A stretch of DNA of 64,000 nt, from contig JARKPK010000083.1 in NCBI GenBank assembly GCA_029975295.1, positions 62,001 through 126,000 on the forward strand. Reading direction: 5' to 3'. This DNA comes from Thermoguttaceae bacterium (GTDB lineage: Bacteria; Planctomycetota; Planctomycetia; Pirellulales; Thermoguttaceae). A program made the position numbers and the translations under genes. Each line of letters opens with the position of its first letter. Position 1 is the stretch's first letter. Shown piece after piece: positions 1 through 64,000 of the stretch. Below the pieces are notes generated by a model, which ran no database searches, had not been told where the DNA came from, and saw nothing but the letters and a program-made list of their open reading frames with translations.

Positions 1-803
1 GGTTCGGGCACGGGCACCACGTCGGAGAATGCGGTGCCGACGGTGACATTGTCGATGTAGTACCAATCCAGCCCGGTTTCGTGACGGGCGGTGCGGAAGA
101 TCAGGTCGCTCAGGCTCGATATCCCACTGGCGCCCGTGTAGGTTGCCGTCGGCAAATGGTCGCCCTCGACATCGGACGTCGGATTAATGAACACATCGGC
201 CCGGTTGTAGCCGCCCGAGAACTTCAGCACTACCAAATAGGTTGATGTCGGGCTGACATTGGCCCCGTAGGTGGTGCTGCCCGAGTTGACGGTAGTGCGG
301 GCGAAAAAGCGCGTGGGAACGCCGGCCACGCCGCCGCTGATTCGCGGGTTGGCGAACGAAGTATCCATGCCGATCTGAAGGAAATCGTCGGTGGTGTTTC
401 CGCCGGTTGACTCGAGAACGGTCGGCGCCTCCAGCAGGAAACTGAGGTACACCGTCCCCGTCTGGGAGGCAATCGTCCGCCCGAGAAGCAGCATGCCGCC
501 GGTATCGTTGCCGGGCAACAGTTGCAATGCCCGAGAACCGCCATCGACCTGCACGCTGCCCGCACTGTAAACCATCGAACGGGCCACGACCTGCACGCGC
601 GCACGATCGCTGTCGAGCACGTTCCAGGAATTGCTCCAGCCGCTACCGCCGTAGGGCGCCAAACCGCTTACCGGCTCAAGCTGCCCGAGGGCATACGACT
701 CGAAGTCGTCGGCCGCGATAATGCCGGCGGAAAGTGGGCGGGGCGGGCCGGCCAACACGGCCGCCGTCAAGAAAGCAGAGAGTATCCAACGTGTAGCACG
801 CAT
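1..803 (-). CDS. Exported PEP-CTERM protein, 3' end cut by window edge
   Basis: Read on the minus strand from the ATG at 803, the frame stays open for 267 codons to the window edge. It begins with a signal peptide (MRATRWILSAFLTAAVLAGP) and continues as a beta-rich region beginning ADDFESYALGQLEPV, with many Ser, Thr, Gly and Asn residues, like the LamG/concanavalin-like exported proteins common in planctomycetes. The last visible residues are VPVPEP, the usual start of a PEP-CTERM sorting signal; the membrane helix and basic tail should lie just outside the window. Proteins with this signal are normally processed by an exosortase and anchored or released at the cell surface. The ligand or role is unknown. 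The start is chosen because it opens a clean signal peptide. Confidence 0.85.
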   Translation of the reverse strand, partial: MRATRWILSAFLTAAVLAGPPRPLSAGIIAADDFESYALGQLEPVSGLAPYGGSGWSNSWNVLDSDRARVQVVARSMVYSAGSVQVDGGSRALQLLPGNDTGGMLLLGRTIASQTGTVYLSFLLEAPTVLESTGGNTTDDFLQIGMDTSFANPRISGGVAGVPTRFFARTTVNSGSTTYGANVSPTSTYLVVLKFSGGYNRADVFINPTSDVEGDHLPTATYTGASGISSLSDLIFRTARHETGLDWYYIDNVTVGTAFSDVVPVPE

Positions 804-1299
804 GAGAAAAGGCTCTCCCGCGAGCGAACGGCCCCCGCCGCGATGCCGCCGCCCGACCAGAAAGGAAACGATGAGCCGAAAACCGAGAAGATGCCTCTTC
901 GAGGAAGAGCGCGAAACAAACCTAAACGACTAGTCCGACGAGTCCAACTGCAACAGCGCCCTGATCGGGCGGCCCAACGACGCCTCGGGGGCTGCTGGGC
1001 CATGGCGGCTAGGGCGCCCCAAAACGGTCCATTCTAATAATGACTTCCGCCCCGCCAGACTAAGCTACAGTATAATTCCGGTTGCCGCCAACGCAAGCGT
1101 TTGGCGCGTTTCTTTTCTCTTTTCCTTGGCCCGCGCCGTCGCTCAGCGGCGAACCAAGGCTTCGATCAGAAGTCTCTAATAATGTGAGACTTGCTGCCGA
1201 CGCCAACGCGTCCGTTGCCATCGGTGGAACGCCGTCGGGGGCAGGGCGGGGCTATTTGCCTTCCAACGAAAGCTGCGGGAACTTGCCGTGCGGCTCGTT
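804..1299. other. Intergenic region, 496 bp
   Basis: Between two minus-strand genes. Apart from the candidate promoter at 1069-1096 I see no gene, repeat or clear terminator. Short open frames here have no recognisable start signals or protein features. Confidence 0.6.
1069..1096 (-). promoter_or_regulatory. Candidate promoter for the PEP-CTERM gene
   Basis: On the minus strand TTGCGT (1096-1091) and TATACT (1074-1069) are separated by 16 bp, the same spacing seen at the other candidate promoters in this window. The predicted transcript would begin near 1062 and leave an untranslated leader of about 260 nt before the ATG at 803. This is sequence resemblance only. Confidence 0.3.
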
Positions 1300-2400
1300 C
1301 TAATACCAGAAGGCCACAGAGGCAATGTCGTCTTCCAGTTGCAGGTAGCGGCCGCCCTGCTGCCAGCCCAACGCTTGGATCGTCACGCGCAGATCTTTCT
1401 GGAAACGGATCGGATCGGCAATATGCCAGCGGTAGAGGCCGAATCGCTGGCCCGGCTTGTAGATCTCGTCGGGCGGCAAAACCTGCGCCAGGCCGGCATA
1501 GGGCGTGCAGAACACCTGGTACTTCTTCGTTTCGCGGTTTTCAAAATTGTACGAGCCGCAGAAGTAGTCTTCCGTCCCGGTGCCGCAGATGGTGGGAAAC
1601 TCGCGATCGCCGTCGATGTAGAACTTGATTTCGCCCTCGCCCCACCAACCCGGGCTGCGAACCTCCCAGGCCATGTAGGTGCCGACGTAGTGCCCCTGGC
1701 CCTCAACGCCGTCGAGGATGGTGTATAGGCCTTTGTTCTTCAGCGGGTTCTCGCGGCGGAACTGGGCATGCAAATAGGCCGCCTCGGCCGGCACTTGCCC
1801 CAAGGCATAGTCGATTTGGTAATACAACGTCATCGGCTGCGCGGCGGTGTTCTCCATGGTGATCTTCGCCTTGCGGCGGAAGGGCATGGGCCAATAGCAA
1901 TTGAACGCGCTGCCCGGATTGACGCACACCGCCAGCGACGTTACTTGGCAATACTTGCCCCAGCCGCAGGCGAAGAAGTCGCCCACCGGGCACTCGATCG
2001 ACGGCTCGCTCTCGCCGTCCCAATAGAAACGGATGATCGACGTTCGCCAGTTGCCGGTGGGCGTCATCCAAATATGTTGAATGCTGCCCGGCCCCTCGAT
2101 CTCGGCCAAGGTGAACGTGGTTCCCGGCGCAATCCGAACCGACGGCGAAACCTTCCAGCCCTGCCCCAGTTCGGCGGCCGCGTTCTTACCGGTCCCCTCG
2201 GTAGCCATGGCCGCCTTGCCCTTCTCGCCCGTAAAGTTTTCCGGACAAATCGATCGGGTTTGCGCCTGCGAAACAAGGTAGAGATTGCTGATGTTCGTAT
2301 CGAGCACGGGCGGGGGCGCCGGCTCGCGCGTCGCCCGATCGGCCGCGCCGTACACTGCCGCCCCGAGAATGGCCGCCACCGCACAATAGAAAGTTTTCAT
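1300..2400 (-). CDS. DUF2961 / GH172-family exported glycoside hydrolase
   Basis: A 366-aa protein starting with a signal peptide (MKTFYCAVAAILGAAVYGA). The start at 2400 is supported by GGGAG about 8 nt upstream; an in-frame extension to 2598 lacks protein-like character. The body matches the DUF2961 family: WKVSPSVRIAPGTTFTLAEI, GPGSIQHIWMTP, IRFYWDGESEPSIECPVGDFF, then WWGEGEIKFYIDGD and GTGTEDYF near the C-terminus. Characterised members (GH172) cleave fructo- or arabinofuranosidic linkages. The Glu of GEGE and the Glu of GTGTED sit where the catalytic pair lies in that family, which is inference from spacing. The likely role is extracytoplasmic processing of a furanose-containing glycan. 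It is transcribed toward the PEP-CTERM gene but about 500 bp away, so co-transcription is uncertain. Confidence 0.85.
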   Translation of the reverse strand: MKTFYCAVAAILGAAVYGAADRATREPAPPPVLDTNISNLYLVSQAQTRSICPENFTGEKGKAAMATEGTGKNAAAELGQGWKVSPSVRIAPGTTFTLAEIEGPGSIQHIWMTPTGNWRTSIIRFYWDGESEPSIECPVGDFFACGWGKYCQVTSLAVCVNPGSAFNCYWPMPFRRKAKITMENTAAQPMTLYYQIDYALGQVPAEAAYLHAQFRRENPLKNKGLYTILDGVEGQGHYVGTYMAWEVRSPGWWGEGEIKFYIDGDREFPTICGTGTEDYFCGSYNFENRETKKYQVFCTPYAGLAQVLPPDEIYKPGQRFGLYRWHIADPIRFQKDLRVTIQALGWQQGGRYLQLEDDIASVAFWY

Positions 2401-2867
2401 CGTTTCGCTCCCGCATGAAAAAAACGGATTCAACCATCCCGCCCAATGCCGCAGAGCCCATGTGCTCTCTCGGCCCATTCTCAACGTGATGCCGGGCGAT
2501 GCCGAGCGCTCGCCCGAAAACGAGGCGCGATGTTCGTCGCAATCGCGTGAAATCGTTGCGAACGAATTCGATGGAACCAGCCGTGAAACCGTGCCCATCG
2601 TAAAAAAAACCGCGGTGAAAAGAAAGCGCCGAGCTGCGGATCGCCGTAGCGAGAAGCCGGCAGCCCTTCCGCTGCCGCGTCGGTCATGCGGCGTTCAAAA
2701 ATCAGCCGCTCTGCGATCGGATCGTTCGAAGAACGACCGTGCGGGCAAAAGCCCACGGCCTATAACGCGCACGTCAGTAGCTGCCGAATCCGCCAGCGCC
2801 GAATCAGTAGCCACCGCCTTTGCAGTCGCGCCGGCAGGCCATTTGGCTGAGCTTGCGGCCGCTTTCG
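2401..2867. other. Intergenic region, 467 bp
   Basis: Lies between the GH172 gene and the pterin dehydratase gene, both on the minus strand. Only short frames without recognisable domains or ribosome binding sites are present. I see no RNA gene, repeat or convincing terminator. Confidence 0.5.
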
Positions 2868-3263
2868 CTATTGTGTGGACCGATTCTGTTGATCGCCGGC
2901 AAGCAGTTCTTCGATTTGCGCGGCAAGAATGAAGTCGTTTTCCGAGAGCCCGCCGATGGCATGCGTGGTCAATTCCACGCGGAGACGGCGATAGCGCTCG
3001 AGATGAATGTCGGGATGATGATCGGCCTGCTCGGCCCGCATGGCAATCGCCACGATCGCCGCCACGGCCGCGGCGAAGTCGGGCGCCGTCCACTGGCGTT
3101 CGAGCCGGCGGGCTTGATCGCTCAGCCGCCATTGAGGCAGAAGTTGAGCCCATCGCTCGGCCGCAACAACATCGAACGGTGGTTCACCGCTCGAACACGC
3201 GCGGCAGCGCCGGCGGGCCAAGCTGCCGCAGCTTTCGGGCGGAAGGGCGTTCAGATTGCTCAT
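2868..3263 (-). CDS. Pterin-4a-carbinolamine dehydratase (PCD/DCoH family)
   Basis: A 131-aa protein with the family core: WRLSDQARRLERQW, then HHPDIHL for the catalytic His-His-Pro segment, then RVELTTHAIGGLSENDFILA. The enzyme dehydrates 4a-hydroxy-tetrahydropterin and helps recycle the cofactor of aromatic amino acid hydroxylases; in bacteria lacking those enzymes it can have a side role in molybdopterin metabolism. The N-terminal RRRCRACSSGEPPFD is typical of bacterial members. The start at 3263 (MSNLNALPPESCG) gives the usual family length; an upstream in-frame ATG at 3314 would add 17 residues. There is no operon partner; the neighbours are separated by several hundred bases. Confidence 0.9.
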   Translation of the reverse strand: MSNLNALPPESCGSLARRRCRACSSGEPPFDVVAAERWAQLLPQWRLSDQARRLERQWTAPDFAAAVAAIVAIAMRAEQADHHPDIHLERYRRLRVELTTHAIGGLSENDFILAAQIEELLAGDQQNRSTQ

Positions 3264-3563
3264 CGCTTCGCTTTCGCTCGGTTGCTCGTGTTTCGCGGAT
3301 GGAACGTCTGGCAAGGCCGATGGGCCAGAGGCCGATTTTCGCGGCCGGAACGCGATTTTGACGCTGCTTGCCGTTCCTAAAGACTCAGAGGCGAGCCGCC
3401 CCTCCGCCCCCGCGTGGGCGCGCGATGCAATCCGCCGATCAGCCGCATTGAAGCCGGCCTCAACGAACTCGACGCGAAGCGCAAACGCATCAGTCCCGCG
3501 CCATGCACACCCAAAGGCCCGGCCGCGATCGTCGCTGCATCGGCCGCAACTGCGCCGACCTGC
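3264..3563. other. Intergenic region, 300 bp
   Basis: Between mscL and the pterin dehydratase gene, both on the minus strand. I see no supported gene, repeat or terminator. Confidence 0.5.
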
Positions 3564-3980
3564 TTACGCCAGCGTCGAGGTGCAGTGCCCGCAACGCTTG
3601 GCCGCCTTGGGCACTTCCATCAGGCATTCGGGGCAGCTCTTGGTGGTCGGGTCGGGCGGGGGCGGGGTCCGCTTCAGCCGATTGATCTGTTTGATCACCA
3701 AAAAGATACAGAACGCGACAATCGTAAAATCAACCACGTTGTTGATGAACTTGCCGTAGCTGATCGTCACGGCCGCCGTTCCCTCGGTGGCTTCCTTCAA
3801 GGTGAGCGACAATTGCGAAAAATCCACTTTGCCCAACAACAACCCGATCGGCGGCATGATCACGTCGTTGACCAGCGAGGCCACGATCTTGCCGAACGCC
3901 CCGCCGATGACCACGCCGACGGCCATGTCGATCACATTCCCCTTGACGGCGAACTCTTTGAACTCTTGCAGCAGACCCAT
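3564..3980 (-). CDS. mscL: Large-conductance mechanosensitive channel with Zn-ribbon tail
   Basis: A 138-aa inner-membrane channel that opens under membrane tension and protects against hypo-osmotic lysis. The N-terminus [20 protein letters not shown] leads into TM1 ([20 protein letters not shown]), the periplasmic loop and TM2 ([20 protein letters not shown], about residues 83-102). After PPPPDPTTK the tail carries [19 protein letters not shown], two CxxC pairs that look like a small zinc ribbon in place of the usual cytoplasmic helix bundle. The start is supported by AAGGG upstream. It stands alone, divergent from cysM. Confidence 0.95.
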
Positions 3981-4594
3981 AAGCGAACCCTTTTCTAATT
4001 CTAAAATGTCTCAGACAACAAACGCCGAGAAGCAAACCAACGGAACCCGCCTTCGCGAACAAAAAACACCAGCGGCATTCAACTGGCTCATCCGCCGATC
4101 GACACAGCCGACGACGACAAATAACCGCGACCGCCTACGAACCAACGGCAGACACCGCGGCCACAAGCGCCGGCCCAATGGCCGCCCGGTCTTCGCTGTT
4201 GCAAGCAGGCCGCGCACATTCTTCGCATTCAACCGAAATTTCGCGTGTCGAGAAGAGCAAGAAGGCGTTCGAACGCGCCTATTCTGACTAGTGCAAGCAA
4301 AATCCGCAAGAAGAGTTCGTTGAAGGGAAGTTACCAGGGGCCCGAGGTTGAAAAGCTGCCGCCTCGACGCGTAGAGCGAAATCGCCCAAGGACACATCGC
4401 CCCAAATCTGTCGGCACAGATTGCGCCGCTTCGCTATTCCCTCGCACAGTGGTTCGATTGTCGTCCGACCGCGACGACCAAGTTGTGCCGGGTGAACCGA
4501 TTCTACCGATCATTCGTTAATGGTGGATTGCAGCGGGCTGCGACGCGGCCTCGCTGTTGAACCGTCGGCTACGCTTTTGGGGGGAGACTGGGCC
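3981..4594. other. Divergent intergenic region between mscL and cysM
   Basis: 614 bp separating two divergent genes, so it should hold both promoters. An AT-rich stretch near 3990-4020 precedes mscL. No promoter is clear enough to place. Open frames on both strands here show no recognisable protein features. Confidence 0.5.
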
Positions 4595-5518
4595 ATGGGA
4601 TTGCTCCAGGCGATCGGGCATACGCCGTTGATCGAGCTGTCGCACTTCGGCGGTGGGCCGCATGTCCGCCTCCTTTGCAAGCTGGAGGGCGTCAACCCCG
4701 GCGGATCGGTGAAAGACCGTCCGGCCTTGCGAATGATCGAGGCGGCCGAGCGCAGCGGCGAATTGACGCCGCAAAAGACCATCATCGAGGCTACCAGCGG
4801 GAACACGGGCATCGCTTTGGCGATGATCGGAGCCGCTCGCGGGTATCGGGTAACCCTGTGCATGTCGGCCGGCGCCAGTATCGAACGGCGGCGGGTGCTG
4901 GCGGCGATGGGCGCGCGCGTGCTGCTTTCACCCGCCCAAGAGGGCACCGACGGGGCGATTCGTCTGGCCCATGATCTGGTGGAGCGATCGCCCGACGAAT
5001 ACTACATGCCCAACCAGTTCGACAATCCGTACAATGTCTTGGCCCATTACGAGTCGACCGGGCCGGAACTTTTCCACGACACCCACGGCGAAATCGATGT
5101 GTTCGTCGCCGGGATGGGCACCACGGGCACGCTGATGGGCGTAAGCCGCTTCTTCCGCGAGCACAAACCGGGGGTCAGCATCGTCGGCGTCGAGCCGCCG
5201 ATCGGCCACCGAATTCAAGGCCTGAAGAACATGCAAGAGGCAATCAGGCCCAAGGTTTACGACCCGGAACTGCTCGACGAAAAAGTGACCGTCGATAACG
5301 AAGAGGCCTTTGCCGCCGCCCGATGGCTTGCCGCCAAAGAGGGCATCTTCGTCGGCATGTCGAGCGGAGCGGCCCTGGCCGGCGCAATGAAGGTGGCTCA
5401 ACGAATTGCTCGGGGGACGATTGTTGTGCTGTTGCCCGACCGCGGCGACCGCTACCTGAGCACCGAGTTGTTCGAACCGCCGGTCAGCGACGCTGCCGGG
5501 CAAAGCCGGGCGGCCTAG
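4595..5518 (+). CDS. cysM: Cysteine synthase, CysM-like (PLP-dependent)
   Basis: A 307-aa fold-type II PLP enzyme that makes cysteine from O-acetylserine (or O-phosphoserine) and sulfide or thiosulfate. The cofactor Lys is residue 40 in NPGGSVKDRP. The substrate loop is TSGNTGIALAM, the phosphate-binding loop is GMGTTGTLMG, and PNQFDNPYNVLAHYESTGPE with the C-terminal LLPDRGDRYLSTELF are more like CysM than CysK. The start at 4595 has GGGGAG 9 nt upstream and gives the family length; an in-frame ATG at 4520 would add 25 residues with no family match. The gene stands alone between mscL (divergent) and the polysaccharide operon. Confidence 0.93.
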   Translation: MGLLQAIGHTPLIELSHFGGGPHVRLLCKLEGVNPGGSVKDRPALRMIEAAERSGELTPQKTIIEATSGNTGIALAMIGAARGYRVTLCMSAGASIERRRVLAAMGARVLLSPAQEGTDGAIRLAHDLVERSPDEYYMPNQFDNPYNVLAHYESTGPELFHDTHGEIDVFVAGMGTTGTLMGVSRFFREHKPGVSIVGVEPPIGHRIQGLKNMQEAIRPKVYDPELLDEKVTVDNEEAFAAARWLAAKEGIFVGMSSGAALAGAMKVAQRIARGTIVVLLPDRGDRYLSTELFEPPVSDAAGQSRAA

Positions 5519-6438
5519 CGCGACCGGCCGTATGAAAACTGCCGTTCTCCGGTGACGCCCCGCGCCGACGCCCCCTCAGCCTGGCTCGCTTGGAGCCCCG
5601 CCGAGCACAAGGGTCGGCCATCGCAACCAGTGTGCGTATTTTTCCATCGCCGCGCACTCCCCTTATTTTCACACCACCCCCAACACAACCGAGTTCGCTC
5701 ATTCCAGCAAGGGGATTCAAGCGATTCAAAGGGACTTCGTCAACCACTTCAACGTGACGGATTAAAGCCGGGAAATTGGCAACTTGGCGAAGACGAGAGA
5801 CATAGAAAAACTGCATCGTCTCTGTGATTGCTGACCACATCGGCCGCGAACTTGGCTCATCGAAGGGCAGAGACGATTTTCGTCTCATAGAACCGATCCG
5901 TCTTGCTCGTTCGCGGCCCGCCCAAGCATCTGTTGGCCTTTCGCCACGCCCGTTCGCGCCGATTCGCGTACCTTCGCGGCAAAATTGTCTGCGTCCCATC
6001 GTGCCCCATCGCGGCAGTCTCTCATGAGCGATCATTTGCGTCGCTTCGCGGCCGCCTCTGTGCAACGCCGTTCGCGGATTCGGCCCGAAAAGCGCAAGTG
6101 CTTATGCCGGCAAGAAAAACTCGCATTTACACGAAGTGGCGTGAACGTGTATACCATCGGCCTGTTGTTCGGTGAGCGATGCCCGAGGATTGTCCGTCGG
6201 GCCACCGACGAGAACGGAGTGCGCGCCGAGCCTTCCGCAGACGGAGAGCTGCTGCGAATGGGCGATGCGGGCATGGTCGCCTTTTCGACCAGCAAGACGA
6301 CAACCTCTTCGATCAGCATCGAAGACACGGTCGAGCGCGCCGACGACAAAGAGAACGGCTGCCGACGAGGCGAGCTTCGTTGCGTGTTTCCTGTTTGAGA
6401 ATCCTTAGACCAGGCCGACCACTGGCGAGAGTGTTCCG
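5519..6438. other. Intergenic region, 920 bp, possibly decayed sequence
   Basis: Lies between cysM and wzm. Several frames are open on both strands but none has a ribosome binding site, a domain or consistent composition. At 5969-5985 cgtaccttcgcggcaaa resembles the repetitive cgtcc-ttcgcggc strings often seen in degenerate intergenic repeats. The promoter for the polysaccharide operon should lie here but I cannot place it. Confidence 0.4.
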
Positions 6439-7287
6439 ATGAGTCGCGACGTTACTGTCATTCGCTCCGGCCGCGGCTGGCAACCTCTGGAATTGGCCGA
6501 GTTGTGGCGCTATCGCACATTGCTTTGGGTCTTCTTGTTGCGCGACTTGAAGACCAGCTACAAGCAAACGGTGCTTGGTCCGCTTTGGGCCGTGCTTCCT
6601 CCGCTGCTGACCACGGCATTGTTCACGCTGGTATTCGGGGTGCTGCTGGGTCGCGGCAACGAGCCCTCGGCGCCGGGAGTGCCCTATGCCCTGTCGACGC
6701 TGTGCGCGCTGTTGCCTTGGCGTCTGTTCGCCGGTTGCCTCACCGGCATCGGCAATAGCCTGGCGAACAACCAATCGCTGCTAACGAAGATTTACTTCCC
6801 GCGGATGATCTTCCCGCTTTCAGCAATGCTCATGCCGCTGCTCGATGCCGCTGTGACCTTCGTGCTGCTGATCGGACTGATGCTTTGGTACGGAATTGCC
6901 CCGGGCGTCACGCTCTTGGCCGCGCCCGCCTTCATCGGCCTGGCCTTGGCCGCAGCGTTGGCTTTGGGGTTGTGGTTCGCCCCGCTCAGCGCGACCTATC
7001 GCGATTTGGGGATGGCCGTGCCCTACCTGTTGAACATCGCGCTGTACCTGAGCCCGGTGATCTACGCGGCGGCCAGTTTGCAGCGGGCGCTGCCCGACTG
7101 GGCCGTCACCATCTACTGGCTCAACCCGATGGCCTGCGCCATTGAAGGAATGCGTTGGTCGTTTTTCAACTCCGCTCCGCTGCCTTGGGGCAGCGTGGCG
7201 GGCGGCGCCGGCCTGGTGTTCGCCCTGCTTGTTGGCGGAGCGTTTTTCTTCCGCCGCATGGAACGCAGCATCGTGGACGTGATTTGA
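6439..7287 (+). CDS. wzm: Polysaccharide ABC exporter permease (Wzm type)
   Basis: A 282-aa ABC-2 type permease. It has the cytoplasmic N-terminal segment LWRYRTLLWVFLLRDLKTSY, the motif VLGPLWAVLPPLLTTALFTL, and about six membrane helices, ending FFFRRMERSIVDVI. With the Wzt ATPase it would export a lipid-linked polysaccharide (O-antigen, teichoic acid-like or capsule) across the inner membrane. The motif ISPxxY of this family appears as LSPVIYAA and the following WLNPMACAIEGMRW is also typical. It is the first gene of a same-strand cluster; wzt follows after 151 bp. Confidence 0.92.
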   Translation: MSRDVTVIRSGRGWQPLELAELWRYRTLLWVFLLRDLKTSYKQTVLGPLWAVLPPLLTTALFTLVFGVLLGRGNEPSAPGVPYALSTLCALLPWRLFAGCLTGIGNSLANNQSLLTKIYFPRMIFPLSAMLMPLLDAAVTFVLLIGLMLWYGIAPGVTLLAAPAFIGLALAAALALGLWFAPLSATYRDLGMAVPYLLNIALYLSPVIYAAASLQRALPDWAVTIYWLNPMACAIEGMRWSFFNSAPLPWGSVAGGAGLVFALLVGGAFFFRRMERSIVDVI

Positions 7288-7438
7288 TCGCTTCAGCGAT
7301 CCGGCATGGCCGAAAAGTTCGAGCTCATGGAGCCTTGCATTCATTACGGCTGGAACGAGCGATCCTCCTCGTGTTTGGCCCGCGAAAGGGACGCATTGGA
7401 ATCCGCAATAGAACGCGCCGTATCGAGCGAGGAAGCGC

Positions 7439-8800
7439 ATGATGAGTTCTGATTGGGCGTTGCGAGTCGAGCAATTGAGCAAGCGCTATCGCATCGGCGA
7501 GCGGAACTACCACCGCAGTCTGCGCGAACAGTTGCTGCAAGGCTTGCGTCGGCTGTGGCCTTGGCAGGCAAAGCGGCGCGCGCCGCCGTCCGGCGATTCG
7601 ACGGGCCCTTTGTTGCCGCAGCACGACGGGAACAGCGAATGTTCCGCGGAATCCGAGGCCGAGTTTTCGGCCGAGGTCGAACCGCAACATGCCGTTCGCG
7701 CCCGGCTGGGCCGAGGCGGCGAGTTCTGGGCGCTGCGCGACGTGAGTTTCGACATCCCGCGCGGCGAAATGGTGGGCTTCATCGGCCGCAACGGGGCAGG
7801 CAAAAGCACACTGTTGAAGATCCTTACGCGAATCACCGAACCGACCGCGGGCCGCGCCGAAATCCGCGGCCGCGTGGGCAGTCTGCTGGAAGTGGGCACC
7901 GGCTTCCATCCGGAGTTGACCGGGCGGGAGAACGTCTTCCTCAATGGCGCCATCTTGGGCATGCGGCGCGAGGAGATTCGGGCGAAGTTCGACGAGATTG
8001 TCGATTTCGCCGGGGTGGCCCATTTCATCGACACGCCGGTCAAACGCTATTCGAGCGGCATGGCGGTCCGGTTGGCCTTCGCCGTGGCTGCGCATCTCGA
8101 TGCCGAGATTCTGCTGGTGGACGAGGTGCTGGCCGTGGGCGACGCCGAATTCGAACGCAAGTGCCTGCGGAAGATGAACACCGTGGCCCGCGACGGCCGA
8201 ACCGTGTTGCTGGTGAGCCACAACCTGACGGCCGTGCAGCGTCTTTGCCGTCGCGTGATCTGGCTCGATCAGGGCCAAATCACCGCCGACGGGCCGTGCT
8301 TGCCGGTCGTGCGCCGCTACATCGAAGCGTGCAAGCAGCGCGAGCATCTCTCGCCGCTGATCAAACCGGGCAGCCCTTATCGAGCCATCGATTGCCGCGT
8401 CAACGGAGCGCCGCTGGGCCGAACCGTAGCGCTGCTGGGCAACGAACCGCTGCACGTTGCTGTCGTGTGCGAGTCGGCAGAACCGACCCGCCGTCCCCGG
8501 CTCGATCTGGCCTTCTACCGCAGCGACGGCCTGAAGGTGTTCGCCTGCGCCACCGACCGCACGCTCGACGCCGACGACGGCCGGCGGAGCCGCCGATGGG
8601 AGTTCGATCTGTGCTTCGAGCGGCTCGACTTGGCGCCGGCCGAATACTATTTCGACTTGGGCGTCCGCTCCGACTTCCACGGCGAGTACGACATCCTCTG
8701 GAATCGCGTTTGCGAACTGACGGCTGCCACGGCCGTGCCGGCAATCGCGGCCGACGCCGTGCTGTTGCCGCCGGTGCGGGCATCGGCTCGCGCGGCCTGA
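7439..8800 (+). CDS. wzt: Polysaccharide ABC exporter ATPase with C-terminal glycan-binding domain (Wzt type)
   Basis: A 453-aa protein. Walker A is GRNGAGKST near residue 115, the signature [13 protein letters not shown] is near 203, and Walker [13 protein letters not shown] is near 222; VSHNLTAVQ carries the switch His. A charged insertion at about residues 45-85 precedes the ATPase core. After residue ~300 a beta-rich extension ([20 protein letters not shown] onward) corresponds to the Wzt C-terminal domain that recognises the terminal modification of the glycan. A methyltransferase gene follows, which fits a methyl-capped chain being recognised for export; that link is inference. GAGGAA lies just upstream of the start; tandem ATGs at 7439 and 7442 are equivalent. 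Confidence 0.92.
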
Positions 8801-8927
8801 AGGAGAATCAGACCATCGATCGCCCCAGCGGGGCGGTCTTCGCACGTTATCGGAAGCGAGTGAACTCCGCGTTCCATCGGCATCCGCTCGCCCCGAGCAA
8901 CCCGCGGCCAGGATCATCAGGAAGATC

Positions 8928-9749
8928 ATGTTGCAACAGTCGTCCCCGACAGACCTTCACGGCAACCTGACCAGCGTGGAGCATTGGTCGCGGGTTTACC
9001 GCGAACGGCCGGCGCGGCAGGCTTGGGCGCCCCGCTACTACGAAGACCGATTGATCAGCCATTGGCTGTGCGAGGCGCTGCGCCGCTGCCGGGCCGAGAC
9101 GGCCTTGGAAGTCGGGGCGGGCGACTCGGTTTGGCTGCCCTACTTGGCCAAGCAAGCGGGATTGCGGTTCGTCGCCGGGCTCGACTACAGCGAGGCTGGC
9201 TGCCAGCGACTCGAACGGCAAATGGCCCAGTACAACGTTCGCGGAGAGGTGCATTGCGTCGATTTGTTCGAGGCCGAGCCCGAGCAAATCGGCCGCTTCG
9301 ACTTCGTCTATTCCCTCGGATTGGTCGAGCACTTCCCCGACCTCGACCATGTTCTCCGGCGGCTGCGCGCCTTTGTAGCCCCCGGCGGAATGCTCTTGTG
9401 CGAAGTGCCGAACCTCTGTTCAATCCACGGCCTGGCGATGCGGCTTTGGCAGCCCGAACTGATGGCCAAACACGTGTGCCTGAGCCGTCGCCGACTGATG
9501 CGGGCGTTTTCCCGGGTCGGTCTGGAACAGGTCGAAGGCTGGCATGCCGGCGCCTTCTCGCTGGCGGTAGTGGCCTGGGAGCACTATCCGCGCTGGCCCG
9601 GCTTGGCTCGAAAAGCGGTTCCCCGCCTGCGGCGTTTCCAAGAACGCGTGCTCGATCCGCTGCTTCGGTGGCTCGACGTGCGGCGCGGACTGCCGGGCGT
9701 AGCGCCGTATCTGTTTGTTTGTGGCACGGCCCCCAGGGCCTCCGGCTGA
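8928..9749 (+). CDS. SAM-dependent methyltransferase
   Basis: A 273-aa class I methyltransferase. Motif I is ALEVGAGDSVWLPYLAKQAG with GLDYSEAGCQRLE as the acidic post-I motif; YSLGLVEHFPDLDHVLRRLR and GGMLLCEVPNLCS complete the Rossmann core (methyltransf_11/23 type). It sits between the Wzt ATPase and an amidotransferase in the polysaccharide cluster, so it probably methylates a sugar, possibly as a chain-terminating cap; the substrate is not readable from the sequence. The gap to wzt is 127 bp. Confidence 0.85.
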   Translation: MLQQSSPTDLHGNLTSVEHWSRVYRERPARQAWAPRYYEDRLISHWLCEALRRCRAETALEVGAGDSVWLPYLAKQAGLRFVAGLDYSEAGCQRLERQMAQYNVRGEVHCVDLFEAEPEQIGRFDFVYSLGLVEHFPDLDHVLRRLRAFVAPGGMLLCEVPNLCSIHGLAMRLWQPELMAKHVCLSRRRLMRAFSRVGLEQVEGWHAGAFSLAVVAWEHYPRWPGLARKAVPRLRRFQERVLDPLLRWLDVRRGLPGVAPYLFVCGTAPRASG

Positions 9750-9806
9750 GCTGGCGGAGTCGCCCGCGGGCCAAGGGGCAATTCGACGATAAGGAAAGGG
9801 TCGCCT

Positions 9807-11771
9807 ATGTGCGGCATCGCAGGGATTATTCGGTTCGATGGACAGTCGCCCGACGGCGACGAGCTGTTGCGAATGACGCAATCGCTGGCCCACCGCGGGC
9901 CCGACGGGCACGGGATGATGATCCGCGCGGGTGTTGGTCTGGGGCACCGCCGGCTGTCGATTATCGACCTGGAGGGCGGCCGCCAACCGATGGCCAACGA
10001 AGATCAAGCGGTGTGGGCGACCTTCAACGGCGAGATCTACAATTTCCGGCGACTGAAGCGCGAACTGGAATCGGCCGGCCACCGCTTCGTTACCGATTGC
10101 GACACCGAGGTCATTGTTCACGGCTACGAGCAATGGGGGGCGGCCTGCGTCGAGCGGTTCCGCGGCATGTTCGCCTTCGCCGTGGTCGATTTCCGCCGGC
10201 AAACGGCCTTGTTGGCGCGCGACCACTTCGGCGTCAAGCCGCTGTACTATCGGCTCGGCTCGCAGCAACTGGCCTTCGCCTCCGAGTTGGAGGCGTTGCG
10301 GCAAATGAATGATCCGCCATGCCGCGGCAGCCTGACCGCCGTGGAGATGTTCCTCCGGCTGCAATACATTCCCACGCCGCTGACGATTTACGATGACGTG
10401 TTCAAACTGCCGCCGGCGCATCGCATCGAGTTCTCGCTGCGCGGCGCCTCGGCCGCGGCGATCGAGCCGCGGCGCTACTGGCAATTGCAGTTCAAAACCG
10501 AGCGGACACTCGACGAACGGCAGTGGCTCGATCGGCTCGACGAGATGGTCTCCCGCGCCGTCGGCGACAGCTTGGTGGCCGACGTTCCCTTCGGCGTGTT
10601 CCTCTCGGGCGGGATCGATTCGACCCTGGTGGCCCAAAAGATGCGCGACCAGCTCGGCTCGAACGTGCGGGCCTTCTCCATTGGGTTTGAAGAGCAGGAG
10701 TACAACGAGCTGCCCTACGCCCGGCAGGCCGCCGAGCAACTGGGGCTTCAGTGGGAATATGAGATCGTCCGGCCCGACGCGCTGGCCGTGCTGCCCGACT
10801 TGCTGCGGCACTACGGCGAGCCGTACGGCGACAGCTCGGCGATTCCCACCTGGTATGTGTGCCGCTTGGCGCGTCGGCATGTGCCGATGGTGCTTTCCGG
10901 CGACGCCGGCGACGAAGCCTTTGGCGGCTACGGCAGCTACCGCGCCTGGATGGAAACGCTCGACGACCGGACCGCGCTGCGCCGGGGCCGGCCTTGGTGG
11001 AAGAAAGCCGTTCTAGGGATTCTTCGGACCATGGGCTACGACCGCGACGCCCAGTGCGACTACGCCCTGCAACCCTGGCTCGACCGGATCGGGTACATCA
11101 ATGCCCTCTGGCGTCGGCGGCTGTGGCGCGACGACTTCGCCGAGCTGATCGATCGCCCGTGCGAGCTGTTCGTTCGCGCCGCCGGCGAAGCTCCCCGCTG
11201 CGACCCGTTGTCGTTCGTCCAGTTTCTCGATTTCCAAACCTACCTGCCCTGCGACATCCTGACGAAAGTCGATGTGGCGAGCATGTATCACGCGCTGGAG
11301 GTCCGGCCGTCGCTGCTCGACGTGGAATTGGTCGAGACGGCTGCCCAGCTTCCGGTCGAAATGCGGATGCGCAGCGGCAGCGGCAGTCGGACGGCGAAGT
11401 ACGCATTGAAAGCCCTGCTGCAACGGACGTTTCCGGCCGAGTTCGTCCACCGGCGCAAGCAGGGATTCGCCATTCCCCGCGACCGCTGGTTTCTGCCGGG
11501 CGGCCCGCTCAGGCAACGGCTCGAAGAAATCGTTTCCGATCGCCAATCGCGGCTCGTCGAACTGTTTCGGGGCGAATCCGTTTTCAGCATGATGCGCGAG
11601 CATGGTCCGCGAAACGATCTGTCCGGTCCGCTCTGGCTCCTGCTGGTTCTGGGGCTGTGGCTGGAACAGCATCCGGATGTGGCCTTCGCGCCGTCCGAGC
11701 CGCGCGCGGCAGCGCCCCGCTTCGTTCCGCCCCAGCGACGACGGCGGAAGCAGGCCGCAGCCGTCGGTTGA
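9807..11771 (+). CDS. asnB: Glutamine-hydrolysing asparagine synthase, AsnB family
   Basis: A 654-aa protein. The N-terminal glutaminase begins MCGIAGIIRFDG with the nucleophile Cys2; LAHRGPDGHG and FNGEIYNF line the glutamine pocket. The synthetase domain has the PP-loop FLSGGIDST near residue 267 and SGDAGDEAFGGY. The family makes asparagine from aspartate, glutamine and ATP, but members inside polysaccharide clusters often amidate other carboxylates such as uronic acids, as WbpS-like enzymes do. The genomic position favours that second role here. The start overlaps no neighbour; AAGGA lies about 16 nt upstream. The C-terminal 30 residues are basic and probably unstructured. Confidence 0.9.
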   Translation: MCGIAGIIRFDGQSPDGDELLRMTQSLAHRGPDGHGMMIRAGVGLGHRRLSIIDLEGGRQPMANEDQAVWATFNGEIYNFRRLKRELESAGHRFVTDCDTEVIVHGYEQWGAACVERFRGMFAFAVVDFRRQTALLARDHFGVKPLYYRLGSQQLAFASELEALRQMNDPPCRGSLTAVEMFLRLQYIPTPLTIYDDVFKLPPAHRIEFSLRGASAAAIEPRRYWQLQFKTERTLDERQWLDRLDEMVSRAVGDSLVADVPFGVFLSGGIDSTLVAQKMRDQLGSNVRAFSIGFEEQEYNELPYARQAAEQLGLQWEYEIVRPDALAVLPDLLRHYGEPYGDSSAIPTWYVCRLARRHVPMVLSGDAGDEAFGGYGSYRAWMETLDDRTALRRGRPWWKKAVLGILRTMGYDRDAQCDYALQPWLDRIGYINALWRRRLWRDDFAELIDRPCELFVRAAGEAPRCDPLSFVQFLDFQTYLPCDILTKVDVASMYHALEVRPSLLDVELVETAAQLPVEMRMRSGSGSRTAKYALKALLQRTFPAEFVHRRKQGFAIPRDRWFLPGGPLRQRLEEIVSDRQSRLVELFRGESVFSMMREHGPRNDLSGPLWLLLVLGLWLEQHPDVAFAPSEPRAAAPRFVPPQRRRRKQAAAVG

Positions 11772-11955
11772 GCATCGGCGCCGGAGCGAATCGGTTCGGC
11801 TGCACTTGGGCTCGTCGCCCAATCGCCGAACGAGAAAGCCCTTTCGAAAGAACGCCCGGCACATTGGAACTGAAAAGGCGCATTCCCACAGAAGACTTGA
11901 TGGAACGATTCCAACGCGGCCGCGGGGGGCCGCGCCAAGGCAAGGCAGCCGAACG

Positions 11956-13383
11956 ATGAAAGTTTGTTTCTGCACATTCAACGCCTATGCGCTCTTTGAT
12001 CCGAATTCGCGCAACCGCTTCGGCGGGATGGAAGTGCGCGCCACGCGGTTCGCCCGGGGGTTGGCGGAACGGCCCGGTTTCGACGTAACCTGCGTGGTGC
12101 GCGACGAAGGCCAGCACCCGCGGCAACGGTTCGGGCGGGTATCGGTGGTGGTCGAGCCGCCCACGCCGGAAACTCCCGCAACGCCGCCGCCCGTTGTTCC
12201 GCCCTTCGGGCGGCGACGGAAACGGGCGTGGAGCGACAACGTTTATCTGCGCTTTCGCACCGCGGCCGAGCGGATCGAAGGCTTCCCCTGGGTGCGAATC
12301 CATCGCTGGGATGTCAACCTGCTTTGGCAAGTGCCTGCCTTGGCGCTGAACAAGCCGTTGCGAGCGGCGCGGCAGCGGCTGGCCGACTGGTGGTTCCGGC
12401 AGCGCCCGCCGAAAGTGCCGACCACCGACTTCTACGCCTCGCTGGGGGCCGACGTGGTTTGCGCCTTCGGTGTGAACGAGTGGTCGGCGCGGGTGGTGGC
12501 GTCTTGCCGCAGGCATGGGCAGCAATCGGTGCTCTTTCTCGCCTCCGATCACGATCTGTTGGAAGAATACTACTACGGTTCGCCCCATCGCGGGCCGCAC
12601 CAAGACCTGGGCCACTACTGCTGGCACGCGCTGCACTACGCCGACCAGATCGTCGTGCAAACCGAGCGGCAACGGGAGCAATTGCGCGAGCGGTTCAAAC
12701 GCGACGGGGTTCTGATCCGCAATCCGCTGCCGCAGCCCGCCGCCGCTGCGGTTCCCGAAGAACTGCGCGATCAGCCCTATCCGTTCGTGTTGTGGATCGG
12801 CCGGGCCGAACGGGCCAACAAGCGTCCGGAGCGATGCGTCGAGCTGGCGCGCCGCTGCCCGCATGTGCCGTTTGTGGCAGTGATGAATCGCTCGGATCAC
12901 GCCTTGTTCCGCGAGTTGTGCGCGGCGGCCCCGCCAAACTTGCGGATCATCGAGAGCGTTCCCTTCGATCAGATCGACGCCTACTTCGCCCGAGCGCTGG
13001 CCCTGGTCAACACGTCGATTCGCGAGGGCTTTCCCAACACATTCTTGCAGGCGGCCGCCCACGGCGCGCCGATCTTGTCGCTTTTGGTCGATCCGGACGA
13101 TTTCATCTCGCGGCACGGCTGCGGGGCGGCCTGCGGCGACGACATCGATCGGCTGGCGGCCGAGGTGGCCCGCATCGCTTCCGACGCCCAATATCGCGAC
13201 GCCTTGGGCGCCGCCGGTCGCCGCTACGTCGCCGAGCGGCACGACCTGGAAGGCCGCGTGGACGAGCTGGCCGATCTGCTCACCGCGATGGAGGGCCCGA
13301 AAATCGTCCCTTTTGCGTTTCGGACTCTCACCGTGCGACTCCGGCGGCGCGCCGAGCGAAGCCGTCCCCGTCGAGCGGCATGA
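11956..13383 (+). CDS. GT4-like glycosyltransferase
   Basis: A 475-aa protein starting MKVCFCTFNAYALFDP, with the N-terminal glycosyltransferase domain pattern FGGMEVRATRFARGLAERP and the C-terminal GT-B donor domain: PFVLWIGRAERANKRPERCV, then VNTSIREGFPNTFLQAAAHG, where the EGFPN motif replaces the common EGFP/EGLP donor-binding signature. It likely transfers a sugar from a nucleotide donor to the growing surface glycan at the cytoplasmic membrane face. It overlaps the next gene by 4 bp (ATGA), indicating translational coupling. The ribosome binding site is weak. Confidence 0.85.
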   Translation: MKVCFCTFNAYALFDPNSRNRFGGMEVRATRFARGLAERPGFDVTCVVRDEGQHPRQRFGRVSVVVEPPTPETPATPPPVVPPFGRRRKRAWSDNVYLRFRTAAERIEGFPWVRIHRWDVNLLWQVPALALNKPLRAARQRLADWWFRQRPPKVPTTDFYASLGADVVCAFGVNEWSARVVASCRRHGQQSVLFLASDHDLLEEYYYGSPHRGPHQDLGHYCWHALHYADQIVVQTERQREQLRERFKRDGVLIRNPLPQPAAAAVPEELRDQPYPFVLWIGRAERANKRPERCVELARRCPHVPFVAVMNRSDHALFRELCAAAPPNLRIIESVPFDQIDAYFARALALVNTSIREGFPNTFLQAAAHGAPILSLLVDPDDFISRHGCGAACGDDIDRLAAEVARIASDAQYRDALGAAGRRYVAERHDLEGRVDELADLLTAMEGPKIVPFAFRTLTVRLRRRAERSRPRRAA

Positions 13384-14723
13384 CGCCCGCGGCCGCCCCG
13401 CCGATCGCGCCCGATCCGACGGTCGGCGGCCCGAGTGTTTGCGACCCGAAGCTCAGCGTCCCGAATCTCAAAGGAGCGGTGGTCCGCGGCCCGATGAACT
13501 GCACCCCAACGGTCGGCAGCCAACTCGGCCGCCGCAGCGGTCGTGCGGGCGAGGTGGAATTTCCCGCGGGGCGGCGGATCGTGTTCGTCTTGGGCAGCCT
13601 CGAGCTGGGCGGCTCCGAACGCCAAGCCCTTCTTCTGGCCGATCAACTCCGCAGCCGCTGGGGAGCCGAACCGACGGTCGTGGGGTTTTCACACCCCGAA
13701 GGGCGGGCGGCGCGCGCGTGCCAGGCGTTGGGCATCCCCTGCCGTTTCCTTCCGTTCGAGAACATTTCGTGGCGCCACCACCGCGGCCGGTGGGTTTTGC
13801 AATGGGTCCGGCTGGCGGCCGCCTTGCGCCGCCTTCGGCCCGACGTGCTCATGCCCTACTACGCCCTGCCGAACTTGGCGTGCGGCCTGATTTGGCGCGC
13901 CGCCGGCGCCCGACTCTGCGTTTGGAATCAACGCGACGAAGGCCTCCGCGCGCACCAGCGGCTCGAAGCAATGGCGGCCCAACGCACGCCCTGCTTCATC
14001 GCCAATTCGCCCGGGGCGGCCGGCTTTCTCACCAGCGCAATGGGCGTGCCGTCTTGGCGGGTGCATCTGATTGCCAACGGAGTGGAACTGCCCGACGCGA
14101 GGCCGCGTCGAGGCGGCTGGCGGCATCGGCTGAACTTGTCGCCGCAACGCTTCGTCGCCTGCATGGTTGCCAACCTCACCGCGAACAAAGACCACGCCTG
14201 CGCGCTGGCCGCCTGGCGGCGACTGATCGAGTCGCGCCGCTGGAACGAACCGCCGCCGGTGCTCTTGCTGGCCGGCCGGCACGACGAAACCGCCGACGAG
14301 GTGCGGCGGCTGATCGATCAATGGCGCCTGCACGACACCGTGCGGCTGCTCGGGCCGGTGGACGACGTGGCCGGACTGCTGGCCGACTGCGATTTGGCTG
14401 TGCTCGCCTCGCGCGCCGAGGGGTGCCCCAACGCCGTGCTTGAAGCGATGGCGGCCGGGCTGCCCGTGGCCGGCTCGGACATCGAGGGCATCCGCTTCGC
14501 CGTGGGAGAGGCCGGGCGCCGTCGCCTGGCCCCGCCCGGCGACGCTGCCGCGCTGGCCCAGCGTATCGGCGAATTGATCGACGACCCCACGGCCCGGCGC
14601 GCCGAAGGCGAACGCGGACGCCGCCGCGTCGCCCAAAACTTTGCGCCCGAGCGAATGTGCGACGCCACGGTGGAATTGCTCGCCGCGTACACCAACGACG
14701 CGGACGCCATTCGAGCGGCCTGA
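13380..14723 (+). CDS. GT4-family glycosyltransferase
   Basis: A 447-aa protein. The start is the ATG at 13380, which overlaps the preceding stop as ATGA. The first ~60 residues are Pro/Gly-rich and lack family features, so an internal start at 13496 remains possible. The core has FVLGSLELGGSERQALLLAD (N-terminal domain), IANGVELPDARP, VANLTANKDH and VLASRAEGCPNAVLEAMAAG, the E-x7-E donor signature of GT4. It follows another GT4-like gene and precedes a third, consistent with sequential sugar additions in one repeat unit or core. Confidence 0.88.
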   Translation: MTPAAAPPIAPDPTVGGPSVCDPKLSVPNLKGAVVRGPMNCTPTVGSQLGRRSGRAGEVEFPAGRRIVFVLGSLELGGSERQALLLADQLRSRWGAEPTVVGFSHPEGRAARACQALGIPCRFLPFENISWRHHRGRWVLQWVRLAAALRRLRPDVLMPYYALPNLACGLIWRAAGARLCVWNQRDEGLRAHQRLEAMAAQRTPCFIANSPGAAGFLTSAMGVPSWRVHLIANGVELPDARPRRGGWRHRLNLSPQRFVACMVANLTANKDHACALAAWRRLIESRRWNEPPPVLLLAGRHDETADEVRRLIDQWRLHDTVRLLGPVDDVAGLLADCDLAVLASRAEGCPNAVLEAMAAGLPVAGSDIEGIRFAVGEAGRRRLAPPGDAAALAQRIGELIDDPTARRAEGERGRRRVAQNFAPERMCDATVELLAAYTNDADAIRAA

Positions 14724-14787
14724 CGGCCCGCAGCGCCCAACGCGCCCTTTCGCCCCGATAGAAAACGACAGAAACCGACAGCCGCTG

Positions 14788-16203
14788 ATGCGCATCCTGC
14801 TGACGACTCATGCCTATTCCCCGCGATCGTGCGGCGGAGCCGAAAACTACTGCCGCCAATTGGCCCGCGCGCTGGCCGACCGCGGCCACGAGGTTCGCGT
14901 GCTTGCGGCCGCCCTGGCCCAACGTCGGGCCGTGGCGGAGGAAGTGGTCGACGGCCTGCGCTGCACCTTCGTCGAAAAGCCGTTTGATCCCCGCGAACAG
15001 GTTTTCGCCCAAGCCGATGCCGAGGCGGCGGCCGCATTCGATCGATTGCTCGATTCGTTTCGCCCCCAACTGGTGCATGTCAACCATCTGGGGCACCTTG
15101 CGCTCGACTTGCCGCGGCGGGCCGCCCGCAGCGGCGCGGCCGTGGTGGCCACCCTGCACGACCACTGGTTGCACTGCCCGACAAGCCACATGCTGCAATA
15201 CGGGCGGCAGCGCTGCTTGGGACCCGGCTTGTGGAAGTGCGCCCGTTGCACCCGCTGGTGCTTCACCCGCATTCGGCCTACGCCGGCGCAGGCCGCGCAG
15301 CCGGTGCGCATCGCCTGGGCGATTCTCCGCCGAATGGCCGCCTGCTGGGAACTGCCCTACGGCGCCTTTCGCCACAGCCGACGGCGCAGAGAAGTGGCCG
15401 AATCGCTGCGCTCCATCGACCGATTGATCTGTCCCAGCCGCCATCTGCTCGAGTTCTCGCGCCGCTGCGGCGCGCCGGAGTCCAAGTTGGTGTTTCTTCG
15501 GCACGGGCTGCCGCCGCGCTTGTTCGCAGCCAACGGCCGCCCAGGCGCGCCGCCCAAGAAGCCGATTGGAGAACCGACCAAGGGGCCCGAAGATTCGCCC
15601 CCCGCCGCCGCGGCGGATCGTCGTCCGCTTCGCTTCGGTTTCATCGGCTCGTTCAACGCCGTCAAGGGAATTGAAGTGTTGCTCCGCGCCTTCGACGGCC
15701 TTGCGGGCGTCGAATTGATCCTTTACGGCCGCGATCCCGAGAACCGTTTGGCCGAGTTCGCCCATGTCCTTGCCCAAGGTCATGTGCGCCACCGCGGTTT
15801 TCTGCCGGAAGACCGAAAGCCGCAAGCGTTGGCCGAGCTGGATTGCCTTGTCGTTCCCTCGACGTGTTATGAGAACTCGCCCCTGGTCATTCAAGAGGCG
15901 TTCGCCGCCCGCGTGCCCGTGTTGGCGTCGAACATCGGCGGGATGGCCGAGCTGGTGCAGCCCGGCGCGGGCGGTTGGCAGTTTGCCGCGGGCGACTGGC
16001 GCGACTTGCGCCGCCGCGTAGAGAACCTCCGTGATCGCCCGCAGATGGTCGCCGAGGCTCGCTGCACAATTCCCGCCGTGCCCACACTGCCGGAACATGT
16101 CGCCAGCGTCGAATCGATCTTCGCCGAGGCGATTGCCGCGCGATCGGCGGCGGCCGCCGCGCCGCTCTCCCCCGTGCCCGCCCGTTGCCGCCCGGCGGAA
16201 TAA
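14788..16203 (+). CDS. GT4-family glycosyltransferase with Cys cluster
   Basis: A 471-aa GT-B protein starting MRILLTTHAYSPRSCGGAEN. LHDHWLHCPTSHMLQYGRQR with CLGPGLWKCARCTRWC gives a Cys-rich insertion in the acceptor domain (about residues 122-156) that is typical of a subset of GT4 enzymes and could bind a metal. The donor domain has FIGSFNAVKGIEVLLRAFDG, LAELDCLVVPSTCYENSPLV and IQEAFAARVPVLAS. The start at 14788 is set by the protein pattern; upstream in-frame sequence is not family-like. It is in the same strand cluster, 64 bp after the previous gene. Confidence 0.88.
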   Translation: MRILLTTHAYSPRSCGGAENYCRQLARALADRGHEVRVLAAALAQRRAVAEEVVDGLRCTFVEKPFDPREQVFAQADAEAAAAFDRLLDSFRPQLVHVNHLGHLALDLPRRAARSGAAVVATLHDHWLHCPTSHMLQYGRQRCLGPGLWKCARCTRWCFTRIRPTPAQAAQPVRIAWAILRRMAACWELPYGAFRHSRRRREVAESLRSIDRLICPSRHLLEFSRRCGAPESKLVFLRHGLPPRLFAANGRPGAPPKKPIGEPTKGPEDSPPAAAADRRPLRFGFIGSFNAVKGIEVLLRAFDGLAGVELILYGRDPENRLAEFAHVLAQGHVRHRGFLPEDRKPQALAELDCLVVPSTCYENSPLVIQEAFAARVPVLASNIGGMAELVQPGAGGWQFAAGDWRDLRRRVENLRDRPQMVAEARCTIPAVPTLPEHVASVESIFAEAIAARSAAAAAPLSPVPARCRPAE

Positions 16204-16305
16204 TTGCGCCCAACACAATGATCTGCGCGGCCGAAAGAAATGCGAATCGTCTTTCTGCCGGCGCGAACGGCGAATAAGTTGGTTTCCCTGTTTTGCGGAT
16301 AGACT

Positions 16306-17277
16306 ATGACCTCCTCGGTTTCCATCATCATCCCGTGTTATCAACAAGGCCGGTTTCTCGCCGCGGCCGTCGAAAGCGCATTGGGGCAAACACACCCCGC
16401 CGTGGAAACGATCGTCATCAATGACGGCTCCTCGGACGAAACCGACTCGGTCGCGCGGCAGTTCGGCCGCCGCATCACCTATTTGGCCCAGGCCAACGCC
16501 GGCGTGTCGGCGGCGCGTAATGCGGGCATCGCCGCGGCGCAGGGCGATTACCTGCTGTTCCTCGACGCCGACGACGTGTTGCGGCCCGAGTCGGTCGCAC
16601 GGATGGTCGCGGCCGCGGCCGGCCGACCGCATGTGATTGTGCAGGGCTGGCAGCAGTTCTCCGACTGCCCGCAGCGCCCCACCGCCGACGAATTTCGTCC
16701 CGACCTGTCCGCCGGGATGCTCCCGATGCTGCTCTACACGAATCCGATCCAACCGCCGGCCGCCTGCTTGTGTCCGGCCGCGGAGGTGCGCCGCGTGGGC
16801 GGGTTCGCCCGAGAACTGGCCGGCACGGAAGACTGGGACCTTTGGATTCGGCTGGCGATCGACTCCGTGCCGTTCGAAACGATCGACTACCTCGGGGCGC
16901 TCTATCGGCGGCATGCGGCGTCGGCAAGCGCGCACGGCCGCAAGATGATCGAGGGAAAAATCGACGTGCTGCTCCGTGTCGAACAACGGCTCCGCGCCGA
17001 CGCCCCGCAGCAAGCCGCGTTGGGGCCGCATCTGTTTCAAGCCCTCCGCGACGCGCTTCGCAAATCGATCGCCCGAGGCCGAATCTCCCCCCATCGCATT
17101 GCCGCCTTGATCGACGCGATCACTCACTTGCGGGCCCAACGGACGGCCGACTTCGCCACTTGGCACGAACGGTGGTTGCATCGGCTGTTCGGGCTTCGGG
17201 CGGAATGGCTCCGCGTGGCTTTCTGGCGCGTGCTGCGACCGAAAACATTTCATTACATGGCCAACACGCCCGCCTAA
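16306..17277 (+). CDS. GT2-family glycosyltransferase
   Basis: A 323-aa GT-A enzyme: SVSIIIPCYQQGRFLAAAVE, VINDGSSDETDSVAR for nucleotide binding, ARNAGIAAAQGDYLLFLDAD with the DxD metal site (LDADD), and GTEDWDLWIRL, the ED motif holding the catalytic base. It would add one sugar to the surface polysaccharide from an NDP-sugar. It is the last recognisable gene of the polysaccharide cluster; a hairpin with a T-run lies 236 bp downstream. No membrane helix is present, so it is probably peripheral. Confidence 0.9.
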   Translation: MTSSVSIIIPCYQQGRFLAAAVESALGQTHPAVETIVINDGSSDETDSVARQFGRRITYLAQANAGVSAARNAGIAAAQGDYLLFLDADDVLRPESVARMVAAAAGRPHVIVQGWQQFSDCPQRPTADEFRPDLSAGMLPMLLYTNPIQPPAACLCPAAEVRRVGGFARELAGTEDWDLWIRLAIDSVPFETIDYLGALYRRHAASASAHGRKMIEGKIDVLLRVEQRLRADAPQQAALGPHLFQALRDALRKSIARGRISPHRIAALIDAITHLRAQRTADFATWHERWLHRLFGLRAEWLRVAFWRVLRPKTFHYMANTPA

Positions 17278-17480
17278 CCGCCGGCGAACCTTCGGCCCAC
17301 AGCAGCGGCAGCCGCCCGGAGCCTGCGCAAGCCGGCGTGCAGCGGGCGGTTCGAACCGTCCCGGCGCCGCCCCATCTCGGGCCCGAAAGAGCCTTGTTTC
17401 CGGCCGGAACGGACCTCCTCGCCCGGCGTCGTGTCCCCGGATAAGCTCGTCCGCTCGGCCGGAAAAGGCGCGCCGGGCCG

Positions 17481-17508
17481 TTGACTCCGCCTTTGAGGGA
17501 GTTAGACT
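17481..17508 (+). promoter_or_regulatory. Promoter of the cimA-valS leader
   Basis: TTGACT (17481-17486) and TAGACT (17503-17508) are 16 bp apart, close to the sigma-70 consensus. Transcription would begin near 17515, giving a leader of roughly 60 nt before the leader-peptide ATG and about 215 nt before the intrinsic terminator. The assignment rests on sequence resemblance and on the ordered elements that follow. Confidence 0.55.
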
Positions 17509-17513
17509 TAAGG

Positions 17514-17537
17514 ACTTGCTGCGGCAAGTTGTTTTTT
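17514..17537 (+). terminator. Hairpin with T-run ending the polysaccharide operon
   Basis: ACTTGC (17514-17519) pairs with GCAAGT (17524-17529) around a TGCG loop and is followed by tgttttttag. It could terminate transcription coming from the glycosyltransferase genes. It also coincides with the expected 5' end of the cimA leader transcript. The stem is only 6 bp, so strength is uncertain. Confidence 0.5.
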
Positions 17538-17574
17538 AGACAAGCAAGATCGCGCACACGTTTTCCGAGCGGAC

Positions 17575-17664
17575 ATGACGCCCTTTTCGGCCTATCGCTG
17601 CGAACACACTGATGCCGCCCCGATCGGCGGCATCGTCGTGATTATTCGCAACGTTCGGCCATAG
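17575..17664 (+). CDS. Leader peptide with Ile-Val-Val-Ile-Ile run (attenuator)
   Basis: A 29-codon open frame from ATG 17575 to TAG 17662-17664. Its sequence is MTPFSAYRCEHTDAAP followed by IGGIVVIIRNVRP. Codons 20-24 are ATC GTC GTG ATT ATT, a run of branched-chain codons with another Val at codon 27. This is the arrangement of classical ilv/leu leader peptides, where a shortage of charged tRNA stalls the ribosome. A purine-rich GAGCGG precedes the ATG. The stop codon lies inside a segment that can pair with the 5' arm of the downstream terminator. The downstream genes are citramalate synthase (isoleucine pathway) and valyl-tRNA synthetase, which match the control codons. Peptides of this kind normally act only by being translated. 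The ORF is too short to prove by itself; the context is the evidence. Confidence 0.65.
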   Translation: MTPFSAYRCEHTDAAPIGGIVVIIRNVRP

Positions 17665-17707
17665 GGGCCGTTCGGAACCATTCCGAACCGATACAAGCCC
17701 TGAGGCC
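17656..17707 (+). promoter_or_regulatory. Candidate antiterminator pairing in the cimA leader
   Basis: GGCC (17657-17660) and AGGG (17663-17666) can pair with GGCC (17704-17707) and CCCT (17698-17701), which form the 5' arm of the terminator. The two structures are mutually exclusive. The upstream segment covers the leader-peptide stop codon, so a ribosome finishing the peptide would mask it and let the terminator form, while one stalled at codons 20-24 would leave it free. A perfect hairpin gttcggaa-cca-ttccgaac (17670-17688) fits in the loop. Paired by eye, not by energy calculation. Confidence 0.45.
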
Positions 17708-17732
17708 GAAGACGGGCCTGAGGGCTTTTTTT
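17695..17732 (+). terminator. Intrinsic terminator in the cimA-valS leader
   Basis: AAGCCCTGAGGCC (17695-17707) pairs with GGCCTGAGGGCTT (17715-17727) with one mismatch and a 7-nt loop, followed directly by a run of seven T (17726-17732). It is a strong rho-independent terminator. It lies 30 nt after the leader-peptide stop and 276 nt before the cimA start, with no upstream gene left to end, so it is best read as the attenuator terminator. Confidence 0.8.
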
Positions 17733-18008
17733 CTTCCGTAACTGATGCAACCGATGATCTCGTTCCGACAAGCGAAGAACCCCGGGGCCGGTGTTGCGGC
17801 CGCTGCGCGAACCCCCGAACGGTTCGGCAACACAGCCGAGAAACGGAAGGCCGAGGTTCGCCGGAAAAGCGCAGGCCGCGCCCAACATTGCCCGTTTTAC
17901 AATCCAGAAACCCATTCCCTGTGAACATTGCGGATTGAGCGCGTTTCCGCCCTGCGAAAAGAGCATGGGCTTTCGCGAAAGAACGCGCGGTTTCAAGTGA
18001 GCAAGCGT

Positions 18009-19604
18009 ATGATGCGACGCATCGAACTGTACGACACGACCTTGCGCGACGGCTCGCAAGCCGAAGGGCTGAGCTTTTCGCTGAGCGACAAACTCCAGTT
18101 GACCGCCCGACTCGATGAATTGGGCTTCGATTTCGTCGAGGGCGGCTATCCGGCCTCGAACGAGAAAGACGCGCAGTTCTTCACTCGGGCCGCCGAGTTG
18201 CCGCTGAGCGTGGTGCGCGTTGCGGCGTTCGGAATGACCCGGCGGAAGAACACCCGGCCGGCCGACGATTCGGGCCTGGCCGCGATGCTGGCCGCTCCGA
18301 CCCGTTGGGCCACGATCGTCGGCAAGGCGTCGGCATTCCAGGCCACGGAAGTGCTTCGCACATCGCGCGAAGAGAACTTGGCGATGATCCGCGATACGAT
18401 CGCCTACCTTAGAGCGGCCGGGCGCGAGGTGATCTTCGACGCCGAGCACTTCTTCGACGGTTGCAAGTTCGACCGCGACTACGCCCTGGCGTGCCTCCGC
18501 GCGGCGGCCGAGGCCGGCGCGGCGAAAGTGGTTCTGTGCGACACCAACGGCGGCTCGATGCCCGAGGAAGTGGCGGCCTTCACCCGCGCCGCGGTCGAAG
18601 CCCTGCCCGTGCCCGTGGGAATCCATTGCCACAACGATTGCGAACTGGCGGTGGCCAATTCGCTGGCGGCGGTCGATGCCGGCGCTTCGCAGGTGCAGGG
18701 CACGATCAACGGGTTCGGCGAGCGGTGCGGCAACGCCGATTTGATCTCGGTGGCCGCCAATTTGGCGTTGAAGAAGGGCTATTCCGTCCTCCAGCCCGAG
18801 AGCGTTCGCCGGCTCACCGAGCTTTCGCGGTACGTTTATGAAATGGTGAACATGAACTTCCGCCCGCATCAGCCGTTCGTGGGCAAAAGCGCGTTTGCCC
18901 ACAAGGGCGGCATGCACGTCAGCGGGGTGGCGCGCACTTCGCAAAGCTACGAGCATATCGATCCGGCCCTGGTGGGAAATGAACGCCGCGTGCTGGTGAG
19001 CGAGCTTTCGGGCCGCTCGAACATCGCCGCTTTGGCCCAACGGCACGGCATCGCACTGGATCCGAAGCTGATGGACGGCATTTTGGCCCGCGTGGTTTCG
19101 ATGGAGAACGCCGGCTACCAGTTCGAGGCGGCCGACGGCTCGTTCCATTTGCTCGTGCAACGTTCGATGAACACCTTCCGCCCGCACTTCGAGCGGATTT
19201 CGTATCGGGTCAACGTGGAAACGGAGCGCGACGGGACAACCGTGACCGAGGCGACGGTCAAGCTTCGCGTGGGCGACGAGATTCGCCACGAAGTGGCCGA
19301 GGGCGACGGCCCGGTCAACGCGCTGGACGCCGCCATGCGAAAGGCGCTGAACGGCTCGTTCCCGAATCTGGCCAAGATGCGGCTGGTCGATTATAAAGTC
19401 CGCGTGATCAACTCGGAGGCGGCCACCGCCGCCGGCGTCCGCGTCATCATCGAAAGCCAAGACGAAGACGACGTCTGGGGCACGGTCGGGGTGAGCGAGA
19501 ACATCATCGAGGCCAGTTGGATCGCCCTGGTCGACGCCATCGAGTACAAACTGAGCAAAGACGAACAACGGTGCGGCCGAACCGCCGCGGATGCAACGTC
19601 ATGA
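18009..19604 (+). CDS. cimA: (R)-citramalate synthase
   Basis: A 531-aa protein of the HMGL-like/LeuA family. It starts MMRRIELYDTTLRDGSQAEG and has FVEGGYPASNEKDAQFF; metal ligands are in GIHCHNDCELAVANS near residue 204, followed by GTINGFGERCGNADL. The C-terminal part (from about residue 400) is the LeuA-type allosteric domain. The length and the DGSQAEG/EGGYPASN motifs match the citramalate synthase subgroup rather than 2-isopropylmalate synthase. The enzyme condenses acetyl-CoA with pyruvate, the first step of threonine-independent isoleucine synthesis. The start at 18009 is set by family alignment; tandem ATGs make 18012 equivalent. The stop overlaps the valS start by 4 bp. An attenuator-like leader lies upstream. 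Confidence 0.9.
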   Translation: MMRRIELYDTTLRDGSQAEGLSFSLSDKLQLTARLDELGFDFVEGGYPASNEKDAQFFTRAAELPLSVVRVAAFGMTRRKNTRPADDSGLAAMLAAPTRWATIVGKASAFQATEVLRTSREENLAMIRDTIAYLRAAGREVIFDAEHFFDGCKFDRDYALACLRAAAEAGAAKVVLCDTNGGSMPEEVAAFTRAAVEALPVPVGIHCHNDCELAVANSLAAVDAGASQVQGTINGFGERCGNADLISVAANLALKKGYSVLQPESVRRLTELSRYVYEMVNMNFRPHQPFVGKSAFAHKGGMHVSGVARTSQSYEHIDPALVGNERRVLVSELSGRSNIAALAQRHGIALDPKLMDGILARVVSMENAGYQFEAADGSFHLLVQRSMNTFRPHFERISYRVNVETERDGTTVTEATVKLRVGDEIRHEVAEGDGPVNALDAAMRKALNGSFPNLAKMRLVDYKVRVINSEAATAAGVRVIIESQDEDDVWGTVGVSENIIEASWIALVDAIEYKLSKDEQRCGRTAADATS

Positions 19605-22600
19605 GCACTTCCCCGAACGAGAATCGTTCCGAACTCCCCAAACAGTACGACCACCTGGCCGCGCAGCGCCGCTGGTACCAATTTTGGGAGCAGCGGGGCT
19701 GCTTTTCCAGCGACCCCAACCCGGCCAAGCGGCCCTACACGATTGCCATTCCGCCGCCCAACGTTACCGGGGCCCTGCACTTGGGCCACGCCCTGAACAA
19801 CACCCTGCAAGACATCTGCATTCGCCGCAAACGGATGCAGGGTTTCGAGGCCCTCTGGATCCCCGGCACCGACCATGCCGGCATCGCCACGCAGGCGGTG
19901 GTCGAACGCCGGTTGCTGCAAGAGGAAGGGCTTTCGCGGCACCAGTTGGGCCGCCAAGGGCTGGTCGATCGCATCTGGCAATGGAAGAACGAATATGAGG
20001 CGCGGATTCTCGGCCAACTGAAGCAGATGGGCTGCAGCTGCGATTGGCGCCGCACTCGGTTCACGCTCGATCCGATTTGCGCCCGGGCCGTCCGCCACAC
20101 CTTCTTCAGCCTGTTCAAAGAGCGGCTGATCTACCGCGGCAAACGGCTGGTCAACTGGGACACGATGCTGCAAACGGCCGTCAGCGACGACGAAGTGTTC
20201 CACGAAACCGTCGACGGCCATTTCTGGTACATCAACTATCCGCTGATCGATCCGCGCCCGGGCGAGCCGGCGCACGTCACCGTGGCCACCACGCGGCCCG
20301 AAACGATGCTCGGCGACACGGCCGTGGCCGTGCATCCCGATCCGGCCGGGGCCTTGGAGCGGGCCGAACGCGACTTGCGGGCCAAGATCGACGACGCGCC
20401 GGCCAAAGAACGCCCGGAGTTGGAAGACCTGCTCGAACAGCTCCGCCGACGACGCGACGAGATGCTGCCCCTGCTGGTCAAGCTGCGCGACATGGCCCGC
20501 CGCGGCGCGATGGCTTTGCTGCCGTTGCAGAATCGGCCCATCCCGTTGATCGAGGACATTTGGGCCAAACCCGAATTGGGGACCGGCTGCGTGAAGATCA
20601 CGCCGGCCCACGATCCGAACGACTACGAGGTGGGCAAACGCCACGGGCTTCCGATGCCCAGCATTCTCAACCCCGACGGCACGCTGAGGGACGAAGCCGG
20701 CCCGTACCGCGGCAAGACGATCGCCGAGGCCCGCGCTCAAGTGGTCGCCGACCTCGAAGCCCTCGGGCTGCTGGCCAAGGTGGAAGACCGCAAGATCGAG
20801 CTGGCCCACAGCGATCGCTCGAAAACGCCGATCGAGCCGCTGCTGACCGATCAATGGTTCGTCAAGATGGACCATCTGGCCCAAACGGCCATCGACGCCG
20901 TGGTTGACGGCCGCGTGAAAATCATTCCCTCTCGCTACGCCAAGGGCTACCTCGATTGGCTCGGCGAGAAGCGCGATTGGCCCATCAGCCGCCAGTTGTG
21001 GTGGGGCCACCAAATCCCCGTTTGGAGCGCGGCCGCAGCCGACCGCAACGCCCTAAGCGACGCCCTGGCCCTGCTGGCCGAGCTGGACCGGCGTTTCCCC
21101 CGATTGATGAAACACCAAGTGGAGGAACCGGAGCGGACCGGCGAAGGCGCCGCGCCTGGCGGGGCGGTTGTGCACGCCTGCTTGCTGGAGGATCAACCGG
21201 AATTGATCGCCGCCCTGGAATCGGCCGGCTTCGTCCGCTCGCCCGACGTGCTCGACACCTGGTTCAGCTCGGCCTTGTGGCCTCATTCCACGCTCGGTTG
21301 GCCCGAACAAACGCCCGAGTTGCGCTACTACTATCCCACCAGCGCGCTGGTGACCAGCCGCGACATCATCACCCTATGGGTGGCGCGGATGGTGCTGGCC
21401 GGGCTGCACAACGTGGGCGAAGTGCCCTTTGCCGAAGTCTATATCCACCCGAAAATCCTCGACGCCTACGGCGAGGGGATGTCGAAGAGCAAAGGCAACG
21501 GCGTCGATCCGATCGATGTGATCGAGAAGTTCGGCGCCGACGCGCTGCGGTTCGGCCTGGCCTATCTCACCACCGAAACGCAAGACATCCGCATGCCCGT
21601 TGAGTTCGAGTGCCCGCACTGCGAAAAGCTCGTCGAGCAAACGCGCGAAAACCGCATTCTGCCGCGGATCAAGTGCCCGCACTGCGGAAAGGCCTTTTCG
21701 ACCCAATGGGCGAAGAAGCCCGCCGACGTGGCCCTGCCGCGCGGGGCGGTGGTCAGCGAGCGATTCGAGCTTGCCCGCAACTTCTGCAACAAGCTGTGGA
21801 ACGCCTCGCGGTTCGTGATGATGAACTTGGAGGATTATCGGCCCGCGGCAATGTCTTCCGAAGAACTCCGCGTGGAAGACCGTTGGGTGCTCAGCCGGCT
21901 GTTCACGGTGACGGAAGTGGTTTCGTCGGCTTTCGACGAATATCGTTTCGCCGATGCGGCTCGCGCCCTCTACGACTTCGCTTGGGACGAGTTTTGCAGC
22001 TTCTACGTGGAGATGGTGAAAACGCGACTTCAGAACGAAGCCGAGCGGCCCGTTGCCCAGCGCGTACTGACCCACGCGCTGGACGTGTTGCTGCGCCTGC
22101 TGCATCCCGTCGCGCCGTTCGTCACCGAAGAGGTGTGGCAACGGCTGGCGGCGATTGCGCCGGTCCGCGGGCTCGACGATCCGCGTCCCGCGGCCGAGTC
22201 GATCATGATCGCCCCTTGGCCCGTCGCCCGAAAGGAAGATCGCGACGCGCAGATCGAGGCCCTCTTCGCTCGATTTCAGGAAGTGCTCCGCGGCGTGCGC
22301 GACATTCGCGCGCGGCAAAACGTGCCGCCCCGAACCACAGTGCGGTTTTCGATCCGCACCGACGCCGAATTGGCCGAAGCCCTGCGGCCCATGGCGCCCT
22401 ATTTCGTCTCGATGGCCGGCGCCGAACTGACCGAGATCGGCCCGCAAACAACCGCGCCGCCGTTGTGCGCGGGCATCGCGCTTCCGGCGATGGAAGTGTT
22501 CGTCAATTTGGCCGGCGTGATCGACGTGGAAGCCGAATGCGCCCGAAAACGCAAGGAACTGGCCGACCTGGAGAAGTTCATCGCGGCCAAGCGGAACAAA

Positions 22601-22738
22601 CTGCAAAACCAGTCGTTCATCGAGCGTGCGCCGGCCGAGGTCGTGCAAAAGGAACGCGATTCACTCAACGAATTGGCGGCCGCGCGCGACGCCGCCGTCC
22701 GCGCCCTCGAACAACTGATCGCGGCCGCGAAAACCTAG
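19601..22738 (+). CDS. valS: Valyl-tRNA synthetase
   Basis: A 1045-aa class Ia synthetase that charges tRNA-Val. The HIGH motif is in PPPNVTGALHLGHALNN (about residue 60), and KMSKS is in YGEGMSKSKGNGVDP (about 626). The editing domain includes TVATTRPETMLGDTAVAVHP and carries a helical insertion rich in Glu and Arg (about residues 255-305). Right after the KMSKS region FECPHCEKLVEQTRENR and RIKCPHCGKAF form a four-Cys zinc-ribbon-like insertion. The C-terminus has the usual coiled coil (about residues 970-1045). It starts as ATGA within the cimA stop, so it is translationally coupled and should share the cimA attenuator. The protein is longer than typical bacterial ValRS (about 880-950). Confidence 0.95.
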   Translation: MSTSPNENRSELPKQYDHLAAQRRWYQFWEQRGCFSSDPNPAKRPYTIAIPPPNVTGALHLGHALNNTLQDICIRRKRMQGFEALWIPGTDHAGIATQAVVERRLLQEEGLSRHQLGRQGLVDRIWQWKNEYEARILGQLKQMGCSCDWRRTRFTLDPICARAVRHTFFSLFKERLIYRGKRLVNWDTMLQTAVSDDEVFHETVDGHFWYINYPLIDPRPGEPAHVTVATTRPETMLGDTAVAVHPDPAGALERAERDLRAKIDDAPAKERPELEDLLEQLRRRRDEMLPLLVKLRDMARRGAMALLPLQNRPIPLIEDIWAKPELGTGCVKITPAHDPNDYEVGKRHGLPMPSILNPDGTLRDEAGPYRGKTIAEARAQVVADLEALGLLAKVEDRKIELAHSDRSKTPIEPLLTDQWFVKMDHLAQTAIDAVVDGRVKIIPSRYAKGYLDWLGEKRDWPISRQLWWGHQIPVWSAAAADRNALSDALALLAELDRRFPRLMKHQVEEPERTGEGAAPGGAVVHACLLEDQPELIAALESAGFVRSPDVLDTWFSSALWPHSTLGWPEQTPELRYYYPTSALVTSRDIITLWVARMVLAGLHNVGEVPFAEVYIHPKILDAYGEGMSKSKGNGVDPIDVIEKFGADALRFGLAYLTTETQDIRMPVEFECPHCEKLVEQTRENRILPRIKCPHCGKAFSTQWAKKPADVALPRGAVVSERFELARNFCNKLWNASRFVMMNLEDYRPAAMSSEELRVEDRWVLSRLFTVTEVVSSAFDEYRFADAARALYDFAWDEFCSFYVEMVKTRLQNEAERPVAQRVLTHALDVLLRLLHPVAPFVTEEVWQRLAAIAPVRGLDDPRPAAESIMIAPWPVARKEDRDAQIEALFARFQEVLRGVRDIRARQNVPPRTTVRFSIRTDAELAEALRPMAPYFVSMAGAELTEIGPQTTAPPLCAGIALPAMEVFVNLAGVIDVEAECARKRKELADLEKFIAAKRNKLQNQSFIERAPAEVVQKERDSLNELAAARDAAVRALEQLIAAAKT

Positions 22739-22954
22739 AATCGTCCGCGCGCTGAACCACCGCATCTCCGTCAAAGAAGCGGCGAGCGGTTCGCGCCGGG
22801 GGCCGACGTTCGGAACCACCTCGCGTCGGGGCCGACCGAAAAAGAGCCGCCAGGCGTTTTGGGCGGCGCTCACGTGCGGCCTCGGCAACGAAGCGGGACG
22901 GCGAACAGAGATTCATGTTGCGCAGTCCCACCAAACCCCTTCTCAACTGATGAG

Positions 22955-24145
22955 ATGCTGATCATGACACAGGCGAACCAATTCGTCCGCAAGGAACGCC
23001 CGGTGATTTCGCGCTGCCGTTTTTTGACGCCGGCGGCATGGTTCTGTTCGCTGGCAACCGCTGCTCTCTTGGCCGCGGCGGAACCGGCGCCGCCCGAAGG
23101 ATTTCCGTCGCGCAACCTGAAAACGGCGCTGCCCGACGGGGCGGCGCAAATTCGTTCCGCCGCCGGACCCTCGCAAATCGTGATCACAACCACCTCACGG
23201 TTGGCCGGCGCGATTCACTCGCTGCGTTGGAACGGCCGCGAGTTCATCGACTCGTTCGATCACGGTCGCCAGTTGCAATCGGCCTCGAATCTCGATTGCG
23301 GCACGCCGATGACGGCCGAAACGTTCAACCCCACCGAAGCCGGTTCGCGGCGCGACCATGTCGGGCCGGTCAGTTCCAGCCGCCTGCTCCACATGCGCGT
23401 CGAGTCGGACGCCTTGCAAACCCTCACGCAAATGGCCTTTTGGCTGGCCCCCGGCGAGAAGTCGGGGCCCAACCCGGCCAAGAACACCACGGTTCTTTCC
23501 GATCATTTGCTGTTGAAACGGCTTCGCATCGGCTACAAGCAGATGCCGCAAGTGATTCCCTACGAGGTCGTTTTCAGCCTGCCCATCGGTGAGCATCACA
23601 CCAGCGCCGTCTTCGAAGCGCTCACCGGCTACATGCCGCCCGAGTTCTCGCGTTTCCTTCAGTTCGACCCGCGCGAGAACCAATTGCTGCCGCTTTCGGA
23701 CGGGCCGGGCGAAATCCCGCACCCGGTCGTGCTCTCGTTGCCCGAAGGCACCCACGCGATGGGCATTTACGCCCCGCCGCAACCCGCGCCCGGCACGAAG
23801 GGCCCAACCTACGGCCGTTGGCGATTCCAGGCCGAAAAAGTGGTGAAGTGGAACTGCGTGTTCCGGGTGAACCGGCCCGCCGGCATTCTGCCGCGAGAAT
23901 ACGCTTTCCGCATGTTCGTTCTCGTTGGCGACCTGGACACGGTCCGGCAGAACATGGTTGCCCTTCACGCCGAGTTTGACGCCGGCCCAGCCGGCCAACG
24001 GGGCGAAAAGCCGGCCGCGATCGGTTTGCCCGTTTCGGCTGCTTCGCCCGGCCAACCGGCTTCGCCCGCGTCCTCGGGACCGGCCGCTGTCGCTTCGCCT
24101 GGCCCGCCCGCGCCGGCCGATTCGGCCGCGGGCGCAACCCCGTAG
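22955..24145 (+). CDS. Exported protein of unknown function
   Basis: A 396-aa protein with a probable signal peptide (FLTPAAWFCSLATAALLAAA). The body has ITTTSRLAGAIHSLRWNGRE, FIDSFDHGRQLQSASNLD and KWNCVFRVNRPAGILPREYA, a beta-rich pattern that could fit a galactose-mutarotase-like or glycan-processing fold; that reading is a guess. The last ~60 residues are Ala/Pro/Ser-rich and low complexity. Starts at 22955 and 22964 are both possible; neither has a strong ribosome binding site. I do not recognise the family. Confidence 0.65.
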   Translation: MLIMTQANQFVRKERPVISRCRFLTPAAWFCSLATAALLAAAEPAPPEGFPSRNLKTALPDGAAQIRSAAGPSQIVITTTSRLAGAIHSLRWNGREFIDSFDHGRQLQSASNLDCGTPMTAETFNPTEAGSRRDHVGPVSSSRLLHMRVESDALQTLTQMAFWLAPGEKSGPNPAKNTTVLSDHLLLKRLRIGYKQMPQVIPYEVVFSLPIGEHHTSAVFEALTGYMPPEFSRFLQFDPRENQLLPLSDGPGEIPHPVVLSLPEGTHAMGIYAPPQPAPGTKGPTYGRWRFQAEKVVKWNCVFRVNRPAGILPREYAFRMFVLVGDLDTVRQNMVALHAEFDAGPAGQRGEKPAAIGLPVSAASPGQPASPASSGPAAVASPGPPAPADSAAGATP

Positions 24146-24524
24146 AACCCCGAGACATCGAAACGGATTGGCTCGCCGGCAAGCCCCTTTGGTGGAGTCT
24201 CTGCCGCCGGTTCCGCGGCCTGCCCGTTCGCGCTTTTGCCGAACCACAGCCTCGCGCGCGTCGCCTCCTTTGCGCGAGGGGTTTCCCCGCCGCCGCCGTC
24301 GCTACCCCAGCCTCCCCCGTTTGAAGGTGGAATGCCCTGGGGTTTCTCGCAAATTGATCTTTACCCTGCCCGGCGGATTTGCGAGACTTCCGCCCGCGAA
24401 CCATGCCGCAGGTCTCTGCAAATCGCAACGGCGTCGGCAGGTCGGCCGCGTCGGCGATTCCTCGAACCATGCGTTGGGCAGGACAGAGGCGCCGCGGCCG
24501 CAGCACAACAGCGGAGGCGATCGA
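24146..24524. other. Intergenic region, 379 bp
   Basis: Separates two genes for exported proteins on the plus strand. No gene, repeat or clear terminator is visible. A promoter for the next gene would be expected here. Confidence 0.5.
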
Positions 24525-24911
24525 ATGATGCGCTTGATCTCGATGACGGTGTTTTGCTTCTGGGCCATCGGCGCAGCGACGACATCGGCCGCCGACTGGT
24601 GGCCGTTCGGCAAGAAAGACTCGTCGGCCCATCAGCAGGCCGGCGTCCGCACTACGGCCAACACTCCGGCCAAGCCGACGCCCACCACAACCCCGCAAAA
24701 AACCTCTTGGTGGAACCCCTTCGCCCCCAAACCGAAGCCGTCAAACAACTACGCCAGCCCTTATTCCGGCGTAGGCAGCAGCTACAGCAATCGCAAACCG
24801 GCCGAGAAGGAAAAGAAGGGCTTCTTCGGCTCGCTCTTTGGCGGCGAAGAGAAACCGGAGAAACTGCACACGATCGACGACTTCATGGCCCTTGAGCGTC
24901 CGGGCCCTTAA
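24525..24911 (+). CDS. Small exported protein with Trp-Trp/Pro-Phe motifs
   Basis: A 128-aa protein whose ATG at 24525 has GGAGG about 8 nt upstream. A signal peptide (RLISMTVFCFWAIGAATTSA) precedes ADWWPFGKK; a second similar block is WWNPFAPKPK, and KKGFFGSLFGGEEKP lies near the end. The middle is Thr/Pro/Ser-rich and probably disordered. It ends in LHTIDDFMALERPGP, a tail that looks conserved-like but that I cannot assign. It is probably secreted or wall associated. Function unknown. Confidence 0.7.
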   Translation: MMRLISMTVFCFWAIGAATTSAADWWPFGKKDSSAHQQAGVRTTANTPAKPTPTTTPQKTSWWNPFAPKPKPSNNYASPYSGVGSSYSNRKPAEKEKKGFFGSLFGGEEKPEKLHTIDDFMALERPGP

Positions 24912-25136
24912 GCCGGTATTCGAGAATCAATCGCCGAAACAGCGATGCAACCCGTAGGAAGCCGCAACTGCGAGCGAATCAACCCTCCCGCCTGTCGGCC
25001 TTGTTCCCTTTCCGTTCCGAGCACCGATCGGCGAAACCATTTGCGCCGGTTGTCGCGTTGATCCCGCAAGATGTCCGATCTTCCAAAGGCCGACCCGCCG
25101 GCCCCAAACCCAACGTGAATCAGTAGGAGTCGTATC

Positions 25137-25403
25137 GTGAATCGCCTCAACCACTCGAAACACCTGCGATGGATCGCCCGGTCGGCTTGGGCCGTCGTTT
25201 TGGCCCTTCCGACCTTGGGTTGCGGACTGATGATGCGCGGGCATCAGGCCGACGGCCTGCACTATGGCCCGCGGCCATTCAAGCAATTACGCGCGATGCG
25301 CCGCGAGCATCAGCTCGACCAAGAGCTTCAGAAGGAGACGTTCCCCAGCGCCGAACAGGCGGGCATCGCCCCGTCGAAAGAAACTTCGAAGCCGCGCGAC
25401 TGA
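25137..25403 (+). CDS. Small lipoprotein, unknown function
   Basis: An 88-aa protein with GTG start at 25137 and GGAG 9 nt upstream. The N-terminal helix AWAVVLALPTLGCG ends in a lipobox-like TLGC, so the Cys is probably lipidated and the protein held at a membrane. The mature part is short, basic and then charged (LRAMRREHQLDQELQKETFP). It follows another small exported protein by 225 bp. I do not recognise the family. Confidence 0.65.
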   Translation: MNRLNHSKHLRWIARSAWAVVLALPTLGCGLMMRGHQADGLHYGPRPFKQLRAMRREHQLDQELQKETFPSAEQAGIAPSKETSKPRD

Positions 25404-25441
25404 ATCGAATCGGCAAACGGCAACCGGCCGGTGCACCGGGT

Positions 25442-26470
25442 TCAGCGCTCGCGGCACCCAGCGGATCGCGCGTCGGTGGGCGGCGCGAGCGTCAAGAAGT
25501 CGTCGTCAACCGTGGCGACGATTGCGCCGGGGAGCATGGTTTTTCGCGGACGACCTGATTGAATCATGCCGGCCAACCGCCGCCAATGGCGGTGCGCCAT
25601 CGATTGCTGCGGCCATCCCCGATCGCGCCACACGGCGGTCATCAGTTCGCCGAGGAGCAATCCCGGCTGCTCGGCCGTTTCTCGGCGGGCGATGCGCACC
25701 GCACCGCCGGGTTGCACGTTCACCTTCCCGGCGAACAGCCGCTCGACCAGCCCATCGAGCACGATTTGGGCTTCGCGGGCTTGTTCGGCCAAGCGGACCA
25801 GCGCGGCAACGACATCCGGATTGAAGCTCGCCGCCAGCATCGGCAGCAGGTCGTGCCGAATGCGATTCCGCGTCTGAGCGCGGTCGGCGTTGCTGGCGTC
25901 TTCTCGAAACGGCTGGTCGATCGCCCGAAGGTAATCGAGCACCTCGCTGCGACGGCTCCAAAGGATCGGCCGCACCAGCGACCAATCGCCCAGGCGCCGC
26001 GTGCGGGCAATTCCCGCCAATCCCCGCAGTCCTGTCCCGCGGAAAACACGGTGCAGCACGGTTTCGGCCTGATCGTCGGCCGTATGCGCGGTGGCCAGAA
26101 AGCGGGCCCCCTGCCGACCGCAAAGTTGGGTAAGAAAGCCGTACCGCGCCCTGCGGGCGACAAGCTCCAACCCGTCGCCGCCGGGGCCGATGCTTCCAAC
26201 CGGAGCCTGCCCGACCTCGCAGGCCACATCGAGATCGCCGCAAAGCCGCCGGACGAACTGTTCGTCTGCGTCGGCCTCGCTGCCGCGGAGCCGATGATTG
26301 AAATGCCCGACGACCAACCGGCCCGATCCACCAAATTGCCGCTTCAGCGCGAACAGGGCCCGAAGCAGGGCGACGCTGTCGGCCCCGCCCGAAACGGCCA
26401 GAACGACGGTTACGTCGGTCCATTGGGCCGGCGGCCATTGTTGGGCAAGTTGAGCTTCAAAATCGAACAT
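25442..26470 (-). CDS. tilS: tRNA(Ile)-lysidine synthetase
   Basis: A 342-aa PP-loop ATPase that converts C34 of the minor tRNA-Ile to lysidine, making it read AUA as isoleucine. The ATP motif VVLAVSGGADSVALLRAL lies near residue 24, HFNHRLRGSEADADEQFV follows, and FLATAHTADDQAETVLHRVF and NRIRHDLLPML are typical. The start at 26470 (MFDFEAQ) puts the PP-loop at the usual distance from the N-terminus; in-frame upstream starts at 26533 and 26599 would add 21-43 unmatched residues. It is divergent from the rny region and convergent with the lipoprotein gene, 38 bp away. Confidence 0.92.
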   Translation of the reverse strand: MFDFEAQLAQQWPPAQWTDVTVVLAVSGGADSVALLRALFALKRQFGGSGRLVVGHFNHRLRGSEADADEQFVRRLCGDLDVACEVGQAPVGSIGPGGDGLELVARRARYGFLTQLCGRQGARFLATAHTADDQAETVLHRVFRGTGLRGLAGIARTRRLGDWSLVRPILWSRRSEVLDYLRAIDQPFREDASNADRAQTRNRIRHDLLPMLAASFNPDVVAALVRLAEQAREAQIVLDGLVERLFAGKVNVQPGGAVRIARRETAEQPGLLLGELMTAVWRDRGWPQQSMAHRHWRRLAGMIQSGRPRKTMLPGAIVATVDDDFLTLAPPTDARSAGCRER

Positions 26471-26590
26471 CGACAGGTCCGTTCCGCGGACAAGAAAAGG
26501 CCCGACGGGCGCGGCGGAAAGACGCTCTGCCATGGCCGCCCGTCGAGCAGCAATCGACGCCGGTTCGACCGCCCGAAAAGCAAACCGGCG

Positions 26591-26618
26591 TTGCGGCAAC
26601 GAAAAACTTTGGTAAGAT
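26591..26618 (+). promoter_or_regulatory. Candidate promoter for the rny region
   Basis: TTGCGG (26591-26596) and TAAGAT (26613-26618) are separated by 16 bp. Transcription would start near 26625, about 700 nt ahead of rny, and would cover the hairpin at 26704-26722 and the possible ORF at 26730. It overlaps one of the longer possible tilS starts. Sequence resemblance only. Confidence 0.35.
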
Positions 26619-26703
26619 GAAGATTAGCAACGTATCGGCGACGACGCTAGAGTCGGCTCCGGGCGATTGCGACGGGTGTTGGATTGTTCGAAGCAGTAAG
26701 AAA

Positions 26704-26722
26704 CCACCCTGCGTTGGGGTGG
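26704..26722 (+). promoter_or_regulatory. Hairpin covering a possible ribosome binding site
   Basis: CCACCC (26704-26709) pairs with GGGTGG (26717-26722) around a 7-nt loop. The 3' arm is the only purine-rich stretch before the ATG at 26730, so the stem could hide its ribosome binding site. The structure is short and its role speculative. Confidence 0.25.
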
Positions 26723-26729
26723 ATGTGAC

Positions 26730-27083
26730 ATGCATCTTCTTCTCGTAGTCATCCGCTGGCTGTGGGGCGCCGAACAGGCCCAGGTCGCGGCCGACCGGCG
26801 ATGCCGCCAAGGGCATCGATCAGTCGAACCGGCGTGGGCGCAATGGGTTCGGGCGATCAATGCGGCGGTGGCGGCGCATGCCGGGTCGATGGTTTCGCCT
26901 CGACCGGCGGTGGTGCGCGCAGGCGCTCCGCCCGGGCGGTGTCGCAGGTGGCCGGAGCGTTGGCCCGCGGCGGCGCCTCTCGCCCTGCCCATGGTTCCGA
27001 TCCTGGGTCCGGCGGCGTCAGTTCGAACTGCTCGACTCTTCCACACGGGCTTGGCGAAATCGGCTTCGGCCATTTCGCAGTAA
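26730..27083 (+). CDS. Possible small hypothetical protein
   Basis: A 117-codon frame starting MHLLLVVIRWLWGAEQAQVA, which could be a short membrane-anchoring helix, then basic and Ala/Pro-rich sequence. GC at third codon positions is high, as expected for a gene here, but the opposite strand is also open and the composition is Arg/Trp rich. It lies downstream of a candidate promoter and upstream of rny. I do not recognise it; it may be non-coding leader sequence. From 27084 to 27326 I see nothing further. Confidence 0.25.
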   Translation: MHLLLVVIRWLWGAEQAQVAADRRCRQGHRSVEPAWAQWVRAINAAVAAHAGSMVSPRPAVVRAGAPPGRCRRWPERWPAAAPLALPMVPILGPAASVRTARLFHTGLAKSASAISQ

Positions 27084-27326
27084 GCGGTTGCGTCCGGCGG
27101 GCTCGGCGAGCACAGGCCGCTGGGCCGGCATGCGGCAGCGCACGGTTGTTGCCGCGAAGAAAAAACCGCGGCCCGATTCCCCGTCGTTGCCGGCGCCTGT
27201 TCGAGCTCGTCGGCGGCGCAGCGACCAATCAGGTGCGGCGCTTTTGGCCCCCGCGCGGCCGGCGCCGCTCCCCTGCGGCTTGCGCCGTTCGTCGTTCACA
27301 TCAAGCAACGCAAGGGAAAAAACACC

Positions 27327-28883
27327 GTGGATCCATGGGTATACGTGGCCGTGGTCGTCACGGCCGTTCTGGCCGCTGCGCTGACGTTTGGAATTGTCCG
27401 CTTGCTCGATCATCTGCGCCGCAAAGACGCCGAGTCCGAGGCGCGCGACATCCTTCGCAAAGCCGAGCAGGAAGTCGAAAACCGGCGCAAGCAGTTCGAG
27501 CTGGAACTGAAAGAGCTTTCGCTCAAACAACAAGACGAGAACGAGAAGGAGTTCCGCAAGATTCGGGCCGAACTGCACGAGCGCGAACGGATTCTCGACA
27601 AACGGCAGAACGCCCTGGAAGATCAGGCCGAGCAGTTGCGCAAGCAAGAGAAGATCAACGAAGCGACACAGCGCAAACTCAGCGAAAAAATCCAAGAGGC
27701 GACACGCCGCAAAGACGAGCTGAGCAAGGTGCTCGACATGCAGCGGCAGACGCTGCACCAGCTTAGCGGGCTCAGCCAGGAAGAGGCCACCCGCCGCCTG
27801 CTCGACCTGCTCGAACAGCAGTTGCAGCAAGAGGCCGGCGCGCTGATCGTCAAACACGAAAAACGCTTGCAGGAAACGGCCGAAAGCAAGACCCGCGAGA
27901 TGCTGCTGACCGCCCTGCAACGCTACGCCGCCGCCCATACAGCCGAATCGACCACCAGCACGGTCGATGTCAACGACGAAATGAAAGGACGGATCATCGG
28001 CCGCGAAGGCCGCAACATCCGCACCTTCGAAAAGGCCACGGGCGTGGACGTGATCATCGACGACACCCCGAATGTCGTCATCGTCTCAGCCTTCGACACG
28101 GTCCGCCGCGAGGTGGCCCGCCTTTCGCTGGAAAAGCTGATTGCCGACGGGCGAATCCATCCGGCGCGGATCGAGGAGATCGTAGCCAACACGCAACGCG
28201 AGTTGGAACGGCACATTCAGAAGTTGGGCGAAGACGCCTGCCAGGAGGTGGGCATCATCAACTTGCATGAACGCCTCGTCCACTTGCTCGGACGATTGCA
28301 TTTTCGCACCAGCTACAGCCAGAACGTGCTGCGGCACAGCGTCGAGGTGGCCTTCCTGGCCGGCATGTTGGCCGAAGAGCTGGGATACGACGGTGCGTTG
28401 GCGCGTCGCTGCGGCTTGCTGCACGACATCGGCAAGGCCGCCGACCACGAAATCGAAGGCGGCCACCCGAAGATCGGGGCCGATCTGCTGAAGCGTTACG
28501 GTGAGCGGCCCGAGATCATCCATGCCGCCATCGGCCACCACGAAGACCTCCGCATCGAAAACCCCTACACGCTGCTGGTGGCCACCGCCGACGCTTGCAG
28601 CGCCTCGCGTCCCGGCGCGCGGCGCGAAACGCTGGAACGCTACATCAAACGCATGGAAGAGCTGGAGAAGATCGCCACGGCTTTCCCCGGCGTCGAGCAG
28701 GCGTACGCCATTCAAGCCGGCCGCGAGTTGCGGGTGATCGTCAGCGCCAAGGAAACAACCGACGAAACAGCGGCGAAGATCTGCCACGACATTGCCCGCG
28801 CCTTCGAGCAGCAGTTGACCTATCCCGGCGAAATCAAGGTGACCGTGTTGCGCGAGTCGCGCTACGTCGAGCTGGCGCGCTGA
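27327..28883 (+). CDS. rny: Ribonuclease Y
   Basis: A 518-aa membrane-anchored endoribonuclease that starts mRNA decay. The GTG start at 27327 has AAGGGA about 9 nt upstream. Residues ~4-27 form the single membrane helix ([20 protein letters not shown]), residues ~30-200 a long coiled coil, then the KH domain ([20 protein letters not shown], about 218-237) and the HD domain ([20 protein letters not shown], His-Asp near residue 366). Length and order match the family. It ends 187 bp before the convergent giant-protein gene. Confidence 0.96.
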
Positions 28884-29070
28884 TTGAGCAACTCCAAGCA
28901 CAATCGAAAAACGCCGAGCAACGCCGCAGCGGCCTCTCGGGCCAAGCTGCGCGCTGATTCGCAACTGTGCGCCGAGAGGCAAAGAGCCGTATCTTTTCCG
29001 GCAAGGAAGGGCGGCGGGGCCCCGAGGCGGCTTCAACGCGATTCGGGCGTTCCGGCCGCGGCGCTGCGTC

Positions 29071-32000
29071 TCACCCAATCGCGCGACGACGTCCGTTGCG
29101 CTGCGTCCACAGCGGGGCGAACAACAACATGGCCCCGATCAAGGCGGCCAGCCACCCCAAAGCGGCCGGACGAAACCAGATCGCCCACAGGAAGCCGAAG
29201 AAGATCATCGTGGCCGCCGGATGGCACTTGATCCACCACAAGGCTTGGTCGGCAGCGGCGGCCAAGCGCCGGCGCGAACCGCTCCACGCAATCATGGCCG
29301 CCGCCGCGGCGAGAACGCCCATTGCCCACCACCGCGAAGGGTCGCTTGCGCCTCGGACGCTCGGAAGTTGCGGCAGCGGCCTTCCCGCCTGTTCCATCGG
29401 AGCAATCCACGCCCATCGGCCCTCGCCCGCCGCCCAGCCGCGCAGGGCGTCCACTGAATCGGCCGGGGCGGGCGCAGCCATCGCCTGCGTCCATTCGTTC
29501 AAAAGCCCCCATCGTTCGGCCACGGACGCCTGCTGCTGTTCCAAGAGGCGCAATTGAGCGCGCTGTTCCGACACCGACCGGTTAAGCCCCAACTCGACCA
29601 GCGCGGCCTGAGCCGTGCGCAGGTCGGCCGCCAGCCGCGAGGCCCAGCGCCGATACCATTGGGCCCGCTCGGCCGAACTGAGCGATTCTCCCGCAAGGCT
29701 CCTTTCGATCAGGGCCGACAGGTGCCGCACCCGAGCGAAGACGGCCTCCCAGGCGTCGCCGCCCGAAGGCGAATCGCTCGATCGGCCTGCCGGCGGATAA
29801 AACGCGCACAAGGTTCGCGCCACGGGCAGGTCGCCCAAACGCGGACCGTCGCACGGATGCACCCCATCGCCCTGCGTTCCCCGAAACACCACCTCGATGC
29901 GCTGCGGCAGGCTTTGAGGGCCGAGTGCCAGGCCGTATTCTCCCGCCGGCCCGGGGGTAAGGCAGATGGGGCGATTATTCACGCGCAGATGGAGCATCTC
30001 TTGTCCCGTCCCGAGCCGCAGCGGGTACTCCGTTTGCCGGCCGGGAAGCAGATCGAAGACGGCCGTTCCCCAGTAATCGCCGCCGGGCCGAATCGCCACG
30101 GTCCGATCGGCCAATGCCACCTGGGCTTCGTCGCGGCGAAGATCGGCGAGAACGATCGTCGCCCGAGCGTTTTCGTCAACGGCTTCGTAAAGATCGAACT
30201 GGGTCCGATCCATGCCCAATTCCTCGAGGACTTCGGCCGATGCGCTGCGCAGCCCGACCATTTGCCATTGCGCCGCCTTGCCGTCGATCGTTTTCGGCAA
30301 AGCGACGTAGCGGCGCACCTGCGCCTCGGCCTGCACGCGCAGCATCGGCGCCGAAAGCTGCTGGGGCGACTCGGCCGAAACGGGGCTTTCCAATCGGAAC
30401 ACGAACCCGCCCGAAATCGCCTCGACCGGCCGCACCAAGAAGCGCCGGCTCGTCCCCAACGACTCGATCACTCGGAAACCGCTCCCGTTTTTCTCCGGAC
30501 GCGGCAGGGCGAACCCCTCGGGCACGTCGAGCGGCAGTTCATCGACGATGCCATTGGCCACGTCGAGTACGGCCAGGTAACGGGCAACCCAGCCTTCATC
30601 GCGACGTTCGATCAGATTCCACTGCGCGCCGCGGACAACCGGATGGTTGGCCGACACGTTCAACCAGGCGGCCCCTTCGGCCGCGCGAATGCGAAACAGG
30701 CCGATCAACCGGCCATTGGCTGCCGGTGGCTGTTCACCTGATCCTGCCCCTTCGGTTTGCGACACGAAGGCAGCCGGCGGCTGTATGCTCACTTGAACCG
30801 AACGTTGGCGGAACAGCCTCAACGACATCGTCTCCGACGCGACGTCTTCCATCGACAACGCCGGCAGCGCAAGGCGGCGTTTGTTCTCTAAAGCGACGTT
30901 GCCCGAAACCCGAACGCGGACCTCGCCTGCGATCGGCTCGTCGAACCACAGCACAATCTTCCCCGGCCCAACCGAGGCCCGATGGCCGATCGGGCGATCG
31001 TCTTGCCGAACATCGATCGACACCGGCTCGAACTCCGCGGCCGTGCGGCACGACAACGTGAACAGGGCGGCTCCCGCCGGCCGAACCCGAGCGTCGAGGG
31101 CCACAGCGGCCGACTCTTCGCTCACCACGACGGTTTGGAGCTGATCGGCGTCGAGCGTTGCCGTGCGGGGCGAAACGCGCCAGCGCCACGGCCCGTTAGC
31201 CGGCAGACGAAGCGCCAGCGACGGGGGCGACGGGCTGCCGCCCCATTCGGCGGCAAATTCGGGGGGAGCGATCAACTCGGCTAGTTCGGCATCTTGCGCC
31301 TCGCCTCGCAGCAACGGATCGAGCGAAACCGCCAGCCAACGGCGGGTGGTGCGGGCGTCGGCAATGTCGATCCGCGGCGCCCAAAGCGAGCCCGGCGGCG
31401 TGCCGGGCAGCAGGGTGAAATCGAGCGACACTTCGCCGGATCGCGGCTGCGGCCAACGGAAACGCAATCGTTGACTGTCGGCGCCGATCAACTCGGTTTC
31501 CATGATTGGGCCGTCGCCGGTTCCGGCAAATCGGGGTTGCAATCCGGCGTCGGTGACGATTGTGATTTGATCGGTCCGCCCCTCAACCACGCGCAGCCGC
31601 AGCCGCACGTCGAGCTCGGCCGCACCCGGCGATGTGCGCCACCAGAGAAGCTGGTCGCAATCAATCGCCGCCGGAGGAGCGGAAATCCATTCGATGGCCA
31701 AACGATCGGTCGACCCCAAATCGGCCGACAATCGGCGCGGCTCGCGTTCCCAACGCACGCGGCCCAATGCGCCCAGAACCGTCGGCTCGGGAGCGCCGGC
31801 GGGCACCAGAAGTTCGATCCTCGCGGAAAGCGAGCGCGGAATCGCCATTTCCAGGCCGCGTTGGCTGCGGCGGGGGCGCATCCCCAGTTCGAGCAAGTAG
31901 CGGCCCGGCGAAGCGACGTCGAACTCCAGCGCCTCACCCGAATCGTCCCACCGCGCTTCGACCGGCTCTCCGTCGAGGGAGACCACCTCTGTAGGCAGCA

Positions 32001-35000
32001 CTGTCTGGTCGCGGCGCAACGGCAGCCGCACGCGAACGTCCGCCGCGAACACCTGCAAATGGCCGGTCATCCGCACCAAATCGACGGTGAACTGATCGCG
32101 CGAAACATCGCGGCTCAGTTCGCCCTGATAGCAAATGTCGCCCAAAAGCCACGAGGCCGCCCCGCCCTCGCGGATCGCAGCGCGCCGATGCAGCTCGCGA
32201 TAGAACGCCTCGGGGACTTGAAGCTTTCCTTCCACCGGCCGCTGCTGGTCATCGACCGGCACGAACACGCGATACTCCACCGGCGCAGCCTGTTCCGCGC
32301 CATCGAGCGACGACCCCAACAAACAACACGCGGCCAGCAAGACGGCGGTCGGGCCGATCGCCAGCGTGCGATCGGAGGCCGGCGATGCCGCTGCCGCGCG
32401 CTGCGGATCGGCAGCCCGATCGCGGCGGGCGGCCAACCCCTGCCGAAATGCGGCGGTCGCGCCGGCCGCCAGCAGTCCGCACAGGCTTCCCCAACCGATC
32501 GGCGCAATCCACGCCGGAACAATCAGCGCCATCGCCGAAGCGCACCACAAAGCGATCAACCAAGCGATCCGGCGGCCTGCGAACACCCGCGCCCCGACCA
32601 GCCACACTGCCGCGCAAATCGCAGCGCCCAGAAGATGAAGGCCGGGTTGGTGGTAGTAGTCCACGACGAACGCCTGCGAGTCGTCCACTTCGACGCACTC
32701 CCCGCCAACGGCCGCCGTCGGTTCGTCGCCGTCGGGCGGGGGCGGCCATGGATCGGGGGCCTCGGCCGGTTTGCGCCGCCAAGCGTCTGCCGGAAGCAGG
32801 GCGATCGGGCCCCCTTCGTTCATCCGTCGGATGGTTCGCCGCAGCGCCTCGGGCGCAATCACCCAAAGCCCCGGCTGATTGCCGGGTTGCACTTGGTCGC
32901 CCAAACAGCCGACCCGATGGGCAGTGGTCAGCAGCGCTTGTTGTCCATCGGTAACAACGGCCAGCCGCGCGTGGCGCAACCGGCGCCACCCGCGCTGCTC
33001 GGCCGAAGCCTCGGCCGGCGTTGCGTTGCGCGATGCCGGCGCAACCGACGCATCTGAAGAGGGCGCCGACGACGCGCCGGCCATCGGCGACGACGCATCG
33101 ATCACCGCCGTTCGCTGCGTTACGCCGACCTGGCGCAACGCCAACTGATCGACCAACACACCGCTCGACCACGGCGAATTGTCCAGCGCGCCGAGCAGAG
33201 CGCCCCAGTCCAGCTCCGCACCGCTCTGCCGCGCTGCTGACGGAAGATCGTATTGGCCGATCAACTTGACCAGCGCGGCGGCCTTTTCCATCGCGTCGCG
33301 ACTGGAGAACGACTCGTCGGGCGATCCGGGCAAATCGGATCCGCGGCGCGCCAAGGGGCCGAAAAGCCGCTGGAGAACGCCCGGCGGATCGTCTGCGCCG
33401 GCGGTCGGCTCGCCGCTGCGCGAGCGATAACCGGCGGGCAAACGCACGTGCCGCGTTTCGTGGAAGACCGGCAGCGAACACTCCCAACGGGGCAGCGCCC
33501 ATCGGCCGGCGGTGCCAAGTTGCCGGGCGGAAGTGTGAAAGATCAACGTGACGGAGACGAACCGGCGGCCCGGCGGCAACGCAACGTCCAGCTCTCCGCA
33601 CTCGTTGCGATCGACGGCGTCGGCCGCGGGTTGATCGTCGATCAGCACCTCGCATGTCAAAAGCTTGTTACCCGCAAAGGCGGCAGGCAACGGCGAGAAT
33701 TTCGCCCGACTGAGTCCCTCGTTCTCGATCAGGTAGCGGACCACGTGCCGGGCATTGCCGCCAGCCTCGATGATCGACTCGCCGCGGGCCGCCCAAGCCC
33801 ACGCCCGCAACGGCGGGCACGCCGACCAGATGCGCAAGGCCGGCTTTTCGGCGGCCATCTCGGCAGCCGGATCGAAGCCGAACGCCCCGCGCAACACCAC
33901 GCTTCCGGCCGGCTGAGACGTTTCGGTCACCATGCTCGGCAATCGCTGATTCTCGAAGCGCAGTCCCTGCACGAAGTCGGAGTACACCCGGCACACCCCG
34001 GTTTGCCGCACGGCCTCGGGCATGCCCGGCAGCCATAGTTCGACCGGATCGGTCCGCGCCGTTTCGCGCATGGCGACGATTTCGAAGGGTTCATCGCACG
34101 GTCGTGGAAGTATGATTTTCCACTGTTCGGCCGGGCGATCTTGATCGGCGTTGCCGCCCGAATCCATCGGCACGGGCCGAACCGACAACGGCCGCGGCGC
34201 TGCTCCGCCGAACGACCACTGCCAGCGTCCGGTGTCGGCCGCCGGAAAGCGAACGATCAGGTGCTCGACCGCGCCGCCCAAGGGTGTGCAACGCCAGCGG
34301 CAGCTTTCGACGATTCGCTGCGCGCTGAACGTGGCCTGCACGTCGATCTCGGCCGCAAACCCGGCCGATCGGCTTCGCACCACCAGCACCGACTCGGCGG
34401 CTTCGGCCTCGTTCAGCGCCGTGCCGCGCGACCAGTCGCTCAGCCACTGGCGTTCGACGTCGGATAGGGCGCGGATTTCGCCCCGGCCCACCGGCGGAGC
34501 CCCGATCCACTCGATCTGATACGGTTCGACGGCCCGAACTGCCAGCAGGCGCACTGGCGAGTCGGCTTGCAGAAACCGAAACGGGGTCAGCCTTCGGACC
34601 GTCAGTCGTTGGCCCATCGGCGAACCGGCGCGGCGGGCGCTGATCAACAACCGCAACTGCCCGTCGCCCGATAGCGGTTTGCGCAGCCTCACGGTCAACG
34701 AGCGTTGCGAAACCGACCAGTCGTCCAAGTAGTCGGCCGGAATGGCGGCCACGGAATCGATCTGCCACGCCGCCGCCAACTCAATTGGCAACTCGAACGC
34801 GACGCCGCGAACGCAAACAATATCGCCGACGAAGCGGGCCGTTGCGCCCGTTCCGCTCACCTCGACCGCCGTACCGCCGGAAACGCTCAATCGCGGGGCC
34901 ACCGGGCGGACCGCCAAGGCCACGGCCGCCTGGGCCGACAAGCAGCGGTATTCCGCTCGCCAAACGTCGGCCGCTCCGGCCGGCGCCGGCGCCTGGATCG

Positions 35001-36381
35001 TTTCGCTGGGGCGCAATTCGTCGATCTCCCATTGGTCGGAGACGCTCAGCCCGATCGTTCCGCCGCGCCAAAGCACCGACGTCGGCCACGCCCGCGGCAA
35101 CGTCCGCGCCTCGCCCATCGGCAACGGCGATTGACCGACGAACTCGACGACACAGGCATCGACCCCCTCGGGCAAGGTCACCGCCACGCGTCGGCCCGCC
35201 GGGGCGTCTTCCAACACCCAATCAGCTCCCATCCCATCCACGCGCACCGCGGTAATGGTCAACTCTCGATCAACCGCCGCCTGCAACCGCCGACCGATGG
35301 CGCGCACGTCCTCCAACGTCCAAGTGGAAACAATATCAATGCCGCGCGCCGTGGCTGTGTAGTCGGTGCGCGTGACCGCTCCGCCCACCGGCGGCGGTTC
35401 GGCCGGAGCCGCCTCAGATCGCAATTCGAGCTGCGTCTGCGAATGCCCGCCGAGGTTGATTCGCCACTGCCGGACCCCTTCGTCGATCCACTCGCCCGCC
35501 GAAACCAACCCGCGATCAACCACCGGCGTCAGATCATCGGGCAAGTCTAAGACAAGCGTGCCCACCGGGCTGGGCGGAAACTGCAAATCGAATACGGTTG
35601 CCCGCTGGTTGGCCGCAGTCGCCGCTCGGGTCCAGTCGAACAGCAATTCGCCATCGCCCTCGACACGGACACACCAATCGCCCTCGGTCAATCCGGCCGT
35701 CGCCGGGCGGTCGTCGGGGGTCCATCGCAGGTGTGACACCGCCAAGTTGCTCCGATGCCAACTCAGCGAGGTCGGCCGCCGCGCAGGCGCGGCAATCGTC
35801 AGCCGACCGGCGCCGTCGATCAAACACCGGTCGGCAAAACGCGCCCGATACTCGGCCGAAGTGATTCGCGGCCCGACGGCCTCGTTCTCGCCCGACGACT
35901 CGGCCGCTGCGAGCAGTCGCTCGAATTCGTCGGGATCGATCGGCAGGTATCGGACTGCGCCGCGCGGCCAGCGATCGACGCTGTCGGCCGGCACATAGAC
36001 GCGCCGATAGCGGAGCGGAGGAAACTCCTTCGAAGGCGCTTCGCCAACGGCGGCCGGCTGGCGGGGCGCGTCGGCCGCCGAGGTCGCATCGCCGGAACGG
36101 ATCGAAGGGTCGGTTCGAGCCGCACCCGGCGAAGCAGCAGCCGCCGCCCGTTCGCCTCCGGAAGGCGCCGGCAATGTCGGCGCGGCCGCCTCAACCGCAA
36201 CGGCACGGCCGGCAAGAAGCGTGAGAACCCAGCAGGCCGCAAAAGCGAACCGCCATTGGACGCCGCCGCGAGCCAGGCGGCCATTGGTTCGACATCGCCG
36301 CGAGAGCGCACTGCGGTCGGTCCGCGCCGGCCCGGCCGGAGTCGAACACTGGCGATCGATCCGCGGCGCTGGCGTCATCAT
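29071..36381 (-). CDS. Giant exported protein with internal signal-like segment
   Basis: A 2436-aa protein with an N-terminal signal/anchor (FAFAACWVLTLLAGRAVAVE, about residues 45-64). The first large extracytoplasmic part begins RYRRVYVPADSVDRWPRG and is beta-rich. Around residues 1248-1325 it has hydrophobic stretches (LLGAAICAAVWLVGARVF, IAWLIALWCASAMALIVPAW). Near residue 1337 comes a second signal-peptide-like segment (TLAIGPTAVLLAACCLLGSS) followed by VEYRVFVPVDDQQRP, which resembles the start of the first part; the protein therefore looks like a fusion or duplication of two secreted modules. The C-terminus (about 2345-2430) has further membrane helices. No catalytic motif is evident. 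Its start overlaps the upstream gene stop as TAATG, so the two are coupled. The family is not one I can name; the style is typical of planctomycete giant proteins. Confidence 0.75.
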   Translation of the reverse strand: MMTPAPRIDRQCSTPAGPARTDRSALSRRCRTNGRLARGGVQWRFAFAACWVLTLLAGRAVAVEAAAPTLPAPSGGERAAAAASPGAARTDPSIRSGDATSAADAPRQPAAVGEAPSKEFPPLRYRRVYVPADSVDRWPRGAVRYLPIDPDEFERLLAAAESSGENEAVGPRITSAEYRARFADRCLIDGAGRLTIAAPARRPTSLSWHRSNLAVSHLRWTPDDRPATAGLTEGDWCVRVEGDGELLFDWTRAATAANQRATVFDLQFPPSPVGTLVLDLPDDLTPVVDRGLVSAGEWIDEGVRQWRINLGGHSQTQLELRSEAAPAEPPPVGGAVTRTDYTATARGIDIVSTWTLEDVRAIGRRLQAAVDRELTITAVRVDGMGADWVLEDAPAGRRVAVTLPEGVDACVVEFVGQSPLPMGEARTLPRAWPTSVLWRGGTIGLSVSDQWEIDELRPSETIQAPAPAGAADVWRAEYRCLSAQAAVALAVRPVAPRLSVSGGTAVEVSGTGATARFVGDIVCVRGVAFELPIELAAAWQIDSVAAIPADYLDDWSVSQRSLTVRLRKPLSGDGQLRLLISARRAGSPMGQRLTVRRLTPFRFLQADSPVRLLAVRAVEPYQIEWIGAPPVGRGEIRALSDVERQWLSDWSRGTALNEAEAAESVLVVRSRSAGFAAEIDVQATFSAQRIVESCRWRCTPLGGAVEHLIVRFPAADTGRWQWSFGGAAPRPLSVRPVPMDSGGNADQDRPAEQWKIILPRPCDEPFEIVAMRETARTDPVELWLPGMPEAVRQTGVCRVYSDFVQGLRFENQRLPSMVTETSQPAGSVVLRGAFGFDPAAEMAAEKPALRIWSACPPLRAWAWAARGESIIEAGGNARHVVRYLIENEGLSRAKFSPLPAAFAGNKLLTCEVLIDDQPAADAVDRNECGELDVALPPGRRFVSVTLIFHTSARQLGTAGRWALPRWECSLPVFHETRHVRLPAGYRSRSGEPTAGADDPPGVLQRLFGPLARRGSDLPGSPDESFSSRDAMEKAAALVKLIGQYDLPSAARQSGAELDWGALLGALDNSPWSSGVLVDQLALRQVGVTQRTAVIDASSPMAGASSAPSSDASVAPASRNATPAEASAEQRGWRRLRHARLAVVTDGQQALLTTAHRVGCLGDQVQPGNQPGLWVIAPEALRRTIRRMNEGGPIALLPADAWRRKPAEAPDPWPPPPDGDEPTAAVGGECVEVDDSQAFVVDYYHQPGLHLLGAAICAAVWLVGARVFAGRRIAWLIALWCASAMALIVPAWIAPIGWGSLCGLLAAGATAAFRQGLAARRDRAADPQRAAAASPASDRTLAIGPTAVLLAACCLLGSSLDGAEQAAPVEYRVFVPVDDQQRPVEGKLQVPEAFYRELHRRAAIREGGAASWLLGDICYQGELSRDVSRDQFTVDLVRMTGHLQVFAADVRVRLPLRRDQTVLPTEVVSLDGEPVEARWDDSGEALEFDVASPGRYLLELGMRPRRSQRGLEMAIPRSLSARIELLVPAGAPEPTVLGALGRVRWEREPRRLSADLGSTDRLAIEWISAPPAAIDCDQLLWWRTSPGAAELDVRLRLRVVEGRTDQITIVTDAGLQPRFAGTGDGPIMETELIGADSQRLRFRWPQPRSGEVSLDFTLLPGTPPGSLWAPRIDIADARTTRRWLAVSLDPLLRGEAQDAELAELIAPPEFAAEWGGSPSPPSLALRLPANGPWRWRVSPRTATLDADQLQTVVVSEESAAVALDARVRPAGAALFTLSCRTAAEFEPVSIDVRQDDRPIGHRASVGPGKIVLWFDEPIAGEVRVRVSGNVALENKRRLALPALSMEDVASETMSLRLFRQRSVQVSIQPPAAFVSQTEGAGSGEQPPAANGRLIGLFRIRAAEGAAWLNVSANHPVVRGAQWNLIERRDEGWVARYLAVLDVANGIVDELPLDVPEGFALPRPEKNGSGFRVIESLGTSRRFLVRPVEAISGGFVFRLESPVSAESPQQLSAPMLRVQAEAQVRRYVALPKTIDGKAAQWQMVGLRSASAEVLEELGMDRTQFDLYEAVDENARATIVLADLRRDEAQVALADRTVAIRPGGDYWGTAVFDLLPGRQTEYPLRLGTGQEMLHLRVNNRPICLTPGPAGEYGLALGPQSLPQRIEVVFRGTQGDGVHPCDGPRLGDLPVARTLCAFYPPAGRSSDSPSGGDAWEAVFARVRHLSALIERSLAGESLSSAERAQWYRRWASRLAADLRTAQAALVELGLNRSVSEQRAQLRLLEQQQASVAERWGLLNEWTQAMAAPAPADSVDALRGWAAGEGRWAWIAPMEQAGRPLPQLPSVRGASDPSRWWAMGVLAAAAAMIAWSGSRRRLAAAADQALWWIKCHPAATMIFFGFLWAIWFRPAALGWLAALIGAMLLFAPLWTQRNGRRRAIG

Positions 36382-39300
36382 TACGGTTCAGCCGATGCCG
36401 GTTCGGCAATGGGGGCCGTCGTGGTCGAGGCCGGCTGCGCGTCGGCGCCAACCGCGGCCAACGGGGCGATTCGTGTTTGATAAGAAATCGCATCGGCAGG
36501 CGGCGCCTGCCGATCGAGCTTCCGCGCCAACAGGTAGCCGACGCCGCCCAGCAGCAACCCCGGCAACCCGGCCTGGAATGCCAGCAAGGCCTGTTCCGGG
36601 GTCAACAGCGCGGCAGTCAATGCCGCGGCCAAAAGGCCCAGCGAAGTCCACATTCGCCAGCGCGGCAAATAGATCAACAAAAAGCAAGCGGCCAACGCCG
36701 CGCCCGAAGCGCACGCGAACACCGCGCCGCGCGACGCTGTGAACACTTCGACTTTCGCCACCGGACCAAACGAACCGTAGAGGAAGCAGTTCGTCGCGGG
36801 CGGCAACGGGCCCCGCGGCGACGCCCCGCTCCACCGTTCCAGATCAGCCTGCCCAACCACCGGCTGCCTCTCCCACAGCAACCCGCGACGCTCGAACGAC
36901 ATTTCGCTAAAGAAGCCCGCCGGCGTTTTCACCATCTGTTCGTCGTCGGGCAACACGAGCTGCCAATACGCCCGGCGCACCCAAGCGTCGGGCCCAAGGC
37001 TGGGCAGATCGAAACTCATCGCCCCGCGCGGGGGCCGCGGCGCGGTGAAATGGTAGCGCGCCTCGACGACGTGGGTTTCGCCCGGCGGGCCGCTCAACGG
37101 CAGAATGATCCGCTCTTGCCGAAACGCCGGATCGTTGACGGCCTGGCCGTCGAGCGTCAGCGTCAGTTGTCCCAAGGCCGCTCCGCGCGGAATGCTCAAC
37201 TCCACTTGGCCCGACCGCGTGGCGAACCGGGCGACGAAGCGTTCCTGGCGGCTGGTTTCGGTCAGCCACGTTTGCAACCATTGCCGCTCGACGATCAGAT
37301 CACCGCTTTGCGACACCGGATCGGACTGCAACGACAACTCGACCAACGCCGCCGCCGTATCGCAAACCAACGACAGCTCCCTCAACGCACTGGCGGTGGA
37401 ATGGGCCTGCGGCACAATGCTCCAAATCCCCGGCAGCACATCCACCGACCAGTCGCGCACCGAGGAAACGGTCAGCCGATTGCCCGTCAGCCGATCCACC
37501 GAAGGCATGACCAACGGAATGGCCGCGGTCAGCCGTTTGGCCGCCGGCACCGACGGCAACGAAATCTCGTAATGCGATTCCACCTCGAACGAGCCGATCA
37601 TCGGGCCGGGCAACAACAAGCGATACGTCCGCCAGGGACGATCCTCATCCGCAGGATCGAGTTCGTCCGGCGCGGCGGGCAGCGGTTCGCCCCGATGCTC
37701 GAACCGCATCAGGTCGTCGCCGGCCAATGTCGTCGGAATGGCCACTCGAAGCTGATCGATGGCGTCGTGCGCCACCTGGCAGTAGAAGACCTGATCGACT
37801 CGGGCCGAACGCTGTTCCACGCGGACCGTGGTTTGCACCATCGCCGACGTTTGCCGCTGGTGGCGTCGAACGTCGGCGGCAAAGACGGCGCGGCCCGCCT
37901 CGCTGCGGTAGAACAGCACGGGCTCGGCCGGAAGGCTCATGGCGAAATGCGAGGGAACTTGCTCGCGCACCAGTCCATGGAGTTGATCCGGACGCGGAAG
38001 CAGTTCCAGCGGCGCTGCCGCGGAAATCAGTACGCTGGCCGGGCTCGACGAATGAGCCTTTGGCTGCGGCAACACCCATTGCACCGCCGCCGCGTCGGCC
38101 GGCAACGGCTTATGAGCGCGCAAGCGAATCTCGATCGTCCCGCTGCTGGGCTGCATCAGCGGAATTGTGGCCAGCCGCGTGGACGGATCGTAGTCCACCC
38201 CGTCGGTCGCCACCAGGTGATCGGGCCCGGCGTCGTCCAACTGCCAATCGGTCAGCCCGACCTCCAGGGCGAACACCTTCGCCCCGCGCAACGTGTATTT
38301 CAGCCGCGCGTCGAGATTCACCTCGTTGTTTCCGACCGTCACCCGATACTCGGGCTCGACGTAAATCCGGGTGCGTTTCGGGGCCGGGCGGGCCGTAAGC
38401 GAAAACGGCTGCGTGAAGAACTCGAACACCGCGGCCAGATCTTCGCGGCGAAGCGATTCGGGCGTTTGCTCGGCCGGACGCACGCCGCGGCTGGCGCCCC
38501 AAAGCACCTGCCAATCGTTCATCACCGTTACGGCGATCGTACCCCATTGCCGGCCTGCGCCCACCACCTCGAAACCGCCCAGTTCCGTCCATGCGTCGGA
38601 ACGGGTCGGCAGCGGCGGACGCCGCGCCACCAAGCGAACCTCCACCGGGCCGGTCGTCTTGCGGCTGAGCTGCACCTCGACGCGCCGTTGCGCCCCCTGA
38701 GGCCGTCCCGCCTCGTCGGCCAAGGCGGCCGCCGTGTAACCCGAATTGCCGCTGGAGAGCAGCTCGCACTCGGGCGGCAATACCACCCGAAACGAATCGA
38801 ATGGCTCGGTCGGACTGCGCACCGTCAGCACGGCGTCGTAATCGACTCCGGCCGTATCGATTTGCGCCAAGATCGACGCCGACGCTTCGAGCACCGGCCG
38901 CGGCGCCGCGGCCTGCACCTCCGGACGCCGCCAGGAAATCTCGAAATCGGCGCCCAAGCCCAGCACGGTGAATTCCGTGGCCGACTCGCCCACCGGCGCC
39001 GCCTGCTGCAACGTCGATCGCTCTGAGACGCGGGCAACGGCTTGTCCGATCGGCACGGTCAGCTTCATTTCCGACGCCACCGCCCGCGGCACCGCCAAGC
39101 GCAATCGCGTTTCGTCGCGATTGGTTTGCAGCGGCACGTACATCCGCAAGGTCAGCTCGTGCGGCTCTTTCGCCCCGCCGCGCAACCAGCAAACGTAGCC
39201 GTCGCCATCCGGCTCGAAATGCAATAGGTGCTCGCCCGGGCCGCGATACCCCACCGCTTCGTGCAGCAATCCTCGATCAAGCCTCAACGGCACGCGCACC

Positions 39301-39692
39301 CACGATTCGTCGCGGGTTTGGATTGAGAACTGAACGGCCAAGTCGGCCCGATCCGCCGAACAACGGCCCGCAACCAACACCCGCTGGATGCTGAACCCGG
39401 GCCGCGATTCCTGCTGGGCAAGATCGTGCTTCAACTTGTACAGTTCTTCGAACTCTTCGAGCGTGAAGCCGGGCACCGGCTGCAAATTGCCCTGGCGGTC
39501 TTTCAGATAGTAGAGCGGCGGCTTGCCTTCCTCGACACGCGATTCACCATTGGCCGGTGCGGCGGGGGCGGCCGACCCGGTGGGCTCGGTCGGTGCGCGG
39601 CGCAGCGGATCGTCGGCCCCGGCCGCGCCAGCGACCGCGAAAAGCGATGCCGCAATGAAGGCCCATGTCTTTACCCAGCCGGCTCCCGGCAA
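36381..39692 (-). CDS. Large exported membrane-anchored protein, partner of the giant protein
   Basis: An 1103-aa protein with a signal peptide (VKTWAFIAASLFAVAGAAGA) and a Pro/Ala-rich linker, then YYLKDRQGNLQPVPGFTLEE and a long beta-rich extracytoplasmic region. Near residues 980-1057 come several hydrophobic helices (VFACASGAALAACFLLIYLP, MWTSLGLLAAALTAALLTPE, LLLGGVGYLLARKL), then a low-complexity tail. The layout (signal, beta-rich domain, C-terminal membrane helices) repeats that of each half of the downstream giant protein. The stop shares one base with the next start (TAATG). No enzyme motif is visible. It is probably half of a two-gene surface system of unknown function. Confidence 0.75.
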   Translation of the reverse strand: MPGAGWVKTWAFIAASLFAVAGAAGADDPLRRAPTEPTGSAAPAAPANGESRVEEGKPPLYYLKDRQGNLQPVPGFTLEEFEELYKLKHDLAQQESRPGFSIQRVLVAGRCSADRADLAVQFSIQTRDESWVRVPLRLDRGLLHEAVGYRGPGEHLLHFEPDGDGYVCWLRGGAKEPHELTLRMYVPLQTNRDETRLRLAVPRAVASEMKLTVPIGQAVARVSERSTLQQAAPVGESATEFTVLGLGADFEISWRRPEVQAAAPRPVLEASASILAQIDTAGVDYDAVLTVRSPTEPFDSFRVVLPPECELLSSGNSGYTAAALADEAGRPQGAQRRVEVQLSRKTTGPVEVRLVARRPPLPTRSDAWTELGGFEVVGAGRQWGTIAVTVMNDWQVLWGASRGVRPAEQTPESLRREDLAAVFEFFTQPFSLTARPAPKRTRIYVEPEYRVTVGNNEVNLDARLKYTLRGAKVFALEVGLTDWQLDDAGPDHLVATDGVDYDPSTRLATIPLMQPSSGTIEIRLRAHKPLPADAAAVQWVLPQPKAHSSSPASVLISAAAPLELLPRPDQLHGLVREQVPSHFAMSLPAEPVLFYRSEAGRAVFAADVRRHQRQTSAMVQTTVRVEQRSARVDQVFYCQVAHDAIDQLRVAIPTTLAGDDLMRFEHRGEPLPAAPDELDPADEDRPWRTYRLLLPGPMIGSFEVESHYEISLPSVPAAKRLTAAIPLVMPSVDRLTGNRLTVSSVRDWSVDVLPGIWSIVPQAHSTASALRELSLVCDTAAALVELSLQSDPVSQSGDLIVERQWLQTWLTETSRQERFVARFATRSGQVELSIPRGAALGQLTLTLDGQAVNDPAFRQERIILPLSGPPGETHVVEARYHFTAPRPPRGAMSFDLPSLGPDAWVRRAYWQLVLPDDEQMVKTPAGFFSEMSFERRGLLWERQPVVGQADLERWSGASPRGPLPPATNCFLYGSFGPVAKVEVFTASRGAVFACASGAALAACFLLIYLPRWRMWTSLGLLAAALTAALLTPEQALLAFQAGLPGLLLGGVGYLLARKLDRQAPPADAISYQTRIAPLAAVGADAQPASTTTAPIAEPASAEP

Positions 39693-40572
39693 GTTCCTAT
39701 CCTCCGATCAACGCTCCGTTCCGTCGCGTGTTCGCCCAGTCGAGCTTTTGCCCTATCGCCCGTTCGCCCCGGGCCGATTCCGCCCACTGCGACCGCAACA
39801 AATGCACCGCAACGCGATCGACGTGCGACCAGCCAACGTTCCCCCACAAACGTCCCAACACGCTCCAACAAGGCCCGATCGGGCAGGCACGTCAGAAGTG
39901 CCGCGATCAAGATAAGCCTTGAGCCTCCCGAAACGTTTTCGCCTGAAATAGCGCACCGTTTTGTGCAACCCCGTGCGTTCTCTCGTTGGGCTGCGAACGC
40001 GCTCGCGCTATTTCACGTGATCATGTGACGAGATAAGTTGCGCCCTTGGATCAAGCCGGCGCAACCCGAGGGCTTCGTCCGCATCGCCCAAAAACAATGG
40101 AGTCCCGCCGGCCGAACGAAGTCGCGGCTGCGTAACAGGGCCATTCCGCATCGAGGCCCGGGCGAGCCAGCCCTGCCCCAATACACGGCAGAGACAACTC
40201 CTGCCTGGCCACCGCTCACTCCAGTTTAATTGAGCCCTCCCGCGGCGGAAAGGATTTTCACCGATCGGCCCTGTTCTCTTCCCCATTCTCCTCCACGGCC
40301 ATGCTTTGGCCCACCTCCCAAGAGTTGCCGTGGCCCAGTTGATCCCCGACGAATGCCGTGCAGGCCCTCAGACGGACGCGAAAAACGGACAGCAGGGCAA
40401 CCGATGACACCGCGTTCAGCATCACAGAACCGCAGTCCGGCGTTGATCGACGCCCCTCTTTGCAGGCTTTCCCGGCAATGCCGTGAGCCAAGCTAATCAA
40501 CCTAAAATAAATATTCATAGAGACTTGCAATTTCAGGACGCGGTCGGAAGTGGGAATATGCCGATTCCCCGC
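39693..40572. other. Intergenic region, 880 bp, with one palindrome
   Basis: Divergent region between the giant-protein genes (minus) and rex (plus). No convincing gene. A near-perfect 16-bp palindrome, tcacgtgatcatgtga, lies at 40013-40028 and could bind a dimeric regulator; its target is unknown. The last 80 bp become AT-rich toward the rex promoter. Confidence 0.5.
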
Positions 40573-40600
40573 TTGACGCGAAAGTTATAAGTAGTAAAAT
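40573..40600 (+). promoter_or_regulatory. Candidate promoter of rex/hydrogenase genes
   Basis: TTGACG (40573-40578) and TAAAAT (40595-40600) are 16 bp apart in a locally AT-rich stretch. The start point would be near 40607, within or next to the direct repeats below. No hydrogenase gene in the run has a clearer promoter, so the rex-hndA-C-D genes may share this one. Confidence 0.5.
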
Positions 40601-40621
40601 ACCGATAATGGCTTACCGATA
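40600..40621 (+). repeat. Direct repeat at the rex start point
   Basis: TACCGATA occurs at 40600-40607 and 40614-40621, a 14-bp period that overlaps the predicted transcription start. It may be an operator. It does not match the usual inverted-repeat Rex site, so the binding protein is unknown. Confidence 0.35.
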
Positions 40622-40650
40622 CAGAAGTATCTTTTAGAGCCGATCAGGTC

Positions 40651-41466
40651 ATGGCAACCGATTCTCGCTTGCAGCCCGAAGCCTTGCTGGCGCCGATGAC
40701 GGCCAGCCCCGCCGGGACCGCCCACGCCCCGTCGGCGCGACCTTCTTTGGCCGGACTCGGTCAAGCCTTCGTGTCGTGCCAGAAATGGAGCCATGACCGC
40801 ACTGGGGGTATCGCCATGCCGTTCGATGCGACACGGTCCTATCCGCTGGCCAGCGTCCGCCGCATGCCGCAGTATCTGCGTGTGCTGCGTCAGATGAAGG
40901 CGGCCGGCCGTTCCGTTGTCTCCTGCACCCACATCGCCGACGCCCTACAACTCGGCGCTGTTCAAGTGCGCAAAGACTTGGCCATGACCGGCATTGTCGG
41001 CAAGCCGAAGGTGGGCTACGCCACCAATGAATTGATCGACTCGATCGAGAACTTCCTCGGCTGGAAGAACACGCACGACGCCTTTTTGGTCGGAGTCGGC
41101 AGCCTCGGTCGCGCCCTGATGGGTTATCCCGGACTCGAAGAAAGCGGGCTGCGGATCGTGGCCGGTTTCGATGTGGACCCGGCCAAGATCGGCGCCCAAG
41201 TGCATGGCCGCGAGGTTTTCCACCTCGATCGCATGTACGACCTGTGCCAACGGATGCACGTGCTGATCGGCATTCTGACCGTCCCGGCCGCCGCTGCCCA
41301 AGATGCCGCCAACATGATGGTCTTCGCCGGGATCAAGGCGATTTGGAACTACACGCCGGCCCCGCTTGAAGTGCCGCCTTCGGTCGTCGTCGAGGATGTG
41401 CGGTTGACCGCCAGCTTGGCCGTGCTCACCAGCCGATTGCGACAGTCGCTGTCCATTGCCGAATAG
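40651..41466 (+). CDS. rex: Redox-sensing transcriptional repressor Rex
   Basis: A 271-aa protein. The winged-helix N-terminal domain runs from YPLASVRRMPQYLRVLRQMK through SCTHIADALQLGAVQVRKDL; the Rossmann domain has FLVGVGSLGRALMGYPG (near residue 146), and NYTPAPLEVPPSVVVEDV with the C-terminal swap helix ends the protein. Rex releases DNA when NADH/NAD+ rises, which relieves repression of fermentation and hydrogenase genes. It heads a hydrogenase gene run, so those genes are its likely targets. The first 55 residues are not family-like; an alternative ATG at 40816 with GGGGG upstream gives the normal length. I keep the longer start because its codons have gene-like GC3. Confidence 0.93.
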   Translation: MATDSRLQPEALLAPMTASPAGTAHAPSARPSLAGLGQAFVSCQKWSHDRTGGIAMPFDATRSYPLASVRRMPQYLRVLRQMKAAGRSVVSCTHIADALQLGAVQVRKDLAMTGIVGKPKVGYATNELIDSIENFLGWKNTHDAFLVGVGSLGRALMGYPGLEESGLRIVAGFDVDPAKIGAQVHGREVFHLDRMYDLCQRMHVLIGILTVPAAAAQDAANMMVFAGIKAIWNYTPAPLEVPPSVVVEDVRLTASLAVLTSRLRQSLSIAE

Positions 41467-41547
41467 CCGAGCCGCCTTGGCGGCAAACCGCACGAAACCC
41501 CTTCCACCAAAACTCAAGATCAAACCAGAGATAAAGGAGCTGCGTCC

Positions 41548-42072
41548 ATGCACGAAGCCGCCACGGCCCTGGCCCAATCCGATTGCCCCAACTGCGCCCG
41601 GCACTTCGCTCGCGTCTGCGAAATCCTCGATCGCCATCAGCGCAATCCGGCCAAACTGATCCCGATCTTGCAGCAAGTGCAAGAAGAATACCGCTATCTG
41701 CCGACCGAAGTGCTGACCTTTGTCGCTAACTCGCTGGGCCTTTCGCCGGCCCAAGTTCACGGGGTGGCCACCTTCTACTCGCACTTCACCATGACCCCCA
41801 AGGGAAAATACACGATCCGTCTTTGCGATGGGACGGCCTGCCATGTGCGCGGATCGACCGACATCCTCGATGCCTTGCGTCGCCGCCTCGGGCTTTCGCC
41901 CGGGCGCAACACAACGGCCGACATGCTTTTCACCGTGGAAACCGTCTCCTGCTTGGGGGCATGCGGCCTGGCGCCGGTGATGGTGATCAACGAGAGCGTT
42001 CACGGCCAAGTGACGCCGGAGAAAGCCTTAACCCTCCTGGAAGAAATCTCGGCCGAAGAGCGCGGCAGTTGA
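41548..42072 (+). CDS. hndA: Bifurcating hydrogenase NuoE-like [2Fe-2S] subunit (HndA/HydC)
   Basis: A 174-aa thioredoxin-like [2Fe-2S] protein of the 24-kDa/NuoE family: LIPILQQVQEEYRYLPTEVL, VHGVATFYSHFTM, then ligand Cys in LCDGTACHVRGS and VSCLGACGLAPV (C-x4-C and C-x3-C). In trimeric and tetrameric [FeFe] hydrogenases it passes electrons between the flavin subunit and the catalytic subunit. GGAG lies 11 nt before the ATG. It follows rex by 81 bp and precedes the NuoF-like subunit. Confidence 0.93.
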   Translation: MHEAATALAQSDCPNCARHFARVCEILDRHQRNPAKLIPILQQVQEEYRYLPTEVLTFVANSLGLSPAQVHGVATFYSHFTMTPKGKYTIRLCDGTACHVRGSTDILDALRRRLGLSPGRNTTADMLFTVETVSCLGACGLAPVMVINESVHGQVTPEKALTLLEEISAEERGS

Positions 42073-42235
42073 TCGCCCTCGGCCGATCGCGCATTGCTCG
42101 ATGCCATGAATGCCCTTGAGACATCGTGAAGCCACAGGACCGACCGACACGAGGCCGGCTTCGCGGCAAGACGCAAACGCCATTGTCTGCTATCTGAGGA
42201 TCAATAGAACCAACCGTAGCGAAGGAACATCCTCG

Positions 42236-44170
42236 ATGAACCCGCATGAACGCAACACCGCCACAACCCTCCCTGGCCCTGTCGATCTGCCCGCCCTGAC
42301 CGCCTTGTTCGATCGACGTCGCCGGCACATTACGCGGCGGATCATCGTTTGCGCCGGCACCGGCTGCGTGGCCGGCGGCGCGCTCGAGGTGTACGAGGCG
42401 CTGCGGCGGAAGATCGACGCGGCGGGCATTCCCGTCGTGTGCCGGCTCGAACGCGAAGAGCACGCCGACGGGTCCGCCCATCTCTCGAAGAGCGGTTGCC
42501 AAGGCTTCTGCCAGATGGGGCCGCTGGTCACCATCGAGCCGGAAGGCATTCTCTACACCCGAGTCCAGCCGGGCGACGTCGATGAGATCGTCGATGCGAC
42601 GATCATCGGCGGGCAAGTGATCGATCGGCTGCTCTACGTCGATCCGGCCGCCGGGCGCCACTGCCGCAGCACGCACGACATTCCCTTCTACGCCCGTCAG
42701 CAGCGGACCGTGCTCGAGTCGTGCGGGCGGCTCGACCCCGAGGACATCCTCGAATACATCCACGACGGCGGTTACGAAGCGGCCCGCCGCGCCTGGTTGG
42801 AAATGTCGCCCGAGGCCGTCTGCGACGAAATCGCGCACAGCGGGCTGCGCGGGCGGGGCGGCGGCGGGTTCCCCACCGGGCGCAAGTGGCACCTGGCCCG
42901 TCAGCAGCCCGGCGAGAAGAAATACATCATCTGCAATGCCGACGAGGGCGACCCCGGCGCGTTTATGGATCGCAGCGTGCTCGAGGGCAACCCGCACAGC
43001 GTGCTGGAAGGAATGATGATCGCCGCCCGTGCGATCGGAGCTGACGAGGGCTTCGTTTACGTGCGGCTGGAATACCCATTGGCCGTGGCCCGCGTGCGCA
43101 AGGCCGTGGCCGATGCCGAACGCCTCGGTCTGCTGGGCGACAATGTGTTCGGCAGCGGCCGCTCGATGCGCATCCAAGTGGTCGAAGGGGCCGGGGCCTT
43201 CGTCTGCGGCGAAGAGACGGCGATGATCGCCTCGATCGAAGGCCAGCGCGGCATGCCGCGGCCCAAGCCGCCGTTTCCGGCTCAAAGCGGGCTGTGGGGT
43301 AAGCCAACCGTAATCAACAACGTGGAAACGCTGGCCACCGTGCCGCTGATCATTCGCCACACCTCGGCCTGGTTCCGCCGCCTCGGCGTAGAGAACTCGC
43401 CCGGCACCAAAACCTTCGCGCTGAGCGGGCATGTGATCAATACCGGCCTGATCGAGGTCCCCTTCGGCTGCACGCTGCGGCAGATCATCTTCGACATCGG
43501 CGGCGGGGTGATCGACGAGCACGGCAAACTGAGCAACGACAGCTTCAAGGCCGTGCAAATCGGCGGACCTTCGGGCGGCTGCCTGACGGCCGAGCACCTC
43601 GATTTGCCGCTCGACTTCGATTCGCTCCGCGGCGTAGGCGCGATGGTCGGCTCGGGCGGATTGGTCGCAATGAACAACCGCACCTGCATGGTGCAAATGG
43701 CCCGCTTCTTCATGCAGTTCACCCAGAACGAATCGTGCGGCAAATGCGTGCTTTGCCGCGAGGGCACCAAACAAATGCTGGCCCTGCTCGACGACGTGAT
43801 CGAAGGCCGCGCCGACGCCGCCACGCTCGAACTGCTGGAAGAAACCGCCTGGGCCGTGGGCAAAGGTTCGCTGTGCGGGCTGGGAAAGACCGCGCCGAAT
43901 CCAGTGCTTTCGACACTGCGGCACTTTCGCGCGGAGGTCGAGGCCCACGTCTATCAAAAGCGCTGCCCGGCCGGCAAGTGCAAGGCGTTGGCTCGGCCCG
44001 AAATCCTTGCCGATCGCTGCAAGGGCTGCACCGTCTGCGCGCGGAAGTGCCCGGTAAACGCCATCTCCGGCGAGCGCAAACAGCCGCACGTGATCGATTC
44101 GCAAAAGTGCGTCAACTGCGGCGCGTGCATTGCCGCGTGCAAGTTCGGCGCGATCGTCGGATCGAATTGA
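42236..44170 (+). CDS. hndC: Bifurcating hydrogenase NuoF-like flavin subunit (HndC/HydB)
   Basis: A 644-aa protein with three parts. Residues ~35-125 form a thioredoxin-like [2Fe-2S] domain (VCAGTGCVAGG, SGCQGFCQMG). The 51-kDa NuoF core follows, with GLRGRGGGGFPTGRKW near residue 202 for NADH/FMN binding, CNADEGDPGAFMDRSV, and the [4Fe-4S] site ESCGKCVLCREGT near 499. The C-terminus is a two-cluster ferredoxin (CKGCTVCARKCPVNAI and CVNCGACIAACKFGAI). The build is that of Thermotoga HydB and Desulfovibrio HndC. It is the NAD(H) and flavin site, where bifurcation between NADH and ferredoxin is thought to occur. The start at 42236 has AAGGAA upstream; the open frame extends further 5' without family match. 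Confidence 0.94.
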   Translation: MNPHERNTATTLPGPVDLPALTALFDRRRRHITRRIIVCAGTGCVAGGALEVYEALRRKIDAAGIPVVCRLEREEHADGSAHLSKSGCQGFCQMGPLVTIEPEGILYTRVQPGDVDEIVDATIIGGQVIDRLLYVDPAAGRHCRSTHDIPFYARQQRTVLESCGRLDPEDILEYIHDGGYEAARRAWLEMSPEAVCDEIAHSGLRGRGGGGFPTGRKWHLARQQPGEKKYIICNADEGDPGAFMDRSVLEGNPHSVLEGMMIAARAIGADEGFVYVRLEYPLAVARVRKAVADAERLGLLGDNVFGSGRSMRIQVVEGAGAFVCGEETAMIASIEGQRGMPRPKPPFPAQSGLWGKPTVINNVETLATVPLIIRHTSAWFRRLGVENSPGTKTFALSGHVINTGLIEVPFGCTLRQIIFDIGGGVIDEHGKLSNDSFKAVQIGGPSGGCLTAEHLDLPLDFDSLRGVGAMVGSGGLVAMNNRTCMVQMARFFMQFTQNESCGKCVLCREGTKQMLALLDDVIEGRADAATLELLEETAWAVGKGSLCGLGKTAPNPVLSTLRHFRAEVEAHVYQKRCPAGKCKALARPEILADRCKGCTVCARKCPVNAISGERKQPHVIDSQKCVNCGACIAACKFGAIVGSN

Positions 44171-44205
44171 GAATCAACCACCCTTGACGTTCGAGGAATA
44201 CGGTC

Positions 44206-46221
44206 ATGCACGACGAACCCCTGTTGACCATCGATCGCCGCATCGTGCCGATCAACGGCGCGCGCAACCTGCTGGAAACCGCCCGCTCAGCCGGCATCGA
44301 AATCCCCACCTTCTGCTACCATTCCGAGATGAGCGTTCACGGGGCCTGCCGCCTGTGCCTGGTCGAGGTGGAAGGGATGGGCATCGTGGCCAGTTGTTCC
44401 ACGCAACCCGCTCCGGGCATGAAGGTGCGCACCAACACCGAGGAGATTCGCCGGCTGCGCCGCACGGCCGTCGAACTGCTGCTGGCCAACCACCAACAGC
44501 AATGCACCACCTGCGGCAAAAGCGCGGCCTGCCAATTGCAGCGGATCGCGCGCCGCGTGGGCGTCGATCAGGTTCGCTACAAGCCCACGCAAAGCAAGCA
44601 GCCGATCGACGCCTCGACGCCGTCGCTCGTCCGCGACCCGAACAAGTGCATCCTGTGCGGCGACTGCGTTCGCGCCTGCGACGAGATCCAGGGGATCGGC
44701 GCGATCGACTTCGCCCATCGCGGAGCGGCCGCCTGCGTGGCCCCGGCCTTCGGCAAAACGCTGAGCGAGGTCGAATGCGTTTACTGCGGGCAATGCGCTG
44801 CCGTGTGCCCCACCGGCGCGGTGATGCCGCGCGATCACACGGCCGAGGTCTGGCGGCTGCTGGAAGACCCGGCCAAAAAGGTCGTCGTGCAAATCGCCCC
44901 GGCCGTGCGCGTCGCGTTGGGCGAAATGTTCGGCGGCAAGCCGGGCGAAATCGAAACCGGGCGGATGGCCGCGGCCTTGCGGGCGCTGGGGTTCGACCGC
45001 GTGTTCGACACCAGCTTTACGGCCGACATGACCGTGCTGGAAGAAGCCCACGAGTTTATCGAGCGGAAGCAAGCGGGCGGCCCGATGCCGCAGTTCACCT
45101 CGTGCTGCCCGGCGTGGGTCAAGTTTGCCGAGCAGTTCTTCCCGTCGTTGCTGCCGCACCTTTCAAGCTGCCGCAGCCCGCAACAGATGTTCGGCGCGTT
45201 GGCCCGCGAAGTCCTTCCGGAGCAGCTCGGCTGCCGGCCGGAAGACCTGGCGGTCGTTTCGGTCATGCCCTGCACGGCGAAGAAGTACGAGGCCCAACTG
45301 CCGAAGTTCTCGCGCGGCGGGCGGCCCGAGGTCGATTACGTGCTTACCACGCAGGAACTGGGGCGGATGATCGAAGAGGCGGGCATCGACTTCGACCGCT
45401 TGCAGCCCGAATCGCTCGACATGCCCTTGGGCTTCAAGACCGGCGCCGGTGTGATCTTCGGCACAAGCGGCGGCGTAACCGAGGCCGTGCTGCGTTGCGC
45501 GGCCGAGCGGCTTGCGGGCGTGCGGCTCGAATCGGTCGAGTTCCATCAAGTTCGCGGGTGCGAAGGCGTGCGCGAGGCCGAGGTCGTTGCCGGCGGCGCC
45601 ACGCTGCGGCTGGCGATTGTTCATGGGCTGCGCAACGCCCGAACGCTGGCCAAGAAGGTGCTGGCCGGCGAGGTCACCTACGATCTGGTGGAAGTGATGG
45701 CCTGCCCGGGCGGCTGCGTGGGCGGGGCAGGGCAGCCCTGGGCCGATCGGCCCGAAACCCGCCGGCAGCGAGCCCAAGGGCTGTACATGGCCGACAAAAT
45801 GCTCGATTTGCACAAGTCGCAAGAGAATCCCATGTTGGCCGAGTGCTACTCGCAATGGCTCGGCGAAGTGGGCGGCCCGCGGGCGCACCATCTGCTGCAT
45901 ACGGAATATCAAAGTCGGCGGCGGATCGGGGGCGCCAACCTCGTGGTACTCGACGCGCCGGAAAAGCTCCGCGTTTCGGTATGCATGGGCACAAGCTGCC
46001 TGGTGCGCGGTTCGCAAACCCTATTGCGGCAGTTGCTCGACCTGGTGGCCCGCGAGGGCTGGCACGACCGCGTGCAGTTGGAAGCCACGTTCTGCTTCGA
46101 GAAGTGCGATCGCGGCCCGACGCTGCAAATCGGCCCGCGCGTGCTCCATCGCTGCACCTTGGATGCGGCTTGGCAAGCGATTCGCGATGCGGTGGGCGAA
46201 GCGGCCGCGGCAACTTCGTAG
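44206..46221 (+). CDS. hndD: [FeFe] hydrogenase catalytic subunit (HndD/HydA, group A)
   Basis: A 671-aa enzyme that reduces protons or oxidises H2. Order: N-terminal [2Fe-2S] (FCYHSEMSVHGACRLCLVEV), a His-Cys3 cluster (HQQQCTTCGKSAACQLQ), two [4Fe-4S] clusters (CILCGDCVRACDEIQG and CVYCGQCAAVCPTGAV), then the H-cluster domain with L1 FTSCCPAWVKFAE (about 298), L2 VMPCTAKKYEAQ (about 354) and L3 EVMACPGGCVGGAGQP (about 498), and a C-terminal [2Fe-2S] domain (VCMGTSCLVRGS, FCFEKCDRGP). All four cysteines that bind the H-cluster are present. The extra C-terminal domain is shared with HydA of trimeric bifurcating enzymes. The HydEFG maturases are not in this window. It is 35 bp after hndC. Confidence 0.96.
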   Translation: MHDEPLLTIDRRIVPINGARNLLETARSAGIEIPTFCYHSEMSVHGACRLCLVEVEGMGIVASCSTQPAPGMKVRTNTEEIRRLRRTAVELLLANHQQQCTTCGKSAACQLQRIARRVGVDQVRYKPTQSKQPIDASTPSLVRDPNKCILCGDCVRACDEIQGIGAIDFAHRGAAACVAPAFGKTLSEVECVYCGQCAAVCPTGAVMPRDHTAEVWRLLEDPAKKVVVQIAPAVRVALGEMFGGKPGEIETGRMAAALRALGFDRVFDTSFTADMTVLEEAHEFIERKQAGGPMPQFTSCCPAWVKFAEQFFPSLLPHLSSCRSPQQMFGALAREVLPEQLGCRPEDLAVVSVMPCTAKKYEAQLPKFSRGGRPEVDYVLTTQELGRMIEEAGIDFDRLQPESLDMPLGFKTGAGVIFGTSGGVTEAVLRCAAERLAGVRLESVEFHQVRGCEGVREAEVVAGGATLRLAIVHGLRNARTLAKKVLAGEVTYDLVEVMACPGGCVGGAGQPWADRPETRRQRAQGLYMADKMLDLHKSQENPMLAECYSQWLGEVGGPRAHHLLHTEYQSRRRIGGANLVVLDAPEKLRVSVCMGTSCLVRGSQTLLRQLLDLVAREGWHDRVQLEATFCFEKCDRGPTLQIGPRVLHRCTLDAAWQAIRDAVGEAAAATS

Positions 46222-46263
46222 ATCGCGTCGAAAACCAACCGTATCGGCAAGCCGCTCTTGCGA

Positions 46264-46285
46264 CCTGCCGTGCAGGCCGTTTTTT
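46264..46285 (+). terminator. Weak intrinsic terminator after hndD
   Basis: CCTGC (46264-46268) pairs with GCAGG (46272-46276) and a run of six T (46280-46285) follows 3 nt later. It lies 42 bp after the hndD stop and before the sensor hydrogenase gene, so the two may be separate transcripts. The stem is only 5 bp. Confidence 0.35.
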
Positions 46286-46293
46286 CGGTGCCG

Positions 46294-46312
46294 CTGCCGG
46301 CTTGTCCGGCAG
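46294..46312. repeat. REP-like palindrome, copy 1
   Basis: ctgccgg-cttgt-ccggcag is a 7-bp perfect inverted repeat. The same 19 bp in reverse complement recur at 49993-50011. Both copies lie in intergenic DNA flanking the sensor hydrogenase and phosphatase genes. Confidence 0.6.
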
Positions 46313-46405
46313 TGCCGAAACGGCGTCCGGCGGCCGATTGAGAGTCGTCCCGCGCCGACCGATAGACAACCGACCGACCATTGACGACAGACGAGGATTC
46401 GGGCC

Positions 46406-48493
46406 ATGAACGTCGCGGCAACGCCATCTCCGGAAGGCTTCGCGGCCGAGGTCGTTTCGACCAACAAGGCCCGTTGCCGCGACTGCTTCCGCTGCGTGCG
46501 GTATTGTCCGGTCAAGGCGATTCGGATGCACGAGGGCCAAGCGTCGGTCGATCCGGCCCGCTGCCTGGCCTGCGGCACCTGCGTGCGGCAGTGCCCCCAA
46601 GGGGCCAAATCATTCCGCAACGACGTGGCGCGTGCCCGCACGCTGCTGGTTCAAAACGCGCCGGTGTTGTGCAGCTTGGCGCCGTCGTTCGCGGCCGTGT
46701 TCCCTGGTTGGCGCGCCGGGCGGTTGCCTTCGGCCTTGCGCCGGTTGGGCTTCGCGCACGTGAGCGAAACAGGTATCGGGGCCGAGATCGTCGCTCGGCA
46801 CACGGCGCAAAGTGCGGCCGAGGCCGGCCCGCGGGCGCGCATCTGCTCGTCGTGCCCGGCCGTGGTGCGCTACGTCGAGCGCTATCGCCCGGAGCTTCTC
46901 GGCGCGCTGGCGCCGGTGGTGTCGCCGATGATTGCCCACGCGCGCTGGCTGCGGCGGAAGTTCGGCCCGCATGTGCGCATCGTGTTTGTCGGCCCATGCG
47001 TGGCGAAGAAAGCGGAGGCCCAGCGGCCCGAGTACCACGGCGACGTCGATTGCGTGCTGACGTTCCAAGAGCTTTCCGCTTGGCTCGATCAAGAGGGCAT
47101 CGACTTGGCCGCTTGCGAAGAGAGCCAGTTCGACGCCGCCGCCGGCCCGCTGGGCCGAGCCTTCGCGCTCGAGGGCGGCTGCCTCCGCGCGGCCGAAGAG
47201 TGCGCCGACGGGGCGAGCACCCGCCAGCCGTTGGCGCTGAGCGGTTTCGAAAACATCTGCGACGCCTTCGACGGCCTGCCTCGGCTGACCGAGCCGCTGC
47301 TGATCGAACCGCTGTTCTGCCCGCAGGGGTGCATCGGCGGACCGGGAATGGTCGGCGAAGGCGGGATCGTCGCGCGGCGACTCGCGCTTTTGCACCATGC
47401 ACAAAAGGCGGCCGCGCCGCAGGCCGCACCACCCCCGGCAACACACTTTGCACCGCATGCCGCAAGGCAGGCACTCGCTGCGCCAAATGCCCCGGCCGCG
47501 TCGGAATCGGCGGCTGCACCAACATCTGCGGCAGCCGCATCGGCTTCAACGTCGGCGTTGGGTTGGGCCGCGGGGCGTGCATCGGACGCGGAAACGCCAA
47601 CCGAGCCCGATCTGCCCCGCGCGCTGTGCCGCGCCGAGTTCCGTTGCCTCATGCCGCCCGACGAACGCGAAGGCGACGAAACTCTGCTGCGGGCCACGCT
47701 CGAACGGCTGGGCAAGGCCGATCCGGCCGACCAGCTCGATTGTGGCGCGTGCGGTTATGCCAGTTGCCGCGAAAAGGCCCTGGCCGTGCTCCGCGGGATG
47801 GCCGAGCCCGAAATGTGCCTGCCGCAAATGCGGCGCCTGGCCGAACAACGGGTCGATCGGATCATCGAAACCAGCCCCAACGGCATCGTCATCGTCGATC
47901 AACAACTGCGCATCTTGCACATGAACCCGGCGTTTCGCCGTTTCTTCATGTGCACCGACTCGCTCTGCGGACGGCCGATCTCGCTGCTGATGGATCCCGA
48001 GCCGTTCGAGCGTTTGGCCTCGGGCCGCGACGACCGCATCGAACGCACCGTCGATCACCCCAAGTATGGGCTGGTGTGCCATCAGATCATCTACACCCTG
48101 CCGCACGAAGGCCAATACGTGGGCATCTTCGTCAACATCACGCACCTGCAAGCCAGCCGTCGGCAGCTCGACGAGCTTCGGGCGCAAACCATCCGCCAAG
48201 CCCGCGAACTGCTGCAACAACAGATGACCATGGCCGAAACCATCGCCGTTTGCCTCGGCGAGAACACGGCCCGGGCCGAGGCGCTGCTCGACAAACTGAT
48301 GGCCGCCGCCGAAAGCTCCGGCCGCGAGCGGGCGGGCACGGCATCGGGCGCCGGCGAGGCAAGCGATCGGCCCGAGGCGCCGTTCCCGGCCGCGGCACAG
48401 CGAGCCGCCCCCGGCTCGTTCGGCCCGAAGCAATTCTCCGCCTTGCCGCGGCTTGGCTCGTTGGCAGGGCGAAACCCCGGACCGACGGTGTGA
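46406..48493 (+). CDS. Sensory-type [FeFe] hydrogenase-like protein with Fe-S and PAS domains (HydS-like)
   Basis: A 695-aa protein. Two [4Fe-4S] sites come first (CRDCFRCVRYCPVKAI, CLACGTCVRQCPQGAK). The H-cluster domain has divergent motifs: L1 ICSSCPAVVRYVE (about 148), L2 VGPCVAKKAEAQ (about 196) and L3 FCPQGCIGGPGM (about 305), the pattern of the sensory group of [FeFe] hydrogenases rather than catalytic ones. An Ala-rich linker (about 330-400) leads to an Fe-S domain (CGACGYASCREKA, MCLPQM) and a PAS domain (SPNGIVIVDQQLRILHMNPA onward, about 490-580), then a coiled coil. In known clusters such proteins are proposed to sense H2 and signal to a partner. The SpoIIE phosphatase gene starts 9 bp downstream. 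The function in this organism is inference. Confidence 0.88.
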   Translation: MNVAATPSPEGFAAEVVSTNKARCRDCFRCVRYCPVKAIRMHEGQASVDPARCLACGTCVRQCPQGAKSFRNDVARARTLLVQNAPVLCSLAPSFAAVFPGWRAGRLPSALRRLGFAHVSETGIGAEIVARHTAQSAAEAGPRARICSSCPAVVRYVERYRPELLGALAPVVSPMIAHARWLRRKFGPHVRIVFVGPCVAKKAEAQRPEYHGDVDCVLTFQELSAWLDQEGIDLAACEESQFDAAAGPLGRAFALEGGCLRAAEECADGASTRQPLALSGFENICDAFDGLPRLTEPLLIEPLFCPQGCIGGPGMVGEGGIVARRLALLHHAQKAAAPQAAPPPATHFAPHAARQALAAPNAPAASESAAAPTSAAAASASTSALGWAAGRASDAETPTEPDLPRALCRAEFRCLMPPDEREGDETLLRATLERLGKADPADQLDCGACGYASCREKALAVLRGMAEPEMCLPQMRRLAEQRVDRIIETSPNGIVIVDQQLRILHMNPAFRRFFMCTDSLCGRPISLLMDPEPFERLASGRDDRIERTVDHPKYGLVCHQIIYTLPHEGQYVGIFVNITHLQASRRQLDELRAQTIRQARELLQQQMTMAETIAVCLGENTARAEALLDKLMAAAESSGRERAGTASGAGEASDRPEAPFPAAAQRAAPGSFGPKQFSALPRLGSLAGRNPGPTV

Positions 48494-48502
48494 GCGGCCG
48501 AG

Positions 48503-49735
48503 ATGACGCAGTCGATAATTCCCTCGGGTCGAACGGTCGGGCCGCGCCGGGCCTCGGTTTGCGGCAAAGGTCGAGGCACGCCCATGGGCGGACATTATCT
48601 CCATGTCGAATGGCACACGGCCGAGTGCGCGAAACATCCCGGCGCGCCGTGCGGCGACGTTACGGATTGCCGCCGCGGGCTCGACGGCGCCATGTTCGCC
48701 TGCGTCGATGGAATCGGCTCGGGAATGCGCGCGCGAATCGCCGCGCAAATGTGCGCCCCGCGGCTGATCGAGCTGTTGCGGCTGGATTTTTCGCTCCGGC
48801 GCGCCGCCGCGACCGTCGCCGCCGATATGCAAAAACTCCGCGACCCGCAAAAGCCGTTTGCCGCCTTCTCCGTGGGCCGAATCCGTCCGGACGGAATGGC
48901 CACGGTGCTCGCCTACGAAGCCCCGCCGCCGCTGTTCGTCGGTCGGCGCGAGGCCTCGGTGCTGCCGGGCCGGCCGATCGAATCGCCCGGCGCGCTGGTC
49001 AACGAATACCTGGTGCAGCTCGATGCGGGCGACGGGCTGATGCTGCTCAGCGACGGAATCACGCAGGCCGGCATCGGCGGCGCCTGGCCCGACGGCTGGC
49101 AGGCCGAGCGGGCCGCCCAGTTCCTTACCCATTGCCTCAATCAGAACATCCCGCCGCGGCAACTGCCCGAAACACTGCTCCGCCAAGCGCGGCAGTTCAA
49201 CGACCGCGGCGGCGATGACTGCACCGTGGCCCTGGCGTATTGCCGCCGCGGCGTGATCCTCAACTTGCTCACCGGCCCGCCGGCCGATCGCGCCCGCGAT
49301 GCCGCGGTGGTCCGCCGCTGGCTCGATGCGCCCGGCCTGAAGGTCGTTTGCGGCGGCACGACGGCCGAGATCGTCGCCCGTCAGCTCGGCCTGCCCTTGA
49401 GCATCGAACCGCACCCGAGCAGCCTGATCGCGCCGCCGCGCTATGAACTGCCCGAAATCGACCTGGTGACCGAAGGCGCGGTTACGCTCAATCAGGCCTA
49501 CAACCTGATCGATGAAGACCCGGCCGAACTGCGCGAAGACAGCGGCGTAAGCGAATTGGTGTCGCTGCTCAATGCCGCCGATCGAATCAATATCTTCTTC
49601 GGCCAGGCCGAAAACGCGGCCGCCCGCGATATCAGCTTCCGGCAACAAGGCATCCTCACACGCCGGCGATTGATCCCGCTGCTGGCCGAGCGGCTGCGCG
49701 CAGCCGGAAAAATGGTGGTGGTGGAAAACGTTTAG
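48503..49735 (+). CDS. SpoIIE/PP2C-type Ser/Thr phosphatase linked to sensor hydrogenase
   Basis: A 410-aa protein. The PP2C core shows CGDVTDCRRG (about 50), ACVDGIGSGMRAR (about 67), LLSDGITQAGIGG (about 180) and RGGDDCTVALAY (about 235), with the Asp residues that bind the two metals. A second domain after ~245 contains KVVCGGTTAEIVARQLGLPL and is common to phosphatases encoded next to [FeFe] sensor hydrogenases. It probably dephosphorylates a regulatory protein in response to the HydS-like protein. The 9-bp gap points to co-translation. The start could also be at 48584 (MGGHYLHVEW), which drops 27 unconserved-looking residues. Confidence 0.88.
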   Translation: MTQSIIPSGRTVGPRRASVCGKGRGTPMGGHYLHVEWHTAECAKHPGAPCGDVTDCRRGLDGAMFACVDGIGSGMRARIAAQMCAPRLIELLRLDFSLRRAAATVAADMQKLRDPQKPFAAFSVGRIRPDGMATVLAYEAPPPLFVGRREASVLPGRPIESPGALVNEYLVQLDAGDGLMLLSDGITQAGIGGAWPDGWQAERAAQFLTHCLNQNIPPRQLPETLLRQARQFNDRGGDDCTVALAYCRRGVILNLLTGPPADRARDAAVVRRWLDAPGLKVVCGGTTAEIVARQLGLPLSIEPHPSSLIAPPRYELPEIDLVTEGAVTLNQAYNLIDEDPAELREDSGVSELVSLLNAADRINIFFGQAENAAARDISFRQQGILTRRRLIPLLAERLRAAGKMVVVENV

Positions 49736-49776
49736 CAATGATGTCGATGCCCGGCTTGCGTCGATTCCTGGCTGCC

Positions 49777-49898
49777 GTCGATGTCGGCTGGCGATGATGT
49801 CCGCTGGTGATGATGTCGGCTGGTGATGATGTCGGCTGGCGATGATGTCGGCTGGCGATGATGTCGGCTGGCGATGATGTCGGCTGGCGATGATGTCG
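49777..49898 (+). repeat. Tandem repeat, 16-bp unit, about 7.5 copies
   Basis: The unit gatgatgtcggctggc is repeated head to tail from 49777 to 49888 with few changes (first copy gtcgatgtcggctggc, second gatgatgtccgctggt, third ending ggt), plus a partial copy to 49898. The four central copies are identical. The 16-bp period breaks any reading frame. It starts 42 bp after the phosphatase stop. Confidence 0.9.
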
Positions 49899-49992
49899 AG
49901 GACGCCGCGGCGGGCTTGCCCCGCCGTGCTTCGGTCCAACAGCCAAAACGAGCCGCCGCCCCCTTCAAGCCAAGAGAAGCCAAGTCACCGCA

Positions 49993-50011
49993 CTGCCGGA
50001 CAAGCCGGCAG
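49993..50011. repeat. REP-like palindrome, copy 2
   Basis: ctgccgg-acaag-ccggcag, the reverse complement of the element at 46294-46312, followed by tggcac. Half units of the same element recur just downstream. It resembles short dispersed palindromes found in many copies in planctomycete genomes. Confidence 0.6.
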
Positions 50012-50302
50012 TGGCACCCAATTTGGCAGTGGCACGCAAACAGCCAATGCTCCCCTACCGGCAGTGGCACGCATTCATCGAATGCTGCCCTGCCGAAAGT
50101 GACGCACTTTTCCGCCCGCTTGTGCCTTACGGCTTCCCGATAGCCGAGCCATCGCGGCCACCGAGCGGCATTAACTCGTGATGTAGCGGGCGTTTGGCCA
50201 GACTTGGCACCACTAGCCTTTTCTGTCGAGTGCATCGAGGGCCGCCACGGCCGTCGCGTTGGGCCGGTCGCAGCGGCGGTGCGTCTCGGGCCCGGAGGCC
50301 GC

Positions 50303-51091
50303 TCAGCCCGCACCGGCTTCGACGACCATTTGGCGCACCTGGGCCAAAAGGCGCTCGTTGGCAGCCGCTAGCAGTCGCGGGTCGTCGAGGGTGAATGGCC
50401 CGCCGTCCACGGCCGCCACCGCCCCGCCCGCCTCGCGGATCAACAACACTCCGGCCGCGATGTCCCAAACCTTGGTCGAGAACGACCAGCAAACATCGAA
50501 CCGCCCGGCCGCCAGATAGCAGAGGTTCAGCGAAGCCGAGCCCGTCCTGCGAATCGATTGGCATCGAAACAGGGCCTTGAGCATGACTTTCAGGTCGGGG
50601 GAATCGGGCGTCATTCCGGCGGGCAGCCCCATCGCGGCCAACGCCCCATCGGGCGATTCGACACCGCTGACCCGAATCGGGTGATCGTTGAGGAAGGCCC
50701 CTTGCCCTTCGACGGCCGTAAAGCACTCGCCGGTGGCCGGATTGAACACCGCGCCCACCAGCAGCCGCCCCCGGTGTTCCAGCGCCAACGACACGGCATA
50801 GTGCGGCACCCCGTGAACGTAATTCGTTGTCCCGTCGAGGGGATCGACGATCCATCGGTATTCGTGTTCGGCCGAATGGGCCCCGCCCTCCTCACCGATG
50901 AACCCATGGTTGGGAAATGCGCCGAGGACATGGCGGCGCACAACCTCCTGAGCGGCAAGATCTGCCTGGGTTACCAGATCGAAACGGCCCTTCTCGCGGA
51001 CCTCGAATCGGCCCACCCAGCGCTGAAGCTCGGCCCCGGCGGCATAAACCGCTTCCAGGCAGACATTAAGGTATTCCGAACGCAGTTCCAT
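50303..51091 (-). CDS. suhB: Inositol monophosphatase family protein (SuhB-like)
   Basis: A 262-aa Mg-dependent phosphatase. Metal and substrate motifs are DLVTQADLAAQEVV, FIGEEGG (Glu-Glu), WIVDPLDGTTNYVHGVPHYA and STKVWDIAAGVLLIREAGGA. The family removes phosphate from inositol-1-phosphate or related sugar or nucleotide phosphates; the exact substrate cannot be read from sequence. The length is normal. It is divergent from the gene at 51634 and convergent with the hydrogenase block. Confidence 0.93.
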   Translation of the reverse strand: MELRSEYLNVCLEAVYAAGAELQRWVGRFEVREKGRFDLVTQADLAAQEVVRRHVLGAFPNHGFIGEEGGAHSAEHEYRWIVDPLDGTTNYVHGVPHYAVSLALEHRGRLLVGAVFNPATGECFTAVEGQGAFLNDHPIRVSGVESPDGALAAMGLPAGMTPDSPDLKVMLKALFRCQSIRRTGSASLNLCYLAAGRFDVCWSFSTKVWDIAAGVLLIREAGGAVAAVDGGPFTLDDPRLLAAANERLLAQVRQMVVEAGAG

Positions 51092-51372
51092 CGACGCAGT
51101 ACTCCCCCGTGCGGGCCCTCGGCCAGACTAAGGCCCGAGCGCGCCACGGCCGGCGCTGCTGGTTTCGTATTCGGCTGGGCCGGGCAATGGGGCGGCGCGG
51201 CGACCAACCGGTCGGTTTTAACAGGGCAGACCAACGGCCCCTTGATGACACAAGTTGGCCCAGCGACAGCAACTCAGGCTACACGCTCCGGGCACGCCCG
51301 ACCAGGGCCGGCGTCGGACGCTTTGCGGCGGGCCGCCCGATCTGGGCTTTTTGCATTTTTCTAACTCGGGTC

Positions 51373-51400
51373 TTTACAACGCGAGAAAAGATGATAATAT
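51373..51400 (+). promoter_or_regulatory. Promoter just upstream of a terminator
   Basis: TTTACA (51373-51378) and TAATAT (51395-51400) are 16 bp apart in the most AT-rich stretch of the region. The start point would be near 51407, only 20 nt before the terminator hairpin at 51427. Confidence 0.55.
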
Positions 51401-51426
51401 CATAGTTGCCTCTTCTCTGTTCCGGC

Positions 51427-51463
51427 CCCGCCGGTCGCTCACGAGCGAACGGCGGGGTTTTTG
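51427..51463 (+). terminator. Strong intrinsic terminator in a divergent intergenic region
   Basis: CCCCGCCG (51427-51434) pairs with CGGCGGGG (51451-51458) and TCGCTC (51436-51441) with GAGCGA (51444-51449), separated by one mismatch and closed by a 2-nt loop; five T follow at 51459-51463. No plus-strand gene ends here: suhB lies to the left on the other strand, starting at 51091. It would therefore stop transcripts from the promoter 27 bp upstream, either to attenuate the gene at 51634 or to release a short RNA of about 60 nt. Confidence 0.85.
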
Positions 51464-51633
51464 TTTCTGCGACGTACAACGAAGGTTTCGGGAACCTTTT
51501 CCGACCTCGCAACCCGATGGCCCTCTCTTTGTTGGCCAAGGCAAAGCAGGGAACGGTTTCCGGCCGGAAGAGCGTTCTGAAACCTCGTGTTGGGCCGCCT
51601 TAGTTTGGCTGCACTTAGATTGGTCTCGCCATC

Positions 51634-52458
51634 ATGACCGAGAAGCACCGCCACACGCTCTGGAGGTTGGAAGGCTCGAACGCGCGTGCCGAGGGCGCGA
51701 TCGAAGCCGACGCCGATCTGCTTCGGCCGCACGAAGGCCTGGCCGTGCGCCGCACCGGCGGAATTGCCTTGCCCGCCCGCTGGTGTTGCCTGCGATTTCT
51801 TCAAACCGACTGGCCCGCGCCGCGAACCGACGCCGCGGATCGTTGCGATGCTTTCATCCGCGGCAGCGACTTGATCGCGGCCTACCCGCCGCAGGCCGAG
51901 TTCCCGTTTCAGGTGGCCGTGTCGCGCCGCTGGATCGATGCCGCGCCGGAAACGGGCGGCCGGTTCGGCCTGGAGACGATCGTTTCGGTCAACACCCCGC
52001 TGCTCGACAGCCGGCCGACGCTCGAAATGACCAATCGTTGGCCGCAAGCCGACGTTCTGCAACTCACCTGGGCCGATCCCGCTGGGGCGGCTCAGGCCCA
52101 GACGCCGGGCGCCCGGCCGGCGCCGATCGGACCGAACGCTCGGCTACTTGCCGGCAAGAATCCGATTGGCTGCACCAATGCCGACGGGCCGGGATGCTGG
52201 CTCATTCGGCCGGCGGGAGTGTCGATCAGTTTCGTCGAAATGCTCTATCCGTCCGACTTCGAGCAAAGCGTCGTCGAACCGTGCGGCTCCGACGGTTGCT
52301 CGCTGCGGCACCGATTCTTCAGGCGGCCGCTGGAGAAGGGCGTCATCTTTCGCTGCCGTTGGCGCGTGCATCTGGTGAACCGATCGGACGACGCGGCGAC
52401 GGCCGCCGCGCTTTCGACCGCCTTTGCTGCCGAATCGCCCTTCCTCAGCGTCTATTAG
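51634..52458 (+). CDS. Conserved-looking hypothetical protein
   Basis: A 274-aa protein starting MTEKHRHTLWRLEGSNARAE. It has a Trp/Cys-containing middle (LPARWCCLRFLQTDWPAP) and a C-terminal half with NPIGCTNADGPGCWLIRPAG, VSISFVEMLYPSDFEQSVVE and GVIFRCRWRVHLVNRSDD. No signal peptide or membrane helix. I do not recognise the family. It is preceded by a promoter-terminator pair, so its expression may be attenuated. It precedes uxaC by 180 bp, a possible functional link with sugar-acid use, but that is a guess. Confidence 0.7.
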   Translation: MTEKHRHTLWRLEGSNARAEGAIEADADLLRPHEGLAVRRTGGIALPARWCCLRFLQTDWPAPRTDAADRCDAFIRGSDLIAAYPPQAEFPFQVAVSRRWIDAAPETGGRFGLETIVSVNTPLLDSRPTLEMTNRWPQADVLQLTWADPAGAAQAQTPGARPAPIGPNARLLAGKNPIGCTNADGPGCWLIRPAGVSISFVEMLYPSDFEQSVVEPCGSDGCSLRHRFFRRPLEKGVIFRCRWRVHLVNRSDDAATAAALSTAFAAESPFLSVY

Positions 52459-52638
52459 TGTTCGCCGAACAGATGTACGATTGAGTTCACGGTTTTTTGC
52501 CGAAATCGGCCGCCCGTCGGCCGCGTCGCGTTGCTCGCCGCAAGGCGGCAACCGCGTTGTTCGGCGGGCGACGAAGCGCGATTCGGCCCTTGAAGCCTTT
52601 CACCCTGTCGCCCCAAGAGTGGGAAAGCGAGCCATCCG

Positions 52639-54075
52639 ATGACCGACATCTTCATTACCGAGAACTTCCTGCTTCAATGCGACGAGGCCGTGCGGCTTTA
52701 TCACGAGTTCGCCCGCGACCTGCCAATCATCGACTACCATTGCCATCTGCCGCCGCAGCAGATCGCCGACGATCACCGCTTCGCCACGATGACGCAAATC
52801 TGGCTTTCCGGCGATCATTACAAATGGCGGGCGATGCGCGCCGCCGGCATCGACGAGCGCTACATCACCGGTGAGGCCGACGATTGGGAAAAGTTCCTAA
52901 AATGGAGCGAAACGGTTCCGCAAACGCTGCGCAACCCGCTGTACCATTGGACGCATTTGGAATTGAAACGCCCGTTCGGCATTAGCGACCGGCTGCTATC
53001 GCCGGAAACCGCGCGCGGAATCTACGATCAGTGCAACACCCTGCTGGCCGGCGAGGGGTTCTCGGCCCGGGGGCTGATGCGCCGCATGAATGTGGTTCTG
53101 GTCTGCACGACCGACGATCCGATCGACACGTTGGAGCACCACATCCGCATCCGAGAAGACGCGAGCTTCCCGATCCGCGTGTTGCCCACCTTCCGACCCG
53201 ACCGCGCGATGAGCTTCACTGCGTCGACCGTCTGGAACGAGTACGTCGAGAAGCTGGGGCGGGCCGCCGATGTCGAGATCGGCGACCGATTCGAGCGATT
53301 CGTCGAGGCGATTCGTCGGCGACACGATTACTTCCACGCGCAGGGATGCCGGCTCTCCGACCACGGACTCGACAACTTCTACGCCGAGGATTACACGGGC
53401 ACCGACGTGCAGACGGCGTTCGCCAAGCTTCGCGCGGGCGACACCCCCGGCGAAGGCGAGAGCCGCAAACTGCTTTCGGCCATGCTCTATGAATTCGCCG
53501 TGCTCGACCACGAGAAGGGCTGGACCCAGCAGTTCCACGTGGGCCCGTTGCGCAACACGAACTCGCGGATGTTCGCCCGGCTGGGCCCCGACGCCGGGTT
53601 CGACTCGATCGGCGAGGCGTTGATCGCCCGGCCGATGGCCCGCTTCTTCGATCGGCTGGACCGCGAAGACCGGCTTACCAAGACGATTGTTTACAATCTC
53701 AACCCGATCCACAACGACGTAATGGCCACGATGATCGGCAACTTCCAAGACGGGCGAACACCCGGCAAAATGCAGTTCGGCAGCGGCTGGTGGTTCCTCG
53801 ACCAAAAGGACGGCATGGAGCGCCAGCTCGACGCGCTGTCGAACCACGGGCTGCTGAGCCGTTTTGTGGGGATGCTGACCGACAGCCGTTCGTTCCTCTC
53901 GTACACGCGGCACGAATACTTCCGCCGCATCCTTTGCAACAAGCTCGGATGCGAAATGGCCCAGGGGCTGCTGCCGCGCAATTTCGGCCTGATCGGACCG
54001 ATGGTCGCCGACATCTGCTACCGCAACGCCGCCGGGTACTTCGGCTTCGATTTGCCGCCGGCGGAAGGGGTTTGA
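52639..54075 (+). CDS. uxaC: Glucuronate isomerase
   Basis: A 478-aa metal-dependent isomerase of the amidohydrolase fold that interconverts D-glucuronate and D-fructuronate (or galacturonate and tagaturonate), the first step of uronate catabolism. DLPIIDYHCHLPPQQIADD carries the HxH metal site; WLSGDHYKWRAMRAAGIDER, TVWNEYVEKLGRAADVEIGD and WWFLDQKDGMERQLDALSNH are typical. The length is usual. A GGGAAAG stretch lies about 15 nt before the ATG. It ends 36 bp from the convergent flgL. No other uronate genes are in the window. Confidence 0.95.
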   Translation: MTDIFITENFLLQCDEAVRLYHEFARDLPIIDYHCHLPPQQIADDHRFATMTQIWLSGDHYKWRAMRAAGIDERYITGEADDWEKFLKWSETVPQTLRNPLYHWTHLELKRPFGISDRLLSPETARGIYDQCNTLLAGEGFSARGLMRRMNVVLVCTTDDPIDTLEHHIRIREDASFPIRVLPTFRPDRAMSFTASTVWNEYVEKLGRAADVEIGDRFERFVEAIRRRHDYFHAQGCRLSDHGLDNFYAEDYTGTDVQTAFAKLRAGDTPGEGESRKLLSAMLYEFAVLDHEKGWTQQFHVGPLRNTNSRMFARLGPDAGFDSIGEALIARPMARFFDRLDREDRLTKTIVYNLNPIHNDVMATMIGNFQDGRTPGKMQFGSGWWFLDQKDGMERQLDALSNHGLLSRFVGMLTDSRSFLSYTRHEYFRRILCNKLGCEMAQGLLPRNFGLIGPMVADICYRNAAGYFGFDLPPAEGV

Positions 54076-54083
54076 CGCGGGCG

Positions 54084-54101
54084 GCGCGGCCGTTGCCGCG
54101 C
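54084..54101. terminator. GC hairpin between convergent uxaC and flgL
   Basis: GCGCGGC-cgtt-GCCGCGC forms a perfect 7-bp stem in the 36-bp gap between two converging stops. It has no T-run, so it may be only a weak or factor-assisted terminator acting on both strands. Confidence 0.3.
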
Positions 54102-54111
54102 GGCGCAGAGG

Positions 54112-57100
54112 CTACAGATAGTCGAGCAGCGACATCTGGTAAATCTTCGCCATGGCCTGAAGCGAAGCCTGGAAGGCGGCCTGACGAGCAGTCAGTTCGG
54201 AGATGACGGCGCTTAGGTCGGCGTCGTACTCCAGCGACATCGCTTGCTGAAGTTCGACATCTTCGATGTCGAGCCGATTCTTAAGCACCTCGACGCCTTG
54301 CTGCCGAGCGCCCAGCGCCGCGCGAGAGAAGTTCATATCTTCCGTCTTGCGGTCGAGCAGCCGCATGGCGCGCTCGATGAGGAATTGATCGTTCGTTTCC
54401 AATCCTTGCTGGATGCGCAACAGCGCGGTGAAAATGCTCTCGGTTTCCAGCGGATTGGTGTCGCGGCCTTTGAGCGACTGGCGGCCGCCGGCCATCGGCG
54501 GTTCGGCCCCGGTGGTCGGATCGACCAGCCCGGAGCCGTCGTTGGGGCTGGCGTCGCGCGGGTCGGTGGTCACCTCGAAGGCGGCTGACGCCTGCGGATG
54601 CGCGGCCACGGCGGCAATGATGTCGTTGGCTGTGGCCACGCCGGGATCGAACTGAATCTCCAACTCGACGCCGGGATTGTAGCCGACCACTTGCGTCGGG
54701 CCGCCGGGGGCGGCCGTCAGGCGGATGGAGATGTTGTTGTAAGCCGGCCCGATCGCCCGCGAGGTGAAAATCAAGTCGTTGTCGTAACCGGGCGAAGTCA
54801 CTTCGGCCCGTGCGTACGTGGTGGCCGTGCCGCCGCTGGTGCGCGGCGGAGGGAGAACGGTAGCGGCGACCAAGCCGGCGCCGTCGTTGCCGCTGTCGTC
54901 CCGCGGGTCGAACGAGGCGGTGAAGGTGTCGCTCAGTCCGCTGGCGGCGAGCATGGCCACCACGTCGGACGCCCGCGTCACCCCTGCGGTAATGCCGATG
55001 GTCAGCGTTTTGGCCACTGCGTCGTACACGGGCGAGGCCGGGCCGCCGTCGGCAAAGATCACCCGCACCCCGTTGACGGCCGTTCCCGACCCAACCGACG
55101 AGATGATCAGCCCGCTCTTTTTCGCTGCCGACGAAATCATGGTTTGCGCTTGCCCGCCGTTTTCGGCCGCCGCGCTCTGTTCGGCGCCGGCGGGAATCAA
55201 TCCCAGGTCGATCGCCGCCTGGCTGTAGAAGGTTCGGGCGACGGTGAGTTCGCCGGCTCCCTCGCTCAGATCGATCAGTTCGATCCCATTGCCGTAGGCC
55301 GCCAATCGCGCGGTGAGTTTTCCGTCGGCGTTGTTTGGGTGGCGGTTGATCGCATCGAGCACTTGCCCGATGGTCCGTTTGTTGGCCACGTCGATGCCGA
55401 GCACCGTGCCGTCGGCGCGGGTGATGGTGAAGTCCACGCCGGAATCATCACCGCCGGCCGTTGCCACGGGTCCGCCGACAGCGATCTTGCCCGTGCCGTC
55501 GTTGGTCGTTCCGGGAAGGACCGTCAAGGCGGCGTCCCAATCGGCCGACGCGGCCGGGTGCCGTTTCAACAGGGCGATTACGTCGTTGGCCGTGGTTACG
55601 CCCGGCTGGATCTGAAAGACCAGCGTCTTCGCGTCAGGGTCGTAGTCGAGCTTGGGGGCGGCCGTGGTGGCCGCGAACGAAATCTGAAACCCGTCGAACC
55701 AGGAGCCGGGGTTCTTCGACGTGAACGAAATCGACGAGTTCGGCACGGCCGAATCGTACACCGCTCCCGAACGAGCGCCGCTGCCCGGCCAGTCGTCCAC
55801 GCCGCGGCCGAAGTTCAATCCGGCCAGCGCGGTGGTCGAGGTGAGCGACCGCAAGCCCAACTGCGCGGCGGTCCGTCCCCCGTTCTCGCCAATGGTGAAG
55901 TCGGCCCCGCTCGACCGGCTGCGAAGATTGATGCCGGTTCGTGTTTCGTTGATCTCGGCGTAAACGCCCGCCCCGGCGCCGTTGAGCGTGTTGAGCAGGT
56001 CTTCCACGGTGCGGGCCAACGTGAAGCTGACGGCATAGGCTTCGCTTTGGTTGACGATCTGCAAACCGCCGATCCGGTCGAAGTTTTCGCCCGCCCCATA
56101 AGCGGTGTCGGCATAAGCCCCTGCGTTAACCACCCCGCGTCCCCCGTAGCGGCTGTCGAGCGGGTCGAGCCGCGCGGTGAAGGGGATTTCGCCGGCGGCC
56201 TGCGCGCGATTGATCGCCGCAACCACCTGATGGGCCCGGCTGTATCCGTCGGCGATGTGAACCACCAGCGAGTTGGCCCCGTCGTACACCACGGTTTCGT
56301 CGCCGGGAACCACAAGCGGATCGTGGACGAAACTGACGCGCACTCCGTTGAGCGGCCTGCCGTCGGCCGTTGTCGCACCGTTGCCGACCGCTTCGACGAT
56401 GAAATCGTTGTCGTTTCCCGACGAGCGCACGTTGGCCCGGGCGCGCGTGCCGCAGATGTCTTCCAACCGAGTGGTCCGCTGCAAGACCGGGTTGAGCGGG
56501 GCGCCCTCGATCACCTTGCCTGTGCCGATCTCCCGCAGCAACCCCAACTCGCCCGCCAGCGTTCCCCCGCCCACCTCGCGAATAGAAAGACTGCCGGGAA
56601 AGGTGGAATCGAGCCGCACGATCAAACGGTCGGGAGCGATGTCCACCGTGACGGTTCGCCCGGCCGGCGGGCGCGCCTGAATCAGCGAGGCCACGTCGCC
56701 CAAGGTGGATGCCGTGCTCAGATCGATAATGCTCGTGTTCGTTCCGTCGGAGACGGCAATGCTGCCGCGGCTGAGCCCCAGCCCGTTGCGCAGATCGTTG
56801 ATCGATGTGTCGTGGCTGAGGGCGGGCCGAAGCTCGGCCGTTCCTCGAACCGGGTCGGAGATCGCACCGAACACTTCGACGCCGCTCACGCTGGTTTCGA
56901 AAAGCAGGTCGATGTCGCCGTAGCTCACCAGTCGGCCGTCGTTGCCCCAGTAGTTGACCTGCCCGCCCGGCGTATAGGCAAAGGGAGCAGCCGCGCTGCT
57001 CGATCCGGCGAAGATGTATCGCCCGCGAAACTGTTGATTGCCCGTATCGACCAACTGGCGGAGGAGTTGCCCGACCTCTTGGGCGGCTGATTTTCGTTGG

Positions 57101-57441
57101 GTGTCGGTGGAAGCGGTTCCCAAAACGCCCAGCGTCGTGGCGCGAACGTCGGCGAGCATCGACGAGACGGTCGAAAGCGAGGAGTCGGCCGCGCTGAGGT
57201 ACGATTGGTTCGTATTGAGGTTCGACAGCACCTGCTGTTTGCGTTCCAGCAGGCTTTGCAGACTGACCACGCGCATCGCCGCCGTCGGGTTTTCGCTGGG
57301 CGTGCTGAAGCTGTGGCCGGTGGAAAGCTGAGTGAGAACCCGATACATGGCCGCTTGGTCGGCCTGCACCTGGGCCAGCATCCGCTGCCGGACGAACTGG
57401 TCGCTCACTCGGGTTGTGGGAATGCCGATGATCGAACTCAT
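54112..57441 (-). CDS. flgL: Flagellar hook-associated protein 3, enlarged
   Basis: An 1109-aa flagellin-family junction protein; ordinary FlgL is about 300-400 aa. The N-terminus (RVSDQFVRQRMLAQVQADQA, QLSTGHSFSTPSENPTAAMR) and the C-terminus (RQQGVEVLKNRLDIEDVELQ, ATARQAAFQASLQ-like helix ending YQMSLLDYL) are the conserved coiled-coil ends. The middle is expanded by at least four related modules at about residues 377-420, 594-640, 804-850 and 917-960, each with a Tyr-Asp/Asn start, a beta segment, then a GVTTANDVIALL-like helix. These would be surface exposed on the hook-filament joint. The last gene of the flagellar block, 249 bp after flgK. Confidence 0.93.
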   Translation of the reverse strand: MSSIIGIPTTRVSDQFVRQRMLAQVQADQAAMYRVLTQLSTGHSFSTPSENPTAAMRVVSLQSLLERKQQVLSNLNTNQSYLSAADSSLSTVSSMLADVRATTLGVLGTASTDTQRKSAAQEVGQLLRQLVDTGNQQFRGRYIFAGSSSAAAPFAYTPGGQVNYWGNDGRLVSYGDIDLLFETSVSGVEVFGAISDPVRGTAELRPALSHDTSINDLRNGLGLSRGSIAVSDGTNTSIIDLSTASTLGDVASLIQARPPAGRTVTVDIAPDRLIVRLDSTFPGSLSIREVGGGTLAGELGLLREIGTGKVIEGAPLNPVLQRTTRLEDICGTRARANVRSSGNDNDFIVEAVGNGATTADGRPLNGVRVSFVHDPLVVPGDETVVYDGANSLVVHIADGYSRAHQVVAAINRAQAAGEIPFTARLDPLDSRYGGRGVVNAGAYADTAYGAGENFDRIGGLQIVNQSEAYAVSFTLARTVEDLLNTLNGAGAGVYAEINETRTGINLRSRSSGADFTIGENGGRTAAQLGLRSLTSTTALAGLNFGRGVDDWPGSGARSGAVYDSAVPNSSISFTSKNPGSWFDGFQISFAATTAAPKLDYDPDAKTLVFQIQPGVTTANDVIALLKRHPAASADWDAALTVLPGTTNDGTGKIAVGGPVATAGGDDSGVDFTITRADGTVLGIDVANKRTIGQVLDAINRHPNNADGKLTARLAAYGNGIELIDLSEGAGELTVARTFYSQAAIDLGLIPAGAEQSAAAENGGQAQTMISSAAKKSGLIISSVGSGTAVNGVRVIFADGGPASPVYDAVAKTLTIGITAGVTRASDVVAMLAASGLSDTFTASFDPRDDSGNDGAGLVAATVLPPPRTSGGTATTYARAEVTSPGYDNDLIFTSRAIGPAYNNISIRLTAAPGGPTQVVGYNPGVELEIQFDPGVATANDIIAAVAAHPQASAAFEVTTDPRDASPNDGSGLVDPTTGAEPPMAGGRQSLKGRDTNPLETESIFTALLRIQQGLETNDQFLIERAMRLLDRKTEDMNFSRAALGARQQGVEVLKNRLDIEDVELQQAMSLEYDADLSAVISELTARQAAFQASLQAMAKIYQMSLLDYL

Positions 57442-57690
57442 GGGTCACACGGGTCGTGGCTGCGACGGCCCATCGACCGTCTCGGGCGCAAGGCGGGCAG
57501 GGCGCGATCGAAATCGATCTCGGCGACGTCTTTGCGGGAAGACAGCCGCCCTGCTGCGCCTGGGCAATGCTCTTTGCGTTGTTCCTCGGTTCTGGTCTTC
57601 ATGCTCCGGGCGGCCGTTGCGGGTCGGCCGCCGAATCGTTTCCTTCCATGCCGCGCAGGCCGCTGTCCGGCCGGTCTTCCACCAACTGTT

Positions 57691-59382
57691 TCAGATATTC
57701 ACCAGGATTTCAAAAAGCTGGGTAAGCACCGAAATGTACCGCGCCGAGGCCTGATACGACCGCTGATAGGCGATCATCTTCAGCGCCTCTTCGTCCACAT
57801 TGACGCCGCTGGTGGCCAACTTCTGCCCGCTGAGCGTCAAATTGAAGATCCGCGCGCCGTCGGCTTCGGCCTTGGCGATCGTCGATCCTTGCGTGACGTT
57901 CGCCGCCAGCCGGTTGTAGATCACGCCGATCGAATCGCCCCGTTGCGTATCGAGCGGGCGATCCAAAAAGGCCGCCAGTTGCACGGCCGTGTCGGTGTCG
58001 GCGCCGATGCCGCCGCGGCTGGCCGCGAACAGCGAGGGATCGCTGCGGACCACCCGATTGACGTTGATGTCGCGGGCCGAAGAGCCGGTAAAAAACGTGT
58101 TCAGCCCCAGGGCGGCCAAAACGAAACTCGTATCGTTGGCAAAGGAGAATTGTTGATCGGCCGACTCGACCGAGAGCTTCAGCCGCTTGTCGCTGGTGAC
58201 AACGGCGTGCAGGCCGTCGACGGCGTCCAACGCGGCAGCCAACGACTTCAGATCGGTTTCGTCATCGATCCCGTTGAGGTCCACCTTGATGTTCGTCGTC
58301 TGCGTCAGTCCGGTTTTCTGGTTGTAGATCAACACCTGGAACGAACCGTTCTGAGGGGAGAACTTCAAGCCGGCCTGATCGAGCGGCAAGTTCGCACCGT
58401 CAACAGCGTACTCGCTGGTGAGTTCGGAGTAGCCGGTCAACCCTTGCCCCGAGGCAAAGAGCTTGTTGAACTCGAAAATCAACGTGGCGCTGAACTGGTC
58501 GAGGTCGCGCAGGAACCCGCCCAGCACGTCGTCGCGGGCTTCGTACAAGCCTTTGAGTTGCCCCGAGGCAGGCTGCAATGCCGAATCGGTTTCGCTCAGA
58601 TGAATGAAGAACTTTCCCGTTTCCAGATCGAGCACTGGCTCAACCTGCCTCATCACGCCCTCGTACACTAGGAAATCGCCTCCGGAGTAAACCACCACTC
58701 CGCCGCTGGGCTGCTCGACAACGCGAATGTCGATCAGCTTGGCCAGGTTCTCCAAAGCGACCTGCCGCTGGTCGCGCAGGCCCACCGCGTCGCTGCCCGA
58801 GGTGTTGCCGCCCTCGGTTTCGGCGATGCGCACGTTCAGAGTGCGGATTTCGCTGACCAGGCGATTGATGTCGCCCACCATCCCCTGCACGCGCTTGTCG
58901 AGATCATCCACCAGCGTTTGCGCGCGCTCGGCCATGCGGCGGATGTTCTGCGCCAGGGTTTGGCCCTGCAAAACGGCCAAGTTGCGGACCGATCGGCTTT
59001 CGGGCTGATTGAGAATCTCGGCAATGCTTCCGAAGAAGTTGTTCATTGCCGTGCTCAAATCGGTGTCGCCCAATTCGCCCAAAAGCCCTTCCAGTTGGCT
59101 GTAGGTTTGCTCAATCGTTTCGGCGGCCGCCTTGTCGCTCACCGAGCCGCGCAGCCGCTGTTCGAGAAACAGATCGATCTTCTGCACCACCGCGCGGACG
59201 CGAACGCCCAGCCCGAGAATCAGCCCGCCTTTTCGCTGGGCGGGCGCGGTGGCCAAATCGACCTCTTCGCGGATGTAGCCGGGCGTGTTGGCGTTGGCGA
59301 TATTCTGACCGATCACCTGCAGCGCAATTTCATTGCTGCGCAGGCTATTGCCGGCCATCTGTATCGAACCGAAAAGCGACAT
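57691..59382 (-). CDS. flgK: Flagellar hook-associated protein 1
   Basis: A 563-aa hook-filament junction protein. It begins MSLFGSIQMAGNSLRSNEIA with VIGQNIANANTPGYIREEVD, the rod/hook family signature, and ends EALKMIAYQRSYQASARYIS, the matching C-terminal helix. In between LDKRVQGMVGDINRLVSEIR and ESADQQFSFANDTSFVLAAL resemble standard FlgK. The length is usual. It follows flgN by 48 bp and is likely exported by the flagellar type III system, with FlgN as its chaperone. Confidence 0.96.
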   Translation of the reverse strand: MSLFGSIQMAGNSLRSNEIALQVIGQNIANANTPGYIREEVDLATAPAQRKGGLILGLGVRVRAVVQKIDLFLEQRLRGSVSDKAAAETIEQTYSQLEGLLGELGDTDLSTAMNNFFGSIAEILNQPESRSVRNLAVLQGQTLAQNIRRMAERAQTLVDDLDKRVQGMVGDINRLVSEIRTLNVRIAETEGGNTSGSDAVGLRDQRQVALENLAKLIDIRVVEQPSGGVVVYSGGDFLVYEGVMRQVEPVLDLETGKFFIHLSETDSALQPASGQLKGLYEARDDVLGGFLRDLDQFSATLIFEFNKLFASGQGLTGYSELTSEYAVDGANLPLDQAGLKFSPQNGSFQVLIYNQKTGLTQTTNIKVDLNGIDDETDLKSLAAALDAVDGLHAVVTSDKRLKLSVESADQQFSFANDTSFVLAALGLNTFFTGSSARDINVNRVVRSDPSLFAASRGGIGADTDTAVQLAAFLDRPLDTQRGDSIGVIYNRLAANVTQGSTIAKAEADGARIFNLTLSGQKLATSGVNVDEEALKMIAYQRSYQASARYISVLTQLFEILVNI

Positions 59383-59430
59383 CGCCCAGCCTCGCTACAC
59401 TCGCCCACTCACGGCCGCTTCTTATCTTTC

Positions 59431-59928
59431 CTAGGCAGCCCGATCCACCAGCCCGCCGGTCGAAGCCACCGGTTCCTCTCTTCCATAAGTCGGCTGCATC
59501 CTGCCCCCGGTTGCGATAATCTCCAACAGTTGCGCAAGATGAAGCAGCGTTCGCTGCACCACGACCCAGTTGACCAGGCTCTCGTGCCGCAACAGCCGCG
59601 ACTGCGCCACCGCCCGGCGCAGTTGCGGCTCAACCGTCGCCCTTCGGTCGTCGGGCAGCCGTTGCGCCAGCGCGCGAAGGTTCTCGGCGGCAACGCCCTC
59701 GCTGCGGGCCGACGCCAGCAGCTCTTCTCGGCGACGAACGCACGATTGCAACTCGGCCGACAATTCTTCCTCTTGCGGGCCGAGCGATGTCATCCCCTCG
59801 ACATCGTTCGATAAAAGCATCTGCCGTTTGCGTCCGAGCAGATCGAGAAAACGGCCCTGAACGCCCAACAGATCGTTGAGCAACTCGGCCAACTGTTGAT
59901 CCGCGTGAGTAACCATGGCTTCTGTCAT
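59431..59928 (-). CDS. flgN: Flagellar chaperone FlgN-like protein
   Basis: A 165-aa, largely helical protein: HADQQLAELLNDLLGVQGRF, LLGRKRQMLLSNDVEGMTSL, LVNWVVVQRTLLHLAQLLEI. Size, helical build and position directly before flgK match FlgN, the export chaperone for FlgK and FlgL. Sequence similarity in this family is low, so the call leans on context. Possible starts are at 59928, 59916 and, further upstream, 59982 or 60018; none has a clear ribosome binding site. I chose 59928 as the longest that begins just before the helical region. Confidence 0.8.
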   Translation of the reverse strand: MTEAMVTHADQQLAELLNDLLGVQGRFLDLLGRKRQMLLSNDVEGMTSLGPQEEELSAELQSCVRRREELLASARSEGVAAENLRALAQRLPDDRRATVEPQLRRAVAQSRLLRHESLVNWVVVQRTLLHLAQLLEIIATGGRMQPTYGREEPVASTGGLVDRAA

Positions 59929-60340
59929 GTTGCTGGTCGCCGTTAGATGCAGAATATCTGGGAGCTGCCCGGAACTTTGCATTGAGTTCGTAAGACAGTG
60001 TGTGTAAGACAGCCTCAATCAACATTTCTCAACATTGCCGAATGGAGAGGGGCCTGATCGGAGACTTGCCCGTGCATCCGTTCCCGGCGACATCGTCCGA
60101 CGTTGCATTCGAGGATGGAAAAGGTTCCCACGAAGCAAATTTCCTCTCCCCGCGGTCTGACGCCCGACGAAAACGGCCGCCTGCTTGCCTGCCGGCTGCC
60201 CTTTCGCATTCCTCCCGGCGCGCACACCGAACCGGTTCTCGTCCTTCGCTGCAATCGCCTCATTTGCTGCAATCGCGCCCAAGGTGTCTTGGGCGAGCGT
60301 GCCGCCCTTATTGCTTTGCGAATCTCTCTCTTGCTTCCGT
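59929..60340. other. Gap in the flagellar block, 412 bp
   Basis: Between flgJ and flgN where many bacteria carry flgM. No frame here has FlgM-like or any recognisable sequence. It contains a direct repeat gtaagacag at 59990-59998 and 60004-60012 (14-bp period) just upstream of flgN, and a perfect hairpin gcccaag-gtgt-cttgggc at 60277-60294 without a T-run. A promoter for flgN-K-L may be here. Confidence 0.5.
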
Positions 60341-60670
60341 TTATCGCCGCTGCAAGGCGAATAACTGGTACATCGGGCCGGTGAACTGGTCGGCCGTGGC
60401 GGCGGTCAGTTTTTCGGCCAGAACCTGATCGAACTGCTGTTGGAAGATCTCCTCCGCCCGACCGCCGTGGAAATAGGCCGGCTTGTTCTGCGTCTTTCGC
60501 ATCGCTTGGAGCATCTGGCCGTAGAACGTTTCGCCGACGAATTGATCGAACGCCTTGCGCAGCTCGGCTCGATCGCGCGTGCCCGCCTCGGCCGGCGCGC
60601 TGGGCGGCAGCGTCGGGTTGAACGCCGCGCGGGCGGCCATGCTTGCGTTGACGGAAGAGATGGGCGTCAT
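60341..60670 (-). CDS. flgJ: Flagellar rod-binding protein (FlgJ N-terminal domain)
   Basis: A 109-aa protein matching only the rod-binding half of FlgJ: LRKAFDQFVGETFYGQMLQA, MRKTQNKPAYFHGGRAEEIF, FDQVLAEKLTAATADQFTGP. The muramidase domain found in enterobacterial FlgJ is absent, as in many other phyla, where the short form acts as a rod cap or scaffold. It lies between flgI and flgN, 112 bp after flgI. Confidence 0.92.
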   Translation of the reverse strand: MTPISSVNASMAARAAFNPTLPPSAPAEAGTRDRAELRKAFDQFVGETFYGQMLQAMRKTQNKPAYFHGGRAEEIFQQQFDQVLAEKLTAATADQFTGPMYQLFALQRR

Positions 60671-60782
60671 TTCGTCGTTCCTCGCTAATCGACCGCCGCG
60701 GCGGCTTTCCGTTTCGGTGCGACTGCCGCGGTGTGTTTCCGTCGGGCTCCGGCGAACGTCTCCCCGGTGGCCCCCGGCTGTG

Positions 60783-61871
60783 CTACTCGATCACCAACTG
60801 AGCGTGAAGTTTTCCGTTTCGGTCGATCCCTTTGATGATGCTGATCACGTCCTCGGTGGGCACGTTCAACGCATTGAGGGCCTCGACCAGCGACTTGAGT
60901 TTCGCCGTGCTTCGGCCCGCCGGATCAACCGGAATGAAGCTCTTGCCTCCGGTCGGCTGGGCCGTATCGACCACGATGTTCTTGTGCGTGACGGCCACTG
61001 CGCCGATCTCCACGTCGCCGCTGATGACGATGCTGCCCGATCGCTCATTGATCACCACACGGTTGACGATTTGCGGCTCGATGATCGACAGGGCCAGCAC
61101 CTGCGAGACGAACAACACGGGATCGTTGCGATACTGGGGCGGCAGGAGAACCTCGACGTTGACTTGGTTCAGCGCTTTGGCCAGAGGGATGCCCGCCGTT
61201 TGAAAACTGAGCTGGCTGTTGATCGCCTCGGCCACGTCTTGGGCGACTTGGAAGTCGGCGTGATGGCGGTCGAGCACCAAGGTGATTTTGTGGTCTTTGA
61301 TGAAGACGTTGAAGAAGTCTTCTTCCAAGCGGCAGCCCTGAAACACCCGGCCGCTCGTGGGAGTTGTCGGCGAATCGAGCGAGACGGCGCCTTCGGCAAA
61401 GGCGAACACTCGGGGGTTCTGCCGATCGGGCCCGACCAGCGCCGTGAGAAAAAGCCGTCCGCCGGCCAGCGATTTCGCCGAGCCGATCGAGCTGACCACG
61501 CAGTCGAGTTTGTCGCCTTGCCGCGCGCCGCCTGGCGGAACGGTCGCCGTCACGGCAACCAGTGCGACGTTCTTCGTATCCTTCAAGTCGGTCAGGCCGC
61601 TCTTGCCGGTCGGTTCGCCCAAAACGGTCATCACCTTCGCCAGGCTGCGGAGCGTGGGCAGAAAATTGGCCCCGTCGCCCGTGCCTTTCAACCCGACCAC
61701 CACGCCCAGCCCTTGCAGCGTGTTCTCTTCTTGGCCTTTCAGGCGGCAAATGTCTTTCAGCCGCGTTTCGCCGCCCACCGCCGCCGGCGACCACGCCCAG
61801 TTCATCCCCAAGACCATCGCCGGCCCGAGGATCGCGATACGAATGGTTGCGGCGAATCGTTTCATCGGCAT
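60783..61871 (-). CDS. flgI: Flagellar P-ring protein
   Basis: A 362-aa periplasmic protein that forms the P-ring around the rod in peptidoglycan. A signal peptide (RIAILGPAMVLGMNWAWSPA) precedes TRLKDICRLKGQEENTLQGL with GVVVGLKGTGDGANFLPTLR; INERSGSIVISGDVEIGAVA and LKSLVEALNALNVPTEDVIS complete the conserved C-terminal part. The start at 61871 (or ATG 61865, two codons later) gives the family length; in-frame sequence upstream overlaps flgH and is not FlgI-like. Confidence 0.95.
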   Translation of the reverse strand: MPMKRFAATIRIAILGPAMVLGMNWAWSPAAVGGETRLKDICRLKGQEENTLQGLGVVVGLKGTGDGANFLPTLRSLAKVMTVLGEPTGKSGLTDLKDTKNVALVAVTATVPPGGARQGDKLDCVVSSIGSAKSLAGGRLFLTALVGPDRQNPRVFAFAEGAVSLDSPTTPTSGRVFQGCRLEEDFFNVFIKDHKITLVLDRHHADFQVAQDVAEAINSQLSFQTAGIPLAKALNQVNVEVLLPPQYRNDPVLFVSQVLALSIIEPQIVNRVVINERSGSIVISGDVEIGAVAVTHKNIVVDTAQPTGGKSFIPVDPAGRSTAKLKSLVEALNALNVPTEDVISIIKGIDRNGKLHAQLVIE

Positions 61872-61944
61872 GCTCGCTTCGTTTGTTTCACCTGGAAAAG
61901 GCCCGGCAACGGCGACCGGCGTTGGGCCGGTTCGCCGCGCCGCC

Positions 61945-62622
61945 TCAGAACGGCTGATATTTGTCGAGCCAGCGCAGCGCCCAACCGCGGCGGTAGCCAT
62001 CGCGGACGTGCCCCATTTCCCGCTTGTCGATTCGCAGGTTGGCGATCGAGTCGCTTTGCACGGTGTTGTTGGGCAAGATGTCTTTCGGGCGAATCTCGCC
62101 GGTCAGGGCGTATTCCCACACCTCTTCGTTGTTGCGGACCGACGCCCGGCCTTCGATCACCAAGTTGCCGTTGGGCCGAATATCGACCACCTCGCAGGCC
62201 AGGCGGAACTTCATCGAATCGCGGGTTTCCAACGACGACTCCGAGCGCAGCTTGTTGTCCACTTCGCCGCGGATGTGCGGATCGCCGCCGGTCATCTTGT
62301 TGGGAAACGCCGAGAGTCCTTTGAGGAAAATCCAGTCCTTCAGGATCAGATCGCCGTGGGCCTTCTTTTTGCGGTCGATTTCGCCGTCGCTGATCACCAC
62401 CGATTGCTGGTTGATAATCACGGTGACGATGTCGCGCAATTGCACCGGCGTCGGTTCGAGAGGCTTCTGATAGGTCCAACCGTCTTGCGACAGAACCAGA
62501 TCGCGCCGTTTGCCCGGCTCGCCGAACAGGCTCGATCCCTGGCTCCAGGCCGCCGAACACATCAACAACCACGCGACCAACGCTTGGCCGCACACCGCAA
62601 AACCGCCGGCACAACGAATCAT
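61945..62622 (-). CDS. flgH: Flagellar L-ring protein
   Basis: A 225-aa outer-membrane ring protein. The start at 62622 has GAGGAA 6 nt upstream. The N-terminal helix FAVCGQALVAWLLMCSAAWS contains a Cys but no canonical lipobox (Met before Cys), so lipidation is doubtful and cleavage after AWS is as likely. The core has LRDIVTVIINQQSVVISDGE, LACEVVDIRPNGNLVIEGRA and GEIRPKDILPNNTVQSDSIA, typical of FlgH. It is between flgA and flgI in the usual order. Its presence argues for a didermal envelope. Confidence 0.93.
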   Translation of the reverse strand: MIRCAGGFAVCGQALVAWLLMCSAAWSQGSSLFGEPGKRRDLVLSQDGWTYQKPLEPTPVQLRDIVTVIINQQSVVISDGEIDRKKKAHGDLILKDWIFLKGLSAFPNKMTGGDPHIRGEVDNKLRSESSLETRDSMKFRLACEVVDIRPNGNLVIEGRASVRNNEEVWEYALTGEIRPKDILPNNTVQSDSIANLRIDKREMGHVRDGYRRGWALRWLDKYQPF

Positions 62623-62698
62623 CGCATGTTCCTCTTTCCGCATCGGCCGAGGCCGCACGGGGATCGTGCCCCCGGCGCGCCGCCGGCTGAAAGCCTTG

Positions 62699-63901
62699 CT
62701 ATCGCAACGCCGACGCCGTGCCGGCCTGCCCAAGGGCTGCCCCGCCTCGCTGCCCATGTGCGGGCGCCCCGGCAGGGCCCGACTCGGCCTCGACCCGCGG
62801 GGCCTGGGCGAACACTTCCACCTCGCGGACGCCGCACACTCGCGCCAAGAACACCTTGCGCGTTTGAAAACTCTCGACCGCAATCAGATCGTCGGTTGTG
62901 CCGTCGTCCTTCGACCGCGCCGTGGTGCGCACCTGGATGCCGGGGCTGCGGGCGTAAACGGTCACCACATCGCCGCGCCGCACCAGCAACGGGGCACGCA
63001 AGGCGTCGCGCAGCAGCGGGCGGTTGGCCGAAACGGCCCGCGTCGTCTCCCGCCCCAGCACTTCATCGATCGAAAAGAACATGTCGCCGGCCGCTTCGCC
63101 TTCAACCTGCCGAATTTCAACGTCGCCCGGACCGATCACCGCTCCGCGCGGCAGAGGGCGAACCACGACGACCACGGCCGGCGCAACGCGCACCTGCGCC
63201 TCGATCTCGACCCGCTCGCGCCCTTCCGGTCCGCCCACCAACACCTCGAAACGCTGGTTCCCCTTCCACGGGGCCGATCCGCCGCGCACCGCCAGCGGGC
63301 CGTGATGCTCGGCCACGAGCCGCGCCGCGCCGGCCGGGAGGCTCACTTCGACGGTGAACGTCTCGTCGGCCGAGAGCCGGTCGCGCAGGTAGGCGGCAAC
63401 GGCCTCGCGGACACGCGATACGGCCTTGCGCTCCTCGGCGGCCGAAACCCCGTTGTCGCTCGCCGGCCGATCGCCGCCGCGCACCGCCACTTGCGACGAA
63501 CCGGAGAACTGATGCTCCGCCAAATTCACGCCGCGAAGGAGCAAGAGATCTTGAATCTCGCGCACCCGCACAAATCGCTGCGCGCCGACGGCCGGTGCGG
63601 GAAACAGCTCGATTGCCCGCAAGCGGGCCGCCTGCTCGGCATCGTTGCTCAGCACGTCGGCAACATCGCCCAGCGCAACCACAGGCCCGGCCGGCGCCGC
63701 CTCGGCCCGCACGCGGAACTCCGCCGCCGCGGCCTGGGCCGCAACGACGCTCGCCAAAACAATGCCGACCCAACGGAAAGCCGTATGCCCCGCCGCCGGC
63801 TGTTTCGGGCGAAGCCGTGCCCCATCGGAAGCTGCGCACGGCCGACCGAGCGACTGCGCGCCGCAGAACCCGACGGAAAGCAACGTCGCCGGACCGATCA
63901 T
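62699..63901 (-). CDS. flgA: Flagella basal body P-ring formation protein
   Basis: A 400-aa periplasmic chaperone for P-ring assembly. A signal-like helix (FRWVGIVLASVVAAQAAAAE, about residues 42-61) follows a 40-residue N-terminal stretch, so an internal start is possible. The SAF-type C-terminal domain is clear: RPLPRGAVIGPGDVEIRQVE, VLGRETTRAVSANRPLLRDA and LVRRGDVVTVYARSPGIQVR. It starts 3 bp after the flgG stop, which supports the upstream ATG at 63901. The last ~40 residues are Ala/Gly-rich. Confidence 0.93.
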   Translation of the reverse strand: MIGPATLLSVGFCGAQSLGRPCAASDGARLRPKQPAAGHTAFRWVGIVLASVVAAQAAAAEFRVRAEAAPAGPVVALGDVADVLSNDAEQAARLRAIELFPAPAVGAQRFVRVREIQDLLLLRGVNLAEHQFSGSSQVAVRGGDRPASDNGVSAAEERKAVSRVREAVAAYLRDRLSADETFTVEVSLPAGAARLVAEHHGPLAVRGGSAPWKGNQRFEVLVGGPEGRERVEIEAQVRVAPAVVVVVRPLPRGAVIGPGDVEIRQVEGEAAGDMFFSIDEVLGRETTRAVSANRPLLRDALRAPLLVRRGDVVTVYARSPGIQVRTTARSKDDGTTDDLIAVESFQTRKVFLARVCGVREVEVFAQAPRVEAESGPAGAPAHGQRGGAALGQAGTASALR

Positions 63902-63904
63902 CGA

Positions 63905-64000
63905 TTAGTACCTCCGCAAGTTGGCCACCGTTTGCAGCAGGTCATCGGCGGTTTTGATGACCTGCGAGTTCATCTCGAACGCCCGCTGCGTGGTGATCAA
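63905..64000 (-). CDS. flgG: Flagellar distal rod protein, 3' end only
   Basis: The last 31 codons of a minus-strand gene entering from the right edge: LITTQRAFEMNSQVIKTADD then LLQTVANLRRY and a TAA stop at 63907-63905. This is the conserved C-terminal helix of FlgG (QRAFEMNSK-type motif with the L-Q-x2-A-N-L-R ending). It is directly followed by flgA, giving the common flgG-flgA-flgH order. The N-terminal part is outside the window. Confidence 0.92.
   Translation of the reverse strand: MITTQRAFEMNSQVIKTADDLLQTVANLRRY

Follow-up and report, generated by a model that had tools for sequence, protein, structure and literature searches.

Organization of the cimA-valS locus

The window, the whole 64,000-nucleotide stretch of DNA that was analysed from a Thermoguttaceae bacterium, encodes a citramalate synthase (CimA) and a valyl-tRNA synthetase (ValS), preceded by a leader with a short open reading frame (ORF) and a terminator hairpin. 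All features lie on the forward strand:

17481-17508, forward strand: predicted sigma-70-like promoter-like pair, TTGACT (17481-17486) and TAGACT (17503-17508) separated by 16 nt
17575-17664, forward strand: predicted leader peptide ORF of 29 codons, MTPFSAYRCEHTDAAPIGGIVVIIRNVRP followed by the stop codon, with an Ile/Val cluster kept in related leaders
17632-17646, forward strand: candidate regulatory codons ATC GTC GTG ATT ATT (Ile Val Val Ile Ile)
17633-17734, forward strand: match of 77.5 bits to R1, a covariance model for cimA leaders that was built from 21 sequences, the window among them
17657-17668, forward strand: putative antiterminator 5' strand GGCCATAGGGGC, spanning the leader stop codon TAG (17662-17664)
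17669-17690, forward strand: hairpin GTTCGGAA/TTCCGAAC within the antiterminator loop, predicted by folding and compatible with both alternative states
17695-17707, forward strand: terminator 5' arm AAGCCCTGAGGCC, which would also be the antiterminator 3' strand
17714-17732, forward strand: terminator 3' arm GGGCCTGAGGGCTT with seven T (hairpin 17695-17727, T-run 17726-17732)
18009-19604, forward strand: cimA, citramalate synthase, the proposed first controlled gene
19601-22738, forward strand: valS, valyl-tRNA synthetase

CimA matches TIGR00977 (5e-199; 662 bits against a cut-off of 450) in addition to the Pfam domains HMGL-like and LeuA_dimer, and ValS was identified by profile match, which confirmed the two genes named in the original prediction; the valS start overlaps the cimA stop codon (ATGA). 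The valS-model match of ValS is split into three stretches, and its translation shows a CPHC...CPHC zinc-ribbon-like stretch. In the order, valS lies 3' of cimA in 31 of the 42 loci for which some 220 nt or more of downstream sequence was available, which points to a common cimA-valS operon; a codon signal of both Ile and Val therefore suits both genes. The bacterium's own genome has no threonine deaminase match above the cut-off of TIGR01127, the sole ilvA model applied, as would be expected if Ile is made via citramalate.

Architecture of the leader

The promoter-like pair, the 29-codon ORF, the Ile/Val codons and the terminator with seven T, all of them described in the original prediction, are present as listed above. 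The promoter-like pair is the sole such match in 2.1 kb scanned on both strands, against 0.1 expected. The 3' end of the ORF reads ATC GTC GTG ATT ATT CGC AAC GTT CGG CCA TAG, and its last Ile/Val codon starts 13 nt 5' of the antiterminator strand, a distance close to what a ribosome covers downstream of its A site. The terminator hairpin has the form AAGCCCTGAGGCC-GAAGAC-GGGCCTGAGGGCTT, with GAAGAC as the loop, and the exact pattern of its core is unique in the 5.0-Mb genome. As had been claimed, the strand over the leader stop codon is able to pair with the terminator 5' arm (17697-17707). Moreover, folding of the leader RNA, suggested earlier as a check, gave a structure better than those of 200/200 dinucleotide shuffles (z -5.85).

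Terminator-like matches in the 2.1-kb stretch are near chance frequency (3 vs 2.6 expected), and the antiterminator duplex of the window alone is not significant against shuffles (p 0.080). The case for an attenuator is carried by conservation, rather than by the window alone. A further terminator-like hairpin with a T-run is located at 17513-17536, right at the predicted transcript start. The terminator start and cimA are 314 nt apart, so there may be a second promoter between terminator and gene.

Conservation of the Ile/Val leader upstream of cimA

A search of 60 related genomes yielded 51 cimA matches with 60% identity or more, 50 of which were used, including the window's own but excluding a fragment (G009); one of the 50 (L017) has just 194 nt upstream. 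The detector recognises a short ORF that has at least 4 Ile/Val in 8 codons and ends shortly before a hairpin with a T-run, and its expectation was calculated by shuffling the upstream sequence with the terminators kept. An Ile/Val leader followed by a terminator was detected at 29 of the 50 orthologs of the order, against 0.3 expected, so that the conservation of Ile/Val codons in relatives, which the original prediction had proposed to check, was borne out. The Leu version of the detector fired at none of these 50 orthologs. The leader peptides of related cimA loci end, for example, with GAIVVIIIQEVRP, GRVVIIIRNTGP or VVGVIIIGKVRP directly before the stop codon. In the other 21 of the 50 orthologs, 13 of which have no terminator, the Ile/Val leader and terminator were undetected, and the element is thus absent or unrecognised in many genomes of the order. 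One locus (L039) matched a loose leader pattern by chance and was excluded from the alignment A1 (35 rows). At L017, a 74-bp unit is repeated in tandem about 2.3 times in positions 1-173, directly 5' of cimA and at a contig edge; the unit includes the terminator 3' arm and T-run.

Leader codons follow the downstream gene

Of 296 genomes of the order, 127 contain matches (E<=0.1) to R1, the covariance model derived from 21 cimA leaders. Among the best 110 matches listed, 83 precede cimA, 23 precede leuA and 4 precede neither within the DNA examined; 95 of them were examined by sequence (73 cimA, 18 leuA on the same strand, 4 neither) and 15 by position (10 cimA, 5 leuA). Two of the four unassigned matches (L068, L071) stop at a contig edge, and the other two (L078, L212) lead into a gene for a membrane TPR-like protein, as read from the translations. 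As a TPR-like reading frame ends just before cimA at L031, which is in the same genome as L078 (G053), the membrane TPR-like protein gene has likely been inserted between the attenuator and cimA in L078/L031 and in L212.

Upstream of leuA, 17 of 20 loci show the same layout with Leu codons, against 0.6 expected, and 1 of 20 shows it with Ile/Val codons. Nine of these 20 loci had been chosen through R1 matches (8/9 positive), and the remaining 11 gave 9/11. The window's own genome carries both leaders: its LeuA was confirmed by TIGR00973 (732 bits, cut-off 599), and the leuA leader peptide, which ends with SLLLLGLGQARA before the stop codon, scores 27 bits with the cimA model R1. This codon swap is the sharpest control, in that the leader codons follow the downstream gene.

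The codon at position -6 from the stop is Ile in 35 and Val in 5 of the 55 cimA leaders (Ile/Val in 40/55), and Leu in 12 of the 16 leuA leaders; such counts are partly selected, since Ile/Val/Leu content guided the choice of reading frame and the codon columns are part of R1, and the shuffled-detector test is cleaner. With the same partial selection, ATT encodes 72% of Ile in cimA leaders vs 19% in genes, and CTA/TTA encode 39% of Leu in leuA leaders vs 4% in genes. In addition, 57 of the 68 leaders used (out of 71) have a promoter-like pair scoring 9 or more of 12, against 2.75 expected. Apart from the Ile/Val run and a final Arg-Pro, which is encoded by the antiterminator strand, the leader peptides of the order look unrelated to each other.

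The alternative stems

Stem tests were performed on 71 of the 95 leaders (55 cimA, 16 leuA). The 24 others were left out because of no cimA or leuA (4), a stop codon outside the 24-34 nt window (15) or no automatic terminator/GGG anchor (5). The stop-codon strand pairs with the terminator arm of its own leader at a mean of -20.8 kcal/mol, compared to -18.8 with arms permuted among the 71 leaders, a value of the own pairs that 0/5000 permutations reach, with relatedness not removed. For the same 71 leaders, arms permuted within each gene kind gave a mean of -19.2 kcal/mol, also with 0/5000, and shuffled strands gave -11.2. In fixed columns, the paired fraction of the 71 leaders is 0.769 for own arms vs 0.739 for permuted ones (z 4.6 overall, 3.7 within gene kind), a modest difference from which relatedness is not removed; the duplex-energy test is clearer than this count. 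Scanned leader by leader, 24 of 37 cimA and 4 of 18 leuA leaders reach p<=0.05, the own leuA leader having p 0.194.

The pairing extends to other orders and classes: in 17 of 31 leaders detected there, the sequence surrounding the stop codon forms a better duplex with the terminator arm of its locus than its own shuffles do (p<=0.05). There the pairing logic is kept with other sequences, such as ACTTCGGGGTC:ACCCCGAAGC and TCCTGAGGA:CCTCAGG, and in a Phycisphaerales record GGCCTTAGGGCG pairs with GCCCTGGGGC. The terminator arm and the stop-codon strand thus appear to keep their complementarity through sequence change, whereas column-wise covariation in the 21 best-aligned leaders is not above shuffles; the alternative stems, which were to be compared across relatives, are therefore supported by the former line and not by the latter.

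A conserved 1:2 pause/protector hairpin was rejected as part of the element, as it was found in only 5 of 71 leaders at p<=0.05 (3/55 cimA, 2/16 leuA). The window leader itself can form such a hairpin.

Distribution beyond the order and at other amino-acid genes

In a family of another order of the same class (f21), the Ile/Val leader was detected at 7 of 7 cimA loci, against 0.6 expected, and at 1 of 2 further loci; the Leu detector also fired in 2 of the 7. A Gemmataceae-like family (f74), for which the closest named record is Gemmataceae in 15 of 16, has it at 13 of 16 cimA loci, again against 0.6 expected, and a further family (f77) at 1 of 3. By comparison, it was found at none of the 19 cimA loci of a family that is closest to Singulisphaera in 16 of 19 (f73). 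Outside the class, 4 of 32 cimA orthologs in the phylum have an Ile/Val leader, against 0.3 expected, and in 28 of 32 it was undetected.

Among 80 distant named cimA loci, a terminator preceded by an ORF in which 8 codons include 5 or more Ile/Val/Leu is present at seven, a count made with no shuffle control. Planctomycetes supply the named records nearest to the window in this comparison, from which close records may be missing. Six of them are planctomycete records (L102, L103, L104, L106, L109, L164), of which L104 fails the stricter Ile/Val test, and one is deltaproteobacterial (L123). In the latter, the Deltaproteobacteria MAG B46_G9, an ORF with NIIVIISATGILLPLLLLVVV and then a strong terminator are located about 275-125 nt upstream of cimA, which may together form an Ile/Val/Leu attenuator of cimA in a non-planctomycete.

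Several cimA leaders of f74 and f77 (L104, L394, L411, and in part L395-L407) hold within the leader ORF a hairpin, GCGCAGGGAGTGCGC, that encodes AQGVR and has the loop GGGAG, which is reminiscent of a CsrA site. The hairpin shows almost no synonymous change, and in L395 a paired change gives the arms GCGCG/CGCGC. Its exact 15-mer occurs once per genome, at the cimA leader, in 8 of the 14 genomes searched.

The other amino-acid genes examined seldom have such a leader signal in front of them. An Ile/Val leader with a terminator was found at 0 of 29 ilvB loci (one of 30, L198 with 97 nt, being left out), and a His-codon leader at 0 of 27 hisG loci of the order, where one Ile/Val row (L373) was seen. 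A Trp-codon leader was found at 2 of 30 trpE loci of the order, namely L339 (FWWWRS) and L340 (WRFW), in which short Trp-codon ORFs, some 450 and 240 nt 5' of the trpE match, are followed by terminator-like hairpins; these two are possible Trp attenuators. One locus with 76 nt (L312) was left out of the codon-cluster detector counts.

A model for attenuation of cimA-valS

From the parts present, their conservation, their codon specificity and their complementarity, we infer the transcript start, the translation of the ORF, the ribosome positions and the amino-acid response in the following model. RNA polymerase would start near 17515, with a ribosome translating the leader ORF behind it. When charged Ile- or Val-tRNA is scarce, the ribosome would stall on ATC GTC GTG ATT ATT with its leading edge at about 17657, leaving GGCCATAGGGGC free to pair with the terminator 5' arm once this is made; no terminator would then form, and cimA-valS would be transcribed. 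When both Ile and Val are plentiful, the ribosome would reach the stop codon inside the antiterminator strand and cover this strand, allowing the terminator (17695-17732) to form.

Folding of the window leader gave the antiterminator before the terminator 3' arm is made (-29.1), and the terminator alone when all RNA as far as a ribosome sitting on the stop codon is taken away (-24.6). For the full leader from which the part under the stalled ribosome is removed, the minimum-energy fold is the terminator state (-41.5). Since formation of the antiterminator is restricted to the time before synthesis of the 3' arm, the decision must be kinetic.

Could the hairpin, preceded by a chance ORF, instead simply terminate transcription of the glycosyltransferase gene that lies upstream? 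The near-chance frequency of terminator-like matches in the 2.1-kb stretch and an ORF of only 29 codons would agree with this. However, the glycosyltransferase gene ends at 17277, more than 400 nt away, and the promoter-like pair in between recurs in relatives. Codon clusters that follow the downstream gene, Ile/Val at cimA and Leu at leuA, contradict the idea, as does the complementarity of the terminator arm and the stop-codon strand across differing sequences, and we regard it as barely conceivable. It is also very improbable that a metabolite riboswitch, a T-box or an RNA-binding protein site chooses between the two hairpins, with the ORF being incidental. The antiterminator/terminator pair would appear identical under such control, and some leaders have extra hairpins, including an invariant one in one family; yet the codon run tracks the gene product, which a metabolite sensor has no need of, and neither the window nor 15 related loci gave an Rfam match at gathering score to a T-box, a riboswitch or a known leader RNA. 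An Rfam search of the leader up to E 5 returned TarB alone, whose 23.9 bits are below its gathering score (80).

The conserved leader ORF might also act mainly via translation, by coupling, as an upstream ORF (uORF) or through an arrest peptide, instead of via transcription termination. Control of ilvB of the uORF type is known in Corynebacterium (PMC11109978). Against this, the peptides of the order share little beyond the Ile/Val run and Arg-Pro, terminators are present in 37 of 50 cimA regions vs 2 of 29 ilvB regions, and the distance from the leader stop to cimA, 72 to 601 nt across the leaders of the order, is ill suited to translational coupling, which makes a mainly translational role highly unlikely. 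Altogether, ribosome-mediated transcription attenuation of cimA-valS is the reading that we favor, with a probability of about 0.92 as judged from the sequences compared here.

Comparison with known attenuators and implications

The enterobacterial ilv, leu and trp leader-peptide attenuators are textbook systems. Similar to them, the planctomycete element has a leader ORF with codons for the pathway amino acid, an intrinsic terminator and, in silico, an antiterminator strand that is masked by a ribosome at the stop codon; rarer codons are favoured in the planctomycete leaders. It differs from them in the phylum, in the genes (cimA-valS), in the lack of a conserved 1:2 hairpin and in the lack of an Rfam match. 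The leader ORF, the codons, the antiterminator and the terminator, whose order the original prediction had likened to ilv/leu/trp attenuators, are conserved; the 1:2 pause/protector hairpin of the enterobacterial model is not. As this protector hairpin is not conserved, the planctomycete element is most likely simpler than the enterobacterial type and outside the three-hairpin subtype (trp/his/leu/ilv).

In actinobacteria, leader peptides or attenuators of trp, ilvB and leuS and the LEU element of leuA have been described (PMC1262725), in addition to a Corynebacterium ilvB-II uORF with two stems (PMC11109978). The actinobacterial systems likewise have antiterminator and terminator stems together with a uORF in which Ile, Leu and Val codons abound, but they control ilvB or leuS, compared to cimA in planctomycetes (PMC1262725, PMC11109978). 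The actinobacterial LEU element is described there as a pseudoknot with the leuA Shine-Dalgarno box and no terminator, whereas the planctomycete leuA leader has a terminator (PMC1262725). The histidine leader peptides of hisS/hisZ in Firmicutes, as presented in a 2010 paper, are a similar case of leader-peptide attenuation outside Proteobacteria and at an aminoacyl-tRNA-synthetase-related gene, but concern histidine and Firmicutes (PMC2965389). The same paper states that such systems were known only from Proteobacteria and Actinobacteria before this Firmicute addition (PMC2965389). The term "planctomycet" is absent from the main text of PMC2965389, PMC1262725 and PMC11109978. The open-access literature searched, with subscription papers outside its scope, apparently holds no paper that describes leader-peptide attenuation in planctomycetes, which agrees with the earlier statement that no amino-acid attenuator of this type was known to have been described in this group.

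We consider it likely that a family of attenuators over several planctomycete orders controls two entry steps, cimA (Ile, with valS) and leuA (Leu), by a common design with the stop codon in or beside the antiterminator strand, and that its conservation is genetic evidence for transcription-translation coupling. Planctomycete cells were once proposed to separate transcription and translation, and coupling was disputed in the phylum; one paper on these cells reportedly favours a Gram-negative cell plan. An attenuator of this kind works only with a ribosome close behind RNA polymerase, and its conservation, including that in the Gemmataceae-like family, would thus be such evidence. The gene-matched pair, Ile/Val at cimA-valS and Leu at leuA, would widen the known range of leader-peptide attenuation and offer a regulatory readout. 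If true, the finding would imply transcription-translation coupling in a phylum where it was disputed, and this could be tested by a reporter.
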